Below are positions 1-64,000 of a DNA stretch of 64,000 nt, in pieces. Under the pieces are notes generated by a model. That model searched no databases. It was not told the DNA's origin and was given only the letters and a program-made list of their open reading frames with translations. Position numbers and translations under genes: made by a program. This DNA is from Lentisphaerae bacterium ADurb.Bin242 (GTDB lineage: Bacteria > Verrucomicrobiota > Lentisphaeria > Victivallales > UBA1829), in the NCBI GenBank assembly GCA_002069785.1, contig MWCA01000003.1:1-64000 (forward strand). Reading direction: 5' to 3'. The stretch's first letter is position 1. Each line of letters starts with the position of its first letter.

Positions 1-2499
1 GAAGCGGCGCAGCTCATGAGACGGCAGGGGCTTTCCGCGATGCTGAAGGGATACCGGCCTTACCTGATGGAATTCAGCAGTCGGTGGTTCACGCATCCGG
101 AGATCCTGAAAGAGGTCCGGACGCTCAACCTTCTTTTCCCCATTCTCCAGGATATGAAATTGCGGCGCGACCCGGAAATCGCGCTGGTGTCCGATCAGGA
201 AAGCCAGCTTTACGGCAACTATTTTGCCAATCCGTCGGCTTTCCGCGAGAATATTTCCCCGTTTATCGGGGCTGACCATGATTTTTACGAATTGCGCGAT
301 TTCCTGAAACCGGGAGTCTTCGAAAAATACAAACTGGTGATTTTTCTGAATCTCAATGCTCTTTCCGAAAGCGAGCGTGCGGGAATCGAGAAAATCAAGT
401 CCGGCGGCCGGACAATCCTTTTCTTTCATGACCCTGGCCGGACCGACCTGACCCATACCCAATCCGACTGGACGGACAATCTTTCCCGGCTGACCGGAAT
501 GAAACTGGAACCCGCCAAAACTTCCGTCAAGTGGGGCCAGGTGGAATTGACGGCCGACCTGAAAAACATGAAACGCGAACTCGGCGCCGCGGCGGATTCT
601 CTTTCCTCCATGGACGGGCCGACACAAATCTCGGACGCTTCCATTTCATCTTGCGATTTGGTCGACACGAAGACGATGCCGGGCGGCAACAACCTTTTCC
701 CGGTCGCGGTCGCCGATCCGGACGCGGTCATTCTGGGACGCACGCCGGACGGCGCCGGACGGTTCGCCCTGAAGCGGTTTCCGGGCTGGACTTCGGTTTA
801 CTCCGCCACGTGCCTGCTGCCGGCTCCCGTCGTCCGCGAAATCGCGAGGATGACCGGATGCCACCTCTATAACGGAAACGGAGACGCCGTGTTTCAGCGC
901 GGTCCGTTTGCAGCGGTTCATACCGCGTCCGACGGACAGCACGAGGTTTTGTTCAAGTCCGACGGAAAAGTATTGGATTTTTACGAAGGAACAATTCTTT
1001 CCCCGGTGAACAACCGGATTGTCTTCCATGCGCGGAAAGGAGAAACGAAGCTGTTTTACTGGGGCGATATCGAGCGTTTCCAGGCTGAATTCGCAAAAGC
1101 GGAAAAGCATTTCGATTCCGCGCTCGACAAGTTCAAAGCCGCTTCTCCCGCGCCGCCGGCCGGCAGGAATTGGTACAATTATGTCTTGAACAACAGGAGG
1201 CCGAAACCGTGGAATTACGGCCCGTTCCCGATTTCATCGTTTGTCCCGAACGCAATGGTGTTCGCCGGGCCGTTCGATTCCGCGCGGGAGCTGTACGCCT
1301 TGGCGGAATCGGTCAAAGAAGTGAAGCGCGCCCTCCGGGAAGGGCCTCTGCCGGAGCAGTCGGAAAGCCTCGCCTCTCCGCTGGCGCTTCTCCGCCGGAT
1401 TCCGGGAAAAGACGGCCGGGAACTCTCCTGGGAAGCGTATCATACCGGCGTCTGGAATCTTCTTTCCGGTTTCGGAATTTCGAAAGGACAATGCGGACTG
1501 ATCGCATTCTACCTTCATTGCGACGCCCCGAAACGGCTGGAACTGTTGTTCGCTTCGGATTCGGACGCGCGGCTCTGCATCGACGGCAAAACGCCGCAGG
1601 GAAAAGAAGGAAAAGTCGGGCGGATCCTCGAATTTCCGGCGGGCGACACCCTTTTTGTGATCGCGGCGGAAAACCCTGCCGGTTCGAACGGTTTCACGGT
1701 CAAACTCTTCGAGCTGGTGGAGGAATCCCCGCGGCCGGACCGTCCGGCATATCCTTCGGTCAATCCGAAAGGAGTTTCCGTTCGGCTGGCCCCGACGGGA
1801 TATCATGCAAAATTGGTCGACCGGATCACTCCGATCCCGCTTGCCGCCGCGCCGGAGGGAGCCGAATTCACCCTTCTGCCCGGAAAAAACAGGTTGTCGC
1901 TTCAGGAAAAAATCCGGCTGAAACCGGGGCCGGATTATTTCCTGAAAGCCGAATGCGCTCCGTCCGGGAACGGCCGGGGAATCGTCTATGCCGGATTCCT
2001 GTGTTTCGACAAGGACGGAAAACAGATCCGTCCCCAGGAAGTGGTGACCGAGGCCGGAAGCGAAACCGTTCTGGCGGCGGACGCCGCGGCGGGCGATTCA
2101 TCCCTCCGGGTGAAGGATGCTTCGCGCTGGAAACTCTCCGGTCCGCCGAAATATATCGCGTTCAATGTAAAATCCGACCGGGGCGATTTGCCGAACCGTT
2201 CCGTGATTCCGGTCGCCGGCGTGGAAAAGGCCGGGGAGGAATGGGTTGTCGCGCTGAAACAGCCGTTGCGCGAAGCTTTCCGGAAAGGGACGGCCGTGCG
2301 GCTCCATACGCTTGCTTCCGAGTTCACCATCGCCGGAGCCCGTTCGTATGCGGGCGACAAAGCCTTCACCCTGAATGCCCGCACGGGGAATTTGTATCCG
2401 GGAACGGATTCGTTCATCCCGTATATTTTCGGCAATTTCACCGGGCAGTTGAAACTTTCCGGAATCGAGTTCGGCACGATCGAAAAAAGCGTGGAATAA
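1..2499 (+). CDS. large glycoside hydrolase-like protein, 5'-truncated by window edge
   Basis: The frame is open from base 1, so the ATG at 16 is probably internal and the gene starts to the left. Near the N-terminus visible here (about residues 50-140) is an alpha/beta stretch, KLVIFLNLNALSESERAGIE then GGRTILFFHDPG, that resembles the GATase-like trimerisation domain of GH42 beta-galactosidases. The remaining ~650 residues look like beta-sandwich modules rich in Gly, Asp and aromatic residues, with no second catalytic motif that I recognise. The catalytic barrel would lie upstream, outside the window. It converges on the minus-strand locus that starts at 2554. GH42-like assignment is inference; the substrate cannot be read. 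Confidence 0.6.
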   Translation, partial: EAAQLMRRQGLSAMLKGYRPYLMEFSSRWFTHPEILKEVRTLNLLFPILQDMKLRRDPEIALVSDQESQLYGNYFANPSAFRENISPFIGADHDFYELRDFLKPGVFEKYKLVIFLNLNALSESERAGIEKIKSGGRTILFFHDPGRTDLTHTQSDWTDNLSRLTGMKLEPAKTSVKWGQVELTADLKNMKRELGAAADSLSSMDGPTQISDASISSCDLVDTKTMPGGNNLFPVAVADPDAVILGRTPDGAGRFALKRFPGWTSVYSATCLLPAPVVREIARMTGCHLYNGNGDAVFQRGPFAAVHTASDGQHEVLFKSDGKVLDFYEGTILSPVNNRIVFHARKGETKLFYWGDIERFQAEFAKAEKHFDSALDKFKAASPAPPAGRNWYNYVLNNRRPKPWNYGPFPISSFVPNAMVFAGPFDSARELYALAESVKEVKRALREGPLPEQSESLASPLALLRRIPGKDGRELSWEAYHTGVWNLLSGFGISKGQCGLIAFYLHCDAPKRLELLFASDSDARLCIDGKTPQGKEGKVGRILEFPAGDTLFVIAAENPAGSNGFTVKLFELVEESPRPDRPAYPSVNPKGVSVRLAPTGYHAKLVDRITPIPLAAAPEGAEFTLLPGKNRLSLQEKIRLKPGPDYFLKAECAPSGNGRGIVYAGFLCFDKDGKQIRPQEVVTEAGSETVLAADAAAGDSSLRVKDASRWKLSGPPKYIAFNVKSDRGDLPNRSVIPVAGVEKAGEEWVVALKQPLREAFRKGTAVRLHTLASEFTIAGARSYAGDKAFTLNARTGNLYPGTDSFIPYIFGNFTGQLKLSGIEFGTIEKSVE

Positions 2500-2513
2500 A
2501 GGGGGCGGTCCGG

Positions 2514-2532
2514 AAAACCGGGAGATTCCCGG
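2514..2532 (-). terminator. possible intrinsic terminator of the 14216-2554 minus-strand locus
   Basis: Read on the minus strand, CCGGGA-ATC-TCCCGG is a perfect 6-bp stem followed by TTTT. It lies between two convergent genes, about 20 bases beyond the stop of the 2554-3399 gene. The T run is short, so this is tentative. A larger GC-rich palindrome (GGTCCGGGCCCGGACC) lies immediately beside it. Confidence 0.4.
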
Positions 2533-2553
2533 TCCGGGCCCGGACCGCATCGT

Positions 2554-3399
2554 TTATGGCTTCTGCAATGCGGACGCGATTTCTGCCGCCTCGTTTTGCC
2601 AGGCATCCGGCGGAGCTTTGAATCCACGAAGCATCAGCCGGTAAAACGGGGATTTTTCCCCGGCGCGAATGACCGGCTTGAGAACCGGCTGATAATACAG
2701 CTTGTGATAAATTTTCCGGTCCCAGAAGCGACAGTTTCCGGAGGACGAGGTCGTGTCGTCCAGGGCAACGACGAACCCGGTCTGTGTCTCCGGATCATAC
2801 ATGCTGAACCAGGACGTCCAGTAGGGACCGTTGAGATGCCAGCCTTCGTCACTTTTGAATTCTCCCGCGGTCCTGCTTCCATCCCGCATCCGCGCCGTCC
2901 ACCCGGTGGTTTTCTCGCTCCAGCAATACTGGTGGACGTAAAAAGTGGATACCGGCTGGTCTGCCGAGGCTTCCCATTGCGCGGAGAAGTTGACTTGTCC
3001 GGGAGTCAATTCAATCCGATAAACAATTTTCAGCCGGTCCAGTTGAGAAAATTTTTCAAAAAGCAGTTTTTCCCCCCGGATTGCGCCGGAAAGAGGATTG
3101 ATTTTTCTGCCGTCGGCGGTCAGTTCGGCGGCAATCAATTTTTCCACGCCTCCTTCCTGATGCCCCGCTCCGATAAATTTTCCCCCGGCGGGCGCGAAAA
3201 CCGAACCGTTGTACCCGTTATTGTTGCAGATCATGACATCATTGAAAAAGATCTGCCCCGCCGCAAAGAATTGCCCTTCGAGGATTTTTACCCGGTAAGG
3301 GCCCGACTCAAGTGTTATATCCGCCCGCATGGATGCTCCCGTGATGAAACTGATAATTCCCAGAAAACAAATCCATTGATTCACTCTGACTTCTCCCAT
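2554..3399 (-). CDS. secreted beta-sandwich protein, paralogue of the 6392-7222 product
   Basis: A 281-residue protein with an N-terminal hydrophobic signal peptide (ICFLGIISFITGA). No family is recognised with certainty. It shares with the 6392-7222 product the order: aromatic-rich central strand, RFWDR motif, LRGF motif, and a C-terminal helix ending in IASAL/IASRL, so the two are paralogues. The ATG at 3399 has a poor ribosome site; a GTG at 3384 is preceded by GGGAGAAG and would give a cleaner signal peptide. It is the last gene of the minus-strand sugar locus, so a role in binding or modifying an extracellular polysaccharide is inferred. Not disrupted. Confidence 0.65.
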   Translation of the reverse strand: MGEVRVNQWICFLGIISFITGASMRADITLESGPYRVKILEGQFFAAGQIFFNDVMICNNNGYNGSVFAPAGGKFIGAGHQEGGVEKLIAAELTADGRKINPLSGAIRGEKLLFEKFSQLDRLKIVYRIELTPGQVNFSAQWEASADQPVSTFYVHQYCWSEKTTGWTARMRDGSRTAGEFKSDEGWHLNGPYWTSWFSMYDPETQTGFVVALDDTTSSSGNCRFWDRKIYHKLYYQPVLKPVIRAGEKSPFYRLMLRGFKAPPDAWQNEAAEIASALQKP

Positions 3400-3428
3400 T
3401 TACAAAGTGGAATGCCGACCGGATTTCA

Positions 3429-4220
3429 CTACAAAAAAAGGACGCTGGCCGAAGAACGCACAATGACATATTTGCCGGCGGGCCAGATCGGAGCATACAT
3501 TTCGCGCAATGTAAGCAGGCTTTCCGCGCTGGCATGTCCGTCGCCCCATGAAATTTGAACCTGGCTGTTGTGGCGGAAATCGATGGAGGTGCCGCCGGTG
3601 TTCCATGAAAAAGAAGAATACTGCTTATTCACACTCGGGTTGAAAGTGTCGGCAAACTGTAAAAAATGAGCAGGATTCTTCATTCTTCTCTGCTGGTAAA
3701 CCGTGGTGCCCGCTTTGGGGGCTCCGTTGACCGCACAGTAGGTTACGCCGTCGTTTTGTTCCAGGTATTTGGTGCTGAACCAGCCGGGATGGTAACTCCA
3801 GGCGTATGGAACCCCGTAAAAATAATTGTAATTGACGTCCTCTTCCGCCCCGGGAGGCGGCACGAGAGGTTCCGCGGCAGGACAGACGGCGGAAGAAAAA
3901 CGGCCGATGTATCTGCTGATCGTGGAAGAGCAGAACCGTCCGGTGACCAGGCCATACAACAAAGCTCCATTCGGCGCGTCGTTGTATTTCATTAACGCGA
4001 TTTCGTTGGAATCGCTGTAATACATTCCCATGGCGAGTCCGCATTGTTTGAGATTGTTCAAACAACCGGTCGCCCTGGCCTTTTCACGGGCTTTGTTCAA
4101 TACGGGCAGCAGCATGCCGGCAAGAATGGCAATGATGGCTACCACGACCAGCAGTTCTATAAGTGTAAACTTCCTTATAGCCAGGCACTTGGAAAATACC
4201 TTGTTTCTTTTGTTTTTCAT
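3429..4220 (-). CDS. type II secretion pseudopilin-like protein (H-x9-DG type)
   Basis: A 263-residue protein with a short charged leader then [19 protein letters not shown], the prepilin peptidase/methylation segment (Phe after cleavage, Glu at +5), followed by the usual LNKAREKA helix. Near the C-terminus [12 protein letters not shown] fits the prepilin-associated H-x9-DG motif of Planctomycetes, Lentisphaerae and Verrucomicrobia. Ribosome site AAGGAG lies about 9 bases before the ATG. Expected to be an inner-membrane, periplasm-facing protein processed by PilD. It lies between two secreted enzyme genes of the locus, as the other two pseudopilins in the window also neighbour secreted proteins. 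Its actual function in these bacteria is unknown. Confidence 0.9.
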
Positions 4221-4343
4221 TTTTCATTCTCCTTGATTTCCGACAATTGCGCTCATGAAAAATTGGGTTTCAAAACCGATCATTTGAATTTTTTACCTCC
4301 TTGTATGGGTTAACGGGCAAATCCGGCAAATCCATGTCCGGGC

Positions 4344-6341
4344 TCAATTCTCCAGAATATCTGAATCAATGGCCCCCGCCTTGAAGTGATAGATTCCCGC
4401 CCCGCTGTTTTCCGTAAGGCCGAACCGTGACTTGAGCTGATTGTATCCCGGGACTTTTATCTCGGCGGTAACCGGCATCGGGCCCAGGGCGACGATCAGC
4501 ACTCTCACTTGTCCGTCCGCGGTTTGAAACGCCCGGGCGCGCACCCGCCCGACCGGTTTGCTTTCGACGTTCACCTCCGGCGCCGGAGTGATGCTTACAA
4601 TGAACGGCTCCAGCGATTTCATCACCTGTACCATGGCGACCACCGGCGGCCAGAGTTTTTCGGGGGCTTCCGGCTGAATCTTCGGCAGCCAGTGAAACAG
4701 CGTGGTAAACCCGTAAAAAATGAATCCTTTGGCTCCCATGATCGCGCAAAGCAGCGGCATGGCGCGCATTTCTTCGGCATTGGGGCCGCGGGTTCCTTCG
4801 AGCGCTTTGGCATCCCTGGCTCCGATGATGGCCCAGTTGAAGATCTGCGGCACCGCCCAGATGGGAAGTCCGGTGGTTTGAGCCCCTTCCATATAATCGA
4901 TGATTTCATCCAGCTTCTGCTCTTTGGCCGTCGCTTTGACAGGATAAGGGTCCACGCCGAAAACATCTCCGGAAACGCCATAATAAGGCATATCCTGAAC
5001 CCGGTATGTCAAAGTCCAGGCCGGATGCCACGGATCGATGCGGTTGACCATTTCGCGCAGCCGGACCAGTTCGGGGATACCGGACTGGGCCGTTTCATCG
5101 GAAACATACCAGGCCAGAAGCGCCGGATGGTTTTTGAAGCATTCGACCGCTTTTCTCGCCACATTGAATCCGCCGGCTTCCCCCGCCCATTGTTTGGTCC
5201 CGTGGGGGTGGTCGTTCATTTGCGCCGCAAGAGAAAAAATCAGCCGCAGGTTGTGCCGCTGAATCCGGTCCATTCCGGCGCGGAGATCCGCCACCGGGTC
5301 GCCGGTTTTTTCCGGCCCGCACAGAGAAAAACTGGAATAAAGCTGCAAGCAGTTGAATCCGGCGTCGGCAATGCGTTTCAGGCTGACTTCATCGGACAAG
5401 CCGAACACCCCGAGCGGCATGAACGGCTTCCCGTCGACGATCAGCCGCCCGTGCCTGTCCAGCGTCGCCGCATTGGACGGCGGGGACTGGGGCGGAATCA
5501 CATTGACGTTGAAAATTCCTTCATAGAGATATTGTTTCCGCTTCAAATCAAGCAGCCGGACCGTCATTCTGGCCGGGCCTTCGGTCAATTTGCCAAGATC
5601 GCCCTGAAAGTCCGAATTGCGGTCGGACTGCAACACCATCTCCCGGGTTTTTCCCGCCTGAGCGAAGGTAACCAGCGCCCCGGGCGGCTGCGGCGATTTG
5701 GGGTCGGCATGGAGCGTGAAACGGCTGTCATTGGTCCGGAAGGTCAGATGGGTCGGCCAAGTCAGCAGCACGGAAACATCCGGCCCGGCGCTGCTGATCC
5801 TGAGGTCGTCGAACCATGTGGTGCCGGTCCAGCCGTGCCAGAGGTAACAGACAAACCGGGCGTCCCGGCCGGGACGCGGCTTGAACGAAAACTTCACCTC
5901 GGTATACTTGCTGTCGGGCGTATAAGCGGTATAGTCGATGTCGGTCAAATCACCATTTTTATTATAATATTCCACCGCACAGGCAACCAGTTTCTGCTTG
6001 CTCCCTGCGTCCTGCTTGAGGTTTTGCGAACGGATCGAAATCCGGACATTATACACTTTCGCCGGATTCAGGCCGGCAAGCGGCAGAGAAAAAGAAGGCC
6101 GCATGGAAGAATCGGTCCGTTCATGTTTCAGGGCCGACGTGCCGTTGACGCCCTCCCCGGGAGCAATCGAATACTGTTTCGGCAGGCGGGACCCGGGAGG
6201 AGCATCGAAACTTTCATTCAAAATAATTTCTCCGCCTCCGTGGACAAAGGTTTTGGCTGTTTTGACATCCGGCAATTCAGCGGCCAAAATCGACAATGTT
6301 CCGGCCAGGAACACCGACACGCTCCAAAAAACGAAGTACAT
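4344..6341 (-). CDS. secreted TIM-barrel glycoside hydrolase-like protein
   Basis: A 665-residue protein with a signal peptide (FLAGTLSILAAE). Residues ~30-180 resemble a jelly-roll carbohydrate-binding module, ending in TTWFDDLRIS. From ~residue 290 the stretch DGKPFMPLGVFG, then RIADAGFNCLQLY and HPALLAWYVSDE, is typical of GH2/GH5-like (clan GH-A) barrels in which the substrate strands are followed by an acidic residue. The exact catalytic pair was not assigned. Strong ribosome site GGAAGGAGTGAATC before ATG. It sits 51 bases downstream of the 6392-7222 gene in a same-strand cluster. Family number and substrate are uncertain. Confidence 0.7.
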   Translation of the reverse strand: MYFVFWSVSVFLAGTLSILAAELPDVKTAKTFVHGGGEIILNESFDAPPGSRLPKQYSIAPGEGVNGTSALKHERTDSSMRPSFSLPLAGLNPAKVYNVRISIRSQNLKQDAGSKQKLVACAVEYYNKNGDLTDIDYTAYTPDSKYTEVKFSFKPRPGRDARFVCYLWHGWTGTTWFDDLRISSAGPDVSVLLTWPTHLTFRTNDSRFTLHADPKSPQPPGALVTFAQAGKTREMVLQSDRNSDFQGDLGKLTEGPARMTVRLLDLKRKQYLYEGIFNVNVIPPQSPPSNAATLDRHGRLIVDGKPFMPLGVFGLSDEVSLKRIADAGFNCLQLYSSFSLCGPEKTGDPVADLRAGMDRIQRHNLRLIFSLAAQMNDHPHGTKQWAGEAGGFNVARKAVECFKNHPALLAWYVSDETAQSGIPELVRLREMVNRIDPWHPAWTLTYRVQDMPYYGVSGDVFGVDPYPVKATAKEQKLDEIIDYMEGAQTTGLPIWAVPQIFNWAIIGARDAKALEGTRGPNAEEMRAMPLLCAIMGAKGFIFYGFTTLFHWLPKIQPEAPEKLWPPVVAMVQVMKSLEPFIVSITPAPEVNVESKPVGRVRARAFQTADGQVRVLIVALGPMPVTAEIKVPGYNQLKSRFGLTENSGAGIYHFKAGAIDSDILEN

Positions 6342-6391
6342 GATTCACTCCTTCCGTTTCATTCAGTTTCAGCAACCGGTCATGGAAATTC

Positions 6392-7222
6392 TTAATCCCG
6401 GACCAGGCGGCTTGCTATTTTCTCCGCTGTTTCCTTCCATTGATCCGCTTTTGTGCCGAATCCCCGCAGCACGACGGCGTACGTCGGCGATTTCCTTTTC
6501 ACAGCCGGGTTTTGCGGAAGGACAAGATCATACAGCAATACGCGGGAACCGGCGCGATCCCAGAAACGGGAATATCCGGCATGGACCGCCTCGGAGTTAA
6601 AAACTCCGATCATTCCTTTTTGTTCGACGGAGGAAAAAACGGCAAACCACCGGATGCTGCTGGGATTCCGGGTCAGGTAAAATTTCTCATTGCCCTCGAA
6701 GGTTCCCGAGGCGGAAATATCATTCTGAAACCGGGCGCACCATTGATCGTGAACTTTGCTCCAATGGAAGGTATAGAAATAGAACGAAACCAGCGGTTGA
6801 TCGGCGACAAGCTCCCAATGGGACGCAATAGTGATTTCATCCGCCGTCAAAGTAAGGGCGGAAACAATCTTTATGCCGCCCAGCTGATACGTTTTCTCCA
6901 GAATCAGTTTATTTCCGGCGTATTTTCCCGAAGGCGGATCGACGATTTTGCCGTCAACGGTAAACCGGACAGAGATCAACCTGGAATCTTTGCTGTCTTC
7001 CCGGATGAAATTCGCCGTTTTCGGAGAAATCATGGAACATCCGGAATTGCAAAGCAAGATTCCGTCGAACTCGATGGAATTGAGACAAAAAGTTTTGTCG
7101 GAGATTCCAACCCGGTATTTCCCGGACTCCAATTCCAGCGGCGCCGCAAATGCGGAATGAAAAACAGACGCCATGCCGACCATGACGAACAAATACACGC
7201 TCCAATTCAGTTTCCCGTGCAT
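6392..7222 (-). CDS. secreted beta-sandwich protein, paralogue of the 2554-3399 product
   Basis: The frame is open from 7276, but the ATG at 7222 follows GAGGAG at good spacing and gives a typical signal peptide (VYLFVMVGMASVFHSAFA). The 276-residue product shares with the 2554-3399 protein the motifs RFWDR and LRGF, a tryptophan-rich centre and the C-terminal ETAEKIASRL helix. No catalytic motif was recognised. Two diverged copies of the same secreted family within one operon suggest subfunctions on related ligands. Function unknown; likely exported to the periplasm or outside the cell. Confidence 0.65.
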   Translation of the reverse strand: MHGKLNWSVYLFVMVGMASVFHSAFAAPLELESGKYRVGISDKTFCLNSIEFDGILLCNSGCSMISPKTANFIREDSKDSRLISVRFTVDGKIVDPPSGKYAGNKLILEKTYQLGGIKIVSALTLTADEITIASHWELVADQPLVSFYFYTFHWSKVHDQWCARFQNDISASGTFEGNEKFYLTRNPSSIRWFAVFSSVEQKGMIGVFNSEAVHAGYSRFWDRAGSRVLLYDLVLPQNPAVKRKSPTYAVVLRGFGTKADQWKETAEKIASRLVRD

Positions 7223-7280
7223 ACTCTTTTCTCCTCGGTTATCGGTTTCCTTTATTTTGATGCAAGAAAATTCCACTTTT

Positions 7281-7808
7281 TCATTTCCGATGCTCTTTCA
7301 TTCGGATCAGGGCCGTAAAATTCAACTGATTTGTATTCCAGACTTTGCCGGGCGGGGGTCCGATGAAGTCCCGGGTGACCCCGCCGGCGGTCACCGGGAA
7401 CAATGCGGAATGTTCCAATTGCCGCGGAACGGAGTTGGTCAGTTTCGCTTCCACCCGGATGACCGGATTTCCGGCTTCGATGGTATAGCGGAAGCATGCG
7501 GAAACTCCGGAAAGTCCCCGGGAAAAGGGACGTAGATCATTCCGGCAGAATGTGCCGGTGCATTCCATCACGAACCGTTCCGGAGAATTATCCAGCAGGT
7601 TGAATTCGGCCCAGCGGTCGTCTTGAAGACGCCAGACGCCGGTTTCGTCGGTCAGTTCGTCGCGCCAGGACACGCCGGGAAACGCTTTCCCGGAACCGGA
7701 AACAAAATATACGGGAAACATGTGTCCGTGGAAAAAGGTGCACCCGAACCTCTGTGTGTTCACGCGGACGAATCCGGAATCCGGCTCGATGAATCCGATC
7801 TTTTTCAT
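7281..7808 (-). CDS. beta-sandwich protein, aldose-epimerase-like fold suspected
   Basis: A 175-residue protein starting at the ATG of 7808, which overlaps the stop of the upstream gene (ATGA) and has GGAGG just before it, so the two are translationally coupled. It has no signal peptide. The pattern is all-beta with many aromatic residues (FGCTFFHGHMFPVYF, WRLQDDRWAEFNLLD), reminiscent of a galactose-mutarotase-like or hydrolase accessory sandwich. It may act with the 1095-residue enzyme encoded just upstream. The family is not recognised with confidence. Confidence 0.6.
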   Translation of the reverse strand: MKKIGFIEPDSGFVRVNTQRFGCTFFHGHMFPVYFVSGSGKAFPGVSWRDELTDETGVWRLQDDRWAEFNLLDNSPERFVMECTGTFCRNDLRPFSRGLSGVSACFRYTIEAGNPVIRVEAKLTNSVPRQLEHSALFPVTAGGVTRDFIGPPPGKVWNTNQLNFTALIRMKEHRK

Positions 7809-10800
7809 ACTGTCTGTTCCTCCGGATTTTTCACAGCCCGCCAGCGGACGAATACGCAATGCGAACTGTCATTCAATAAAAAGAAAGTTTTGTGAATTCC
7901 GGACAGCGGACATGCCGGACGCAGCCGCAGCACCGCCGGTTCGAGGCCGGAATGGCCGCCCGGAAAATCCCGGCCCACGTCGAACACCGCGACGGTGTCT
8001 TCGGGTTTCAGTGAATCGACATGCATGGTGACCTGGCCGGTCGGGTGTTCCACCGGCGCATCGAATTCGGCCTCGATGACCCTGGCGCCGCCGCCATAGT
8101 CGATGCTGCCGAAGCGGATGACCGAAGTATTGTCCGGTTCCCCTTCCGGATACAGCCAGTCGGAGGCGGAACGAACCCCGCCCGACGGCATTGCGGCGGG
8201 GTCGAACAGAAACGGGTCCCTGTCTTCCGGAACCGCGGCGATGACCGTGAAAATCCGACGGAATTTTTCCACCGGACCGGCCGCATCGAGGCCGGCGGGG
8301 GCAGCCAGCAGCACCCGGCAGGAACGCCCCGGCATTGTCAGCACTTCTTCGATCGCGCCCGAAGCGGAAGTTCCGGAAAATCCGCCGCCGCTGTCGAAGG
8401 AGGCAAGCGCATATACTCCGCCATCGGGAAGCGTTCGCCGGAAACGGAAATTTTCGGGTTTGTCGGTGTGGTTGATGAACACGGTTGCCCGCATGCCGTT
8501 CCAATCCCAAGAACTGGAAAGCACCGGAGGACTTGAGACGTAATAGGTTCCATGCCGTCCCCACAGCCGGGAAATCCGGCGCTGTCCGGGCAGGAATTCA
8601 ACCGGCCGCGCCATTTCTCCCTCATTGAAGAAATCCAGCATCGACCGGCGCAAATGCATCAGGCGCTTGATGAAAACCCGGAATTCGTACCGGAGCGGCG
8701 AGGTGATTTTCTGATGCTGAAACCAGCCGATCTGTTCGCCGTTTGCGGTTTGGGTCGCGGCCTTGACAAAAGCGGCTTCAGGTTCCTCTCCGACCGAATC
8801 CAATCCGATCAGCTGGGTGCGTCCCGAATAAATGCGCGCAAACAGCGGAACCTGATTTTCGAGCATCCAGCGCCAATTCAGCAGACCGTGAAAAAGGGAA
8901 ACACAATGTTCGGCGTTGTCCTCGGTGGTCAGCACCTTTTCCGGCGAGTGTTTGATCCAATGGTCGCGAACACGCTGGTAAACCGGATATTGTCCATGTT
9001 TAAACCACGCCTCGTTGTCGGCGATCCGGTGTCCATGCCGGGTCGAATAACAAAGCCGCGGCGCGGCGGCGCCGATCTGGTCGGCGTAAACGCCGTCGAA
9101 GCCTTGCGCCGCCAGCCGAACGGTCATTTCGTATTCAAACGTCTGGTAGGTTTCGGTATGCGGACACAGTACTGCACAGGGCAAGCCGTAATACTCGATG
9201 ACGGCTTCGCCGGATGGGTCGATGACGGCGGCGGGAAGCGCCGCTTTGCTGTAAAGATAATCTTCTCCGCGCCGGTCGGGATTCTGCCAGATGCGCGCCG
9301 TGGTGTACGGCACCACCCGTATCCCGGCCGCCTGAAGCCCGGCGACGTCCTCCATCAGCTGCGGTGTCGCGCGAACCATCGGAGACAGCCAGCTCCCCGG
9401 CTCATTCCAATCGTAGAGGTGCAATGCGATCGGAAGCCCGAGATAGTCCCGCAGTTTTTTCAGCACCGGTGCAAATACCGAAAGATTCTGATAATGCATG
9501 TCGATCCGGAGCCACAAGGTATTCTCCCGCATCCATAAGGGGCGGGCGACAGGGTCCGGGGCTTTCTCCCACCATAGGGCGTTGATTTTGCCGAGCTGCC
9601 GCCGGTAGATTGTTCCGGTGTCGTACCAGTTGCCGCGAAAGAGTTCGGCGGCGGCATTGCATCCGGGATGAAATGAGTTGGGTTTTTCCGGTGATTCATA
9701 GTCGGGAGTCCACTTGAAATTGAATTCACATCCGGCAAAGCCGGCGGAAAATTCCAATTCCTTGGGGCGGGCGATCGGGTCTTCCGCCGCGCAATAAATT
9801 CCGGTTTCATTGTCGTAGTACGCTCCCATCGGAGCAAAGGCGTTGCCGCGCGGATAGAAACTGGTGTAACAGGCGTTCCGCTTCACCGCTTCGGGTGTTT
9901 CCACGCCGGACATTTGCGGAACCAGCATCACGTCACTGCCATGCGTCAGCGGGTAGAAGAGCATTGCCGGGAAAACAACCTGACTGATTCGCGTTTCCGG
10001 AGTGCTGTCATCCACGGACAGATCATATTCCAGCCGGTCCCGACCGAAGCAGAAGCGGCTGGTTGCGGTGAAACGGACCGGACAAGTTTCCTCCGGCTCA
10101 TGCCGGTATCCGATGACGAAACGCTGAACTCCGTCGGATTCGACCGGCGGAGAAATCAATTCCGACACCACTTGCGGCTCCAATGGATCAAGCTCGAAGG
10201 TTTGGCCGTCCACCTTGAAGTTCAGCCGGAAAAAGCGATTTTCGGCACTCAGCAGTTCGCGCCGGGAAACCGTATCATACCATGAAACCACTCCGGCAAA
10301 ACCATTGACGTCCGCCAGCGCCAGCCGGGAATTTCCGCCATCGAGAATCCGGAGCTTCCGGTCGCGCAACGCGGCGTCCGGATCGCGGGCCAGCTCCTTC
10401 CATCCGATCACCCCGGAGCGTCTGCCCAGGGCAAGGTTCCGCAGCGCCGACCCCACTTCAGGAGGCGCGTTCACCTGTTTCAGCAGCTCCATTTCCCCGG
10501 GGGTCAGCTCGACCGGAGGATGAAATCCCGGTTTGAGGCGCTTGTTGGACAATACCGATTCCCGAATCTGCTGTTCCGTAAAAGCCTTGCCGTGAACCAG
10601 AATCGACGCCACCGCGCCGCAGAAGCCGTATTCCCCGCCATAGCTCCGGCCGCGCCCGAAAACCAGCGGGTCCGGGCTTTCGGCGGGATGGGAATGCTCA
10701 TGGCGCGCGTAAGCCACAGGCACTCCGTCAAAATAGAGCCTGACGTCGGTCCAGTCCTCTCCCTGGGAAGCGACACAGTGATGCTGTATCACCATGGCCG

Positions 10801-11092
10801 CCTGATGCCATTTTCCATCGGGGGGAATCACTCCGGCGCTTTGCGTATAGGCAATCCATTCCCTGCCGTTGAAAAAGTTCGCGAACAGCTTGTCTTTTTC
10901 GTGGGAAAACACCAGGTGATTTTCCTTGAAAAAGAACACTTCGCCAACAGCCGGATTCATCCGGCAGACGGCAATCATGGTCAACCCGTCGCCGGCTTGC
11001 AGATTTTCCGAACCATCGAAACGGAATGCCCTGCCGTCCGGTATTTTTTCAGGATTGAAGTCAAACTCAAATCGTTTCGGATCTTTTGACAT
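7805..11092 (-). CDS. LamG domain plus TIM-barrel glycoside hydrolase-like enzyme (DUF6259-like)
   Basis: About 1095 residues from the ATG at 11092, which has GAGGG 8 bases ahead; an ATG at 11107 is in frame but lacks a site. Residues ~15-190 form a concanavalin/LamG-type lectin domain (DVRLYFDGVPVAYARHEH, then KAFTEQQIRESV). A central region (IRVVPYTTARIW, GFDGVYADQIGAAAP, TTEDNAEHC) looks like a TIM barrel of the DUF6259 type, with an Asp after the strand GVYAD as a candidate catalytic residue. A C-terminal beta domain follows. No signal peptide is seen, so it may be cytoplasmic and act on imported oligosaccharides. Family name is from memory and moderately certain. Confidence 0.65.
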   Translation of the reverse strand: MSKDPKRFEFDFNPEKIPDGRAFRFDGSENLQAGDGLTMIAVCRMNPAVGEVFFFKENHLVFSHEKDKLFANFFNGREWIAYTQSAGVIPPDGKWHQAAMVIQHHCVASQGEDWTDVRLYFDGVPVAYARHEHSHPAESPDPLVFGRGRSYGGEYGFCGAVASILVHGKAFTEQQIRESVLSNKRLKPGFHPPVELTPGEMELLKQVNAPPEVGSALRNLALGRRSGVIGWKELARDPDAALRDRKLRILDGGNSRLALADVNGFAGVVSWYDTVSRRELLSAENRFFRLNFKVDGQTFELDPLEPQVVSELISPPVESDGVQRFVIGYRHEPEETCPVRFTATSRFCFGRDRLEYDLSVDDSTPETRISQVVFPAMLFYPLTHGSDVMLVPQMSGVETPEAVKRNACYTSFYPRGNAFAPMGAYYDNETGIYCAAEDPIARPKELEFSAGFAGCEFNFKWTPDYESPEKPNSFHPGCNAAAELFRGNWYDTGTIYRRQLGKINALWWEKAPDPVARPLWMRENTLWLRIDMHYQNLSVFAPVLKKLRDYLGLPIALHLYDWNEPGSWLSPMVRATPQLMEDVAGLQAAGIRVVPYTTARIWQNPDRRGEDYLYSKAALPAAVIDPSGEAVIEYYGLPCAVLCPHTETYQTFEYEMTVRLAAQGFDGVYADQIGAAAPRLCYSTRHGHRIADNEAWFKHGQYPVYQRVRDHWIKHSPEKVLTTEDNAEHCVSLFHGLLNWRWMLENQVPLFARIYSGRTQLIGLDSVGEEPEAAFVKAATQTANGEQIGWFQHQKITSPLRYEFRVFIKRLMHLRRSMLDFFNEGEMARPVEFLPGQRRISRLWGRHGTYYVSSPPVLSSSWDWNGMRATVFINHTDKPENFRFRRTLPDGGVYALASFDSGGGFSGTSASGAIEEVLTMPGRSCRVLLAAPAGLDAAGPVEKFRRIFTVIAAVPEDRDPFLFDPAAMPSGGVRSASDWLYPEGEPDNTSVIRFGSIDYGGGARVIEAEFDAPVEHPTGQVTMHVDSLKPEDTVAVFDVGRDFPGGHSGLEPAVLRLRPACPLSGIHKTFFLLNDSSHCVFVRWRAVKNPEEQTV

Positions 11093-11144
11093 GTACAGTT
11101 CCCTCATAAGTATAACGTGCGCGAAGCACCGGTCATCTTTGGAT

Positions 11145-14100
11145 TCATTTTTTCAACCAGGCAATCTCCCGGGGCAGCACGAATTCGGGCCTCAGCGTCC
11201 GCATGTAGAGCGAACGCGGCAACAGCGCGCCCAAAGTGTTGCCGATGACCAGTTTCAGTTGGTTGCCCGACGGAAGCAGCGTTTTTTCCGGCACGGAAAA
11301 GCGGTAAGGACTCCAGCAGCGCGCCCCCAGCGGAACGCCGTTCAGCTCTGCCGTCATTACCAGATGGGAAACCCGGTCGGATAGGGCGCACAACGAGCTT
11401 TGATCACGTTCGCGGGGAGGAGAAAAATCGACTTCGAAGCCATCCGCCGCCACCCGGTCGAAAGACGTTGACAATTCCATTTTTCCGGTAAACAGTTCCA
11501 ATCCGGAAATCCGACCGGAATTCAACGTTTCCGGGAGTGCGGAAATTCCGTCGCGTCCGGCCAGAAATTGTCCGGCCAGCACCAGCGGGTCAAGCAATCG
11601 GTTCGTCAGAGGATTCTCCTGAACCAGCATATATCTTTGCGCAAACCATTTGGAGGTTTTGAACCGGGCGCAAAAACGGTTTCCGCCGGGCTGAACCAGC
11701 GATGTGACCGGGAGGCGGAGATTGGCCTGGTCCCAAAGCTCGAACCGATCCATCGAAACGGCCGGTTTGCCATTGACGGTGAACGCATCCAGCAATTCCG
11801 CCGAATCGACAATAAAAGCGATGTCTTCCGGCACCGGTTCCGAAACGGCGAATTCTCCCCTTATCAGATAATACGGCGATTCCTCCGGGGTCACTCCTGC
11901 CTCGAACCAGCCCATGCGCGACACCGGCATCCATGCGGCCGGAGCATCGTAATCCGGCGCAAGCATGCCATGAGGATCGAAGGCGATCTCCCGCTCGGGC
12001 TGGAACAAATTGGGTGACAGCAGCCGGATTTTCCATTCCGGCGTTTCGCTTTTTCCGAGAATGCGCCGACCAGACAGCAAGGATTCCGAAACCGGCGGCA
12101 ACTCTGTCGCACCGATCCGGTCGAATTCCAAAATCATCGACTCGCCTGACATCAAACGAAAATGCGTCGAATCCAGGCGGCAGACTCCGCCGTCGTCGGG
12201 ATGATGCACCGCGATTTCCCCGATAATTGAAGTCGAGATATCGAATTCTGCCGTATTTTCGGCCAGATTCGCCAGCAGCAGCAACCGCTTGCCGGATTCA
12301 TCCCGCCGCAGGCTCGTCAACACCGTTTCCGCACCAGCGCCGGAAAGCTCAAAGACGGGCGGTTTCAACACGGCCTCCAGTTTCCCGGAAAACGCCTTGT
12401 CGATTTTGAGATGAAGCCCGGCCGCATTCTCCGCTGTACGAAAACCGCCGGCCTCCGTCATCAAAAGCGTTCCGGCCGGAACTCCAACCGAAATCACCCA
12501 GCCGCCGGAAGCCTGTAGCGCCGCCAGGCGCGACGCAACGCGTTCGTCCAGCACCGGAGCGCCCGGAACAATCACCGTCGTGAAGTTGCCGCCCGGCGTA
12601 TGAAGCGCTCCATTCCTCACCTCGGATTCCAGAATGATCCGGTCGAAAATCAATTCGAAATCCCGGTGGTTCCGCAGAAGCGCATCGGTGACACGGTTCA
12701 GCGGTTCCGCGGTGGTCGATTCCGGCGTAAGATTCCAGGTGGCGCTGACGACACGGGTACGGCACATGTTTGTCGTCGTCGGATAAAGCACTGCGATTTC
12801 AGTGTCGCATTTTCCGAAAACGGCGAACGACGAGAGTCGCGAGCAGTACCTTGAAAAATCCGCATACCGGCTCCAGAACGGCTGGGTGAAATGTTTTCCG
12901 CTGGCGAAATATTTCCGGAACCCTTCAATGGTGTATTGCAAACTGTTGTCATTGATGAAATTGATTCCCATTCCGGCCAGAAAGGCAACAAGCCTTCTCT
13001 GGTTTTGCAATGAACTGCGCCACGGCAGCACGCCGAAGGTCTCGCACATCACCCGCTTTGCCCCGGAATAACGGGCGATGGATGCGCCTCTTTTGACGGT
13101 GGAGGCAAGATTCCGCGTCCATCCCGGCTCGGAACCATAGTTCCACGGACTCGGCCGGTCGTCGAAACAGGTGACGTCCCCGAGCAAATCGACGCCGGGC
13201 ATCTGGTTGTATTTAATCTGATCCTGAAGTTCTCCGGTTCCGCGCAGCATCTGCATCTGAAATTTCGGCTCTTCCGGTGTGCCGTGTCCGGTGGAAATCA
13301 GATGGTTTTCGGCACACCACCGCGCGATCTGTCCGGCGAAAGCTTCCCCCATCCGTTCACTGACCAGCCGCCAGTAGTCGTAACGGATTCTTTCCGCGCC
13401 GGGGACATCGTAAAAGATCGCCTCCAGGTGCGGAACCAAATTGTAATCATACCGTTCGCGGAACCATTGCGGCAGTTGCGGTGTCCACGGCGCCCAGGCT
13501 CCTTCGCTCCACAGGCTCGGCTCGTCATAGAAAAACCCTTTGACCACGGTGCCGAAAAACTCCCGGAACCGCGCGCGGTATTGCTCGTGAATGAAACCCA
13601 TCCACGCCCTGACCGCATTCGGATTCAGCAAATCGATGTAACCGTGCTGATTCCAGGTGCCGTCGGCGCCGGTGCTGTTCCGGTCGATGCCGTTGGTATA
13701 CTGGGGAGTAATGACCACAACCTCCAACGGCGAAGCGCTCCGGTTCATAAAGGAAAAATCCCCGTCGAGCTCGATTTTCCCGATGTCGCCCCTGTCGTCG
13801 AATGCACCGCACCACAGCGGCACCTCGGCCAGATCGAAAAAGACCGCGCATCCGGGATTGGCGAGGACGGTTTGCTTCACCAGCGGCCGGAGCCGATATT
13901 CCGGATAATCGCGCATCAGCCTTCCGCCGGCGGCTCCGCTGGGCCAGTTCAGATCGTCGTAAAGCCAGATTCGCATACCGCGGCGGGCGGCCTCGCGGAT
14001 GGTAAAGCCGACGAAATCGAACCACGCCGCGGAAAGGAATTCCGGCTCCTCCAATCCGGAGGTTGCATAGATAAAAAATTCGGTGATGCCGCCGGACCTC

Positions 14101-14216
14101 ATCTGATCCAGCTGGCGGCATATCTGATTGTATTCCAGCTTCCCGTTCCACGCCCACCACGGAACCGGCGCGTAAGCGGATTCATCAAAAGCCCAACCCT
14201 GTCTTTGAATTTCCAT
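11145..14216 (-). CDS. GH106-like alpha-L-rhamnosidase family enzyme
   Basis: A 1023-residue protein without a signal peptide. The N-terminus has the GH106 hallmarks: PWWAWNGKL, then QLDQMRSGGITEFFIY, WLYDDLNWPSG, GFFYDEPS and later RYSGAKRVMCETFG, all in the usual order of that family (barrel strands with acidic residues). C-terminal ~450 residues are beta-sandwich domains, ending in a galactose-binding-like module. Known GH106 enzymes remove alpha-L-rhamnose from pectin or rhamnogalacturonan; many relatives are uncharacterised, so rhamnose is a hypothesis. It is the first enzyme gene after the GntR regulator, 160 bases downstream, and likely its main target. Confidence 0.75.
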   Translation of the reverse strand: MEIQRQGWAFDESAYAPVPWWAWNGKLEYNQICRQLDQMRSGGITEFFIYATSGLEEPEFLSAAWFDFVGFTIREAARRGMRIWLYDDLNWPSGAAGGRLMRDYPEYRLRPLVKQTVLANPGCAVFFDLAEVPLWCGAFDDRGDIGKIELDGDFSFMNRSASPLEVVVITPQYTNGIDRNSTGADGTWNQHGYIDLLNPNAVRAWMGFIHEQYRARFREFFGTVVKGFFYDEPSLWSEGAWAPWTPQLPQWFRERYDYNLVPHLEAIFYDVPGAERIRYDYWRLVSERMGEAFAGQIARWCAENHLISTGHGTPEEPKFQMQMLRGTGELQDQIKYNQMPGVDLLGDVTCFDDRPSPWNYGSEPGWTRNLASTVKRGASIARYSGAKRVMCETFGVLPWRSSLQNQRRLVAFLAGMGINFINDNSLQYTIEGFRKYFASGKHFTQPFWSRYADFSRYCSRLSSFAVFGKCDTEIAVLYPTTTNMCRTRVVSATWNLTPESTTAEPLNRVTDALLRNHRDFELIFDRIILESEVRNGALHTPGGNFTTVIVPGAPVLDERVASRLAALQASGGWVISVGVPAGTLLMTEAGGFRTAENAAGLHLKIDKAFSGKLEAVLKPPVFELSGAGAETVLTSLRRDESGKRLLLLANLAENTAEFDISTSIIGEIAVHHPDDGGVCRLDSTHFRLMSGESMILEFDRIGATELPPVSESLLSGRRILGKSETPEWKIRLLSPNLFQPEREIAFDPHGMLAPDYDAPAAWMPVSRMGWFEAGVTPEESPYYLIRGEFAVSEPVPEDIAFIVDSAELLDAFTVNGKPAVSMDRFELWDQANLRLPVTSLVQPGGNRFCARFKTSKWFAQRYMLVQENPLTNRLLDPLVLAGQFLAGRDGISALPETLNSGRISGLELFTGKMELSTSFDRVAADGFEVDFSPPRERDQSSLCALSDRVSHLVMTAELNGVPLGARCWSPYRFSVPEKTLLPSGNQLKLVIGNTLGALLPRSLYMRTLRPEFVLPREIAWLKK

Positions 14217-14375
14217 TTTGTTTCCCGTAAAAGTTTATTGGATCAAAGCGGCTTCACCTGAAAAATTCGGCTTTGCTTTTCAAGCCGGTCATTTTCGTTG
14301 TCTTCTTTCAAAATGATGCCGTTTTTCCCGTGCATGTCCGTTTTTACCGCACCGCGATCGTTACAATTCATGATT

Positions 14376-15347
14376 TCATTTTTTCGGACAGCTGGCGCGG
14401 AAAACCATTTTCGGCGGAATCATCATTTTAACCGGGGAAGCCGAACGGATTGCCGTTACCAGCTTTTTGGCCAGAAGCTCCGGCTGCACATCGATGCTGG
14501 TCAATTTCCAGTTTTTTGCAAACGGGGTGTCGCCGCGGCCGATGATGGCGACGTCGTCGGGAATTCGCAAATTGAGTTTTTGCGCGGCCTCGACAAACGG
14601 AACCAGCAAATAGTCGATGTTGCTCAGAATTCCATCGCAGCCGCCGGGCGCGGCCAGCCACTCCATGGCGTCGGATTCGGTGAGGCATCCCGAGAAATCA
14701 AACTTCACCGCGGCGAGCCCTTCTTCGGACAGCCGTTTTCTGACGCCGCACATATAATCAAAATTCGTTCCGCAGCGGCTTTTGAGGTCATTGATTTTTT
14801 CCCCGATGACCGCGATGCGTTTTTTGCCGTTTTTAACCAGGGCATCGGCGCTTTGATATCCGGCTTGAACCACATCGCAAAGAATGGTTTCGCACGGATA
14901 GTTCTGCTGCGAGTGTTCAAAGCGGTTGAAAGCAATTTTACGCACCGCGGCGGGAAACTGGCAGGACTTTTCGGTGAGCATCCGCCACAAACCGGGCTTG
15001 TTCAGCAACTCGCGGACATCAAATACATTCAGCACGAATCCGGAAGAGGCCAGGGCGATTTGAAGCGGCCGCGGGAACAATGCATGACGGTCGGTCATAT
15101 AGTCGGTGATCAGGATCACTTCCTCGAACACGGAAAGATTGCTGACGAATATGCCCGTCCCTCTTCGAACGTTCACCAGACCGTCGCGCTGGAGCCGTTC
15201 CAGCACCCGCCGCATGGTCAAATGCGCCACCTGATACTGTTCGGCCAGAACAGTCCCTCGAGGCAGTTTTTCTCCGGGCAGCAACCGGCCAAGCATAATG
15301 TCCTCGAACAGTTTTTGATAAACCATTTCACCCTTTTGCAAAGCCAT
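14376..15347 (-). CDS. GntR-family regulator with a sugar-binding (LacI/PBP-like) effector domain
   Basis: A 323-residue regulator. Residues ~8-75 are a GntR winged helix (YQKLFEDIMLGRLLPGEKLP, LTMRRVLERLQRDGLV, RRGTGIFV). Residues ~85-320 are a periplasmic-binding-like domain (EVILITDY near its start, GCDGILSNIDYLLVPF, DVAIIGRGDTPFAKNW) as in AraR-type GntR proteins that sense sugars. The ATG at 15347 is only one base from its GGAG, so the in-frame ATG at 15326 behind AAGGGTGA may be the true start. It is divergently isolated upstream and co-oriented with the sugar locus it probably controls, and an inverted repeat sits over its own promoter region. Confidence 0.85.
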   Translation of the reverse strand: MALQKGEMVYQKLFEDIMLGRLLPGEKLPRGTVLAEQYQVAHLTMRRVLERLQRDGLVNVRRGTGIFVSNLSVFEEVILITDYMTDRHALFPRPLQIALASSGFVLNVFDVRELLNKPGLWRMLTEKSCQFPAAVRKIAFNRFEHSQQNYPCETILCDVVQAGYQSADALVKNGKKRIAVIGEKINDLKSRCGTNFDYMCGVRKRLSEEGLAAVKFDFSGCLTESDAMEWLAAPGGCDGILSNIDYLLVPFVEAAQKLNLRIPDDVAIIGRGDTPFAKNWKLTSIDVQPELLAKKLVTAIRSASPVKMMIPPKMVFRASCPKK

Positions 15348-15361
15348 ACTCCTTCGTTATG

Positions 15362-15424
15362 CGCATTATGTGTGATACAATGCGTGCTACTATTAATGAT
15401 ATATCAAAATGTCTGAAATGTCAA
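15362..15424 (-). promoter_or_regulatory. promoter and candidate operator of the GntR regulator
   Basis: On the minus strand a -35 TTGACA (15419-15424) and a -10 TATCAT (15396-15401) are 17 bases apart. Just downstream of the expected start site lies the inverted repeat CGCATT-N11-AATGCG (15362-15384), ending 14 bases before the ATG at 15347. The placement fits autorepression by the GntR protein. Confidence 0.65.
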
Positions 15425-15745
15425 GAGCAAAATGAAAAAATTTTTCTTTTTTTGACAAAAATCGTATCGCGTCGGGCCGTGCATGGAAAACTCCAGTACG
15501 CTTGTGTCAAATGTCCTGAACGAAAGGACTTGCTCGGAGATTTGAACCCTCAATTACGCGGGTTCCCTTCCCTTTGCCGGAACCATTGAGGAAACCGGGA
15601 AACCTCCTTGACCTGTGATGTTGCCCGATGTGATGTAGTGTGCCTCTTGGAACGGGATTTGCTGGCGTTCCACGTTGGCCGCCGACGGCAGAAAACCCGG
15701 CTTGAGAACAGCGGGGATTTTTTTGAAGAAAAATCAAAGCGGGGT
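15425..15745. other. 321-base region without a gene
   Basis: No convincing coding frame, RNA gene or repeat was found between the GntR promoter and the HigBA promoter. Short frames here lack ribosome sites and have skewed composition. Confidence 0.6.
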
Positions 15746-15773
15746 TTGAATAGTCCCGCCATGGGACTATATT
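15746..15773 (+). promoter_or_regulatory. HigBA promoter with palindromic operator in the spacer
   Basis: A -35 TTGAAT (15746-15751) and -10 TATATT (15768-15773) are separated by 16 bases; the spacer holds the inverted repeat AGTCCC-GCCAT-GGGACT (15752-15768). HigA antitoxins repress their own operon by binding such palindromes, so this is the natural operator candidate. Confidence 0.6.
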
Positions 15774-15796
15774 ATACAAACGAAAAGGGAACACAC

Positions 15797-16082
15797 ATGG
15801 AACTGCGAAATAAAATTTTCCTCGATGACTACATGCGGAAACATGCGGACAGTGTCACCCCCGTTGACGAACTGGATAAAGCTTGTCAAGCTGGCCAGAT
15901 GGAAAATGCCGCAGGACATAAGGGACGCGATCCGGAGCGCCGATTTCCTTTCCGGGAACCGGGTGTTTTTCAATATCGGCGGCAACAAACACCGCTTGCT
16001 TGTCGTGGTGGTTTATACGGCTGGACGCGTCTATGTGCAGTGGATCGGAACCCATGCCGAATACACCAAGAAGAAGTTTTGA
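15797..16082 (+). pseudogene. higB: HigB-type toxin (RelE superfamily), frameshifted
   Basis: The N-terminal part reads from the ATG at 15797 (MELRNKIFLDDYMRKHAD ... DELDK) and the C-terminal part in the next frame (LVKLARWKMPQDIRDA, RVFFNIGGNKHRLLV, then QWIGTHAEYTKKKF). The latter has the HigB family hallmarks NRVVFNI-GNKYRL and GTHAEY. Skipping the single base at 15881 joins the two as DELDK-LVKLARW and yields a normal ~95-residue HigB. As written the product is out of frame and lacks the core, so the mRNA-cleaving toxin is probably dead, unless a +1 frameshift or sequence error is involved. Confidence 0.75.
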
Positions 16083-16096
16083 AGGAGGTTGAGACG

Positions 16097-16468
16097 ATGG
16101 AAATCAGAACGATAAAGAACGATGAAGAAATGCGGATCATGAGCGAGCGGATCAACGCTTTTCTTACCGCCCACGCCGACGAACTGGACAACCTCAAGCC
16201 GGAGGATGCCGAGGAACTGGAATTGATGAGCCTTGTTCTTGGGGCTTACGAAGATAAGCGCTTTCACTTCCCGGAGCCCGACCCGATAGACTTCATCAAG
16301 TTCATGATGGAGCAGAAACGCTTGAAAGTGAAAGACATTGCGCCCTGTTTCGGAACGGCAAGCCGGGCGTATGAGGTTTTGAACCGCAAACGCAACCTTA
16401 CTCTGGCGATGATTAAAAAGCTGCACGTGGCGCTCGGATGTCCGGCGGATGCCTTGATCGAAGCGTAG
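16097..16468 (+). CDS. higA: HigA-type antitoxin, XRE helix-turn-helix
   Basis: A 123-residue protein with GGAGG 8 bases before the ATG, 14 bases after the toxin frame. The N-terminal half is acidic (DELDNLKPEDAEELELM) and the C-terminal half is a helix-turn-helix (KVKDIAPCFGTASRAYEVLN, then RNLTLAMIKKLHVALG) ending in ADALIEA, the layout of HigA proteins that follow HigB. It would neutralise HigB and repress the operon through the palindrome at 15752-15768. It is intact although its toxin is frameshifted, so it may survive as a stand-alone regulator. Confidence 0.8.
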   Translation: MEIRTIKNDEEMRIMSERINAFLTAHADELDNLKPEDAEELELMSLVLGAYEDKRFHFPEPDPIDFIKFMMEQKRLKVKDIAPCFGTASRAYEVLNRKRNLTLAMIKKLHVALGCPADALIEA

Positions 16469-16725
16469 CCGCAGCGAGACATTCCCGCCGCCAGGACCGT
16501 CGAAAGCGCTCCGGGCTTTCTCTTTTTGCAAAGGTATGGCAGTTACGGCAACAACAAGGGAATCTTAGTCGTTGCCCGGTCATTATTCCCGGTGGAGAAC
16601 TTTATAGCAAAAGTAGTTTTCTCTCGAATAGCCATACACGATTTTGCCGGAATTTATGTTTGAACCCAATAAAAAAAAACATGGAACCAGCAAGAACCGG
16701 AACCATGTGTTTTCGCTTCAAAAAA

Positions 16726-16770
16726 TGGAGCCAGCTGAGGGATTCGAACCTCCGACCGACGGTTTACAAA
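16726..16770 (-). repeat. distal attachment-site copy of the tRNA-Thr 3' end
   Basis: These 45 bases are identical to 18173-18217, the 3' half of tRNA-Thr from the anticodon loop to the CCA. Beyond position 16770 the match breaks down, so no second complete tRNA exists here. This is the classic signature of integration into a tRNA gene. Confidence 0.85.
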
Positions 16771-16809
16771 CTTGTAGTTCATACGCACAAAAATGCCCTG
16801 AAAAGGCAA

Positions 16810-16830
16810 AAATGTTCTAAAAATGTTCTA
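16810..16830 (+). repeat. tandem AAATGTTCTA motif, copy 1
   Basis: Two AAATGTTCTA units with an 11-base period, 40 bases inside the left attachment repeat. The same 21-base unit recurs at 17961-17981 (inverted) and 18067-18087, suggesting arm-type integrase or excisionase binding sites. Confidence 0.7.
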
Positions 16831-16901
16831 ATTCCTCTTGAAAGCCTTCCGTATCATGCTATGTTTTTCCATATCTTTCAACGATTGGAAATGAGGTAAA
16901 T

Positions 16902-17669
16902 ATGGCGGTTTTTCAGCGAGCGACAAGCAAAGGGCACACACAGGAATATCATTTCAAATTCATGTTCAAGAGGAAAACCTACTATGGCGTATGTGAAGGC
17001 TGTACTACAAAGGTGAAAGCGGAAGCCTATGAGAAACTTCAAATCGAAACATTAAAAAGGGGAAGTGAACAGAGAACGGCCAAAGCGTATGCCGAGAATC
17101 TGCGTGATCTTTTGACGGGTGGACATGAAATAAAACTATCGGAAGTTTTTCAGTTGGCAATGAGTAAGCCTCGAAAGAGAGCCTTTTCGGAAAAACAAGG
17201 ACAGCGGAAGCAAGCTATTTTTGACGATTTCATCGCGTTCATGACTGAAAAGTATCCTGACATTGTGAATGTTCCGCAAGTTCAAGTTGCACATGCCGAA
17301 GAATACATTGCCTTCATACGAGAACACGGCAGATTTAGCAAGGACGTTGTATATGAAAGGGCAGGGAAAAGCTTGCAGTGGAAAACTCCTGAAAAGCTCT
17401 CAAACAAAACCGCAAACGATTTTCTTATGATTTGTAAGGAAGTTTTCTCGTTGGTAATGAGAGATTGCGGCTTGCTGGACAACCCTTTCAATTTCATACC
17501 GAAATTGTCCCGAGAGGAAACTTGCCGTGAAGCATTTTCGGAGGAAGAAATCAAAGCTATCCGCAACAGTAAAAATGATTTCTGCCGAAATCTGTTCAAC
17601 ATAGGATTTGTGACCTATGACAAAGCTGTTTTAAGCGTGATTTTAGGAAAATATGGATTGACAGTATAG
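16902..17669 (+). pseudogene. tyrosine recombinase (phage-type integrase), catalytic domain lost
   Basis: The 255-residue frame has an N-terminal arm-binding region (~1-60), a SAM-like core-binding domain (~75-185; SEVFQLAMSKPRKRAFSEKQ, VAHAEEYIAFIREHGRFSKD) and only the opening of the catalytic domain (EAFSEEEIKAIRNS, FCRNLFNIGFVT). At about residue 232 similarity stops: the expected GLRLGD segment and the R, HxxR and Tyr residues are absent, replaced by a short unrelated tail. Normal family members have ~350-420 residues. It must be inactive as a recombinase unless the C-terminal part is supplied elsewhere. It lies inside the tRNA-Thr element. Confidence 0.8.
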
Positions 17670-17906
17670 GGGGTATTTGAAAATCCAAAAACTTCCCCAG
17701 AGGAAATAGGGCAAGCCAAAAAATGGATTGATTTATCGGAAGCGATGAAATTGACGAGCCTTTCCTACTCGACGCTCTGGAGAGCATACTCGCAAGGGGA
17801 AATCCAATACTTCAAATCATCCAACAGCAAAAAGGGAAGAGTTCTCCTCAACTCTGATTCCCTTGAGAAATGGATCAACAGCCACACGCAACCCACCAAG
17901 AAGTAA
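17670..17906 (+). CDS. excisionase-like helix-turn-helix protein, start codon unclear
   Basis: Directly after the TAG of the integrase, and in the same frame, an open stretch encodes KWIDLSEAMKLTSLSYSTLW, then RAYSQGEIQYFKSS and GRVLLNSDSLEKWINSH, the pattern of MerR-like excisionase/HTH_17 domains (helix, turn, helix, wing, helix). No ATG, GTG or TTG precedes the first helix in frame; the first ATG (17745) would cut it. Either it is read through the UAG as an integrase fusion, begins at a rare start codon, or is the tail of a deletion product. It ends just before a strong terminator. Confidence 0.55.
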   Translation, partial: GVFENPKTSPEEIGQAKKWIDLSEAMKLTSLSYSTLWRAYSQGEIQYFKSSNSKKGRVLLNSDSLEKWINSHTQPTKK

Positions 17907-17909
17907 TAG

Positions 17910-17939
17910 GGAGGGAATCGAATCGGTTCCCTCCTTTTT
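17910..17939 (+). terminator. intrinsic terminator after the helix-turn-helix frame
   Basis: GGAGGGAA and TTCCCTCC form a perfect 8-bp stem around a 9-base loop, followed by five T. Confidence 0.85.
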
Positions 17940-17960
17940 CGTAGGTAAATGAACTCAATT

Positions 17961-17981
17961 TAGAACATTTTTAGAACATTT
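17961..17981 (-). repeat. tandem AAATGTTCTA motif, copy 2 (inverted)
   Basis: Reads TAGAACATTT twice on the plus strand with an 11-base period, the reverse complement of copies 1 and 3, in the untranslated right part of the element. Confidence 0.7.
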
Positions 17982-18066
17982 CATGAAAAAGAATGCTTTG
18001 GATCATCATTCTTTGAGACAAGATGAATTCATTTTCAGCATTCTTTCAAAAGATTCCCCTTCCAAA

Positions 18067-18087
18067 AAATGTTCTAAAAATGTTCTA
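18067..18087 (+). repeat. tandem AAATGTTCTA motif, copy 3
   Basis: Identical to copy 1 and in the same orientation, about 85 bases inside the right attachment repeat. Confidence 0.7.
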
Positions 18088-18172
18088 ATCTGAGGCGAAA
18101 TAGCCATGATTTTCAGTGATTTTCAGTATCTTTCAAAAGGAAGGGAATTAGGCTAATTTGAGCTCAAAAAAG

Positions 18173-18247
18173 TGGAGCCAGCTGAGGGATTCGAACCTCC
18201 GACCGACGGTTTACAAAACCGTAGCTCTACCACTGAGCTAAGCTGGC
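18173..18247 (-). tRNA. tRNA-Thr(TGT)
   Basis: Minus-strand cloverleaf: acceptor GCCAGCT pairing with AGCTGGC, D-arm GCTC...GAGC, anticodon stem ACGGT/ACCGT around loop TTTGTAA (anticodon TGT, codon ACA), T-loop TTCGAAT, and an encoded CCA. The T-stem (GGAGG/CCCTC) has one A-C mismatch and one G-T pair. Its 3' half is the attachment site of the adjoining element, which left the tRNA intact. Confidence 0.92.
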
Positions 18248-18348
18248 TTGATTTGCAAATCAGAAATAATATGCCACGAAAATCGAAAAAATCAAATTTT
18301 TCTCCGGGCGAATGCTGACTTTTTCGGAAATCCGTGCTATATTCCGGA

Positions 18349-19074
18349 ATGATGAAAAACAATGTATATGTACTTGTGGCGGACTGTCATATCTGCTCCC
18401 ATTCGGAGGACGAGGGCGATTTTTTCGAGATGCTGGACCGCATCGCGGAATTCTCCCCCGCCGGCGTCATCTTCCTGGGCGATATTTTCGAGCTCTGGAT
18501 CGCGCTGGACGGATATGAATCCTCCGAGCATTCCCGTTTTGTCGGATGGTGTTCCGCGCACAAAGCCGAAATGGAAATCGGGTTCATCGAGGGCAACCAC
18601 GAATTTTATGTTTCCGATACGCATCGGGAGGCCTTCTCCTGGATCGACGATGTTTCCCACACCTTCGGAAATGGGATTCACTTCATTCACGGAGATCTGG
18701 TCAACCGGGCGGACCGCAAATATCTCCTGCTCCGGAAACTCGTCCGGAATCCGTTCACCCGCTTTCTGCTGCGCCTGACGGCTTCCGGCATCGGGCCGGC
18801 CATTGCGGAAAAGGTGCGGGTGTCCCTGAAGCCCACCAACCTCCAGCACAAACGGCTTCTTCCCGTCGCCCACCTGGAAAATTACGGGCAGACGGCAGGC
18901 CGGGAAAAAATCCATACGATTTTTTCGGGTCATTTCCACGTGCGGAAGAATATCGAACTGCCGGACGGGGTTTCCGCCGAAATTCTGCCCGCGTGGGGGA
19001 ATTGCGGCGAAATCGTCCTTCTGCGGCCGGATTCCTCCCCGGTCTGCGGTCCGTGGCGGGAGCTTCTTGTTTAA
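18349..19074 (+). CDS. lpxH: LpxH-type metallophosphoesterase (UDP-2,3-diacylglucosamine diphosphatase)
   Basis: About 241 residues of the calcineurin-like fold, with all metal motifs in order: D-x-H (ADCHI), GD (LGDIFELW), GNHEF, HGD and GHFH. The FELW after the second motif and total length match the LpxH/YbbF family, which makes lipid X from UDP-2,3-diacylglucosamine in lipid A synthesis at the inner membrane. ATGs at 18349 and 18352 are both possible; the ribosome site is weak. The gene stands alone, divergent from tRNA-Thr. Other UDP-sugar or nucleotide phosphoesterases share the motifs, so the substrate is by family resemblance. Confidence 0.75.
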   Translation: MMKNNVYVLVADCHICSHSEDEGDFFEMLDRIAEFSPAGVIFLGDIFELWIALDGYESSEHSRFVGWCSAHKAEMEIGFIEGNHEFYVSDTHREAFSWIDDVSHTFGNGIHFIHGDLVNRADRKYLLLRKLVRNPFTRFLLRLTASGIGPAIAEKVRVSLKPTNLQHKRLLPVAHLENYGQTAGREKIHTIFSGHFHVRKNIELPDGVSAEILPAWGNCGEIVLLRPDSSPVCGPWRELLV

Positions 19075-19185
19075 ATTGTGACACACAAGAAGGCGCAGGT
19101 TGTGTCAGAATGTCGCATCTCAAATATTTTGTAAAATTCTGCGGAACAGTCATTTGAATTGAATTTTTATTAGCATTTTTTATTT

Positions 19186-19201
19186 TGGCATGCTTTCTGC
19201 T
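19186..19201 (+). promoter_or_regulatory. sigma-54-like promoter upstream of the Hsp20 pair
   Basis: TGGCATG-CTTT-CTGCT matches the -24/-12 consensus TGGCACG-N4-TTGCW, with GG and GC exactly 10 bases apart. It lies about 70 bases before the hsp20 ATG. No CIRCE palindrome is seen in this region. Confidence 0.4.
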
Positions 19202-19269
19202 GAAACTTTCGGTGGTCGATGTTTTTCTTATGACCGCCGGAAAAGGCGATAACAACAGGAGGTGTGAAA

Positions 19270-19728
19270 ATGAACATGCTGGCAAAAAGCAATGCAAACC
19301 AGAACACGGGTGTGAGTGCGCCGGTCACCTTCAATGACCTTGTAAGGGCGATGTTCGGCCATTTCCCGGAACTGAGTTCAAGCTGGTTCCGCGAACACGC
19401 CAAATCTTCCCTTCAGGTGGAAGTGCATGACAAGGAGGTGAGTGTCAAACTCCCCTTTGCGGGCTGCACCGCCAAAGATTTCCAGGTGGAAATTGTCGGT
19501 GATTTCCTGACCGTGAAAGCCAAACATTCCAGCGAGAAGAAAGATGAAAAAGAAAAGCATTACATCTGTCATGAACGCTCCGTGGAGGAATATGAAGAGA
19601 GTGTGCGACTCCCGGTTATGGTCAAAGGCTCTGAGGCCAAGGCCCAATATGCGGATGGGGTTCTTACGCTCACAATTCCCCGTGCGGCCGAAAGTGCAAA
19701 ATCGTCACGCGTAGTCCAAGTGAAATAA
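19270..19728 (+). CDS. small heat shock protein, Hsp20/alpha-crystallin family
   Basis: A 152-residue protein with AGGAGGTG 6-7 bases before the ATG at 19270; an in-frame GTG at 19264 is too close to that site. Residues ~50-145 form the alpha-crystallin domain: VEVHDKEVSVKLPFAGC, VEIVGDFLTVKAKHS, then ADGVLTLTIPR, the last being the conserved GVL-x-xxxPK-like strand. It is an ATP-independent cytosolic holdase that prevents aggregation of unfolded proteins. A second, shorter Hsp20 follows 31 bases later, so the pair is probably one stress operon ending at the terminator of 20119. Confidence 0.9.
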   Translation: MNMLAKSNANQNTGVSAPVTFNDLVRAMFGHFPELSSSWFREHAKSSLQVEVHDKEVSVKLPFAGCTAKDFQVEIVGDFLTVKAKHSSEKKDEKEKHYICHERSVEEYEESVRLPVMVKGSEAKAQYADGVLTLTIPRAAESAKSSRVVQVK

Positions 19729-19759
19729 ATAACCCGAAACGATGAAGGAGGTCACGAAA

Positions 19760-20092
19760 ATGAGTACAGAAGTCGCCAAAAAAGAAGAAAAATTTTTGGA
19801 AGTGATTCCCGCCGCCGACATCATCGATGAGGAGCATGATGCCATCCTCTCGCTGGAAGTCCCCGGCGCCAACGCAAAGACGGTCACCGTAGAGGTCAAG
19901 AACCAGCTGCTTACGGTGGAAGCAAAGAGCACGCTCTGCCACTGCGGGGCGCCGCTCCTTTACAAACGCTCCTTCCAGCTTTCGGACGCGGTCGATGTTG
20001 AACATATCACCGCGAAAACCCAGGACGGCGTACTGACGCTGACCCTGCCGAAATCGGAACGGGCCAAGATTCACCGGATTTCTGTGGAATAA
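19760..20092 (+). CDS. second small heat shock protein, Hsp20 family
   Basis: A 110-residue protein; the ATG at 19760 has AAGGAGG 9 bases ahead, while an ATG at 19742 overlaps that site. Almost the whole chain is an alpha-crystallin domain (ILSLEVPGANAKTVTVEVKN, LLTVEAKS, KRSFQLSDAVD, DGVLTLTLPK) with hardly any N-terminal arm. The pair could form mixed oligomers, with the longer protein contributing the substrate-binding arm; this is inference. Two nearby cysteines (CHC) in the middle are unusual for the family. Confidence 0.88.
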   Translation: MSTEVAKKEEKFLEVIPAADIIDEEHDAILSLEVPGANAKTVTVEVKNQLLTVEAKSTLCHCGAPLLYKRSFQLSDAVDVEHITAKTQDGVLTLTLPKSERAKIHRISVE

Positions 20093-20118
20093 TCTTCCCC
20101 TTTCCTGTCACAGGAAAA

Positions 20119-20160
20119 GCCCCCGTTTCAGACCAATGCCTGAGACGGGGGCGCCTTTTT
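20119..20160 (+). terminator. intrinsic terminator of the Hsp20 operon
   Basis: A 13-bp stem (GCCCCCGTTTCAG with CTGAGACGGGGGC, one G-T pair), 8-base loop, then a T run at 20156-20160. Confidence 0.9.
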
Positions 20161-20217
20161 GACTTTTGTACGGAATGACGGAAAAATTGCGTCCGTCAGA
20201 CATCCGTCAAAGTTCCG

Positions 20218-22020
20218 TCACATGGCTTCGGGAACGCCGATCGTGAGGGTGGAAAGACCGTCCGTCAGAATGTCGCGCACCGCGAAACAGAGTTCCAGGC
20301 GGGTGTTGACCAGCGCCAGATCTTCGGCATTGAGCACCGGTTTTTCCCGGTAGAAACGATTGAACGCCTTGGCGAGATCCAGCAGGTAATTGACCAGCAC
20401 GGAGCAGTCGATTTTTTCCGCCGCGCTTTTCAGGGCTTCCGGATACAGGGACGCGGTGACCGCCAGGGAACGCTCCTCCCCGGAATCCAGCAGGGACCAG
20501 GCGGGAGCGCTTTTGCCGCGGACGAATCCGCGGTCGGCCGCTTTGCGTGCGATGGAGTTGATCCGGGCACAGGCATACTGGACATACGGTCCGGTGTCGC
20601 CTTCAAATTTCAGGGAGGCCTGCGGGTCGAACATCATGGTGGTCTTCGGATTGAACTTGAGGAGCATGAACTTGAGCGCGCCCATGCCGATGGTTTCAGC
20701 CCGTTCCTCGAGGTCGGCCGGAGCATTTTCCCCCTCTCCGACGCGTTCGAGCGTGGCATTTCGGGCGAGTTCGTGCATTTCGTCGAAAAGATCGTCGGCG
20801 TCCACCACGGTGCCTTCGCGGCTTTTCATCTTGCCGGTGGGGAGGTTGACCATGCCGTAGGCGAGGTGGCGGAGATTGTCCGCCCAGGAACAGCCCATTT
20901 TCTGGAGGATGGCGAAAAGCATCTGGAAATGGAGGATCTGTTCATCGCCGACCACCCAGATCTGGGAGTCGGGCTTGAATTCGTTGTATTTGAGGAGAGT
21001 GGTGCCGATGTCCTGCGTGATGTAGACGCTGGTGCCGTCGGAACGCAGCAGAACCTTGGTCCCGAGCTTGCCGAGGTCGGCCAGAACCGCGCCGTCTTCG
21101 CGCCGGGTGAAGCAGCCCAGTTCGAGACCTTTTTTCACATTCTCCCTGCCGAGAAGATAGGTCTCGCTTTCAAGGAACGTTTTTTTGAATTCGACGCCCA
21201 TGCGCTTGTACGTCTCGTTGAAACCGGCGATCACCCAGGAGTTCATCAACTTCCAGAGGGCGACCGTTTCGGGATCGGACGCCTCCCATTTCCGGAGGAG
21301 CTCCTGCGCCGCCGCGCCGATCTCGGTTTCCAGAAAGAGCTCTTCGTCGGATTTGTCCGACAGTTCCGGTTTCTCCGCCCGGAGAGCGGTGAGCTGTTTT
21401 TTGAGTTCATCGTTGTAGCGCACATAATAGCTGCCGACGAAATGGTCGCCCTTGACGCCTGCTTTTTCCGGGGTGTCGCCGTTTCCGAAACGCATGTAGG
21501 CGAGCATCGACTTGCAGATGTGGATTCCGCGGTCATTGATGAGGTTGACCGGGATCACTTCGTGTCCGACCCGCGCCAGCAGTTTGCAGGCGCTCATGCC
21601 GAGCGTGTTGTTGCGGACGTGTCCGAGGTGCTGGGGCTTGTTGGTGTTCGGGGCGGAATATTCAATGAGAATCCGGCGCCGGGCTTCTCCGGGCAGGAGT
21701 CCTTCCGCAAGGATTCCGGGGACGTTTCCGACGGTGTCGCGGAAAAGAGCCCCGGCGTGGAGCGTCACGTTGACGAACGCCTTGATGCGCTCGACTTTTT
21801 TCACATCGGGATCGACGGAAAGCAGCCCGGCGACGTTCTCCGCCAGCGTGTCCGGGGAGACCTTGAAGAATCTGGCGAAGCGGAAACAGTTGATCGTGAC
21901 GTCCCCCGCCATGCCTTCGGGACATTGTTCCGCCGTAAGCTGCCACCCGGCAGGGATTTGCGCCTGGGGAAACGATTCGGCGAGACGGGTCTGGAGGACC
22001 CGGGTGCATTGCATGTTCAT
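20218..22020 (-). CDS. argS: arginyl-tRNA synthetase
   Basis: A 600-residue class I synthetase that charges tRNA-Arg. The ATP signature HIGH appears as PNTNKPQHLGHVRNN, and the KMSKS loop as KMKSREG, the variant common in ArgS. An N-terminal Add-1-like domain (~1-110) precedes the catalytic domain, and the C-terminal ~120 residues are the DALR anticodon-binding domain (TGPYVQYACARINSI, then YLLDLAKAFNRFY). Length is normal. It is read 19 bases after manA on the same strand, so the two probably share a transcript. Confidence 0.95.
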   Translation of the reverse strand: MNMQCTRVLQTRLAESFPQAQIPAGWQLTAEQCPEGMAGDVTINCFRFARFFKVSPDTLAENVAGLLSVDPDVKKVERIKAFVNVTLHAGALFRDTVGNVPGILAEGLLPGEARRRILIEYSAPNTNKPQHLGHVRNNTLGMSACKLLARVGHEVIPVNLINDRGIHICKSMLAYMRFGNGDTPEKAGVKGDHFVGSYYVRYNDELKKQLTALRAEKPELSDKSDEELFLETEIGAAAQELLRKWEASDPETVALWKLMNSWVIAGFNETYKRMGVEFKKTFLESETYLLGRENVKKGLELGCFTRREDGAVLADLGKLGTKVLLRSDGTSVYITQDIGTTLLKYNEFKPDSQIWVVGDEQILHFQMLFAILQKMGCSWADNLRHLAYGMVNLPTGKMKSREGTVVDADDLFDEMHELARNATLERVGEGENAPADLEERAETIGMGALKFMLLKFNPKTTMMFDPQASLKFEGDTGPYVQYACARINSIARKAADRGFVRGKSAPAWSLLDSGEERSLAVTASLYPEALKSAAEKIDCSVLVNYLLDLAKAFNRFYREKPVLNAEDLALVNTRLELCFAVRDILTDGLSTLTIGVPEAM

Positions 22021-22039
22021 GAAAAAATCCTTGTGCTGT

Positions 22040-23047
22040 TCAAAGTGTCGTTCGGATGAGGGTTGCGGGGCCGCCTTCCGGGAGCGAAACGGAATAGCTT
22101 CCGAAACAGGCCGGGATCAGGCAGGTCGATCCGACCGGGACTTTCGTGGTTCTGGATTCGCTGCCGACGACGAACGGCTTGTTGATTGCGGTCAGGAGGT
22201 GGAAACTGGCGCTGGATTTGGTGGAGTCGTGCCAGTCCGTGGTCAGCAGCAGTTCATCCACCTTGAAGAACGGACAGCGGTTGATGATGGGGAACTTGCG
22301 GTTGTGGTCCACATTGTCGCTGGCGCCGGTGATCCGGGGAACGGTGCGGTCCATGAAATCGATGCTTTCGAGCGCCTGTTCGATGTGAAGCGTGCGGGGC
22401 TTGCCGTCGGGAGCGGTGCGTCCCCAGTCGCTGATGCGGTAAGTGGTGTCGCTGTTCTGCTGGATCTCGAGGATGAGGTTTCCGGCGCCGATGGCGTGCA
22501 CCCGTCCGGCGTTGATGAAATAGGCGTCGCCGGCGAAGGAATCGAAGACCTGAAGCTGCTGTTCGATATCGGCCGAATGGAGGTTTTCCATAAACCGCAT
22601 CCGGGAGGATTTCGGGCTCAGTCCGGCGATGATCTTCGCGCCTTTTTCGGCATGGATGATATACCACATTTCCGTTTTGGGCTGGGCTCCGCCGCCCAGG
22701 CGGGCGCAGGCTTCCTCGTTCGGATGAACCTGGAGCGAGAGACGCCGTCCGGCGTCCAGCAGTTTGACGAGAAGCGGAAAGCGCCCCCCCTCGTACGAGT
22801 GTCCCACGAAATCGCGTCCGTAGTTTTCGACCAGCTCGTGAAGGGCCGTTCCCTGGAGGTCTCCATTCAGAACGTGACTTTCGCATTCTTCCCGGTCGCA
22901 GATTTCCCAGGATTCTCCGATCGGCTGGCCGCCTTTGGGAACGGGACGCTTCAGGAGGTCCGCCAGCTTATGACCTCCCCACATGACCGGCTTATAAACA
23001 GGCTCAAAGAGCAGAGGATACAGTTCATCCTTATCCAAATTGATCAT
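22040..23047 (-). CDS. manA: class I mannose-6-phosphate isomerase
   Basis: A 335-residue cupin-type enzyme interconverting mannose-6-phosphate and fructose-6-phosphate. Zinc ligands are visible in LSLQVHPNEE (Gln, His), the KTEMWY Glu and AGRVHAIGAG His; GESWEICDREECES matches the family N-terminus. The ATG at 23047 is preceded by AAGGTG; an upstream ATG at 23068 is less likely. It is the short, Firmicutes/Bacteroidetes-like form rather than the ~390-residue enterobacterial one. It connects mannose released from polysaccharides, or GDP-mannose synthesis, to glycolysis. Confidence 0.92.
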   Translation of the reverse strand: MINLDKDELYPLLFEPVYKPVMWGGHKLADLLKRPVPKGGQPIGESWEICDREECESHVLNGDLQGTALHELVENYGRDFVGHSYEGGRFPLLVKLLDAGRRLSLQVHPNEEACARLGGGAQPKTEMWYIIHAEKGAKIIAGLSPKSSRMRFMENLHSADIEQQLQVFDSFAGDAYFINAGRVHAIGAGNLILEIQQNSDTTYRISDWGRTAPDGKPRTLHIEQALESIDFMDRTVPRITGASDNVDHNRKFPIINRCPFFKVDELLLTTDWHDSTKSSASFHLLTAINKPFVVGSESRTTKVPVGSTCLIPACFGSYSVSLPEGGPATLIRTTL

Positions 23048-23343
23048 TTTGCACCTTAGGATTTGCATTTCTGTTTTTTACATGACGGAAAATATAGCCC
23101 GTTTTCGGAAAAATAACAGTCCGGCAATGAAAAAAAGGTTCTCTTTCGTTGAAAAAGGGCATGCCGGACGGCATTCCGCGGCGGAACGGCAAAAACTTAT
23201 ATTTTCCGTGAACGCGCCGAAGCGGATGAAAAAAATAATCACCGGATTCGCATTTCCGGACTTGATTTCTTCGGAAGGGCGGATTATTTTTCTTCCAGCT
23301 CCCAGAAGAACCGGAGGCAATATAACCGAAAGGATGGGGGATT

Positions 23344-23946
23344 ATGTGGAACAGCCTGTTTTCCGCGCCTGAAATCATTGGAGGATTATCGAGAGGGAGT
23401 CTTTTCTGGAGAGGCGTCCTTGTATTCCTGCTGGGATTGCTGTTTGTGCTGAAACCGCTGCTGACGGTTCTTACCCTGGCCGCGATTCTGGGCTGGGGAT
23501 TCTTCTTCGGCGGGATCTGGATTGTTGTCAGCGCATTTCTTCTGGAGCGGCGCCGCATCGCCTGGTGCATTTACGGTTCCCTTTTCTTTGTTCTCGGAGC
23601 GCTCCTTCTGATGAATCCGATGGTGGAGGTCCTGGCTCTGGCCTGGAGCACCGCCACGCTGTTTATTTCCGCGGGAATCATCGGGATCACGGTCTGCCTA
23701 GCGGCGGGGAATGCCTCCACCCGGGTTCTTCTGCATTTCTTTACATCGGTTCTCAGCATTCTGCTCGGGTGCATGCTGTTCGTATGGCCGCTGCTCGGCC
23801 TTTCGAACCTGATCTGGGTGGTCGGGGTCCTTCTGGAAGCGGAAGGCGTGGTCCTGATGGTGCTGGCCTTCCGGATTCCCTGTCAGCAAAACAATGAATC
23901 GGATGATTCTTCCGATCCCGCCGATCCTTCGCCGCCGCAGGACTGA
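23344..23946 (+). CDS. HdeD-like integral membrane protein (DUF308)
   Basis: A 200-residue protein with six hydrophobic segments, roughly residues 22-42, 45-66, 72-90, 96-117, 124-146 and 152-175, arranged in similar pairs, then a charged acidic tail (ESDDSSDPADPSPPQD). This is the layout of HdeD/DUF308 proteins, of which the E. coli member is linked to acid resistance; the general function is not known. Ribosome site AAGGATGGGG before ATG. No clear operon partners: the divergent manA lies upstream and a gap of 177 bases follows. Confidence 0.75.
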   Translation: MWNSLFSAPEIIGGLSRGSLFWRGVLVFLLGLLFVLKPLLTVLTLAAILGWGFFFGGIWIVVSAFLLERRRIAWCIYGSLFFVLGALLLMNPMVEVLALAWSTATLFISAGIIGITVCLAAGNASTRVLLHFFTSVLSILLGCMLFVWPLLGLSNLIWVVGVLLEAEGVVLMVLAFRIPCQQNNESDDSSDPADPSPPQD

Positions 23947-23990
23947 ATGGTTTCGGTTCCCTGCTTCCGGGCACGGGGAGAGTGCCGGAT

Positions 23991-24069
23991 AAAATATTGT
24001 ATTTTCTGACAAAATATTGTATTTTTTCCTTTCCCGGTTCCTTGCAAAAAAACTTTCCCCGGTTATAAT
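23991..24069 (+). promoter_or_regulatory. promoter with upstream 20-bp-period direct repeats
   Basis: AAAATATTGTATTTT occurs at 23991-24005 and 24011-24025, exactly 20 bases apart, the spacing of AraC-type half-sites on one DNA face. A sigma-70 promoter follows: TTGCAA (24042-24047), 16 bases, TATAAT (24064-24069). The AraC regulator is the next gene but one. Confidence 0.6.
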
Positions 24070-24123
24070 AACACGGTTGCTGTATTCCATTCTGATTTCA
24101 TTCTTGAAAACAAAGGAGATGGT

Positions 24124-25263
24124 ATGAAAATCCGGAATCTGGCCGCTGTGTTTCTTCTGACCGGAATCGCCGCTTCCGCCGCCCCGGCAGCGGAAACCGG
24201 AGCCCTTTTCCCCCCGGACGTCGTGAACGCCGCGCAGGGAAACCGGGGAAAAGTCGCCTTGTCCGAACCGGGAAAAGCTCAAATCACTTCCGGGGAAAAG
24301 AATCTCATTTTGAAGCTCGCGGAGCCTTCCGAAGTCAAGCCGCTGGCCCATGTGTCAGGGCGGATGGATGCCTCCGGCAAAGGGAAATGCGGATTTTTCA
24401 TGGCCGTCTATGACAAGGACGGGCGCAAGATCGGGGAAGAAGTCAAATCCCAGTCCGTGACCGGCAAGCCCGCGCCAATGACATGGACTTTCCGGGTCCG
24501 GAAGACATACGGCGGAAAAATTCCGTGCAGACAGTCCATCTCGGTCTTCGTGGAAAAAAATTCGGATGTCACCCTTTCCGGCGTCAAAACGGAAGTCGAT
24601 AATGCTCCGCCGAACAGCACGCTGACCGCGAAAAACCGCACGGACTGGGCGGCCGGGACGTATACGGTCCTGACGAAGCGCGCCCAGACCCAGAAGAACA
24701 TTTCCGTCATGTTCCTGGGCGATTCCATCACCATGCTCTGGGAATTTCCCAGCGACCACAAGTATCCGGGCGGCCTGGATTCCTGGAACAAGCATTTCAA
24801 GCCCATGGGCGCCTCCAACTACGGGGTGTCCGGCGATACGGTGGAAAACGTGCTGTGGCGCGTGACCGAGGGGAAACAGCTGGAATGCAATCCGTCGCTG
24901 ATCGTCCTGATGATCGGGACCAACAATCTCCATCGGCAGCCGTTCAATACGCCGGAGGAAATCGTCGCGGGGATCGACCATCTGATTCAGGTGATCCAGG
25001 CGAAGCTTCCGAAGACGAAGATCCTTCTGTTGGGCGTGTTCCCGCGCCGGGGCAGCCATCCGATTCCGGAAATCAATGCGAAATTGGCGGAAGCCGCCGT
25101 CGCCCGGAAGGTTTCCTTTATGGATCTTTCCGAAACGTTCCTCCGGGGAAAGAAGGAAGTCTCCGCGGAGATTTTCCGTGACGGCCTCCATCTTTCTCCG
25201 GCCGGATATGAAATCTGGGCGCAGGCGCTTCTTCCCGAAATCGGGCGGCTTCTGCCAAAATAA
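24124..25263 (+). CDS. secreted SGNH/GDSL hydrolase with N-terminal beta domain
   Basis: A 379-residue protein with a signal peptide (LAAVFLLTGIAASAAPAAE). Residues ~30-165 look like a jelly-roll module. The catalytic SGNH domain follows: FLGDSITMLW with Ser201, YGVSGDT, MIGTNN and DGLHLSPAGY giving Asp353 and His356. This subgroup resembles platelet-activating-factor acetylhydrolase-like esterases, which in bacteria often remove acetyl groups from polysaccharides. Downstream are an AraC regulator and a GH3 enzyme, so deacetylation of a polysaccharide before hydrolysis is a reasonable inference. Export to periplasm or outside. Confidence 0.85.
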   Translation: MKIRNLAAVFLLTGIAASAAPAAETGALFPPDVVNAAQGNRGKVALSEPGKAQITSGEKNLILKLAEPSEVKPLAHVSGRMDASGKGKCGFFMAVYDKDGRKIGEEVKSQSVTGKPAPMTWTFRVRKTYGGKIPCRQSISVFVEKNSDVTLSGVKTEVDNAPPNSTLTAKNRTDWAAGTYTVLTKRAQTQKNISVMFLGDSITMLWEFPSDHKYPGGLDSWNKHFKPMGASNYGVSGDTVENVLWRVTEGKQLECNPSLIVLMIGTNNLHRQPFNTPEEIVAGIDHLIQVIQAKLPKTKILLLGVFPRRGSHPIPEINAKLAEAAVARKVSFMDLSETFLRGKKEVSAEIFRDGLHLSPAGYEIWAQALLPEIGRLLPK

Positions 25264-25286
25264 CCCTTCGGCGGAAGGATGTTTCC

Positions 25287-26114
25287 ATGCTGGAGTTTCA
25301 TTTGCACCTGGACAAAATGAAACGGAAATATCCTTTTCCAGTCCCGCTGATCGGGCTGGGATATTCCACGGATTTCCCGGTCTCCCAGACCGTCGTTCAC
25401 GACAAGTTCTTTTTCTCCTTTATCCTGAAGGGGACCGGAAACCTGCGGATCGACAACAAGGAATATTTTCTGAAAGCGCCCTGTGTCTTTCTTCAATACC
25501 CCGGCGTGATGATGCATCACAGTTCCATCGGGGGCTGGGACGAGCTTTTCGCCGGGTACGCCCCGGAATCGGTTCCGCTGCTGAAAAAAATGAATCTGTT
25601 CCAGCGCAGCGTTCCCACCTGGAAGATCGACAACTATAACGAATTCATGCGGACGTTCAACCGGGTGATCGGCCTTGCCCGGCGGGTCAATGAATACGGC
25701 GTCCCGGACATGCTGGACCGTCTTCTCCAGGAATTGGTCCTTCTCTCTTTTCAGAAAGGGGAAGAGCAAAACCGGAACGAGAAAGACGAACGGGTCGGGA
25801 AAATCATCGCCTATCTCGACACGCATTATTCGGAAGAGATCAACTTTCTGGAGCTGGTGGCGCTGCATGGGCTCTCCTATTCCTCCTTCATCCGGCGCTG
25901 GCGTTCGATCTTCAATATTTCCCCGCAGAAATATCTGCTTCAGGTCCGCATGAAACAGGCTTCCTCGCTTCTCCTGGAAACAGACATGCGGATCAATGAA
26001 ATCGCGGAAATGCTCGGTTTTGACAATCCTTTTTATTTCTCGAAGGTTTTTCGAGATTTTTACGGCATGACAGCCTCGAATTATCGCGGGAAGGCAAAAA
26101 ACATTCAGAAATAA
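25287..26114 (+). CDS. AraC-family transcriptional regulator
   Basis: A 275-residue protein. The N-terminal ~150 residues form a cupin-like sensor (FFFSFILKGTGNLRIDNKEY, FLQYPGVMMHH), and residues ~180-270 the double helix-turn-helix: INFLELVALHGLSYSSFIRR, then MRINEIAEMLGFDNPFYFSK, VFRDFYGMTASNYR, the classic AraC signature. It starts 23 bases after the SGNH gene and lies before the GH3 gene. AT-rich direct repeats precede both flanking promoters and are its likely binding sites. Confidence 0.9.
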   Translation: MLEFHLHLDKMKRKYPFPVPLIGLGYSTDFPVSQTVVHDKFFFSFILKGTGNLRIDNKEYFLKAPCVFLQYPGVMMHHSSIGGWDELFAGYAPESVPLLKKMNLFQRSVPTWKIDNYNEFMRTFNRVIGLARRVNEYGVPDMLDRLLQELVLLSFQKGEEQNRNEKDERVGKIIAYLDTHYSEEINFLELVALHGLSYSSFIRRWRSIFNISPQKYLLQVRMKQASSLLLETDMRINEIAEMLGFDNPFYFSKVFRDFYGMTASNYRGKAKNIQK

Positions 26115-26172
26115 ATGACAAAAAAATAGATTTTTTTGACAATTTATTATAGGCTTTTTCCCGCTTCCTTTC

Positions 26173-26200
26173 TTGCAAAAGCTTCCTTTTTTTATATAAT
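26173..26200 (+). promoter_or_regulatory. promoter of the GH3 gene
   Basis: TTGCAA (26173-26178), 16 bases, TATAAT (26195-26200). The element and the TTCCC-rich bases before it resemble the SGNH promoter at 24042, and TGACAAnnn-A/T-rich half-sites occur upstream (about 26116-26152), suggesting shared AraC control. Confidence 0.65.
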
Positions 26201-26239
26201 ATGTCCAGATGAAAACAAACCGGGAAAAGGAGTTGCTTC

Positions 26240-27895
26240 ATGTACAATACTCTGGATCGGGAACAAAAAGCATGGGTGGACCGTGTTTTCGCGCAGATGG
26301 ATGAGCGCCAGAAGCTCGGACAGCTTGTCTGTGAACGCGGATATTATCTGAGGGAAGAAGTGAAACAGCCGGCGGAGTGGCTGAAAAAGTATCCCGTCGG
26401 ATTTCTTTTCGTGGGATCGGAAGTGATCCAGCTCCAGTCGGAAAACGTCGGCGACGTCAACCGGGTCACGCAGTACGCGAACGGGACCGATTATGCACCC
26501 GTGGTCTATTGCGGCGATTTCGAGCGCGGCATCGGCGACAATATCGCCGGATACACCCTGCTTCCGCGTCTGATGGCCCTTTCCGCCGGTTTCAGCGAAA
26601 AGGACGCATACGACTACGGCCGCATCATCGGCGAGGAAGCCAACCAGCTCAACATCCGCTGGGCGTTCGGCCCCGTTTCCGACCTCAATGTCAACCGCGA
26701 CAACCCGGTGACCAACGTCCGCTGCGCCGGCGACAATCCGGATCATGCGATCAAAATTCTTTCCAATATCGTGCGCGGAATGCAGGAGCACGGCTGCGCC
26801 GCCGCCCCCAAGCATTTTCCGGGCGACGGTTCCGACACCCGCAACCAGCACTATGTCACCAGCCTGAACCTCCTGCCGAAAGAAGAGTGGGACCGGTATC
26901 ACGGACGCGTTTTCAAGACGTTGATCGACCAGGGCGCGATGTCCATCATGATCGGACATATCGGATTCCCCGCCTCCGAGGAAATGGACCCGGTCCGGGG
27001 CAAATTCCGCCCCGCCACGTGCAGCAAGCGGCTGATGACGGACCTCCTTCGCGATGAACTCGGCTTCAAGGGCATCATCCTGACCGACGCCCTTTGCATG
27101 TGCGGCTATGCTTCGTGGGCCGACTATGAACAGCGCACCCTCGACTCCTTCAACGGCGGCGTGGATATCTTCCTCTGGCCCGAAACCGAACGTTTCTTCG
27201 ACCTCATGGTCCGCGCCTTCGCCGACGGCCGCGCCTCCCGCGAGCGTCTGGACGATTCCGTGAAGCGGGTCCTGGCGTTCAAAGCCAGGCTCGGGGTTCA
27301 TCGGGAGCGCAAGGTGCTGGAAGCCAAGGCGCTGGAGGCCAAGTTGAGGGAAAATCGTGAACTTGCCCTGAACATGGCTTACAAGGGAGCCACGCTTCTG
27401 CGCAACCGCAAGAATCTGATTCCGCTGAAATTGAAGAAGGACGCGAAGGTGCTCGTCCTGGTGACCCCGGAAACTCCCGGGCCGATGAAAGGGGCCATCG
27501 AATTTCACAATGAACTCAAGCGCCGCGGATATGATGTGACCTATGCGCCGTTCTCCCAGTTCAGCGCGGTCAAATCGGTGGTGGAGAGTTTCGACGCGGT
27601 GTTCCTGATTTGCAACGCCCAGCCGATCTATTCGGATTACCGCGGCTTCAATTTCGCCCTCTGGGACTTCATGGCCAACCGCGACATGGACCGCTGGATC
27701 ATCGTCTCGACGGGTTCGCCCTACTATCTGTATGACGTTGCGAGTGCCGAAACCTATGTCAATGTGTATTCGGACAGCACGGTCTCGATCGTTGCCGCCG
27801 TCGAAGCGATTTTCGGGGAGAAACCGTTCCTCGGCCGTTCGCCCGTCGGCGTGGAGCACTGTTTCAGCTTCGGCGACGGAATCATCACCGGGTAA
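26240..27895 (+). CDS. glycoside hydrolase family 3, N-acetylhexosaminidase/beta-glucosidase-like
   Basis: A 551-residue cytoplasmic protein without signal peptide. Residues ~1-355 are the GH3 TIM barrel: QKLGQLVCERG near the start, the loop KHFPGDG (191-197) and the strand GIILTDALCM, whose Asp283 is the expected nucleophile. KHFPGDG and the following QHY region resemble NagZ-type enzymes, where an Asp-His pair on this loop acts as acid/base. The C-terminal ~180 residues form the alpha/beta domain common in clostridial NagZ-like proteins. Substrate (GlcNAc or glucose) is not certain. The upstream SGNH esterase and AraC regulator suggest a three-gene unit. Confidence 0.82.
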   Translation: MYNTLDREQKAWVDRVFAQMDERQKLGQLVCERGYYLREEVKQPAEWLKKYPVGFLFVGSEVIQLQSENVGDVNRVTQYANGTDYAPVVYCGDFERGIGDNIAGYTLLPRLMALSAGFSEKDAYDYGRIIGEEANQLNIRWAFGPVSDLNVNRDNPVTNVRCAGDNPDHAIKILSNIVRGMQEHGCAAAPKHFPGDGSDTRNQHYVTSLNLLPKEEWDRYHGRVFKTLIDQGAMSIMIGHIGFPASEEMDPVRGKFRPATCSKRLMTDLLRDELGFKGIILTDALCMCGYASWADYEQRTLDSFNGGVDIFLWPETERFFDLMVRAFADGRASRERLDDSVKRVLAFKARLGVHRERKVLEAKALEAKLRENRELALNMAYKGATLLRNRKNLIPLKLKKDAKVLVLVTPETPGPMKGAIEFHNELKRRGYDVTYAPFSQFSAVKSVVESFDAVFLICNAQPIYSDYRGFNFALWDFMANRDMDRWIIVSTGSPYYLYDVASAETYVNVYSDSTVSIVAAVEAIFGEKPFLGRSPVGVEHCFSFGDGIITG

Positions 27896-27979
27896 GATGA
27901 ATGCATGCGGAATTCAGCCTCGATGAAAGCAGTTTGCCGGACCGGAAAGCAAAAATTCGGAAATTTGTTTTCCACCGGC

Positions 27980-28033
27980 TTGACAAAGAAAAAACAGATA
28001 TTATAATATTTCATTAGACACACGAGTGTCTAA
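27980..28033 (+). promoter_or_regulatory. promoter and LacI-type operator of the LacI regulator
   Basis: TTGACA (27980-27985), 16 bases, TATAAT (28002-28007), then the palindrome TTAGACAC-ACGA-GTGTCTAA (28014-28033) centred on CG over the start-site region. Such CG-centred palindromes are usual LacI-family operators, so autorepression is expected. Confidence 0.75.
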
Positions 28034-28046
28034 GGGAGAAAACAAT

Positions 28047-29117
28047 ATGGCGGTAAGACAGCAGGATGTGGCGGAAGCGGCGGGAATCGACCGCTCCAGC
28101 GTGTCGCGGATTCTCAACGACGATCCGCGGGCTCTTGCGTTTTCCGAAGAGACCCGCGAAAGGGTGCACCGCATTGCGGCGGAAATGGGCTATCTGCGCA
28201 ATCTTCCCGCGGCCACCGTCCGCCGCGGTTTCGACAACGCCACCGTCGCGATCATTACGCTGGGGACGTTCGGGAATGCGCCGTATCATTCGCAGGAAAT
28301 CCGCGTGATCCGCGATCTGAACGGCGCCGGATTCGGCACGAAGCTCTACACGGGCACCGACCTCAGGAGCATTCTCCGGGAGGTCGAGGGGTCCCGGATC
28401 CGCTATGTGTATCTGTTTGCAAGCGAATATGCCGACCGGGAATATGCAGCGGAATTCTGTTCCAGGCATTCGATCCGTCTTGCCTTGCGGGTTTCGGTCC
28501 AGGAGTTCCCCGGTTTTCCCGTTTTCGACAACGACAACTGGCGCAATATGGATACGATCGTCGATTTCCTGTGGAAGCTCGGACACCGCTCGATCGCCTT
28601 GTATTGCGGACCGCACTGCTACTTCGTTCAGACGAATCAGCGTCATCAGGGATTTCTGGATTCCCTCCGTTCGCACGGGGCAAAACCCGGAAAAGGGCGG
28701 GTCATGTGCGAAGAGTTTTCGGAAAAAGCCCTTCTGGAGCTGCTGCGCCGTGCGCTTCCGACCGCATTGTGCTGCATTTATCCAAGCCTGACGGTCCGGG
28801 TGTTGTTTGCGCTGACCCGGTGGAATATCTGCGTTCCCGAGGAAATTTCCGTTCTCAGCTACGGGTATTATTCGGAAAACCGGGCCGCCATTCCGACGCT
28901 GACGGGATTGAATGACGACGGCATGGACATTTCCGGTCACCTGCTCCGCTATTTCCGGGCCGGGAATGCGAAGAACGGAAAAGCCTTTTCTTTTTTGAGC
29001 CGCGGATTCATAATTCCGGGGGATTCGACCGCCGCGCCAAGCGCTTCCGGCCGCCTTTCCCTTCGGAAGAAGCTTGCGGGAATCGGGATCGTGCCGGAAC
29101 TTTCAGGAAAAAAATAA
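28047..29117 (+). CDS. LacI-family transcriptional regulator
   Basis: A 356-residue repressor beginning at ATG 28047 behind AAGGGAG; the frame is open from a GTG inside the operator. The N-terminal helix-turn-helix reads RQQDVAEAAGIDRSSVSRIL and the hinge helix AAEMGYLRN, followed by a periplasmic-binding-like effector domain (VAIITLGTFG, DNWRNMDTIVDFLWKLGHRS, RHQGFLDSLRSHGA). It precedes a pseudopilin and a GH16-CBM6 enzyme, which it probably controls. The C-terminal ~40 residues extend beyond the usual LacI fold. Confidence 0.9.
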   Translation: MAVRQQDVAEAAGIDRSSVSRILNDDPRALAFSEETRERVHRIAAEMGYLRNLPAATVRRGFDNATVAIITLGTFGNAPYHSQEIRVIRDLNGAGFGTKLYTGTDLRSILREVEGSRIRYVYLFASEYADREYAAEFCSRHSIRLALRVSVQEFPGFPVFDNDNWRNMDTIVDFLWKLGHRSIALYCGPHCYFVQTNQRHQGFLDSLRSHGAKPGKGRVMCEEFSEKALLELLRRALPTALCCIYPSLTVRVLFALTRWNICVPEEISVLSYGYYSENRAAIPTLTGLNDDGMDISGHLLRYFRAGNAKNGKAFSFLSRGFIIPGDSTAAPSASGRLSLRKKLAGIGIVPELSGKK

Positions 29118-29133
29118 GAACGGAGGCAATGAT

Positions 29134-29907
29134 ATGAAATTCGGAAACAGATTCATTTCCATGAAACAACCATCGGGAGGACAGAACAAAATGAAGACAT
29201 CCGCCGTAAACCCCAAAGGAATTTTCACGCTGATAGAACTCCTCGTCGTGATTTCGATCATCGCGATTCTCGCCGGAATTCTGCTGCCCGTGCTGAACAG
29301 GGCCCGGCAGAAGGCACAGCAGATTTCCTGTGTCTCCGACATGAAGCAGATCAGCACGGCTTATTTCCTCTACATCGATACCTGGCGCGACCAGATTCCA
29401 ACAGGACAGGGCATGTGGGTTTCTCCCCAGTGGTATGACCTGGTCCTGCCGTTCACCGGCGGCAATAAAAAAATCTTCGTGGACTGCCGCCGCCGGACCC
29501 AGCCCATTCCCGGAAGGACAACAGTGAATGATTATTTCACTTTTTCCAGACTCGGCATTGCCGCCGCCCAGCAGATTTTCCTCCAGGGATATTATGCGAA
29601 TCTTTCAGACCGGAAACACCGCAGCATCGTTCAGCCGTCCAGAAAGGTTCTTTTCGGAGACAGTATTTCCGGAAAACCGGACGGAGATTCCGTTTCGTAT
29701 CAGGGAGCCATGTGCGGCGCATACTACATGAACGACGGACAGCCCTGGACGTGTTCCTTTCATCATCTGAACCTTGCCAACCTCATTTGTGCGGACGGAC
29801 ACGCCACTACGGGACGCAAAATCTTCCGTCCGTATTCGCCCGGATTTCTGCTGGCATACTGGAAAAATTTCACGATGACCGAAATTCCGGATCAAGATTT
29901 TCAATAA
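29134..29907 (+). CDS. type II secretion pseudopilin-like protein (H-x9-DG type)
   Basis: About 257 residues from the ATG at 29134 (GGAGG 7-8 bases ahead). A second in-frame ATG at 29191 also has GGGAGG and would leave a leader of only ~10 residues before [19 protein letters not shown], closer to normal prepilins, so it may be the true start. The C-terminal H-LNLANLICA-DG fits the H-x9-DG motif. Between LacI and GH16-CBM6 genes on one strand, 16 bases after LacI. Confidence 0.88.
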   Translation: MKFGNRFISMKQPSGGQNKMKTSAVNPKGIFTLIELLVVISIIAILAGILLPVLNRARQKAQQISCVSDMKQISTAYFLYIDTWRDQIPTGQGMWVSPQWYDLVLPFTGGNKKIFVDCRRRTQPIPGRTTVNDYFTFSRLGIAAAQQIFLQGYYANLSDRKHRSIVQPSRKVLFGDSISGKPDGDSVSYQGAMCGAYYMNDGQPWTCSFHHLNLANLICADGHATTGRKIFRPYSPGFLLAYWKNFTMTEIPDQDFQ

Positions 29908-29966
29908 AAAATAAACGGGTGAAATCGGCCGCACGGCATGATTTCATAAAATGCAAGGATGGAAAA

Positions 29967-32900
29967 ATGATCAGATTGCTTTTTTGGATCGGCTGTATTT
30001 TTTTCGCGGCAGGCGTGCATGGAACGGAACTGCCCCTCCGGAGTTCATTTGATAAATCGGACCCGAAAACAGGTGTTCCGCACGGGTGGTACCTGAACGG
30101 TTTTTCCAGCCTCAAACCCGATCCGGAAATCGACTATGTCGACCTTGGCGGGGGGCAGAGAGAAATTCATTTTTCGGAGATCCGGGGAAAATCGGGATTC
30201 CTTCTTTGTCACAGCAATCTTTTTGATGCGCATGACGGCGATAAAATCGTCATCCGGGCGGAAGTCAAGGGAAAAGGGACGGGCATTTTCCAGCTTCAGG
30301 TTTTTTCCGGGAAAAAGTGGCTGGCGGTCGTCAAGGGGGAAACGTATTCGATTCCTTCCGAATGGAAAACCGTTACCGTGGAATTGCCGGTCCCGAACGT
30401 CTCCAAACCTTTTCCGACGGACCGGGTGATGTTTACGTTCGGAGCCTCCCGGGGATCGGAACTGTACTTGAAAAATCTTACGGCTGAACGGAAGGAGAAA
30501 AACGATTTTTCCGGAACGGTTCCCTTTCCCCGTCAATGGATGGTTTTCCTGCCGGTGAATCGAACATTCGTTCCTCCGCCGGAGATGCTGAACCGGATTC
30601 CTCCGGAACTGGATGGAGTCAGGGGGCGTCCGGTGTTGTATAACGGGAACGAAATGGATCTGGCTCCCCTGTTCGGCGAGCAGAAAGCCCGGAATTGCGC
30701 CTGGCTTTTTGCAAAGCTCACGGTTCCCGAGGCCGGCGCCTATACGATCGGAGCCGGAGCGGACTGGTGGATGCGGTTTTTCATCAATGGGCAGAGTGTC
30801 TTCGATACCATGGACAAGGGGAACATCAGACACCCTCCCCGCATGAAGGATCATATCTTCACGGTCCAGCTGAAAAAAGGGGAAAATATCCTTGCGGTGC
30901 AATTCATCACCGGGAGGCAGTTTTCCAGGATTGCCTTCGGCGGACCGGTTGAACTGCAAGTCATCCATCAGAAATTCCGTGTCGTTCAAGTCCTGTCCGA
31001 AGACTCTTTTGAGGATATTCATTTGAAACGCGCCGGAAATCCGGTCATTGTTCAAGGCAATCCGACGCCCGGAATGCTGATCCTGACCGGCCAGGGCGTT
31101 TACACGGCCGGCCCGGAGACGACCCTTTCGCTCGAAAAGAATACATTCTCCCTGCCCAGGATTGCTTCCAGCCAGTATTTTGCGACCGGCCTCCGGATTC
31201 AGAATTTCGGACGCTCCGCACGGGTGGATTCCCAACTCCGCCTGATGTTCCGGGAAAAGGGAACCCGGGACTTCTGCGCAATGGAACTGGAACACCGGAA
31301 AAATGCGGAAACGGTGGCCTGTAAGATCATCGACCGGGGAAAGACCGTAAAAACTTTTGATTTCCCATATTCCATCCTTCCGGCGGATTTCCTCTGGGTC
31401 GTCAATGCCGCCGGAAAAACGGTCCTTTCGATCAGCAGCCTGGCGGACAGCAGTTTCCGTTCCGTCAGCGCCGAAGTCCCCTTTTTTCAGGAACTGAACG
31501 ACCGGGAGTTTGAGGTCTCCGGACAGTTCCGCTCTCTTGAGAAGTCCCCCGCCGAACTCGTCGTGGATAACCTCATGGCCGGGATTGCCTCCAATGACTC
31601 CATGGAAACCCAGGTGCCCGTCCAGCTGGACATCCAGCCGGCCTTTGATCCGGTCAAGGCGGGCTGGAAGCTCGTTTTTTCCGACGAATTCGACGGAAAC
31701 GGCATCGACTGGACCCGGTGGGCCGCCAGTGAAGCCGCAAAGAAGAATCTTTCCCTGGACGGCAAAGGGTTCCTTCAGGTGAAACCGTCCCTGAACGAAA
31801 AGGGCGAATTGACGGCCGGTTCCCTGCGGACGAAAAAGAAATTCAAATACGGCTGGTTCGAAGCACGGGTCCGGTTCACCCGTGAACCCGGCTGGTGGTC
31901 CTTCTTTTTCCTTTACGCCGACAGTGTCGGCAATCCCATGATTGACGGCATGGAGATCGATGTTTACGAAGATTATTATGTCGGGAACAAGCGGGAAAAC
32001 AAAGACGGCAAAAATATTCTGGACCACAATCTGCATTGCATCGTGGGCGGAATTTTCAAAAGCTGGAATTATCCGACCGCGATTCCCGGCAGGCTGGAGG
32101 ATTTCCATACCATCGCCTGCAAGTGGACACCCTTCGAGATCTCCTATTATCTGGACGGAAAGCTCATGGCGTCTTCCGCCAATCACAGTCCACACAATTC
32201 GGTGACCTTCGACGCAGTCAACCATGCCAACGGCATCGCTCCCCTGGATGCCCGCGTCGGCGCCAACATCATGAAGAAACACTGGGGAGAAAGCCATGTG
32301 GCCGGAAAAGAGATTCCCGAGACATTCATGGTCGACTTCGTGCGGATCTACGAATATCCGGCGGATCGGAATCCCGAAGTCAAATGGGTCGGCGAAACGG
32401 GAGATTTTTCCGTTCGGCCCGGTGAAAAATTCACCTTGGAAGCCGCGGCCTCTCCTTCGCCGGAAACCCGTGCCCCGATCACCGGCGCGTATCTCTTCGA
32501 CAGCGGGCATATCATCGACTATAAAAGTCAACCTCCCTATGCGTTCACGGTTTCGATCGACGAGAACTATTACAAGGACAGCAGCTATGTTCGCGCCGGG
32601 CGCGCCGGAATCAAAGCGCCGATTCACGGCCTTCACGCATACTCCATTCTGGTGCAGGACGCCAAAGGCAATGCCGCCAATACGCCGGTTGTGCTGAGAC
32701 TTCCGATTCCGGCGAAAAAATCGCAGCCTTATCAGGGAAAACCGCAGACAATTCCCGGAATTCTGAATCCGTCGCACTATGACGAAGGCGGAAACGGCGT
32801 TGCGTATGCCGACGATGACAAAAATACTTTCAGTGCAACGTTTCGCCCCGGAGAGGGGGTCGACACCGCGGGCAACGGCGCCATCGGCGTAATCTATACC

Positions 32901-33179
32901 GGAGAATGGATCAACATGACCGTCGACATCCGGCAGGCCGGAAAATACAAGGCCATCCTGAGCTTCGGCACTCCCAATCACGGAGACAACCGGGTCATCC
33001 TGCTGCTGGATAACCGTGAAATCGGGGTTTTCAAGCTCTTTCCACATGGCAGCGACCACTGGGGCGTCGTTTCCAAAGCGGTTCTGGAGAACCTTGAACT
33101 TCCTGCCGGAAAGCATGTTCTTAAACTGGTATTCATCGGAGGATTCAATATCGGAAAACTTGAGTTTGAACGATACTGA
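29967..33179 (+). CDS. secreted GH16 beta-glucanase-like enzyme with C-terminal CBM6
   Basis: A 1070-residue protein. The long frame opens at 29712, but the ATG at 29967 (AAGGATGG ahead) gives a signal peptide (LLFWIGCIFFAAGVHG). Residues ~20-180 form a jelly-roll module; residues ~215-560 hold beta modules. GH16 starts near 566 (KLVFSDEFDGNGIDW) and has the E-x-D-x-x-E catalytic motif EIDVYE with Glu663, Asp665 and Glu668. The last ~145 residues are CBM6-like (YDEGGNGVAY, YTGEWINMTVDI). GH16 members cleave beta-1,3/1,4-glucans, agar, carrageenan or porphyran; EIDVYE is compatible with laminarinase- and agarase-like groups. Unusually long for the family. Confidence 0.85.
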   Translation: MIRLLFWIGCIFFAAGVHGTELPLRSSFDKSDPKTGVPHGWYLNGFSSLKPDPEIDYVDLGGGQREIHFSEIRGKSGFLLCHSNLFDAHDGDKIVIRAEVKGKGTGIFQLQVFSGKKWLAVVKGETYSIPSEWKTVTVELPVPNVSKPFPTDRVMFTFGASRGSELYLKNLTAERKEKNDFSGTVPFPRQWMVFLPVNRTFVPPPEMLNRIPPELDGVRGRPVLYNGNEMDLAPLFGEQKARNCAWLFAKLTVPEAGAYTIGAGADWWMRFFINGQSVFDTMDKGNIRHPPRMKDHIFTVQLKKGENILAVQFITGRQFSRIAFGGPVELQVIHQKFRVVQVLSEDSFEDIHLKRAGNPVIVQGNPTPGMLILTGQGVYTAGPETTLSLEKNTFSLPRIASSQYFATGLRIQNFGRSARVDSQLRLMFREKGTRDFCAMELEHRKNAETVACKIIDRGKTVKTFDFPYSILPADFLWVVNAAGKTVLSISSLADSSFRSVSAEVPFFQELNDREFEVSGQFRSLEKSPAELVVDNLMAGIASNDSMETQVPVQLDIQPAFDPVKAGWKLVFSDEFDGNGIDWTRWAASEAAKKNLSLDGKGFLQVKPSLNEKGELTAGSLRTKKKFKYGWFEARVRFTREPGWWSFFFLYADSVGNPMIDGMEIDVYEDYYVGNKRENKDGKNILDHNLHCIVGGIFKSWNYPTAIPGRLEDFHTIACKWTPFEISYYLDGKLMASSANHSPHNSVTFDAVNHANGIAPLDARVGANIMKKHWGESHVAGKEIPETFMVDFVRIYEYPADRNPEVKWVGETGDFSVRPGEKFTLEAAASPSPETRAPITGAYLFDSGHIIDYKSQPPYAFTVSIDENYYKDSSYVRAGRAGIKAPIHGLHAYSILVQDAKGNAANTPVVLRLPIPAKKSQPYQGKPQTIPGILNPSHYDEGGNGVAYADDDKNTFSATFRPGEGVDTAGNGAIGVIYTGEWINMTVDIRQAGKYKAILSFGTPNHGDNRVILLLDNREIGVFKLFPHGSDHWGVVSKAVLENLELPAGKHVLKLVFIGGFNIGKLEFERY

Positions 33180-33231
33180 ATATTCATCTGTGTTCGTTAC
33201 TGGTATTTTTCAGGAATTTTCAATGGTACGC

Positions 33232-33288
33232 TTGATTTTTTACGGCCGGCCTGATATATTCAATAATATTGAAGTAAATTTCAATATT
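33232..33288 (+). promoter_or_regulatory. promoter and palindromic operator of the IclR regulator
   Basis: TTGATT (33232-33237), 17 bases, TATATT (33255-33260), overlapped by TTCAATA-A-TATTGAA (33259-33273). A wider perfect repeat AATATTGAA-N6-TTCAATATT covers 33265-33288. Two overlapping palindromes on one promoter fit autorepression by the adjacent IclR protein. Confidence 0.65.
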
Positions 33289-33340
33289 GCTGAAATATAA
33301 GACGGATGACTGAATTCCGTCCGAAAAAAGAAGGCATATC

Positions 33341-34078
33341 ATGGCGGCGGTGCAATCCGTGGAACGGGCATTCCAGATTCTGGAAATGCTGTATGAAAAC
33401 AAAAACCCCGATGACGGGCTCGGAATCGCTTCTGTCAGCAGGGAACTCGGGCTGAAACTGCCGACGGTCCACAATCTGATGAAAACGCTGGTCCTGCTGG
33501 GCTACGCGGAGCAGAAGGAAGACGGCAAATACCGGCCCGGTCCCAAGGCGGACAAATTCGGGATGAAAAGCGATTCGAGGCTGCTTGCGCTGGCCCGTCC
33601 GCTGATTGCCCGGCTGGTCCGCGAACTCAATGAGACGGCGGTGCTGATCGTGGCTCACGACGGTGTCCGCTATACGCTGTTTCAGGAGGAATGCACCCGC
33701 GAACTGAAGGTTTCAGCGGACACCTTTCCCAACAGCAATTTCTGCGGGACCGCGACCGGCCTTGCCATTTTGAGCCGTTTCAGCGAAAGCCGTCTGAAAC
33801 AGTATCTTGACAGTTCGCCAGATGCCCTGACCGGGTATTTCAACAGCACTGCGGAACTGAAAAAGACCCTTCGAAAAATCCGTAAAGACGGGTGCTGCGT
33901 ACTGGAAAAAGAGGAATTTGTTGTATTCGGCGTTCCGGTGTCCGATCCCGGATCGGGATTGTATGCCGCGCTTGGAATGTTTGTCCCGTTGACCCGTTAC
34001 GACCGGCGGGTTCGGGCGGAGATATCGGCCGGAATGAAGGCGGCGGCGGAAGCGCTTCTGCTCTGTATAAAACAATAA
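33341..34078 (+). CDS. IclR-family transcriptional regulator
   Basis: A 245-residue protein: N-terminal winged helix (VQSVERAFQILEMLYE, ASVSRELGLKLPTVHNLMKT, LGYAEQKEDGKYRPG) and C-terminal GAF-like effector domain (LARPLIARLVRELNETAVLI, FCGTATGLAILS, ILEKEEFV-like central strand, SAGMKAAAEALLLC). IclR proteins often control catabolism of aromatic acids or sugar acids such as 2-keto-3-deoxygluconate. It heads a three-gene set on the same strand and carries its own palindromic promoter. Confidence 0.9.
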   Translation: MAAVQSVERAFQILEMLYENKNPDDGLGIASVSRELGLKLPTVHNLMKTLVLLGYAEQKEDGKYRPGPKADKFGMKSDSRLLALARPLIARLVRELNETAVLIVAHDGVRYTLFQEECTRELKVSADTFPNSNFCGTATGLAILSRFSESRLKQYLDSSPDALTGYFNSTAELKKTLRKIRKDGCCVLEKEEFVVFGVPVSDPGSGLYAALGMFVPLTRYDRRVRAEISAGMKAAAEALLLCIKQ

Positions 34079-34097
34079 AGGATAAAAGGAACGCAAA

Positions 34098-35240
34098 ATG
34101 CGGCATTCCAAAGAAAATACGATTGACAGTCTATGCGGGGCCATTACAGATTATCTTCTACGGGTTCAGGACTTCACGCCGGGCGAATATTACGGCTCGT
34201 TCTGGAGCGAAAAGGCGTATCACGGTCCGCTGCTCGACTGGAATGCGGGCGGCGCGCATCATCATCGGGGGGCAGCCAGCGCAGCGTTGGCATTGTGGCT
34301 GACCGGAAGTAAAAAAAGCGACCGGGAAATGATGTATCGCGCCGAACAGGCCTTCGACTGGCTGGCTGCCCGGCAGCATGCGCACGGCGGCTGGTTCGAG
34401 ATCCAGAACAATGAAAAACCGTCCGACTGGGAACTCACCGGACGCGAGGAACTGTCCACGATCGAGACAGCGTTTGCCGTTCACGGATTGGGGATGGCGC
34501 TGCTGAACGGTCTGCCCCCGAAAAAAAGCTATTCCGACTGTCTGCTTCAGGCCGGACTTTGGTTCCTTTCGATCGAGTTTCCGCCCGGTTCCGGCGTCTT
34601 TCCGCATCATGAGCGGTCCCCTTACGATACGCTGAACGCCACGTTTCACACGGTGGAATCGCTGATCCTGATTACGGCCGTTCTTCAGCGGATTTATCAT
34701 CGGGGGATTCATATCTTTCAGCAGGGGGCGTATCGCGGGCTGGAACATACGCTTGGATTGCAGAACGCCGACGGCTGTCTGCCGTACCGTTCCACCGGAG
34801 GCGTCACCATCAATTACACCTCGCTGGTCCTGTGGTGTCTGTTCAATGCGGAGGATGTGATGAGCGGGGATTCCCGCTTTGTCATGCCGCGGCGTGGGGA
34901 AATCGATTCCATGGCAAGCCGTGCGTGCGCGTTCCTCCGCCGGTGCGTCGGCAAGGACGGCGCGCTGGCCTGGGAAAAGTTTGAAACGTCTTCCGCCAAG
35001 TACAACATGTGGACTTACTTCATCACTATGAACGTCCTTTTCCGCGCCGGGGGAGAAGAAAACCGGAAGGCGGGCGACCGTCTGCTCGCATTCATCCGGG
35101 GAAAGATCACCGCCTCCGGACTGCCGCCGATGCGTGACCGGGGCGAAGAAATCACCGAGTGCGCTTTCATGCAGGCGGACATCCTGCTGTTTCTCCTTCC
35201 GTTCAGCCGTTTCAATACCCCGAAGAAGGCAAAAACATGA
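34098..35240 (+). CDS. alpha/alpha-toroid protein (terpenoid-cyclase-like fold), function unknown
   Basis: A 380-residue protein, 19 bases after iclR-type gene, without signal peptide. Repeated helical hairpins with the pattern QxxxGGWxxxQN/LQNADGCLPY and periodic W/G residues (AFDWLAARQHAHGGWFE, LEHTLGLQNADGCLPY) suggest the alpha-6/alpha-6 toroid shared by squalene cyclase-like proteins, polysaccharide lyases and some glycosidases. No lyase or cyclase motif was identified. The GAHHHRGAASAAL near the start holds three adjacent His. Its stop overlaps the start of the M14 peptidase gene, so the two are coupled. Confidence 0.55.
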   Translation: MRHSKENTIDSLCGAITDYLLRVQDFTPGEYYGSFWSEKAYHGPLLDWNAGGAHHHRGAASAALALWLTGSKKSDREMMYRAEQAFDWLAARQHAHGGWFEIQNNEKPSDWELTGREELSTIETAFAVHGLGMALLNGLPPKKSYSDCLLQAGLWFLSIEFPPGSGVFPHHERSPYDTLNATFHTVESLILITAVLQRIYHRGIHIFQQGAYRGLEHTLGLQNADGCLPYRSTGGVTINYTSLVLWCLFNAEDVMSGDSRFVMPRRGEIDSMASRACAFLRRCVGKDGALAWEKFETSSAKYNMWTYFITMNVLFRAGGEENRKAGDRLLAFIRGKITASGLPPMRDRGEEITECAFMQADILLFLLPFSRFNTPKKAKT

Positions 35241-36313
35241 TCACCGTAAGAGGATATTCCGGAGATGCGCCGTCCCCGGTAAGAGTGGATCGTTCCGGCG
35301 ATTTATTCCGGGTCTATGCCTATTCCGAAACGGACAGGGAATCTTTCCGGCTCGATCTTGAGCTTGTCAACGACGCTTCCGGCATGGAAAAGATCACCCT
35401 CGACATCACCTGGCCCACCCTCCCGTTTTCGGAACTGCGGGACTGTTTGTACTTCCACACGGGTTCGGGGTGGAAAAGTATTTTCGGCCGGACGGCCCCC
35501 GGGAAAAGTTATTTTGAACTGGAAGTGCCGCAGGGAATCCACGGCCTTTCCCTCCACCCGCGTTATTCCCTCGGAGACCTGGCGGTTTTTCTTGCGGAAC
35601 TCGACGGGAAAGCGGAACATTTTACCTGCGGTCCATCGGAACACGGACGGGCGCTGCATGGACTGCGTTTCGGCGCATCCGGCGGACGGCGATTCCTGAT
35701 TACGGCGCGCAACCACGCCAACGAGACCGCCGGCTGTTTTGCCGTCGAGGGAATGGCTGCTTTTCTGCTTTCAGACGATCCGCTGGCGCGCTACGCCTTG
35801 ACCCGGAATGAATTTTATCTGATCCCCGTAACGAATCCCGACGGCACGGCGGAAGGCATGGCGCGTTATTCTTCGCCCGGGGGCGCCGATATGCACCGCC
35901 CGGTCGAATGGAACCGGATGAACCGCCCCTGTAAAGGACAGGACGCCGCTTTGACAAATCTGTTCGCTTTTTATGAAAAAATTGCCCCGGACTGTTTCAT
36001 CAATCTCCACAGTTATCTCTTCAAATTCAAGGATGAAATTTTCGCTCCGGATGAGGTTACTGCGCGGGATTTCACCGCTTTCATGCCTGACCAGACCGAT
36101 TTCGGGAAATCCTGGCATTATGTGTTGAATGACCAGCGGGAACTCGCCGCCGGCTGGACGGCGCAGAAAACCGGCAAGACTTTGCCGCTCACTTTTGAAC
36201 TTTCATGGTTCCTGCGGGATGAATCGGATATGCGTGAAATGGGAAGGCGCATCATCCGGGCGGCGCTGCTCCAATATTCCCGCAAAGGGGAAACCGCCTG
36301 GGGCGAACTCTGA
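35237..36313 (+). CDS. M14-family zinc carboxypeptidase-like protein
   Basis: A 358-residue protein, ATG overlapping the stop of the upstream gene (ATGA). Residues ~1-125 are a beta-sandwich resembling the N-domain of cytosolic carboxypeptidases; residues ~130-350 the catalytic fold with zinc ligands H160-x-x-E163 (RNHANETAG), the substrate region NPDG (200-203), third ligand H258 (INLHSY) and catalytic Glu321 (FELSWF). All M14 residues are in order. No signal peptide, so it is probably cytoplasmic. M14 enzymes remove C-terminal amino acids or cleave peptide/amide bonds in peptidoglycan fragments; its place in a sugar locus suggests a glycopeptide substrate, which is inference. Confidence 0.8.
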   Translation: MITVRGYSGDAPSPVRVDRSGDLFRVYAYSETDRESFRLDLELVNDASGMEKITLDITWPTLPFSELRDCLYFHTGSGWKSIFGRTAPGKSYFELEVPQGIHGLSLHPRYSLGDLAVFLAELDGKAEHFTCGPSEHGRALHGLRFGASGGRRFLITARNHANETAGCFAVEGMAAFLLSDDPLARYALTRNEFYLIPVTNPDGTAEGMARYSSPGGADMHRPVEWNRMNRPCKGQDAALTNLFAFYEKIAPDCFINLHSYLFKFKDEIFAPDEVTARDFTAFMPDQTDFGKSWHYVLNDQRELAAGWTAQKTGKTLPLTFELSWFLRDESDMREMGRRIIRAALLQYSRKGETAWGEL

Positions 36314-36437
36314 AGCCCTATACATGCGGAGGATCGGAAAACCATTTGAAAACCGGCATCCTTCCTCCATGAACATGTATTGAAAATATCCCGTTTTGTG
36401 CTACCTTACGTGGAATCAACCACAGGGGAACACAAAT

Positions 36438-39400
36438 ATGAAGCTGGATTTCCGCATCGACTGGGGCTATCAATACCTGTATTCGCGCCGTCATTACCAT
36501 CCGTTTTACCACTGGGACGGACATCTGGAATGCTCTCGCGGAACCATCGAAAAGACCTTTCAACTGGCGTATCCGGTCCTCTGGTTCGGACCCGGCCACT
36601 GCGCCCGTGAAACTCGGCTGGACTTCCCCGAATGGAAAAGCACCACGCGGCGCGGTCTGGCGGGAATCCGGATCGAGGCCGACGCGGAGGAGGACGCCTC
36701 CTTCCGGCTGGTCACTCTTTCCGGGACGTTCGAGTTCACGGCAAAGGACATCCGCGAAAAGGGACGCATCGTTTTCCCGGTCGGACCGAAATATTTGTCG
36801 TGCAATGTGATTGTGACCCGGACCGGGTATTACTGGTTCCAGCCGCCGCCCAAGCCCGGCCAAACCGTGCGGGAGGCGGACGACCTGGCGGACTCCGTTC
36901 CCGTGCGGGACTGGGCGCGGATGCGCACCGCATGGATTGCGCCCGGCGAAAAACTCGCATGGGAAGCGGAAATTCCGGAATCCTCCGCCGATTTCTCCGA
37001 AACCGTTCTGCACCTTGTCGGCATGGCGGTCCCGGACTATACGCCCGGAAACGAAAAACAGGTCCACGATTACTTTCCGATGCGGCTGTTCTGCGACGGA
37101 AACGCGGTGGCCGACTTCACCCACTATTTCCGGGAACACGACACTTTCATGCAGATGCTGGAAGATGTCTGGGTGCGCTTTCAGGCGGCGCCCGGGAAAC
37201 ACCGGTTCGAACTTCAGAACGGCAACAACCGTTTTTTCCTGCTGGTGAACCGTCTGATCCTCCAGCAGTCGGAACACAACCATCTGGAACTTTCCCTGCC
37301 GCCGTGGGCGCTGGTGAACGAACCCTTGATTGGACGTGTTTTCGCTGTCCGGAAAGATAAAACTACCGTCCGCTGGCCCGGCGGTTCCGCCGAACTGGAC
37401 GTGGAAAAAGGCTGGAACGACTTCCATTTCACGCTCGCGGTTCCCGGGGTCGATGTTTCTATTGAAACCGATTCGACGAAAGGATGCGTCCCGGCGGTGT
37501 ATGCGCTCCAAAACGAGACGCCGGAGGTGACGGTCGGTTATGACATGACCGTGGTTCCGCACGATGCCAACGGCTTCATGGACTGGCTTCTGGACTACAC
37601 CTGGCGGACGCGCCTGGGCAACCTCGTGGTTTTCCGTGCCTTTCTCCGCCAGTCTCCCGAATCCCGGGAATACGCCGAGATCCCCGACGACCTCCTGTTC
37701 CGCTGGGGCAAGTTCTGCCGGGAACACGGAATCACCGTGGAGGCCGCCACCAGTTTCGACAGCGGTGCGCTGGTCAAAGGAGCCGGCGACCGGCTTCACA
37801 GTGTCGGGCGGCATGAATGGCCCGGCGCGGTCTATGCGTTCGATCCGCAGCCCGAATGGCAGTCCGACGATATGAAAAGCGCGATGGAGCATTTCATCAA
37901 GCGACTGAAAATCGAGGTGGACCGCGCCCGCAAAGCCGCCCCGCGCGCGGCATTCGGCGATGCCTCCGGGGGACACCGCTACTGTTACATGGCGGGCGCG
38001 GACTTCATCCGCACCGAAACGATGGTGCCCCACACCCAGCACCTCTGTTCGCAGGCGCGTCCGGCCGCGGAAGCGCTCGGCAGCGGCGAATGGGGCGTCC
38101 ATATCGCGATCCAGCACGCCATGCAGCCCTATTTCGAAAACCATCTCGGAATCTATTTCCTTTCCCTCTTCCAGCCGTGGATGATGGGGGCGTCCATGAT
38201 CTACGAGGAGGATTGTCTTTTCCAGCTCTTCAAGGAGGAGCGCCAGGCCTGGGACGACAAGCTCACCCGGGGCAAGCGCAGCATGACGCGCGGATTCTTC
38301 CAGTTCGTCAAGACTCACCCGCGGAAGGGGCATCCCGTGCGTAAGATTGCCTTTATCGAGGGGCGTTATGCGGCTCCGTTCAACGGGTTCATCTGCGATG
38401 CGGAGCAGACGCCGGACTATTCCGTGTGGGGCCTCTTCGGCAATCCCGATCCGATGTGGGGACACCGGCAGCCGGAGAAGTGCCGACAGCTCCTCGACGT
38501 CCTGATGCCGGGCGCCAGCACCCAGCCGCTCCGGCAGGACTTCACCCGCCGCCGTTTCTTCTTCTCCGGGACTCCCTACGGCGATTTCGACGAGGTTCCG
38601 ACGGAAGCGGCCTCCTCCTACCTGAACCAATATTCCCTGCTGCTTCATCTTGGCTGGAACACGATGATCCGGGAAGATTACGACAAGCTCAAGGCCTTTG
38701 TTTCCGGCGGCGGAACCCTGCTGATCGGACTTCCGCAGTTCAGCACCCATCTCCGGCGCGATTTCCTGCGCGACATGAACGACCTGGCTCTCTGGAACCG
38801 CGGTGACCTCTCCGAACTTTGCGGCGTCCGCATCAAAGGCCCCGGCGAGGAGTTCAGCGGACAGTGGAACGGCGCCGGGCGGGAAACCTATCCCTCGCCC
38901 GTTCTCTCCGGCATCCCGAGCCGTTCTCCCGACGAGGACGGCCCCTGCCGTCTTGCGGAACTGGAACTCTGCGGCGCGGAACCCTTCCTTTGGGATGCGG
39001 CGAAGGCAAAGCCGCTGGTGGTCCGCTTCCGCTGCGGCAAGGGGACGGTTTATCTGATGACCGCGTATGCGTATCCCGGACACGAGCGCCTGCGGGAAGT
39101 TGGCGCATCCCTTCTGGCGAAACTCGCCTCCGAAAACCGGCCCGAATGCCGGGTGGACGATCCCGCAAGGGAAGTTTTCTGGAACGAATGGAAGGAGAGC
39201 GGAGACGTTCGACGCATGATGCTTCTGAACACCGACTGGACCACGGCGGGGAACCGGAAAAAAGTGACGGTCGCAACCCCGTGCGTTTCCTTCGAGACCG
39301 AGGTGGTCGAGCGGGTTCCGATGCTCCTGACTGTTCTGCCGTTTGCCGTGTTGGACCCAGACCCGAGCCTTCATATCGAGGTGATGAACACCTCGGAAAC

Positions 39401-39533
39401 CGGCGCGAAATTGAGGCTCCACGGTGCGGGCCGCCCCTGGATGACAATCCGTTATTCCAACGGAGACATCGAATCGCAGGAGATCGAACTTACCGCGAAC
39501 ACGGTTCTTGAAACGGAGCTTTCCGCCCGATAA
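36438..39533 (+). CDS. large glycoside hydrolase-like protein, family unassigned
   Basis: A 1031-residue protein from ATG 36438 (AGGGGAAC ahead). No signal peptide. The N-terminal ~370 residues are beta modules; a central region (HDANGFMDWLLDYTWRTRLG, FCREHGITVEAATSFDSGAL, AGADFIRTETMVPHTQHLC) has the look of a GH-A-type barrel with acidic residues after strands; residues ~720-900 contain a GATase-like segment (LKAFVSGGGTLLIGLPQFS) as in GH42-like trimerisation domains, comparable with the partial gene at 1-2499. No family could be named. Last gene of the IclR locus, 124 bases after the M14 gene. Confidence 0.6.
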   Translation: MKLDFRIDWGYQYLYSRRHYHPFYHWDGHLECSRGTIEKTFQLAYPVLWFGPGHCARETRLDFPEWKSTTRRGLAGIRIEADAEEDASFRLVTLSGTFEFTAKDIREKGRIVFPVGPKYLSCNVIVTRTGYYWFQPPPKPGQTVREADDLADSVPVRDWARMRTAWIAPGEKLAWEAEIPESSADFSETVLHLVGMAVPDYTPGNEKQVHDYFPMRLFCDGNAVADFTHYFREHDTFMQMLEDVWVRFQAAPGKHRFELQNGNNRFFLLVNRLILQQSEHNHLELSLPPWALVNEPLIGRVFAVRKDKTTVRWPGGSAELDVEKGWNDFHFTLAVPGVDVSIETDSTKGCVPAVYALQNETPEVTVGYDMTVVPHDANGFMDWLLDYTWRTRLGNLVVFRAFLRQSPESREYAEIPDDLLFRWGKFCREHGITVEAATSFDSGALVKGAGDRLHSVGRHEWPGAVYAFDPQPEWQSDDMKSAMEHFIKRLKIEVDRARKAAPRAAFGDASGGHRYCYMAGADFIRTETMVPHTQHLCSQARPAAEALGSGEWGVHIAIQHAMQPYFENHLGIYFLSLFQPWMMGASMIYEEDCLFQLFKEERQAWDDKLTRGKRSMTRGFFQFVKTHPRKGHPVRKIAFIEGRYAAPFNGFICDAEQTPDYSVWGLFGNPDPMWGHRQPEKCRQLLDVLMPGASTQPLRQDFTRRRFFFSGTPYGDFDEVPTEAASSYLNQYSLLLHLGWNTMIREDYDKLKAFVSGGGTLLIGLPQFSTHLRRDFLRDMNDLALWNRGDLSELCGVRIKGPGEEFSGQWNGAGRETYPSPVLSGIPSRSPDEDGPCRLAELELCGAEPFLWDAAKAKPLVVRFRCGKGTVYLMTAYAYPGHERLREVGASLLAKLASENRPECRVDDPAREVFWNEWKESGDVRRMMLLNTDWTTAGNRKKVTVATPCVSFETEVVERVPMLLTVLPFAVLDPDPSLHIEVMNTSETGAKLRLHGAGRPWMTIRYSNGDIESQEIELTANTVLETELSAR

Positions 39534-39613
39534 GAGACGTAACAAAACTCAGCGTTTCAGAAATCGAATTCAGACAGGATTGTAATCCGGTTTTTCCAAA
39601 CGGGGGCATGTCC

Positions 39614-40402
39614 TCAGTTTTTACGTTTGCGTGGAAACTTTGTGCGGTCGGCAGTGATCAGGTTCTTATTCAAAGAACGTACACTCCCGTCACAGAATGA
39701 GAAATTGGACTGATTCAGGTGACGGTAATGAATCACGGCCCTGAACGATTCTCCATTGCTGCCCAGCTCAGGCTCGTCCCGGTGATACGAATCGAAGTGG
39801 ATGTACAACTGGCTCGGCCATTTGATATCCGTCAGTTTCGGCAGATTGCCCTCTTCATACCAGCCCGCTTCGCCGCCGGGTGAATAGGTGTCCACCCCAA
39901 TGCGGGCGAAATTCGAATAGATGCCGACGGAATTCATTATGTAGGACGAAATGGATGTCGAATATTGTCTTTCGTAAGGTTTTTCAGGACATCCGATGAC
40001 GGAATTCTTTTTGAGCCTGTTCGTATATGGACCCGGTGCGACGTTCGGCTCGCCGACATACGGCATGAGAAGTGCGCACCAGCCCACATTCTGAGCCGCC
40101 GCATTGGAGAGAGAGTGCCTGGGATCGTCGACTGGAAAAAGGAACCCCGTTTGTGCGGGCGGACACCACTCCCTGTAATCGGAAGTGTACATCTGCCATG
40201 CGTTGGCAACCTGTTTGAAGTTGCCGGTGCATGAGATCTGCCTGGCTTTGGCGCGCGCCTGATTGAGCGCGGGAAGAAGCATGCCCGCAAGAATCGCAAG
40301 AATGGTGATGACAACGAGGAGTTCGATCAAAGTAAAATGAGTTTGGAATCTCCTCCGGAACAGAGGAAGTGAAAAATTTTTTTGATTGTATTCCTTTTTC
40401 AT
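39614..40402 (-). CDS. type II secretion pseudopilin-like protein (H-x9-DG type)
   Basis: A 262-residue protein with a leader of ~20 residues, then [20 protein letters not shown] and [13 protein letters not shown], and [12 protein letters not shown] near the C-terminus, the H-x9-DG motif. It is the third of its kind in the window and closes the DUF4838 locus, 15 bases after that gene on the same strand. Expected to be PilD-processed and inner-membrane anchored; role unknown. Confidence 0.9.
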
Positions 40403-40417
40403 TTCATTGCCTCCTTC

Positions 40418-42784
40418 TTAGTTGCATTTTACGAAAACCGCCCGGTCGAACCAGACCCGGTTCTCTTTTTCAGTGTTTTTTGCGGAAAAAGCCGGTCCTT
40501 CAAACTTGAGGGACAGCCAGACTTCCCATTTGTCATCCCGGCCGGGTTCGAAGAAACGCTCGCAACTGTAATTCACGCGCGACGAAGGATATGCCCAGAT
40601 CTGGCACTCGCGTGAGAACGAAGCTTTGCCGATTTTGTAAAGATGGAACCGATCCGGCACAATTTCTTCACGGGTGATGTTGTGGCTGATGACATGCTTC
40701 TTATTCTCATTGTCGTAAAATCCACAGGGGAAAGGCAGCTTGTATTCATCCGGTTTGAGCTTTTCATCATAAACGGCATGGCCGATTGCCGCGTCCGGCA
40801 TATTGACAACGGTGCAGTAGCGTGAGTTTCCCGGGAAAAGCTGCCGGATGTCCGATTCCGGAATCCTGCTGAATTGTTCCGGAAGAGGGGGCGGCCTGAC
40901 CGTTGCGGTTAAAAGGTTTGCATTCAGCGTTTTTGCGATGTGGTTGTGCTGTGTTTTGCTTTGTCCCGGCCACATATCGTTCGGATATCGCCGCGCGATC
41001 ATGGCGTCGAGAGTTGCCATGCCGCGTTTATGAATGTCGGCGGCGGAATCCTTGAATGCCGGATCGAAGCGTTTGACGTCGAGGTATTTTTCGAGAGTTA
41101 TGAGATCGAGACCGAGGCGGCATTCACGGATTTTCCGCAGAAGTGCCGGATCATTTCCCGCTTTGTGTTCCAGAGAGTCGAAAAGATGGTTCCAGCGGAC
41201 AAGATTCGGGGGAGTCAGGTAGTCGTTTATCCGAACGTGCCACGGAAGAAAAACCGGATATTCCGCCGTCCGCTTTTCGAGTTCGGCGACATATCCTTGA
41301 ATTTCATTGGAGACCGGGCCGTAATAATAGTCGCAGAATTCTTTTATCAGCGGTTTATAGTCCTGAAACGGGTTCTGGTAAAGTTTCAGCAGAATCCAGG
41401 TCTGAAGGTCCGCGTTGTTGATGCCGAGCCAACCACTTTTGTGTTCATAGCAGACGCCCCGCGCCCCGGCCTCGGCGGCCAGCCGGGTATCGGCCGCCCA
41501 TCTGTACATGGTGGAAACCGGGGCGTATCCGCCGTACGGCATGGTATAGTAATATGCCCAGAGATGATTCGAAAGCGTTCCCCATTTTTTCAGGTCGTTA
41601 TAGACGGAAAGGTTGTTTTTGTGGCTGTAGTCCTTCGAAAAATCGTTGTCGATCGGACAAAATTCCACGATCAGGTTATCCGGCAGTTTTTTCAGGGGAA
41701 GATTCAAGGGAGGTGTCTGTGTCTGTTCTTTACGGTAGGCGCTGAAAAGCAGACGGGCTTCCGGATATTTCTTCGCCATTTCGGAGGAAAGTTCAAGGAT
41801 GTATTCAATGAATCCGCCGTACGGCACAGAATATTTGGCATCCAGTTTCAGACACGGGATACAGTTGCAGAAGTTTTTGGGGACATCCTCCTGCGTGAGG
41901 GCAAACACGCCTTCGCCATTTTTTTTGCCGATGAACTCCAGAAATACGCGTGTGAGTTCCGCCCGCAGGGCTTTGTTTGAAAAACAGAGCTGGCGCGCCA
42001 CCCGTTGACCTTTTTCATCCAGCGTGAAAAATTCCGGGTTTGTCTTCAGATACCCTGTTTTTTTGTTTCTGGCGGCCCAATGCGGTTTTTCTTCGGGCGG
42101 GATGTAGCTGAAAAGAGTGTGGCACATCGGGTTGTGAAGGACCCGTTCCGGCACGATCGCGTCCGGTTCCGGATTTACGACCGGCGGCCGATAGTTGAAG
42201 TCCGACAGATTCATGCGGTTGCGGAACAGGAAAAGCGTTCCCTCCGGGGTGCGTGTGCCCTCGTACCCGATGGTCTGTATCCAGCGGTAGTCGAAATACG
42301 GCTTCTGCGTGTAGTCGAGTTTTGGAAGAATAAGAGTTCTGTGTTTCGGAACGATGTTGTCTCCTTCCAGTGTGAGCCAACGGCAGCCGATCTGATTTTC
42401 GAGGAAGGAATAGACCCCATATATTGTGCCGAGTTTCCCTTGGCCCGCGATGGCGATCGAATCATCCGCAGAGACAATGGCTGCTTCCTGGTTCTTGAGA
42501 TTTGCAAAGCGTTTTTCTCCGATGATCTTTTTCGCCTGCCGGAGCGGTCCCAGAAAGATAAAACGGCCCTTGTCCGGTGCGCTTGCGACTATTTTAAAAT
42601 CGGCTCCGGTCGATTGGTCGAGAAACATTTTCAATTCCCGTGCCGCAAATCGATCCGCGGGAGGAGCCCCCGGATCGCAAACGATCGCGTATTGCGTCTT
42701 TCCATCCGACGCAAGCTCTATTCCGGCAGCCGTACATACCGTAAATAAGGTGAACAGAGCCAATCCCGGAATGATTTTATTCAT
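40418..42784 (-). CDS. secreted DUF4838/alpha-glucuronidase-like protein
   Basis: A 788-residue protein with signal peptide (GLALFTLFTVCTAAG). Residues ~25-150 resemble the N-terminal domain of GH67 alpha-glucuronidases (DRFAARELKMFLDQSTGADF, GQGKLGTIYGVYSFLENQIG, GCRWLTLEGDNIVPK). The following region is a DUF4838-type TIM barrel (TQEDVPKNFCNC, WAYYYTMPYGGYAPV), and the C-terminal part is beta-rich. DUF4838 proteins are widespread in polysaccharide loci of Bacteroidetes and Lentisphaerae; no activity is proved by sequence. Nine bases or so separate it from the upstream secreted gene, indicating one operon with the GntR regulator and the pseudopilin. Confidence 0.8.
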   Translation of the reverse strand: MNKIIPGLALFTLFTVCTAAGIELASDGKTQYAIVCDPGAPPADRFAARELKMFLDQSTGADFKIVASAPDKGRFIFLGPLRQAKKIIGEKRFANLKNQEAAIVSADDSIAIAGQGKLGTIYGVYSFLENQIGCRWLTLEGDNIVPKHRTLILPKLDYTQKPYFDYRWIQTIGYEGTRTPEGTLFLFRNRMNLSDFNYRPPVVNPEPDAIVPERVLHNPMCHTLFSYIPPEEKPHWAARNKKTGYLKTNPEFFTLDEKGQRVARQLCFSNKALRAELTRVFLEFIGKKNGEGVFALTQEDVPKNFCNCIPCLKLDAKYSVPYGGFIEYILELSSEMAKKYPEARLLFSAYRKEQTQTPPLNLPLKKLPDNLIVEFCPIDNDFSKDYSHKNNLSVYNDLKKWGTLSNHLWAYYYTMPYGGYAPVSTMYRWAADTRLAAEAGARGVCYEHKSGWLGINNADLQTWILLKLYQNPFQDYKPLIKEFCDYYYGPVSNEIQGYVAELEKRTAEYPVFLPWHVRINDYLTPPNLVRWNHLFDSLEHKAGNDPALLRKIRECRLGLDLITLEKYLDVKRFDPAFKDSAADIHKRGMATLDAMIARRYPNDMWPGQSKTQHNHIAKTLNANLLTATVRPPPLPEQFSRIPESDIRQLFPGNSRYCTVVNMPDAAIGHAVYDEKLKPDEYKLPFPCGFYDNENKKHVISHNITREEIVPDRFHLYKIGKASFSRECQIWAYPSSRVNYSCERFFEPGRDDKWEVWLSLKFEGPAFSAKNTEKENRVWFDRAVFVKCN

Positions 42785-42800
42785 GGTTTCCGCCTCCGGA

Positions 42801-43475
42801 TTACTTTGCCGTTATTTCCAATTCAATTCCGCTTTCCGGACTTACCGGATAAAGCCGGATCCACGAGCGTTTGGCTGCCAGATGCGTCTCACAGCTCATA
42901 CGGATATTTCCGGTGCTTCTGAATGTGATTTCGCGTTCGGGATCCCCCGGGAACAAAGTGAGCGTCACCGGCTTGCCGGCTTGCGTGAACCAGCCGAATT
43001 TATTCTCGGACACAACGGGAACATCTTTTCCATTCACGATGAATTTTTTCCCGGATATGGAAGCGAGAGGCAGTTGAATATAGACGAACACTTCCTTGAT
43101 GTCTTTGGCATCGGCGGCTTTCCATTTACAGGAATATTTCACGGATTTGGCGCCTTGCGGACAGGAAAGAACCGTCTCGAACTGAACCGGAGCGCTTGCG
43201 GCGGGAAGCGTGCTGTCGTACTGCCACAATCCGTTATTGCCGTCGGAAGTCATTTTATGAACGGCGTCCCGGGAGTGGAATCCTGTCCATCGGGTGCTTA
43301 AAAGATAAGGTTCAACTACAATATTGGCCGGAGTCAGACACAGGGATGCGGTTTTGTTAAGCTCAAGTTTGTGCCCTCCGGCCAGAACGAAATTTTTTGA
43401 CAGGACCGGATCTTCCGCGAGAAGAGAAATTGCGAGCATTGCGGCGGAAAGTACTGGAAAATACAGCTTTTTCAT
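42801..43475 (-). CDS. secreted beta-sandwich protein of unknown function
   Basis: A 224-residue protein with signal peptide (FPVLSAAMLAISLLA). The rest alternates short strands with Trp, Tyr and Gly (WTGFHSRDAVHKMTSDGNNG, GWFTQAGKPVTLTLFPGDPE) and has no catalytic motif known to me. It lies between the GntR regulator (21 bases) and the DUF4838 gene (16 bases), so is in the same operon; a carbohydrate-binding role is inferred from context only. Confidence 0.7.
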   Translation of the reverse strand: MKKLYFPVLSAAMLAISLLAEDPVLSKNFVLAGGHKLELNKTASLCLTPANIVVEPYLLSTRWTGFHSRDAVHKMTSDGNNGLWQYDSTLPAASAPVQFETVLSCPQGAKSVKYSCKWKAADAKDIKEVFVYIQLPLASISGKKFIVNGKDVPVVSENKFGWFTQAGKPVTLTLFPGDPEREITFRSTGNIRMSCETHLAAKRSWIRLYPVSPESGIELEITAK

Positions 43476-43496
43476 AGTGCGGCATTCCTTTTTGTG

Positions 43497-44546
43497 TTAG
43501 AGACGGATCGTTTTGAAGATACCTTTTACCCGGATGAGTTTTTTGTGAATGGACGGCGGCGATACCAGCAAATCCAGCGCGGTCGATACGAGGGCGGGGA
43601 AGTCCTGCAGAACAGTCGCCAGCCGGATGGAATGATCCTTTTCAGCCTCTTCTTCGCCCATGGCACCGAGCATGTATTCAGGAAGGTTTTCATCCGATGT
43701 GGCCTTGCGGAAAATGACTGCCGCAATATCTTTCGTGAACAATAGTCCGGTCTTTTTGCCGTGTCCGGCACGAAGCGCGGCAACGATGTCGGCACATTTT
43801 CCGGAATCGATCATTCTGCATTCCAGACCCAGCTTCTCGCAGTAGTGCGTTGAGGCGAATGCCCCTTCGTTCTCGTAAAACAATCCGCCCTCCATGAAGT
43901 ATTTTGCATGAATAAAGCGTTCACAGCCGTGTGCACGCATGAAGTCGATCAGGGTTTCCATCGTGTAATACATGTCCGCCACGACCGCGTTGGAAGCCGG
44001 GTAAACATTGTCTATCGTCACATTGTGAACAAGCGGATTTATCAGCACGGAAATATTGTGCCATGTCGAAAACGTGCCGCCGGACGTGACAAAATATGCG
44101 GCTTTCGGATCACGCCTGACGGGTTCAATCACATCGTCGCTTATATTCTGCCAGCTGTATCTGGAAATCTCGTAGTTTGCGAGTGCGCGGTCCGCTACCT
44201 GGCGGTCGATCTCCTCATAGAGGCGCGCGGAATAGCGGCTGCGCTTGACACCGGATGCAACGGACCGAAGTTCGATGATTTTTTCGGGCGTCGGAATGAC
44301 TCCCGCATCAAGCCGGCTTGCAAAATGCTCGCCGTCATAAATCACATACGAGCCGCTCCCCTGCATCTTGCTGATGTATCCGCGCCCGGCAAGCTCATTT
44401 TGTACCGCTACCGCTGTCACGCTTCCGATCTTGTACAGGTTCATCAGTTCCGAGCGCGAATACATTCTGTCGCCGTGTTTGAACCGGCCCGACCTTATAT
44501 CCGCGATCAGTGCATTTGTCACGTCCAGATATTTTATCCGTCTCAT
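43497..44546 (-). CDS. GntR-family regulator with a sugar-binding-like effector domain
   Basis: A 349-residue protein. The N-terminal ~75 residues are a GntR winged helix (DVTNALIADIRSGRFKHGDR, MYSRSELMNLYKIGSVTAVA, GRGYISKMQGSGSYV); the rest is a periplasmic-binding-like effector domain. First gene of the 44546-39614 operon, probably its repressor. A 13-base direct repeat lies 16-49 bases upstream of the start codon. Confidence 0.82.
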   Translation of the reverse strand: MRRIKYLDVTNALIADIRSGRFKHGDRMYSRSELMNLYKIGSVTAVAVQNELAGRGYISKMQGSGSYVIYDGEHFASRLDAGVIPTPEKIIELRSVASGVKRSRYSARLYEEIDRQVADRALANYEISRYSWQNISDDVIEPVRRDPKAAYFVTSGGTFSTWHNISVLINPLVHNVTIDNVYPASNAVVADMYYTMETLIDFMRAHGCERFIHAKYFMEGGLFYENEGAFASTHYCEKLGLECRMIDSGKCADIVAALRAGHGKKTGLLFTKDIAAVIFRKATSDENLPEYMLGAMGEEEAEKDHSIRLATVLQDFPALVSTALDLLVSPPSIHKKLIRVKGIFKTIRL

Positions 44547-44561
44547 AAGGACTCCGAAAAG

Positions 44562-44619
44562 AATAATACAACTTTTGAAATTAATAATATAACTTATGCC
44601 GTATTCAAAGCATTGTCAA
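44562..44619 (-). promoter_or_regulatory. direct repeats and weak promoter ahead of the GntR operon
   Basis: AATAATA-C/T-AACTT occurs at 44562-44574 and 44583-44595, 21 bases apart (two helical turns). On the minus strand a perfect -35 TTGACA (44614-44619) precedes a poor -10 TAAGTT (44591-44596) by 17 bases, so the second repeat overlaps the promoter. Confidence 0.5.
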
Positions 44620-44705
44620 GAATTTTCCGATAAAAAATTCAAATTTTCTTTTTCTGAAGTCAAAAACTTTACAGATTGGCGGAAGGAAGCTTCGGAGAGC
44701 GCGGC

Positions 44706-45416
44706 TTATTTCAGCCGGCGCAAATAAATCGTGCCGGTCGAAACCGAAGAATCCGAAGAGGAGGGCGAGACCCCGATAATCAGGATCGAGGAAGGCTTGT
44801 CCCGGAGAAAAACATCCCCCGAGCCGAGCGGAGAGGCCGATTCCTTCCCGACACTTTTCCAGCCCGCGTTCCGCAGGGCTCCCGCCAGATCGGAGAGCGT
44901 CTGCTTCGAGGCGAACGGACTGCGGAAAGTCCCGTACACGGAGTTTCGTTTCGGGAATTCCATCACGGCTGCCGGGGTGGCTCCGCCCGGCAATGGAAAT
45001 TCGGAAGGCCAGGCGATCTTGTCCCCTTTCAGGGAAGCCGCGGGAAGCAGCATGGAAAACTGGATCATGGGGACAATTCCGCCGAATTCCACCAGATAGT
45101 AGCGTTTCCGGGCGCCGTTGGAAAGGGGAACTTCAAACAGGAGGGAATTGGAGTTCATGGCGGAGCTTCCCGCTTTGTATTGTCCGCGCAAGTCCCGGAG
45201 CGCTTCCTTGAGCGTCTTGTTGACAAGGGCCACGTCCAGCGTCAGACTTCGTCCGTTGACCACCACCTCTTCGCTCCAGAGATGCTCCCCCTGCAAGGTC
45301 TGCTCCACCCCGGAGGAACCGGTCCGGCCGGAGAACGGCCACAGGGAAAACACATCCGCCGAAAGAGGAAAAGGGAAAAGGACAGCGCAGCAACAGAACC
45401 ACAAAAACCGCTTCAT
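44706..45416 (-). CDS. exported protein of unknown function, last gene of the ABC operon
   Basis: A 236-residue protein with a short signal peptide (FLWFCCCAVLFPFPLSA) containing CCC. GGGAGG lies 6 bases before the ATG. The rest is a mixed alpha/beta sequence; KQTLSDLAGALRNAGWKSVG near the C-terminus looks like a small alpha/beta repeat. No family recognised. It follows the second permease gene by 27 bases and is co-oriented with the ABC operon, so it probably serves the same transporter on the periplasmic side. Confidence 0.65.
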   Translation of the reverse strand: MKRFLWFCCCAVLFPFPLSADVFSLWPFSGRTGSSGVEQTLQGEHLWSEEVVVNGRSLTLDVALVNKTLKEALRDLRGQYKAGSSAMNSNSLLFEVPLSNGARKRYYLVEFGGIVPMIQFSMLLPAASLKGDKIAWPSEFPLPGGATPAAVMEFPKRNSVYGTFRSPFASKQTLSDLAGALRNAGWKSVGKESASPLGSGDVFLRDKPSSILIIGVSPSSSDSSVSTGTIYLRRLK

Positions 45417-45443
45417 AACCGGCCTCCCACGGATTGCACGGGC

Positions 45444-46247
45444 TCAAAGGTCCGAGTTTTTCGAATAATCCCGGGTTTCAAGTCTTCCGACCGCGATCAG
45501 AAGGAATATGATCGAAAGGGAAACGGAATAGATCAGCAGCATCAGGGAAACCAGTCCGAACATCTTGAAGTCCTGGAAGTAGAAGATGAAGTTCGGAAAG
45601 AAGTAATACAGGATGAACACAACGCCTCCGGCGTATCCGGCAACGCCCTTTGGAAGCATGGCCACCGCAATCGGGACGAAACTGAAGGAGAGAGAGAAGA
45701 TCAGATAGAAGAAGGAAACCACCATGGCGGCCAGTTCCCCGGTATAGCAGGAGATCATGATGATCATTCCGCAGAACGGCAGGAAAGCGAGGATCAGGTA
45801 TAACTGTTTCAGCAGCAACAGGAAAGAATATATTTCGCCGGTATGAATCCAGTGGGCGAGGAAAATCACGAGCAGCGAGGCGGCATACAGGAAGATGCAG
45901 ATCACGAGCATGCCGAAGTATTTTCCCAGCATGTAGCTGATCTTGCGGATGGGTTTGGAAAGCAGGATCAGGATGAGGTCCGAAGAAATGTCCCGCGGAA
46001 TTTCCGCCGCACCGAGAAACCCTCCGAGGACTGCGGAAATGATGAACATGACGAAGGAGGCGGAGAGAAGCGGAAGGGTGCTGCGTCCGGCGTCCACCAC
46101 CTGGGCGAAGATGGATTCGGAATTCAACTGCTGGGAAATCGGGTCCAGGCCGGAAACCGCATAAGCCAGCACCATCGCGATTCCCAGAAAGATGAAAAAG
46201 GCGGGTTCTCTTACGCGTTTCAAAGTCAGCAGGGTAATGGCAAGCAT
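45444..46247 (-). CDS. ABC-2-type transporter permease, second membrane subunit
   Basis: A 267-residue membrane protein with six hydrophobic segments, e.g. PAFFIFLGIAMVLAYAV, SFVMFIISAVLGGFLG and FGMLVICIFLYAAS, plus the amphipathic pre-segment RDISSDLILILLSKPI typical of NosY/ABC-2 permeases (the 'STPVSR'-like coupling helix). It is 5 bases from the upstream gene's stop. With the permease at 47980-48711 it would make a heterodimeric membrane part for the ATPase at 48755. Confidence 0.8.
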   Translation of the reverse strand: MLAITLLTLKRVREPAFFIFLGIAMVLAYAVSGLDPISQQLNSESIFAQVVDAGRSTLPLLSASFVMFIISAVLGGFLGAAEIPRDISSDLILILLSKPIRKISYMLGKYFGMLVICIFLYAASLLVIFLAHWIHTGEIYSFLLLLKQLYLILAFLPFCGMIIMISCYTGELAAMVVSFFYLIFSLSFSFVPIAVAMLPKGVAGYAGGVVFILYYFFPNFIFYFQDFKMFGLVSLMLLIYSVSLSIIFLLIAVGRLETRDYSKNSDL

Positions 46248-46251
46248 GGAA

Positions 46252-46971
46252 TTATTTTCCTTTCTTCCCCTTGTCGGCGTCTGCTTTCATTTCCCGTTCC
46301 ATCACGACTTCCGTAATGCTCGGGCAGAGGCGGCTGTCATCGATCAGGCTGTCGGCTTTGTTGGCAATATTGCTGAGTCCGAATTTGGAAGCCAGGCGAA
46401 CCATTTCCGTATAGAAGACCGAATAATCCCGGTATTCCGGGCGCATGTCCAGCAGAGGGAGCATGAAGTCCAGCCGTTCGCGGTCGGACTTCTTCAGCTG
46501 GACCATCTTGTTGAGCGCCATGGCCCAGATGTTGCAGCGCTCCAGCTGCGGGAAGGTGTTCAGATAACGGTGGAATTCCGGAATTCCGATTTTCTTCGGA
46601 TTCTTTTCATCCATGAAATAGTAAACAAACGCATACGCGGCCTCTGGAGAAGAAGGATATTTTTCCCGGAGGCGGCTGAAAATTCTTTCCTTTTCCTCGG
46701 AGTCCCGCGTATAGTCCCCGAGCTGGGCCAGGGCGGCAAGCTTTTCCTGTTCCGTCTCCGCCTTTTCCAGATTGTTGCGGAGGTCCGTGTACATAACCCG
46801 GTACGTCACCAGGTCCCGGACCGATTCCGGAAGGTCGTTCAGGATGGTGTCCAGCTTGACTTTTTCCGGATTGATGTTGGCAACCGCGGCACAGCGCAGA
46901 CATGCTTCCGAAATGAAATAAAGTAAAAAGACCGGTATTATGAGAGAAATAAGACCGGTCTTTTTTTTCAT
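46252..46971 (-). CDS. membrane-anchored TPR-like protein
   Basis: A 239-residue protein with one N-terminal membrane segment (LISLIIPVFLLYFISEACL), starting at ATG 46971 rather than the GTG at 46986. The remainder is helical with paired motifs (KLAALAQLGDYTRDSEEKER, then REKYPSSPEAAYAFVYYF and FPQLERCNIWAMALNK), compatible with tetratricopeptide-like repeats. Similar in plan to the next protein (anchor then helical repeats). No family name. Sits between the zinc-ribbon protein and the second permease. Confidence 0.65.
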   Translation of the reverse strand: MKKKTGLISLIIPVFLLYFISEACLRCAAVANINPEKVKLDTILNDLPESVRDLVTYRVMYTDLRNNLEKAETEQEKLAALAQLGDYTRDSEEKERIFSRLREKYPSSPEAAYAFVYYFMDEKNPKKIGIPEFHRYLNTFPQLERCNIWAMALNKMVQLKKSDRERLDFMLPLLDMRPEYRDYSVFYTEMVRLASKFGLSNIANKADSLIDDSRLCPSITEVVMEREMKADADKGKKGK

Positions 46972-46995
46972 TACAGACTGCCCCACAGCAAGAAC

Positions 46996-47958
46996 TTATT
47001 GTTTTTTCCCGCAACCGGAGCAGAACGTTGCGCCGTCCTTGAGAACGGCTCCGCAGGAGCAGACGCCCCAAACCGGGACCCCTCCGCCGCAGCGGGCGCA
47101 GAACTTGTCGCCGGGATGCGTCTGGCTGATACAGTTCGGGCAGAGATGATTGTCCGCGAAAACTTCTTTCTGGACGGCGGTGATCAGCTTCAGCGCATTG
47201 GCGGAAGGAGCGACCAGCTTGCCGTTTTCATCCGTGGGATACTTGGCGTCGCGGGTGGCTTTGATCATGCGGGCTTCGATGTCGGGAATCTGGCAGAATT
47301 CCATTTCCGCGATCTCCCCTTTTTTGCCCTTGGTCATCTTCCATTCGTCGTACAGGACGGAGAGGATGGCATGGGACTCATCGCCGCCGCGCGCTTTGGC
47401 CTTGGAACGGATGTAATTGCTGATGATGTAGGGTTCCGGATTGGTCGAACGCTGGATCGCCATGCGGAAGAAGCGGGTGGCTCCGGCATAATCGGGTTCG
47501 GACAGGACTTTGTCCGGGTTGTTCTGGTCCACGATCTTGCGGGAGAGAATGAAGCCGGCGTAGAACGGAATCTGAACGTTGTTTTTCAGATATTCATTGG
47601 AGCAGGCGTTCTCGAGGATCCGGACCGCCAGTTTGGGATCGGCATTGGAGATGCTGAGGATTCCGCTCTGGTAGGATTCCAGGAAGTTCGGGTCGTAAGA
47701 GATGATCTTGCGGAGCATCTCGCTGACCTTGTCGACGTTGGTGGTGTCGATCGTGCTCAGGCCGCCCGCATAGTTCACGAAACGCATCCATGCCACATCC
47801 GCGAGGAACTTGTGAAGGCCCGCAACAGGAGCCTTGGTCAAGTCTTTTCTTTCAGCGGTGATTTCGCTCTGCATGGGGGTCAGGTGGACCGCCAGATACG
47901 ATGCCGCGCCCAGCGCGACAATCATGATAATTAAACGGAAAAAAGAATCTTTTTTCAT
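46996..47958 (-). CDS. membrane-anchored TPR-like protein with C-terminal double zinc ribbon
   Basis: A 320-residue protein. Residues ~8-28 are a membrane anchor (LIIMIVALGAASYLAVHL). Residues ~60-230 are helical repeats (VSEMLRKIISYDPNFLESYQ, LAVRILENACSNEYL). The last ~50 residues hold two zinc-ribbon halves, CPNC...CARCGG and CSCG...CSGCGKK, as in DZR/zinc-ribbon domains usually found in the cytoplasm. An N-out anchor with a C-terminal ribbon would place the ribbon on one side of the membrane only, and which side is not clear. AAGGAG before ATG. Third gene of the ABC operon. Confidence 0.7.
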   Translation of the reverse strand: MKKDSFFRLIIMIVALGAASYLAVHLTPMQSEITAERKDLTKAPVAGLHKFLADVAWMRFVNYAGGLSTIDTTNVDKVSEMLRKIISYDPNFLESYQSGILSISNADPKLAVRILENACSNEYLKNNVQIPFYAGFILSRKIVDQNNPDKVLSEPDYAGATRFFRMAIQRSTNPEPYIISNYIRSKAKARGGDESHAILSVLYDEWKMTKGKKGEIAEMEFCQIPDIEARMIKATRDAKYPTDENGKLVAPSANALKLITAVQKEVFADNHLCPNCISQTHPGDKFCARCGGGVPVWGVCSCGAVLKDGATFCSGCGKKQ

Positions 47959-47979
47959 AATGAGTTCTCCTTGGTTGAA

Positions 47980-48711
47980 TTATTTTATGTCTTTGGCCTT
48001 GAAGAAGAAGCTCGTGAACATCAGAAGGAAGATCGCATAAGCGATTCCCCACGCGGTTACGAGCAGAATGTAAGAACCGGGGATAGGATCCAGATACACG
48101 GCATGGGACTTGAAATTGAAAAAGTCAAGGTTCGGGAGGATGCCGCCGTAAAGAACAGGAATGTCCGAGAGAACTCCGGTCGAATAGGCGAACCAGATGA
48201 CCAGGATCGTCAGCACGGGCGCCACGACTTCGGGGAAAAGAGTCGCAAAGAAGACCGCAATAGCGGACATCGGAATGATGCTGAGGATCACCAGGACCTG
48301 GGCCTGAAGCATGGTTCCCGCGATTCTTTCCGAGAAAGACTGGGAATAGATCAGGAAAGAGCCGGCCGCGATCAGGGCGCAGAGAACGAACCCCGCCACA
48401 CAGATCCCGACCATCTTGCCGGCGAGATACTGGGTGCGGCCCAGGGATTTGGTCAGCAGCGTGGCGGCCACTCCCTGACGAAGCTCCCTGGGGATTTCAA
48501 ACGTAACCGACAGCACGACAAGCGCGGCCGCGATCGCGTTGAGCACCAGAGACACATCGATCATTAAAGGTTTATGATATCCAATGGTCAAGACCTCGTA
48601 CATCGATGCGATCCCGACCAGTACCCACACGCAGAAAACCAGAAAGTATACCACTTTCATTCTGAGAATGTTTTTCCACGTCCCACTTGCAATTGCCATA
48701 ATTTCACTCAT
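47980..48711 (-). CDS. ABC-2-type transporter permease
   Basis: A 243-residue membrane protein with six hydrophobic segments (VVYFLVFCVWVLVGIASMY, MVGICVAGFVLCALIAAGSF, AIAVFFATLFPEVVAPVL and others) and the coupling element REL-RQGVAATLLTKSLGRTQ, a good match to ABC-2 permeases such as NosY. GAGGAG lies 9 bases before the ATG. It is 43 bases downstream of the ATPase gene. Substrate unknown. Confidence 0.82.
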   Translation of the reverse strand: MSEIMAIASGTWKNILRMKVVYFLVFCVWVLVGIASMYEVLTIGYHKPLMIDVSLVLNAIAAALVVLSVTFEIPRELRQGVAATLLTKSLGRTQYLAGKMVGICVAGFVLCALIAAGSFLIYSQSFSERIAGTMLQAQVLVILSIIPMSAIAVFFATLFPEVVAPVLTILVIWFAYSTGVLSDIPVLYGGILPNLDFFNFKSHAVYLDPIPGSYILLVTAWGIAYAIFLLMFTSFFFKAKDIK

Positions 48712-48754
48712 GTCAATCTTCTCCTCTTTTTTGTTTGGGGGTTTCTTAATTACC

Positions 48755-49705
48755 TTACGATTTTATTGCATTGTCTTCTTCTATTTTTCTAAAGAAAAAA
48801 GTTTCCAGATCGTCGTTGGTCTGGCGGACTTTTACAGTTTCACCGCCGTGCGCCCCCAGGGCGTCCAGCTTTGCCGCGAGCTCCGGCGTTTTCTGGGCAA
48901 AGGAAAGCTCCCAGTCCGAAGCACCGGTTTTTTTAACGTTGTCCGCGGATGTCATCAACTCTTTGACCGCTTCATCGCAGTTGTGGATCTCCACCGTGAG
49001 GCCGTTGCCTCCGCCGGCGAGAAGCCTGGAAATGGGACCCGCGCAGAGCAGACGCCCTTTATTTAAAATAGAAATGCTGTCGCAGATCTCCTCCACATCG
49101 GAAAGGATGTGGCTGCTGAAAAACACCGAGGCGCGGAAATCGTGCTTCTGTCCGAGGATGATCTCTTTAAACTCCTGGCGGCCATACGGATCCAACCCCA
49201 GGAGCGGTTCGTCCAGGATCAGAAGATCGGGCCGGTTCAGGATAGCCTGGGCGATCCCGATCCGCTGGAGCATCCCGCGGGAGAACGTCCCGATCTTGGA
49301 CTTCGTATGGGGCGACATCCGGACGATCTCCAGGACTTCCGCCACCCGCTGTTTCCGCACATTGCCCGGAATTTTCAGCAGCCGCGCGCAGACATCCAGA
49401 AACTCCTGCGCCGAAAGAGACGGCGTAAAGGCGGGACTGTCCGGAAGGAACCCGATCCGGTTTTTGATTTCAACATCGTCATAGGGCTTTCCGAGAACGG
49501 AAGCCGTGCCGCCGGTCGGACGGATCAGGCCCATCAATATCTTAATGGTGGTGGTCTTGCCGGCCCCGTTCGGACCCAGGAACCCGAAAATACAGCCTTT
49601 TGGGATGGCGATGGTCAGGTCTTTCAGGGCAGGATTCGGCGTTTTCCGGAACCAGCTGCTGTAATCCTTGGTCAGATTTTCCGTTTGAATTACAAACTCT
49701 TCCAC
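48755..49705 (-). CDS. ABC transporter ATP-binding protein (GTG start)
   Basis: A 316-residue ABC ATPase with Walker A GPNGAGKTT, Q-loop region GFLPD, signature FSRGMLQRIGIAQ, Walker B LLILDEPLLGLDP and switch His in FFSSHIL. The start is GTG, with AAGGA 9 bases before it. A C-terminal extension of ~75 residues follows the nucleotide domain, typical of ABC-2/NatA-like exporters. It starts 16 bases after the hisC stop on the same strand, so may be transcribed with hisDC. Partner permeases are at 47980 and 45444. Confidence 0.9.
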   Translation of the reverse strand: MEEFVIQTENLTKDYSSWFRKTPNPALKDLTIAIPKGCIFGFLGPNGAGKTTTIKILMGLIRPTGGTASVLGKPYDDVEIKNRIGFLPDSPAFTPSLSAQEFLDVCARLLKIPGNVRKQRVAEVLEIVRMSPHTKSKIGTFSRGMLQRIGIAQAILNRPDLLILDEPLLGLDPYGRQEFKEIILGQKHDFRASVFFSSHILSDVEEICDSISILNKGRLLCAGPISRLLAGGGNGLTVEIHNCDEAVKELMTSADNVKKTGASDWELSFAQKTPELAAKLDALGAHGGETVKVRQTNDDLETFFFRKIEEDNAIKS

Positions 49706-49721
49706 TTTTTCTTATCCTTGG

Positions 49722-50849
49722 TTATCTTTCAGAACTTCTTCCGATTCCAGTAGTAACGTATGATCCGACCGAATTATTGCTTCCGGTTTCGGAAAGAATT
49801 TCCTTTGTCGTTTTCAACAGTACGGAAATCTCCTCAATGGATCCGACGGAAATACGTACATACGAACAAGTCCTGGCTGTTGGGAAATACCTTACAAGAA
49901 TATTTCTGCGTTTCAAGTCCAAAAAATAATTTTTTGCGTTTTTTGGTGGTGCGGCGAAGACAAAATTGGCTTCGGAGGGCAAAACTTTGAAGTTTAGCTC
50001 CTTCAAACCTAAAATCAAAACCTCGCGGTCGGTTTTGACTTTGGCGATGCAAGTGTCGAAATACGCTTTGTCCCAGAGGGAAGCGAGCGCCAGCTTCTGG
50101 GTCAGCATGGGAACGTTGTAGGAATCCTTCATTTTGATCATGCCTTCGATGATCTTCGGATGGGCAATGGCATATCCGAAACGAAGTCCGGCCAGGGAGC
50201 GGCTCTTGGAAAAGGTCCGCATGACGATCACGTTCGGATAGGTCCGGACGAAATCCAGGCAGTTGTCCCGGGAAAAATCGACATAGGCCTCGTCGATCAG
50301 AACGATCCCGTGGAATTCGGCGCAGATTTTTTCGATCTGCGGTTTATGGAAAAGATTGCCGGTGGGCGAATTCGGGCGCGCAATGATGAACAGATTGGCC
50401 TCTTCCGTCTGCTTGAGGACATCGTCCGGGACTTCGAAATCGTCCGTCAGGGGGATCTGGATGCACTTCGCCCCCTGGAGCGCGGCAAGGGTGGGATACA
50501 GCGAATAGGTCGGGTCGAAACAGGCCATGGGCCGCACGGCGTCGGTAAAACAGCGGGTGGCGATTGTAAGAAGGTCGTCCGAGCCGTTGCCGGCAATGAT
50601 GCTGTCGATGGAAAATCCGGTCATTGCCGCAATTTCCGCACGGACGGCTGTGGCCAGGGGATCCGGATAGAGCCGCAGTCTGGCGGCGTCGAAGGACGCC
50701 ATTTCCTTGGAAACCCCGGGAGAAGGAGGATACGGGTTCTCGTTGGTGTTCAGCTTGATGATCCCGGCTTCCCTGGGCTGTTCACCGGGGGTGTACCCGG
50801 AAATATTGTCGACTTCGGGCCTGAAGTGAGAAATATAGCTTCGTTCCAT
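49722..50849 (-). CDS. hisC: histidinol-phosphate aminotransferase
   Basis: A 375-residue fold-type I PLP enzyme of histidine synthesis. KLNTNENPYPPSP at the N-terminus is the HisC signature; IIARPNSPTGN and LIDEAYVDF are substrate/PLP motifs, and TFSKSRSLAGLRFGYA contains the PLP-binding Lys. ATG 50849 is one base after the hisD stop, with AGAAAGGGA ahead; in-frame ATGs farther upstream lie inside hisD. The C-terminus runs ~20 residues past the usual end (NNSVGSYVTTGIGRSSER). Confidence 0.93.
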   Translation of the reverse strand: MERSYISHFRPEVDNISGYTPGEQPREAGIIKLNTNENPYPPSPGVSKEMASFDAARLRLYPDPLATAVRAEIAAMTGFSIDSIIAGNGSDDLLTIATRCFTDAVRPMACFDPTYSLYPTLAALQGAKCIQIPLTDDFEVPDDVLKQTEEANLFIIARPNSPTGNLFHKPQIEKICAEFHGIVLIDEAYVDFSRDNCLDFVRTYPNVIVMRTFSKSRSLAGLRFGYAIAHPKIIEGMIKMKDSYNVPMLTQKLALASLWDKAYFDTCIAKVKTDREVLILGLKELNFKVLPSEANFVFAAPPKNAKNYFLDLKRRNILVRYFPTARTCSYVRISVGSIEEISVLLKTTKEILSETGSNNSVGSYVTTGIGRSSER

Positions 50850-50850
50850 G

Positions 50851-52146
50851 TCAAATCCCTTTCTTCCGGATTGCCGCGCTTTTTCCGTGAGCATCCAGTC
50901 CTTCCATTTCCGCAAATGTTTCAATCGCACCCGCCTCGCGGAGGAGGGCTTCGCGCGAATAATTCACAATACTGCTCCGGCGCATGAAATCCGTGACGGA
51001 AAGACCGTGGAAGAAACGCGCCGTTCCGCCCGTGGGGAGAACATGGCTCGGCCCGGCGGTGAAGTCCCCGGCCGGTTCGGGAGTCCAGCGTCCGACGAAG
51101 ATCGCACCGGCGGCCTTGACGTCGCCGGCCCGCTTTTCGGCCCCTTCAAACATCAGTTCCAGATGTTCGGGCGCATACCGGCCCGCGATCCGGAGGGCTT
51201 CCTCCATATCTTTTGCTGCGATCAGGAAAACTCCTTTGGAGAGAACGCGTTCCACCGCTTCGCGGCGGCCGAGCTTCTCCGTCTGGGAACGGATGGCATC
51301 GATGACTTTTTCCGGCAGTTCCGGGGAATCGGTCACCAGGACGGCCTGCTCCAGGCCGCTGCCGTGCTCCGCCTGCGACAGCATATCGGCGGCGATGAAC
51401 TCCGGATCGGCATGGGCGTCCGCAACGATCATGATTTCAGACGGTCCGGCCACCATGTCGACGGCGACTTTGCCATAGACCTGCTTCTTGGCAGCCGCGA
51501 CATACGCGTTTCCGGGTCCGACGATTTTATCGACCTTGCGGACGGTTTCCGTTCCATAGGCCAGCGCGGCGATCGCATAGGCTCCGCCCATCCGGTAGAT
51601 TTCCCGGACTCCGGCCGTTTTCAGGGCATACAGCGTGGCGGGGTGAATTTCCCCGTTTTTCCCCGGCGGGGTGGCGGCGACGATTTCCGGAACTCCGGCC
51701 GCGGCCGCGATTCCGGCCGTATGGAGGACCGTGGAAACCAGAGGGGCCGTTCCTCCCGGAATATAGCAGCCGACCCGTTCCATGGGAGCGAATTTTTCTC
51801 CCAGAACGACCCCGCTGCGCGGAGAATATGTCCAGTTTTTCGGAAGCCGGCGTCTTGCAAAGTCCTGAATGTTCGACAAAGCCATGGAAACCGCTGCCCT
51901 GGCGGTTTCGTCCACCTGTTTTTCCGCTGCGTCCAGTTCCGCGTCCGTGACCCGGAGCCCGGAGGGGACGATGTCAAGCAAATCGAATTTTTTCAGAAAC
52001 CGGCAGACCGCCGCATCCTTGTCCCGGCGGACTTCCGCAACGATCGCGGCGACAGACTCTTCTATCTCGCACGGACAATCCGGGCGGTTGTACAAATTTT
52101 CCAACGATTCCATGTAATCCGGATCGCTGTAACGAATGATTTTCAT
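50851..52146 (-). CDS. hisD: histidinol dehydrogenase
   Basis: A 431-residue enzyme, normal length, that makes histidine from histidinol with NAD. Family motifs: GTAPLVSTVLHTAGIAA, VGPGNAYVAAAKKQVYG, GPSEIMIVADAHADPEF, LSQAEHGSGLEQAVL (catalytic Glu/His and zinc ligand region) and PSHVLPTGGTARF. Only hisD and hisC of the pathway are here; the others must lie elsewhere. Clear promoter just upstream. Confidence 0.96.
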   Translation of the reverse strand: MKIIRYSDPDYMESLENLYNRPDCPCEIEESVAAIVAEVRRDKDAAVCRFLKKFDLLDIVPSGLRVTDAELDAAEKQVDETARAAVSMALSNIQDFARRRLPKNWTYSPRSGVVLGEKFAPMERVGCYIPGGTAPLVSTVLHTAGIAAAAGVPEIVAATPPGKNGEIHPATLYALKTAGVREIYRMGGAYAIAALAYGTETVRKVDKIVGPGNAYVAAAKKQVYGKVAVDMVAGPSEIMIVADAHADPEFIAADMLSQAEHGSGLEQAVLVTDSPELPEKVIDAIRSQTEKLGRREAVERVLSKGVFLIAAKDMEEALRIAGRYAPEHLELMFEGAEKRAGDVKAAGAIFVGRWTPEPAGDFTAGPSHVLPTGGTARFFHGLSVTDFMRRSSIVNYSREALLREAGAIETFAEMEGLDAHGKSAAIRKKGI

Positions 52147-52182
52147 TCCCTGTCGCTCCTGTTTCCCAATATCGACCCTGTT

Positions 52183-52211
52183 ACTATAACACGATTTTAT
52201 AATTTTACCAA
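52183..52211 (-). promoter_or_regulatory. hisDC promoter
   Basis: On the minus strand TTGGTA (52206-52211), 17 bases, TATAGT (52183-52188), about 30 bases before the hisD ATG. No attenuator-type leader was seen. Confidence 0.65.
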
Positions 52212-52410
52212 TATCTTTTCTATACAGTCAACGGGTTTCTTTGTGATTCCCGAAGAAAACCGGTTGTGGATCGATCCGGAAATTTCCGGATTCCGCACAA
52301 ACGGCACGAAGGGGGGCAGCCAGCTGCGGAAGGGTCTCAAAAAGGATGTTCCGGGGGACTTTGTGAAAGGCGGGAATCTGTTTTTTCGGCCATTTTTACC
52401 GCCATCGTCC

Positions 52411-52439
52411 TTTACATAAAGCAAAACAGGATGTATAGT
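52411..52439 (+). promoter_or_regulatory. promoter of the V-ATPase operon
   Basis: TTTACA (52411-52416), 17 bases, TATAGT (52434-52439), 47 bases before the first ATG. In the divergent 340-base gap between hisD and this operon nothing else was recognised. Confidence 0.7.
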
Positions 52440-52486
52440 TCCTTGAATCCCAAAAGAGAAAACCGGTTTTACAAGGAGATTTTCGC

Positions 52487-53092
52487 ATGGCGGAAGATAT
52501 TCAAGGCCTGTTGGAAAAGATTCACTCGGACGGCATTCAGAAAGCCGAAAAAGAAAAAACTGCTATTTTGACCGATGCCAGAATCCAGGCCGCGAAGATC
52601 ATTGAAGATGCGAAAATCCAGGCGGAAGCGTTCGCCCGCAAGTCCGAGGAAACGGTCCGGGCCGACGAGGAAAAAGGAAAGGCGGCCATCCGCCAGGCCG
52701 CCCGGGACGCCGTCCTTGCCCTGCGAGCCGATCTACAGACCAAACTCAACGCCGTGGTCCATGCCTGTGTCGGAGAGGCGATGAAACCCGAGCTGATGGA
52801 GCAGATCATCCTGCAGCTGGCCGCCGCCTATGTCAAAAACCCCAACGCCGAGGCGTCCGTCGAGGTTCTTCTTTCGCAGAGGGACCAGGCCGCCGTGGAA
52901 GCCTATCTCAAGACTCGTCTGCTGGCTTCGCTCAAAGCCCAGCCGGTGATCCGTCTGACCAACGAGTTCAATTCCGGGCTTCAGATTTCCTTCCGCGGCA
53001 GCGATGTTTACTTCGATTTCAGCGATGACGCCCTGGCCGAAGTCCTCTGCCGCTTTGTCGGTCCAAAACTTGCCTCCGTCATCAAAGATTGA
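52487..53092 (+). CDS. atpE: V/A-type ATPase subunit E (peripheral stalk)
   Basis: A 201-residue protein. The N-terminal ~95 residues are a charged, Ala-rich helix (IHSDGIQKAEKEKTAILTDA, KIIEDAKIQAEAFARKSEET) that would form the stalk coiled coil; the C-terminal ~100 residues (VHACVGEAMKPELMEQIILQ, SGLQISFRGSDVYFDFSDDA) are the globular head that binds the catalytic hexamer. First gene of the seven-gene operon, with the same first position as in Chlamydia. AAGGAG before ATG. Confidence 0.85.
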   Translation: MAEDIQGLLEKIHSDGIQKAEKEKTAILTDARIQAAKIIEDAKIQAEAFARKSEETVRADEEKGKAAIRQAARDAVLALRADLQTKLNAVVHACVGEAMKPELMEQIILQLAAAYVKNPNAEASVEVLLSQRDQAAVEAYLKTRLLASLKAQPVIRLTNEFNSGLQISFRGSDVYFDFSDDALAEVLCRFVGPKLASVIKD

Positions 53093-53130
53093 GGGGCTTC
53101 GCCGTCCAATGAACCCGGAGAAGGCCGTCC

Positions 53131-53790
53131 ATGAAACATAGTTACTTTGCACTGAAAGCTTCCCTTCCGATGCTGCGCTTCGACGAGGCGCCTCCCGTTT
53201 CATCGGAAAAGTTTCTGGACCTCTGCACGGCTTTTCTCGAACCGGACAAAATGAAATTCATCGCCTCCCTGAAGCCGGTGGACAGGGAGATTCCACGTCT
53301 GGAGAGCGGACGGGTGAAAATATCTCCGTCCCTTTCGGACGATGATCCGGAAACCGGGGCCGTGACTCGTTATATGCGGTGGGAAATCTGTCTCCGCAAC
53401 ACGCTTGCGCAGCTTCGCGCCGGCAAACTTTCGATCGATCCGGAGCCGTATCTGGTCAGGTTCGCCGCATACGATTCGTCCGCGGCGGCGACCGCGTCGG
53501 AGGTCTTCTCCTCGCCCGGCAATCCGATGGAGAAGGAGAGGATGCTGGATGCGGCCCGCTGGTATTTCCTGGAGGGAATGGAATGGGTTCATCCCTTCGA
53601 CTTCGAAGGACTTTGCATTTACCGTTACAAGCTTCTGCTCCTGGAGAAGATGGCGGAACGGAAATCCCCGAAAGCGGCGGAACATCTGGACAAGGCCGCC
53701 GGGGCGGCGGAAAAAGCGATTTATCAAACAGACAATGGAATCATAAGCAAAGCAGGAGTGACAGTTCCCCATGCCGGACAAGGAGAATAA
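53131..53790 (+). CDS. DUF2764 protein of V-ATPase operons
   Basis: A 219-residue helical protein; the N-terminus SYFALKASLPMLRFDEAPPV and the WEICLRNTLAQLRAGK segment are typical of DUF2764, found between subunits E and A in Chlamydia- and Bacteroides-type V-ATPase operons. It probably replaces the missing subunit C as the link between stalk and membrane ring; this is inference. Its end overlaps the atpA start by 20 bases. Confidence 0.8.
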   Translation: MKHSYFALKASLPMLRFDEAPPVSSEKFLDLCTAFLEPDKMKFIASLKPVDREIPRLESGRVKISPSLSDDDPETGAVTRYMRWEICLRNTLAQLRAGKLSIDPEPYLVRFAAYDSSAAATASEVFSSPGNPMEKERMLDAARWYFLEGMEWVHPFDFEGLCIYRYKLLLLEKMAERKSPKAAEHLDKAAGAAEKAIYQTDNGIISKAGVTVPHAGQGE

Positions 53791-55508
53791 CCAAGGACAC
53801 ATCGTCGGCGTAAACGGCAACATGCTGACCGTCGAATTCGATACCGCCGTGACACAAAACGAAGTGGCCTACGCAATCCTGGGTGAGGTTCGGCTCAAGG
53901 CCGAGGTGATCCGCGTCCGGGGACAGCGCGCCGACCTTCAGGTGTTCGAAGATACCGGCGGGCTCAAAATCGGCGACACCATCGAATTCACCAACCATCT
54001 TCTGAGCGTGGAGCTCGGGCCCGGACTGCTCTCCAAGGTCTTTGACGGCCTCCAGAACCCCCTCGACAAGCTGGCCGAAAAAGCGGGCTTCTTCCTCCGG
54101 CGCGGCCTTTACATGAATCCCCTCGACAATGAATCCGCCTGGGAGTTCACCCCGATCGCCAGGCCCGGCGATATTCTTTCCGCCGGTGACCGGGTCGGCT
54201 CCGTCCCGGAAGGCATCTTCCGGCATTATATCATGCTCCCCTTCTCGTTTCAGGGGACCTGGGAAGCGGTATCCGTTGTTCCCGCCGGGAAATACAGGCT
54301 TCAGGAGTGCGTGGCGAAAGTGAAAAACGCCCGCGGCGAGGAGCGGGACGTGATCATGGTCCAGAAGTGGCCGGTCAAGATTCCGATCTCCTGTTATAAG
54401 GAAAAGCTCATGCCGGTCAATCCCCTGATCACCCAGCAGCGGATCGTCGACACCTTCTTCCCGGTCGCCCAGGGCGGAACCTTCTGCACTCCCGGGCCGT
54501 TCGGCGCGGGCAAGACCGTCCTTCAGCACGCCATCAGCCGGCACGCCGAGGCGGACGTGGTGATTATTGCCGCCTGCGGCGAGCGCGCGGGCGAAGTCGT
54601 GGATATCCTCCGGGAGTTTCCGCATCTGGAGGACCCCCGCACCGGCAAGAGCCTGATGGACCGCTCGATCATCATCTGCAACACCAGCTCGATGCCGGTG
54701 GCGGCCCGTGAAGCATCCGTCTATACCGCCGCGACGCTGGCCGAATATTACCGCCAGATGGGACTCAACGTCCTGCTTCTGGCCGACTCCACTTCCCGAT
54801 GGGCGCAGGCCCTCCGTGAAATGTCCGGACGTCTGGAAGAGATCCCCGGCGAGGAGGCGTTTCCCGCCTATCTCGAATCCCTGATCGCCGGCTTTTACGA
54901 GCGCGCCGGACTGGTCGTCCTCAACGATGGCTCCAAAGGCTCCATCACGATCGGCGGCTCGGTCAGCCCCGCCGAGTGCGCGTAGGCGGCGTGACGCGTC
55001 GTGAAAATCAGTCCGAATTCCCAGGTTCCAGGGGGGGGTCGTCCGTTCGGACCGCCGCCGCTACCCCGCCATCAACCCCCTCGACAGCTGGAGCAAGTAT
55101 CCCAGCATCATCGATGCCTCCGCCCTCGCCTTTGCACGCGGAATTCTCCGCCGCGGCAGCGAAGTCAACCAGATGATGAAGGTGGTCGGCGAGGAAGGCA
55201 CCACCACGGATGATTTCGTGATTTACCTCAAGAGCGAGTTCCTGGATTTCGTCTATCTCCAGCAGAATACCTTCGACAAAGTGGACGGCGCCACCAGCCG
55301 GGAGCGTCAGGTCCATGGGTTCGCCGAGGTCATGAAGGTGCTGAAAACCAGGTTCTGGTTCGAAGACAAGGAGGCGGCCCGCCGCTACTTCCTGGAACTG
55401 CGTCTGATTTTCACCGATCTGAATTATGCCGAATTCAAGAGCGAGAAATTCACCGGACTCGAACAGAAAATGAAGGCAAAAATCAGCGAAAGGGCCGAAA
55501 ATGCGTAA
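53771..55508 (+). pseudogene. atpA: V/A-type ATPase catalytic subunit A, reading frame broken
   Basis: The first 404 residues read in one frame (QRIVDTFFPVAQGG, P-loop GPFGAGKT, LLADSTSRWAQALREM, ITIGGSVSPAE) and end at a TAG at 54983. The conserved C-terminal part resumes in another frame from about 55044 (RSDRRRYPAINPLDSWSKYP ... SERAENA) to 55508. Between them ~80 bases do not encode the expected GGNFEEPVTQATL...GAFCGLSRA segment in any frame and contain a run of eight G. Downstream genes are intact, so the break is either a sequence/assembly error or a real loss. Normal length would be ~580 residues. Confidence 0.75.
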
Positions 55509-56802
55509 GGTTTACCATAAAATCATCCAGATTGCCGGAAACGTCATCACGGTGGAAGCCGACAATGTCGCCTACAACGACCTTGCGGAAGTCACCAGTG
55601 CGCGCGGGACTTCGCTGGCCCAGGTCATCCGCCTTCAGGACAGCAAAGTCTTCCTCCAGGTTTTCACCGGTTCCCGCGGGATCAGCACGGGCGACGAGGT
55701 CCGTTTCCTCGGACATCCCATGCGCGTTTCGTCCTCCGACAGCCTTCTCGGGCGTATTTTCACCGGTGCCGGACGCCCCCGCGACGGGCGTCCGCCGATC
55801 AGCGACAGCCTGATCGACATCGGCGGTCCTTCCGTGAATCCGTGGAAACGCATCATTCCCCGCAAGATGATCCGCACGGGCATCCCGATGATCGACGTTT
55901 TCAACACGCTGGTCGAATCGCAGAAGCTCCCGATCTTTTCCGTGGCGGGCGAACCCTACAATGAGCTTCTCGCCCGCATTGCAATGCAGGCCGAGGTCGA
56001 CATCATCATTCTCGGCGGCATGGGCCTCAAATACGACGACTATCTCAAGTTCCGCAACACCCTCGACGAACACGGCGCGCTCTCCCGTTCGGTCCTCTTC
56101 GTCCATACCGCGTCCGACCCGATCGTGGAATGCCTCCTGGTCCCCGACATGTGCCTCGCGGTCGCCGAACAGTACGCCCTCCGCAAGAAACGGGTCCTGG
56201 TGCTGCTGTCTGACATGACCAACTTCGCCGACGCCCTCAAGGAGATCGCCATCACCATGGAGCAGATTCCTTCCAACCGGGGCTATCCGGGTGACCTTTA
56301 CAGCCAGTTTGCCGCCCGGTATGAAAAGGCGGTCGACTTCGATGACGCCGGCTCCATCACGATTCTCGCGGTCACCACCATGCCCGGCGACGACGTGACC
56401 CATCCCGTTCCCGACAACACCGGCTACATCACCGAAGGCCAGTTTTACCTCCGCAACGGCCGCATCGAGCCGTTCGGTTCGCTCAGCCGCCTCAAACAGC
56501 AGGTCAACGGCAGAACCCGCGGAGACCACCGTGTCATCATGGATACGATGATCCGTTTCTATGCGGATTTCAAGGAAACCCTCGAAAAGCAGTCCATGGG
56601 ATTCCAGATGAGCGCGTGGGACAGGAAACTTCTGAAATACGGAGCCCTTTTCGAGTCGGAGATGATGGATCTTTCCGTGAACATCCCTCTCGAGGAAGCG
56701 CTCGACCTGGGCTGGAAAATTCTTTCGGACTGTTTCGACAAAACCGAAACCGGCATCAAAACCGACCTGATCAACGAATTCTGGCCGAAAAACGTGCAAT
56801 GA
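55501..56802 (+). CDS. atpB: V/A-type ATPase subunit B (regulatory)
   Basis: A 433-residue non-catalytic subunit that alternates with A in the head hexamer. Motifs: [57 protein letters not shown] in place of a complete Walker [33 protein letters not shown] and [20 protein letters not shown]. Starts inside the last codons of the atpA frame (8-base overlap). Confidence 0.95.
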
Positions 56803-56821
56803 CCGTTCGGGGGAGTGAATC

Positions 56822-57430
56822 ATGGCAAAAGTCAAACTGACGAAAACCGCGCTCAAGCAGCAAAGGGACAACCTGAAGCAGTTCCTGCGCTTCCTGCCCA
56901 CCCTCCAGTTGAAAAAACAGCAGCTTCAGGTGGAGATGCGCCAGTGTCTGGAACATATCGCCCGGAACGAGGAGCACGAACGGCAGGGCAAGAAGGCGAT
57001 CGCTTCGTGGATCGGGCTTTTCGGCTCCGAAAAGGAGGCTCTCCGGGTGGCGGATGCGGTGCGGATTCAGAAGATCGATACCGATTTCCTGAATATTGCC
57101 GGTGTGGAGGTTCCCCGTTTTCAGGGAGTGGTGTTTGAAAACCGGCCTTATGACCTTTTCCTGGAAGACCTCTGGTTCGACGATGCCGTGGCGGCGGTCA
57201 AGAGGATCGTGGAGCTCCGGATCGAACGGGCGATCGTCCGCCGACAGTTCGACCTGATCCGGCAGGAACTCCTGGTCACCACCCAGCGGGTGAACCTCTT
57301 CGAGAAGATCAAGATTCCGGAATGCCGGGAGAACATCCGCACCATTCAAATCTATCTCGGCGACATGGACACCAGTTCCGTGGCCCGCTCCAAGATCGCC
57401 AAGAAGAAGCTCCGGGAGGCCGTGGCATGA
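56822..57430 (+). CDS. atpD: V/A-type ATPase subunit D (central rotor stalk)
   Basis: A 202-residue protein. KVKLTKTALKQQRDNLKQFL opens a long antiparallel coiled coil and the C-terminus (QRVNLFEKIKIPECRENIRT, then IQIYLGDMDTSSVARSKIAK) closes it, as in NtpD. GGGAG before the ATG, 19 bases after atpB. Its stop overlaps the start of the subunit I gene. Confidence 0.92.
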   Translation: MAKVKLTKTALKQQRDNLKQFLRFLPTLQLKKQQLQVEMRQCLEHIARNEEHERQGKKAIASWIGLFGSEKEALRVADAVRIQKIDTDFLNIAGVEVPRFQGVVFENRPYDLFLEDLWFDDAVAAVKRIVELRIERAIVRRQFDLIRQELLVTTQRVNLFEKIKIPECRENIRTIQIYLGDMDTSSVARSKIAKKKLREAVA

Positions 57431-59289
57431 TTGTTCCAATGAAAAAAATCACGCTCCTGTGCCTGGATTCCGAACGCGTCGCCGCGCTGGAAAAACTGCG
57501 CGGCCTCGGCGTGATGCACGTGGATCTGGCTTCCCGGGTCGAGTCTGAAAGCGTCGCCGTCCTTTCTCAGGCGATTGCCGATGCCGCAAAAGCCCGCAAT
57601 ATTCTTACCACTCCCAGGAAAACCGGAAAGCACCCGGAGGAGAACCGGACGGGGAAGGAAGTCCTGAAGGAAACGCTTGCCCTGGTGGAAGCCAAAGCCC
57701 GTTTGGAAAAACGGCGGGACTCTTTATTGAGGGACATCGAGAGGCTTTCCAGATGGGGAGATTTCTCCCCCGCTTTGGTGGAATCGATCCGCCGGGGCGG
57801 AATTTTCGTGTATTTCTGCGAATCTTACCGGGATGCCTATCATGCGCTCGACGTGCCGGAATATGCCGTCCGGCAAATCGTGAATGTATTCAGCGGCGAG
57901 GTTTGTTTCCTGCTGGTTTCCCCGCGGGCTCTGGACGAATCGGCTTTCCCTGTGGTGAAGCTGCCGGAAGCGTCGCTCTCGGAGCTGAATGTTCAACTGG
58001 AAAAGGTCCGGTTTGAAATTCACGCCATGGACTCCCGCCTGGATGTATTGGCCCATTCCATACGGAAGCTCAAGGAATACATCCGGGAACTGAAGGTGGA
58101 ATACGAGTTTGCCTTGAACCGTGACGGAATGACGGCTTCGGGCAGCATCGCCTACATCGGCGGATATGTGCCGGTTCCGGCGATGCCGGAGTTGACCGCC
58201 GCCGCCCACTCCGCCGGCTGGGGCCTTCAGATCGAGGACCCCGATCCGGACGACAGGCGGGTGCCCACCCTCATTCAGAAGCCGAAATGGATGAAAATCA
58301 TCGATCCGCTGTTCGATTTCATCGGCATTGCCCCCGGATACCGGGAACCGGACGTTACGATTTTCTTCCTGATCGCCTTCCCGATCTTCTTCGGAATGCT
58401 GATCGGAGACTTCGCCTACGGATTCCTCTTTTTCACGACGGGCATTCTCTGCAAATATCTCTTCCGCAAAAACGAAGCGGCGCAGATGCCGCTGAACCTC
58501 CTGATGATGCTTTCGGTCTTTTCCATGATCTGGGGCCTCCTGACGGGCTCCTGCCTGGGATTGCCGCGCGACATTCTCCCGCGGTTCCTGCAAGGGTTGG
58601 ATTTTCTGGCCGAACCGGCGAAAAGCCCGGCCGCCCGCGCCCTGGCGGAGAGACTTCATATCGACAATCCGGCTGACCTGACCAACAAATATGTCCAGTG
58701 GTTCTGTTTCCTGCTGGCGGCGCTGCATCTTTCGTCCGCGCGAATCTACAAGAATATTCTGGAATTCCGCAACTGGCGGAGCTTCGGGAACCTCGGCTGG
58801 GCTTCTCTGATCTGGGGCAACTTCTTCACCGCGGTGAACCTGATCGTTTTTCCGGGAACCTTCCCGAAATATGTCGGTTTCGCTCTGTACGGGGTCGGGT
58901 TTGTGCTGATTGTCGCGACTATTTCGGGAGAAGCGGCATTGAACTTGCCTTTTGCGATCGTCGGCAGTTTTGTGGACGTTCTTTCTTACATCCGTCTGTT
59001 CGCGGTGGGACTTTCCGGCCTGTATGTCGGCACCTGTTTCAACAACATGGGCAAAATGGTGATGGATGCGCTTCCCGGGAATCTGGTGGTGATCGGGCTC
59101 GCGGGAATGATCCTGGTGGCGCTGGCCGGACATGTTCTGAACATTCTGCTGGGCTTCATGGGCGTGCTGGTTCACGCGGTCCGGTTGAATACGCTGGAGT
59201 TTTCCAATCACATCGATATGCAGTGGACGGGCGTCAACTATCGGCCGTTCGCTGAAAATGATAAGAAGAAATCCGATCAACAAGCATAA
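57427..59289 (+). CDS. atpI: V/A-type ATPase subunit I (membrane stator)
   Basis: About 620 residues from the ATG at 57427, which overlaps the atpD stop (ATGA). The N-terminal ~280 residues are soluble and coiled-coil (IVPMKKITLLCLDSERVAAL, KLKEYIRELKVEYEFALNRD); the C-terminal part has about seven membrane segments, including LIAFPIFFGMLIGDFAYGF and LSYIRLFAVGLSGLYVGTCF, the latter carrying the conserved Arg thought to serve ion passage. Length is shorter than in Methanosarcina or Enterococcus (650+). Confidence 0.93.
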   Translation: MIVPMKKITLLCLDSERVAALEKLRGLGVMHVDLASRVESESVAVLSQAIADAAKARNILTTPRKTGKHPEENRTGKEVLKETLALVEAKARLEKRRDSLLRDIERLSRWGDFSPALVESIRRGGIFVYFCESYRDAYHALDVPEYAVRQIVNVFSGEVCFLLVSPRALDESAFPVVKLPEASLSELNVQLEKVRFEIHAMDSRLDVLAHSIRKLKEYIRELKVEYEFALNRDGMTASGSIAYIGGYVPVPAMPELTAAAHSAGWGLQIEDPDPDDRRVPTLIQKPKWMKIIDPLFDFIGIAPGYREPDVTIFFLIAFPIFFGMLIGDFAYGFLFFTTGILCKYLFRKNEAAQMPLNLLMMLSVFSMIWGLLTGSCLGLPRDILPRFLQGLDFLAEPAKSPAARALAERLHIDNPADLTNKYVQWFCFLLAALHLSSARIYKNILEFRNWRSFGNLGWASLIWGNFFTAVNLIVFPGTFPKYVGFALYGVGFVLIVATISGEAALNLPFAIVGSFVDVLSYIRLFAVGLSGLYVGTCFNNMGKMVMDALPGNLVVIGLAGMILVALAGHVLNILLGFMGVLVHAVRLNTLEFSNHIDMQWTGVNYRPFAENDKKKSDQQA

Positions 59290-59307
59290 AACGAAGGAGA
59301 AAAGAAA

Positions 59308-59871
59308 ATGATTCTCGAAATGGCAGCTCAGGCGGCCGCGACGGCGGCTGCGGCGGGTCCGGATGCTCAGCAGGCGGCGGTCTACACCCAGGAACACATG
59401 AAGTATTTCTTTCAGGCGATGACCTATGCGGGCGCCTTTGCCACGATCGGGTTCGCCGCCGTGGGAGCTTCTTACGGTTGCGGCGTCGCTTCCGCTTCGG
59501 CCGTCGGCGCATGGAAAAAATGCTATTCTCAGAACAAACCGGCTCCGTTCCAGCTGCTGGTGTTCGCGGGCGCGCCTCTTTCCCAGGTCATTTACGGCAT
59601 GATTGTCATGTTCGTCATCCTGGGCAAGGCGAGTGCGACCCAGGCGGCATGGATGGTCTATGTGACTGTGGGCGTCGTCGGGGGGATTGCCCTGGGGATG
59701 TCTTCCATCTGGCAGGGGATCGTCTGTGCGGCGGCGTGCGACGCCTTTGCCGAGAACGGAAAAGGATTCACCAACCAGCTGATGGTCGTGGGAATGGTCG
59801 AAACCATCGCTATTTTCGTGATGGCGTTCTCGATCGTGCTGGTCGGCCAGGTGGGCGCGGGAATCCTCTGA
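59308..59871 (+). CDS. atpK: V/A-type ATPase proteolipid subunit K
   Basis: A 187-residue, four-helix proteolipid (duplicated hairpin) forming the membrane ring. Ion-site residues of the Na+ ATPase of Enterococcus hirae have counterparts: PLSQVIYG (Ser92, Gln93; there Thr64, Gln65), SSIWQGIVCAAA (Gln136; there Gln110) and GMVETIAIF (Glu165; there Glu139). This favours Na+ over H+ coupling, though the evidence is homology only. The 3' third of the gene is duplicated at 62222-62320. The ~190 bases after the stop hold no further gene before the AT-rich insert. Confidence 0.92.
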   Translation: MILEMAAQAAATAAAAGPDAQQAAVYTQEHMKYFFQAMTYAGAFATIGFAAVGASYGCGVASASAVGAWKKCYSQNKPAPFQLLVFAGAPLSQVIYGMIVMFVILGKASATQAAWMVYVTVGVVGGIALGMSSIWQGIVCAAACDAFAENGKGFTNQLMVVGMVETIAIFVMAFSIVLVGQVGAGIL

Positions 59872-60066
59872 GTTTCCCGCGGCCTGATGGCCTGAAAGAC
59901 TTTTTCCGGCCGTCGGCAATTCAAAGAGCCCGTAATAAAGTTCGAATTTATGAACAGGTTAACTCGCGTTCCAGCGGGTGAAATACCGAAGCGTTCCATG
60001 CGAAATTGATGCAGGAAAATGGCCGGATGAAAATCAGGCCGGCCCACCCGAAAAAAAAGGCATTGC

Positions 60067-60082
60067 CATGAATGGTACCGTT
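60067..60082 (+). repeat. module-edge motif, copy 1
   Basis: CATGAATGGTACCGTT. Near-identical copies occur on the minus strand at 60902-60917 and 62164-62179 within the insert. In copies 1 and 3 the motif encodes MNGTV in an open frame. Confidence 0.55.
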
Positions 60083-60097
60083 TTTTTAGGAGACAAT

Positions 60098-60808
60098 ATG
60101 GATATAACAGACGCTCTAAAATCTAAATTAGACCTTGCCATCGAAAAACTTCATAATCCTTTTGAGAGGCAATTTGTTGCTTCACAAATAAATGTCAATG
60201 AACGTATAATTATTCAACAGTGTCCGTTTCCTTATCAATATTTCTTTGAACATTCAAATGGAGGATATTCAAAATATTACGCTCGGCATCTCTATGGCTA
60301 TTCGCCGGAACCAGGGCATAATGTCTTTTCCATGAATAATCATAATTTATGGAAAAAATATTATGGACTTACTGAAAATGATTTTTGTTTTGCGGAAACC
60401 ATAACCGGGAATCAACATTTTTTTAAACTAAATTCCGATGATTCCGCTATATATAGGCTTTATATAGAAACCGGCACCATCGAAAAAGAATACGATGATT
60501 TTTCAGAGTTTTTAATCAGCGAATATTCGGACATCTCTCCGCATGAGTCAGATGTATATATATATGAAGAAGTTAAAAAGATTCGAGGAGAAGCATCTTT
60601 GTATCCTATTCATATCGGTTGTATACAACCCGTTCTCCTTGGCGGGTCGGAACTCGACAGTTCTAATTATGATTATATCGACCCGTTAACGCACCTGAGC
60701 ATTTGTGGACAGCTTTATTCTCAACTGGAAAAAATGAAACATGGAATAATCGTTAAGAATGTCTCCATTGATCCTGATACTATGGAGATTTCAATCGAAA
60801 TAGAATAG
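60098..60808 (+). CDS. SUKH (SMI1/KNR4-like) protein, possible toxin-immunity protein
   Basis: A 236-residue cytoplasmic protein from ATG 60098 (AGGAGACAAT ahead); the ATG at 60068 lacks a site. Central motifs FFEHSNGGYSKYY, then DFCFAETITGNQHFFKL and IYRLYIETGTIEKEYDDFSE, followed by FLISEYSD, match the SUKH fold: helix with NGG, strand with acidic residue, xxYRLxxxTG, D-F-xx-FL. SUKH proteins are typical immunity proteins of contact-dependent nuclease toxins. No toxin core gene was identified next to it. Codon use is AT-rich, unlike the neighbours, consistent with acquisition. Confidence 0.6.
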   Translation: MDITDALKSKLDLAIEKLHNPFERQFVASQINVNERIIIQQCPFPYQYFFEHSNGGYSKYYARHLYGYSPEPGHNVFSMNNHNLWKKYYGLTENDFCFAETITGNQHFFKLNSDDSAIYRLYIETGTIEKEYDDFSEFLISEYSDISPHESDVYIYEEVKKIRGEASLYPIHIGCIQPVLLGGSELDSSNYDYIDPLTHLSICGQLYSQLEKMKHGIIVKNVSIDPDTMEISIEIE

Positions 60809-60832
60809 AGAAACTAATCTATCGTGTCATTT

Positions 60833-60925
60833 ATGGGAAGTGATTTAACATGAAAACCGTGCTATTCATAGGAAGTCACTGAACAGAACGAAAAGGGGAG
60901 AAACGGTGTCATTCGTGAATGGGAA
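60833..60925 (+). repeat. degenerate short repeats between the SUKH gene and the next module
   Basis: Variants of CGTG-T/C-CATT-T/C-ATGGGAAGTGA occur at 60833, 60858 and 60904. The last copy overlaps an AACGGT/ACCGTT stem followed by TTTTTT (60902-60935), which could terminate the SUKH transcript. Confidence 0.45.
60902..60917 (-). repeat. module-edge motif, copy 2
   Basis: On the minus strand CACGAATGACACCGTT, related to CATGAATGGTACCGTT at 60067. Confidence 0.5.
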
Positions 60926-60986
60926 CCGTTTTTTCTCGCACGCCCGCTTTGCGGACGGCCGCAAAACGGTTTTACACTATAACGGC

Positions 60987-61012
60987 TCAAGGGGGGTATT
61001 TGCTCCCCTTGA
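60987..61012. other. hairpin ahead of the 61036 frame
   Basis: TCAAGGGG and CCCCTTGA pair around a 10-base loop, ending 24 bases before the next ATG. No T run, so more likely a regulatory structure than a terminator. Confidence 0.4.
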
Positions 61013-61035
61013 ATGAAATTAAGGAGGTAATCAAG

Positions 61036-61212
61036 ATGACAGAACTTAATGTTACTGCAATTAAATATTTCGAGAATAAAGTTATTTTACTTGGTGAGTT
61101 TAAGAGCATCAAGTTCTTTTTTGATCTTCTCGTAATATTCTCGTCTTGCTTTATTCGGTTTTTGATCATTGATGATTTTCATTTTACTCAAATATTTTTC
61201 GGCATTTTGTAA
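61036..61212 (+). pseudogene. truncated 58-codon gene start
   Basis: A very strong ribosome site (AAGGAGG) precedes the ATG at 61036. The first ~20 codons (TELNVTAIKYFENKVILLGE) look natural; after that the frame runs antisense through the end of the lipoprotein gene (61087-61932) and is hydrophobic. This suggests the 5' end of a gene cut off when the downstream module was inserted. Confidence 0.4.
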
Positions 61213-61932
61213 ATCACCCTTATCAATATATGCAAGAGCAAGTTTAGCACAAATCACTGCATGTCTTTGAAGAAGTGGTCCCGCATCAATTATTCTTGTC
61301 TGTTGTTCAATAAAAGAATCAATTTCATTGCCCTGCTTGATAACCATTTGCAAATCAGGACCATCCCAAAATTTATTATCAGAAACTTCTAAATATTTTT
61401 TATAATATTCCGACGCTTTTCCATAGCGGTCTACACTGTAATGCCGTCCCAAATAAAAATATACATCAGGATCAACAATAGACGCATTTGCCATATGGAG
61501 TAGTTCCTCGAGTGAGCGGTCTTCAAATTTATGGTGATATAACTTCCACCCCCCATCCCTTTTCTTGAGGATAAATTGTTTTTGCGGTATTCTCCCCTTG
61601 ATGGGAAAATCAACTATAATGCCAACCTCTGCCATATTGTCATCAATGACTTTTTCGTAGTCGACCTTTAACTTAAGTCCTATTTTATCTAAATCTTTCT
61701 CCGGAGAACTTTTCATCAAATTTCTTACCCATAATTCATTTTTCGGAAAAAAGACAATTGTCTTAATATTATTTGTAGTTTCGTCATTACGAAACTTAAT
61801 GTATAGATTGGCGATTTCAGTAGGAGACATTTCGGATAATGCTTTTGGAGAATTATCACCACAAGAGGTCGCTACTAAGGTCGAAAAAAGAGTCAATAAA
61901 AAAACAAATGGCGTAAAATAGTTTTTTTTCAT
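61087..61932 (-). CDS. lipoprotein with TPR-like repeats, function unknown
   Basis: A 281-residue protein starting at ATG 61932 (GGAGGTTAAA ahead). Residues 1-26 are a signal peptide ending in LVATSCGDN, a plausible lipobox with Cys anchor. Residues ~30-140 resemble a small NTF2-like/DUF4878-type domain (ALSEMSPTEIANLYIKFRND, LKKRDGGWKLYHHK); the C-terminal part has helical repeats (DVYFYLGRHYSVDRYGKASE, AKLALAYIDKGDLQNAEKYL). Membrane-anchored in the periplasm or outer membrane. AT-rich and inverted relative to its neighbours, so recently acquired. Confidence 0.7.
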   Translation of the reverse strand: MKKNYFTPFVFLLTLFSTLVATSCGDNSPKALSEMSPTEIANLYIKFRNDETTNNIKTIVFFPKNELWVRNLMKSSPEKDLDKIGLKLKVDYEKVIDDNMAEVGIIVDFPIKGRIPQKQFILKKRDGGWKLYHHKFEDRSLEELLHMANASIVDPDVYFYLGRHYSVDRYGKASEYYKKYLEVSDNKFWDGPDLQMVIKQGNEIDSFIEQQTRIIDAGPLLQRHAVICAKLALAYIDKGDLQNAEKYLSKMKIINDQKPNKARREYYEKIKKELDALKLTK

Positions 61933-61952
61933 TTTAACCTCCAATGGTGAAT

Positions 61953-61988
61953 CTATACTCTCCAAGGCAAGTTACTTGGAGGGTATAG
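61953..61988. promoter_or_regulatory. 14-bp inverted repeat upstream of the lipoprotein gene
   Basis: CTATACTCTCCAAG and CTTGGAGGGTATAG pair with one G-T around an 8-base loop, 21 bases before the minus-strand ATG. No T run follows on either strand. It could be an operator or a 5' leader structure. Confidence 0.45.
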
Positions 61989-62022
61989 TTACAATGCCAC
62001 AACTATTTTTTTAGTCAAGTTC

Positions 62023-62178
62023 TTATTGAGTTAAATAATGAGTAATTGCTCGTAGTGTACAAGGATCATCCCAATATCCAGTATGACCTATATTTCCTGT
62101 TTTTATTTGTATGATGTCTTGACGATAATATACTGGATATGATGGAAACCGTCCAAAAAGTATAACGGTGCCATTCAT
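62023..62178 (-). pseudogene. 51-codon fragment, possible toxin C-terminal tail
   Basis: Reads MNGTVILFGRFPSYP, then IIQIKTGNIGHTGYWDDPC and RAITHYLTQ before a stop. The compact YWDD/TGYW ending and its position ~90 bases upstream of the lipoprotein gene recall the last residues of a polymorphic toxin followed by its immunity gene. Too short to classify. The first codons come from module-edge motif copy 3. Confidence 0.35.
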
Positions 62179-62179
62179 G
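62164..62179 (-). repeat. module-edge motif, copy 3
   Basis: On the minus strand CATGAATGGCACCGTT, one base different from copy 1. On the plus strand AACGGTGC here also pairs with GCACCGTT 12 bases later. Confidence 0.55.
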
Positions 62180-62221
62180 AGTAGCACCGTTTCTCTGAAT
62201 GGAACGTTTCTTTTTCTTTCC

Positions 62222-62320
62222 AACCAGCTGATGGGCGTGAGGATGGTGGAAACCATCGTCATTTTCGTGATGGCGTTCTCGATCGTGCTGGTCAGTCAGG
62301 TGGGCGCGGCGGCCTTCTAA
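62222..62320 (+). pseudogene. duplicated 3' end of atpK
   Basis: Encodes NQLMGVRMVETIVIFVMAFS and IVLVSQVGAAAF before TAA, matching residues 156-187 of the intact subunit K with several substitutions and a different last few codons. No start and no upstream three helices. Similarity continues past the stop (ATTCAAAGAG-T/C-CCG). It marks the right end of the AT-rich insert. Confidence 0.85.
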
Positions 62321-62376
62321 GATATCGCCGGCCATTCAAAGAGTCCGTGTTTCGCAGGCTTTTTTCAGTTTTTTTC

Positions 62377-62405
62377 TTGAAATTGCCAACGTTGGCATGT
62401 AAAGT
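62377..62405 (+). promoter_or_regulatory. promoter with LacI-type operator in the spacer (O1)
   Basis: TTGAAA (62377-62382), 17 bases, TAAAGT (62400-62405). The spacer contains the perfect CG-centred palindrome TGCCAACGTTGGCA (62384-62397), a standard LacI-family operator form. A repressor bound here would block RNA polymerase. Confidence 0.7.
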
Positions 62406-62509
62406 ATCCCCAGGTACGGAATGAAAACGATGTTTTTCGATTGCGGATCGTGGGCAACCCTTTGCCCGGATATGATTTGTCGATAAAGTTCAGTCCGGCA
62501 TTGGATTTT

Positions 62510-62523
62510 TGCTAACGATGGCA
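62510..62523 (+). promoter_or_regulatory. second LacI-type operator (O2)
   Basis: TGCTAACGATGGCA matches O1 at 12 of 14 positions, with the same CG centre, 126 bases away and 56 bases before the gene. The spacing would allow a repression loop. Confidence 0.65.
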
Positions 62524-62578
62524 TATATTAATCTTATCATGGTAAATTCTGACGGCAACAAACAGAAGGAATGGAATT

Positions 62579-64000
62579 ATGCTGGACAAAACACCGGGAA
62601 CCGTTTATAAAGCTTCGGTGAACGAAATCGACGGCGTGACAATCGCCATGGCGCGTGACGGCAAAGAGAAATTTCTGGTGCTGGACGGCAATGCCGCCAG
62701 TCCGGTTTTTCAGGAATTCGAAGGCGAACTGCTGGCCGGCGGCCTGAAAAAAGCTCCGCTGAGCGCCGTCAATGCGGCGGCATTGCGCAGGCATTTTCCG
62801 TGGACGGCCCCGGTTTCCCTGCGTAACCGCAAAACCACCATCGGCTGCGGCGACCGTCTCGGCCTGGCCAGCGCCGGCCATATCGCCGCGATCAAACAGT
62901 ACCAGGCCACTCCAGTGCTGGCCCAGCAGTCGATGCGTGAACTCGATATGACCGGACGCACGTACCGCCAGGTGGTCGACGATGCGGTTTTCCTGGTCTA
63001 CCAGGTCGGTTACAGGGACGGTTACGGCGCGGACGGCGACCATCTGAAAAAGATCAAGGACATCGATGTGGCGCTGGCGGCGGGAATGCCGATGATCACG
63101 CTCGACCTGTCCGAAGTGATGCTGGCGGCCGCCGGCGGCTGGCCGCAGGCGCAAGTCGATGAAGCCTTTGCCGAACTTAACGCCGACACCCGGAAACAGC
63201 TGCTCGACTCCTATGCCGGTAAAAAAATCAGGCTCGGCGAAAGCGAAATCGAAATGGACGCCGACACTGTGCGCCGGTGTGCGATCATGTACCTCCAGGC
63301 GCTGGACTTCGCCAAAGAAGTCCATGAACACCTGAAAGCCAAACGCGGCGATCAATTCGACCTGGAAATCTCCATCGATGAAACCACCTCGCCGACGCTT
63401 CCCGCCCATCACTATTTCATCGCCGGAGAACTGAGGCGGCGCGGCGTGGAATTCACTTCGCTTGCCCCCCGTTTCATCGGGGAATTCCAGAAGGCGATCG
63501 ATTACATCGGCGACCTCGCTGAATTCGACCGCCAGTTCAAAGTCCATGCGGACATCGCCCGCAGCTGCTGCGGCTACAAAGTTTCGGTGCACTCCGGCAG
63601 CGACAAGTTTGCCGTGTACCCGACTATCGGCGCCATGACCGGAATGCGCCTGCACCTGAAAACCGCCGGCACCAGCTGGCTGGAAGCGGTCCGGGTGATT
63701 GCCGCCCATGACCCCGTCCTCTACCGCAAAATGCATAAAAAGGCGCTGGCGTCGTTCAACGACATGCTCAAGCTCTACCACATCACCGCGGACATCACCA
63801 GAATCGGCGACATCGACCGGATGGCGGATTCCGAACTTCCCGCGCTGATGGAAATGGCCGAGGCACGCCAGCTGCTGCACATCACCTACGGCCCGATTCT
63901 CCGCGACCCGGAAATCCGTCCGCTTTTCTTTGCGGCCATGCACCAATTCGAAGAGGAATACGGCGAAACCGTCCGCAAACATTTCGACAAGCACCTTTCG
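62579..64000 (+). CDS. uxaE: tagaturonate/fructuronate epimerase-like enzyme, cut by the window edge
   Basis: The frame opens at ATG 62579 (AAGGA ahead) and is still open at 64000, so 474 codons are visible and the end is missing. Segments DGYGADGDHLKKIKDIDVAL, PMITLDLSE, LEISIDETTSPTLPAHHYFI and CCGYKVSVHSGSDKFAVYP match my recollection of the UxaE (TM0440) family, a metal-dependent sugar-acid epimerase linking D-tagaturonate and D-fructuronate in galacturonate breakdown. The His-His, HSGSDK and Glu-Asp residues are candidate metal/substrate ligands. Two LacI-type operators upstream fit sugar-acid induction. Confidence 0.7.
   Translation, partial: MLDKTPGTVYKASVNEIDGVTIAMARDGKEKFLVLDGNAASPVFQEFEGELLAGGLKKAPLSAVNAAALRRHFPWTAPVSLRNRKTTIGCGDRLGLASAGHIAAIKQYQATPVLAQQSMRELDMTGRTYRQVVDDAVFLVYQVGYRDGYGADGDHLKKIKDIDVALAAGMPMITLDLSEVMLAAAGGWPQAQVDEAFAELNADTRKQLLDSYAGKKIRLGESEIEMDADTVRRCAIMYLQALDFAKEVHEHLKAKRGDQFDLEISIDETTSPTLPAHHYFIAGELRRRGVEFTSLAPRFIGEFQKAIDYIGDLAEFDRQFKVHADIARSCCGYKVSVHSGSDKFAVYPTIGAMTGMRLHLKTAGTSWLEAVRVIAAHDPVLYRKMHKKALASFNDMLKLYHITADITRIGDIDRMADSELPALMEMAEARQLLHITYGPILRDPEIRPLFFAAMHQFEEEYGETVRKHFDKHLS

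Follow-up and report, generated by a model that had tools for sequence, protein, structure and literature searches.

The gene at positions 36438 to 39533 of the window, by which we mean the whole 64,000-nt stretch of contig MWCA01000003.1 from Lentisphaerae bacterium ADurb.Bin242, raises the question of what kind of enzyme its 1031-aa product might be. A first-pass annotation, made from the sequence alone, had described the protein as a barrel-like centre joined to a GATase-like segment and had suggested a new glycoside hydrolase (GH) family. The listed plus-strand frame opens earlier, at TTG 36396, and ends at 39533; however, we took ATG 36438 as the start codon because it is preceded by an AGGGGA motif and because the aligned relatives start at the same position. 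The N-terminus MKLDFRIDWGYQYLY is common to the relatives. As a similarly long antisense frame is also present (36318-39545, minus strand, 1075 aa), we checked the coding strand by comparison with 7 of the 21 relatives. In the plus frame, the differences amounted to 20-34, 16-28, and 47-64% at codon positions 1, 2, and 3, respectively. This concentration at third positions, together with the existence of the relatives, argues that the annotated gene is real and rules out the antisense frame as a gene. The G+C content of the gene is 61%. Between positions 36250 and 39750, no promoter-like sites were found (mean of 0.8 in shuffled sequences), and the four terminator-like sites represent no excess over the 4.6 expected by chance. 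No signal peptide was seen by eye at the N-terminus, and a cytoplasmic location of the protein is therefore likely, judging from its sequence. The features discussed below are collected in Table 1.

Table 1. Positions in the window of the studied gene, its predicted domains and candidate active-site residues, and the neighboring or related genes
Feature	Position	Strand	Basis or remark
Partial gene at contig end, GH42-B-type domain	1..2499	+	Profile comparison
IclR-family regulator, head of the same directon	33341..34078	+	
Protein with weak squalene-cyclase-type (alpha-toroid) matches	34098..35240	+	Pfam, NCBIfam
M14-peptidase-like gene	35237..36313	+	Pfam; ends 124 bp before the studied gene
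AGGGGA, ribosome-binding-like site	36424..36429	+	Sequence; 8 nt 5′ of ATG 36438
Studied gene	36438..39533	+	1031 aa; frame, start shared by relatives, codon-position pattern
N-terminal beta region, residues 1-139	36438..36854	+	AlphaFold2
CBM35/36/6-like beta-sandwich, residues 140-280	36855..37277	+	VIA-align to 2w47: Z 13.0, rmsd 2.1, 123 aligned
(beta/alpha)8 barrel (predicted), residues ~359-630	37512..38327	+	AlphaFold2 full and barrel-only models, VIA-align
Glu460, following strand 4; putative general acid	37815..37817	+	22/22 relatives
Glu527, in strand 6	38016..38018	+	22/22; distant homologues Glu 14/16, Gln 2/16
Gln559, just after strand 7	38112..38114	+	Gln 20/22, His 2/22; clan GH-A nucleophile place
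Glu591, end of strand 8	38208..38210	+	22/22; distant homologues 16/16
GH42-type trimerization (B) domain, residues ~631-903	38328..39146	+	hhalign against GH42; weak PF08532 matches
C-terminal beta domain, residues 904-1031	39147..39530	+	AlphaFold2; hhalign to GH42 extends to residue 965

The protein was aligned with 21 full-length relatives, to which it is 50-73% identical, and the resulting 22-row alignment, query included, contains 220 invariant columns. The alignment omits L013, which carries an internal stop codon, and L035, L038, L043, L044, and L047, which are copies or near-copies of rows retained. A search of 61 related genomes yielded some match in 19 of them, and 11 of the listed matches were near full length, the window itself included; a sample of 288 genomes of the phylum contained 21 with a match at an E value of ≤1e-50. 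Seventeen loci were found in a genome contig collection, and their hosts are Lentisphaeria/Victivallales MAGs, three genomes labelled Verrucomicrobia or Kiritimatiellae, and Victivallis vadensis DSM 14823, whose orthologue (L044) belongs to a public genome. The main hosts of the gene are Victivallis-type gut bacteria. In L044, the V. vadensis orthologue is followed at a distance of approximately 135 bp by a phage-integrase-family gene (11977-13578). No match was found in phages, the query matched no PHROGs family, and the plasmid search returned a single distant match, a 1050-aa homologue in a Phocaeicola massiliensis plasmid record (L059, 2267-5419) that has by eye a signal-peptide-like N-terminus and adjoins a NAGLU/GH89 gene. 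The distant homologues are mostly of about 600-1080 aa and match chiefly residues 450-940; five of them are encoded in the window's own genome, and none of the 10 examined passed a Pfam cut-off. The set used below comprises 16 of the 23 distant loci, after removal, on visual inspection, of L017, L019, L024, L027, L028, L030, and L032, which were short, broken, or close to rows that were kept; the alignment with this set is also without L010, L040, and L050, three of the 22 rows.

The absence of a recognizable GH signature, noted in the first-pass annotation, was borne out by the searches. The query matched no Pfam and no NCBIfam family at an E value of ≤1 in libraries dating from 2025-2026, it did not exceed the cut-off of a curated GH42 model (PF02449 or PF08532), and a single-sequence search of the PDB sequences gave no match at an E value of ≤10. 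Weak matches to PF08532, the GH42 trimerization family, were detected in 14 of the 22 relatives (best E value of 1.6e-4), PF02449 was not among the six Pfam families listed for the 22 relatives, and a broader profile of relatives matched GH42 chains of the PDB in the trimerization domain (8e-6). We compared a superfamily profile of 21 rows with 29 GH42 sequences from related genomes (29 of 30 matches; L085 was omitted for its length). hhalign aligned residues 508-965 with these sequences at 99.0% and an E value of 8.3e-18 (reversed control, 0.021), and residues 632-905 alone reached 5.1e-16 (reversed control, 0.007), while the barrel alone gave a nonsignificant 0.018 (reversed control, 0.25). 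These profile comparisons demonstrate that the B domain is homologous to the B domain of GH42; as the barrel alone did not reach significance, its common origin with GH42 rests on fold and domain order. The GATase-like segment is real and is better named a GH42-type trimerization domain. A nucleophile-elbow Cys is the motif of class I glutamine amidotransferases (GATases), and GATase function was rejected, since in all 22 rows such a Cys is missing from residues 764-769, which follow the strand at 760-764.

The same element had been ascribed to the partial gene at the contig end, and this, too, proved correct. As a single sequence, the partial protein matches the studied protein marginally (E value of 0.019; hhalign probability of 3%). 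However, a profile built from it and 10 relatives of its own matched GH42 at 95.3% and an E value of 2e-8 and the B domain of the studied protein at 86.9% and an E value of 4e-6, with the reversed control at 0.18. Residues ~620-800 of the partial protein also match, at ~27-44% identity, dozens of separate genes in the same and related genomes, many of them of 260-330 aa, and represent a much-duplicated domain. In addition, the window's own genome holds 25 matches to PF02449, the GH42 barrel, with 26 of 69 candidates scored, which is a strong expansion.

The AlphaFold2 model of the full protein, built from 22 sequences, has a mean pLDDT of 84.1 and a pTM of 0.87 and supports the proposed barrel-like centre. 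Eight strand/helix units are predicted between residues 365 and 626, with the strands at 365-370, 396-399, 433-437, 453-457, 504-507, 523-528, about 552-557, and about 587-591, and a barrel-only model (35 sequences; pLDDT of 84.9) placed all eight within one residue of these positions. The loop at 597-606, after strand 8, has a pLDDT of <50. Among the best 50 Foldseek matches of the full model (E values of 1.6e-16 to 2.7e-13), archaeal exo-glucosaminidases and a beta-1,2-glucosyltransferase came first, GH42 and GH164 followed closely, and two GH112 chains were included; several of the 50 show the same three-domain order. VIA ranked GH42 and GH164 first for the full model (Z 15.9, rmsd 4.2, and 499 aligned for GH42 3tts; Z 15.4 for GH164 6t5o), and for the barrel alone it gave GH164 Bs164 (Z 18.7, rmsd 3.4-3.5, 259-261 aligned) and GH42 6lvw (Z 17.8), with GH5-type barrels ranking next. 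Without VIA, the leading Foldseek matches of the isolated barrel were sugar 3-epimerases (8xiv, E value of 2.1e-7); this assignment was rejected, as no epimerase is among the 50 entries listed once VIA had re-aligned the matches, and these entries are almost all glycoside hydrolases. Collectively, the prediction and the profile homology point to the GH42 architecture of a barrel, a trimerization domain, and a C-terminal beta domain.

Clan GH-A enzymes need a Glu on both strand 4 and strand 7, as described in passages of PMC7105311, PMC8233224, and PMC6566704. When the acidic residues were compared among the relatives, a check that the first-pass annotation had recommended, Glu460, Glu527, and Glu591 were found to be invariant. 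By its position in the model, Glu460 matches the strand-4 acid/base residue in all 22 rows. In the distant homologues, this position is Glu in 14 of 16 and gapped in 2; in a second alignment, it is Glu in 13 of 16, and L002, L020, and L021 have a Glu one residue earlier. At the predicted strand 7, the corresponding Glu is absent. The segment of the query reads WGVHIAIQH, residues 552-563 contain no acid at all, and the nearest acids, E551 before the predicted strand (17/22) and E567 11 residues after it (18/22), are not invariant. hhalign pairs the GH42 nucleophile segment (LMESxP) with residues 555-559 in a register uncertain by about 3 residues. Thus, in the modeled arrangement, the 22 rows share no acid where strand 7 is predicted, and the enzyme may use a different catalytic pair or be a phosphorylase.

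A Glu does occur at position 559 in 8 of the 16 distant homologues (L003, L004, L016, L018, L026, L029, L031, and L034). These are proteins of about 730-870 aa, two of which (L003 and L004) are encoded in the window's own genome, and the four tested (L003, L004, L016, and L031) gave no Pfam match over the cut-off. The Glu559 rows fall together with L006 and L023, which have another residue, on one side of a supported branch (97/94); the query's side of the tree carries Gln, His, Gly, or Cys at 559, on long branches for which the bootstrap is not settled. When a profile of this clade was compared with GH42, the alignment covered the B and C domains only, and Glu559 may or may not pair with the GH42 nucleophile.

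The toroid-like and M14-like genes upstream of the studied gene overlap by 4 bases (ATGA, 35237-35240) and, behind the IclR regulator, possibly form an operon with it. The surrounding region of the window also holds GH3, GH16+CBM6, and DUF4838 genes. At positions 7805-14216 (minus strand), a DUF6259 and Laminin_G_3 protein adjoins a divergent GH106-type rhamnosidase-like protein. No conserved operon was found, and next to the relatives the window neighbors recur only as isolated DUF1559, DUF4838, AraC, and GDSL matches. Among 16 of the 17 loci (L043 was omitted; L050 and L051 share neighbors), three have a sodium:solute symporter gene in the directon of the relative; in L042 and L046, it directly precedes the relative and overlaps it by 4 bases (ATGA), while in L036 a GH39-type gene overlaps likewise and the symporter gene is one gene further upstream. 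In L037, a GH20 gene directly precedes the relative. These neighbors suit an enzyme acting on imported sugars, although they do not name the substrate.

We lean toward the view that the protein is a carbohydrate-active enzyme with a GH42/GH164-like architecture and a cytoplasmic location, and that its strand-7 nucleophile has been replaced and its catalytic pair displaced. In such an enzyme, an N-terminal carbohydrate-binding-like domain would precede the catalytic (beta/alpha)8 barrel, the GH42-type trimerization domain, and the C-terminal beta domain. Glu460 would be the likely proton donor, given its invariance and position. With Gln or His in place of the strand-7 nucleophile, some other group would have to take the second catalytic role, the invariant Glu527 and Glu591 being the likeliest. 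By analogy, we infer a trimer and exo action: the enzyme would probably cleave a terminal sugar off an imported oligosaccharide or glycoconjugate, and the trimer neighbor may complete the pocket in which this happens. Passages of PMC7105311 and PMC8233224 describe the trimer architecture along with the strand 4/7 rule.

Several known systems come close to this build. GH42 beta-galactosidases share the three-domain architecture and a homologous B domain (E value of 5e-16), but the studied protein lacks their strand-7 Glu and the query reaches no GH42 Pfam model. The alpha-L-fucosidase isoenzyme 2 of Paenibacillus thiaminolyticus (6tvk), a member of GH151, aligns with the whole model (Z 12.6, 475 aligned), yet it is not among the PDB sequence matches. 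GH151 has the GH42-type trimerization architecture, and its own activity is debated, according to passages of PMC8395109. The best barrel match, the GH164 beta-mannosidase Bs164 (6t5o and others), likewise combines barrel, trimerization, and beta domains and has a Glu after strand 4. However, this likeness is known from the structure match only, with ~9-10% identity in the barrel, the studied protein has ~355 extra N-terminal residues, and it carries Gln or His in place of strand-7 Glu297 of the Bs164 pair Glu160/Glu297 (passages of PMC7105311). The GH5 exo-mannosidase Op5Man5 (7bob; barrel Z 16.2) also has the GH42-type trimer barrel and B domain, but with Glu156/Glu281 on strands 4 and 7 (passages of PMC8233224). 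GH148 (EngU) was considered for its GH42-like halves and ruled out on account of its catalytic pair, Glu239/Glu581, given in passages of PMC5725463.

Two other readings explain strand 7 differently. The protein could be an ordinary retaining GH-A-type glycosidase whose nucleophile was misplaced by the model, the partner being, e.g., Glu567, Glu590/591, or Glu600/601. E590, E591, D592, E600, E601, D606, and D607 near strand 8 are all present in 22/22 rows and E567 in 18/22, and the loop at 597-606 is poorly modeled; however, both models agree on the eight strands, in which residues 552-557 form strand 7 and residues 587-591 strand 8, and hhalign places the GH42 'MESxP' at the former within a few residues, which makes this reading unlikely. 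The non-acidic nucleophile place and the N-terminus without a visible signal peptide would also fit an inverting, GH112-like glycoside phosphorylase, in which Glu460 would protonate the leaving group and phosphate at the GH42 nucleophile place would attack C1 to yield a sugar 1-phosphate in the cytoplasm. According to a passage of PMC8106489, GH112 is built like GH42, its phosphate site lying close to the position of the GH42 nucleophile and its acid close to that of the acid/base residue. Several invariant Arg and His residues (R390, R400, R514, R525, H555, and H560) agree with such a site but would equally suit an acidic or sulfated sugar, and the GH112 chains 3wfz, at ranks 47-48 of the best 50 Foldseek matches of the whole model, superpose poorly (TM 0.23-0.24, rmsd ~22). 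Moreover, no sequence relation to GH112 was found, the query matching no family of Pfam, which includes GH112 models, and the part of the neighbors that was scanned revealed no sugar-kinase or mutase partner. We consider a phosphorylase of this kind quite unlikely.

The remaining alternatives concern classification and catalysis as such. New GH families are added often, and the V. vadensis orthologue lies in a public genome, so the protein might belong to a CAZy family that is already assigned but not in the curated libraries searched. We regard this as somewhat unlikely, given that the 2025-2026 Pfam and NCBIfam libraries gave no match and that a literature search, covering the openings of abstracts and passages of papers, found no description of this protein family. 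A non-catalytic carbohydrate-binding or regulatory relative of GH42 would account for the missing strand-7 nucleophile and the CBM-like N-terminus, but it is very improbable, since all 22 rows share the three carboxylates located at the barrel's catalytic end, which are also nearly invariant in the 16 distant homologues. As regards the new GH family suggested in the first-pass annotation, the fold, the B/C-domain homology to GH42, and the invariant barrel carboxylates uphold a GH-like enzyme outside the curated Pfam and NCBIfam families; as it is set apart from these families only, a new family is no more than a possibility.

Returning to the GH42-like enzyme with a displaced catalytic pair, we more tentatively propose that it represents a new carbohydrate-active enzyme family that kept the strand-4 acid and lost the strand-7 nucleophile throughout the clade, cleavage proceeding via the strand 6/8 carboxylates or by inverting phosphorolysis in the cytoplasm. 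The Glu-bearing sister clade would then show the evolutionary switch. GH42-like trimers recur as scaffolds in glycan use, and a conserved Lentisphaeria/Victivallales family without the defining nucleophile, together with a related clade that bears the Glu, would offer a direct system for testing a change of mechanism in a retaining scaffold. The family also adds an unassigned enzyme group to the annotation of glycan use, with Victivallis vadensis as a cultured host.
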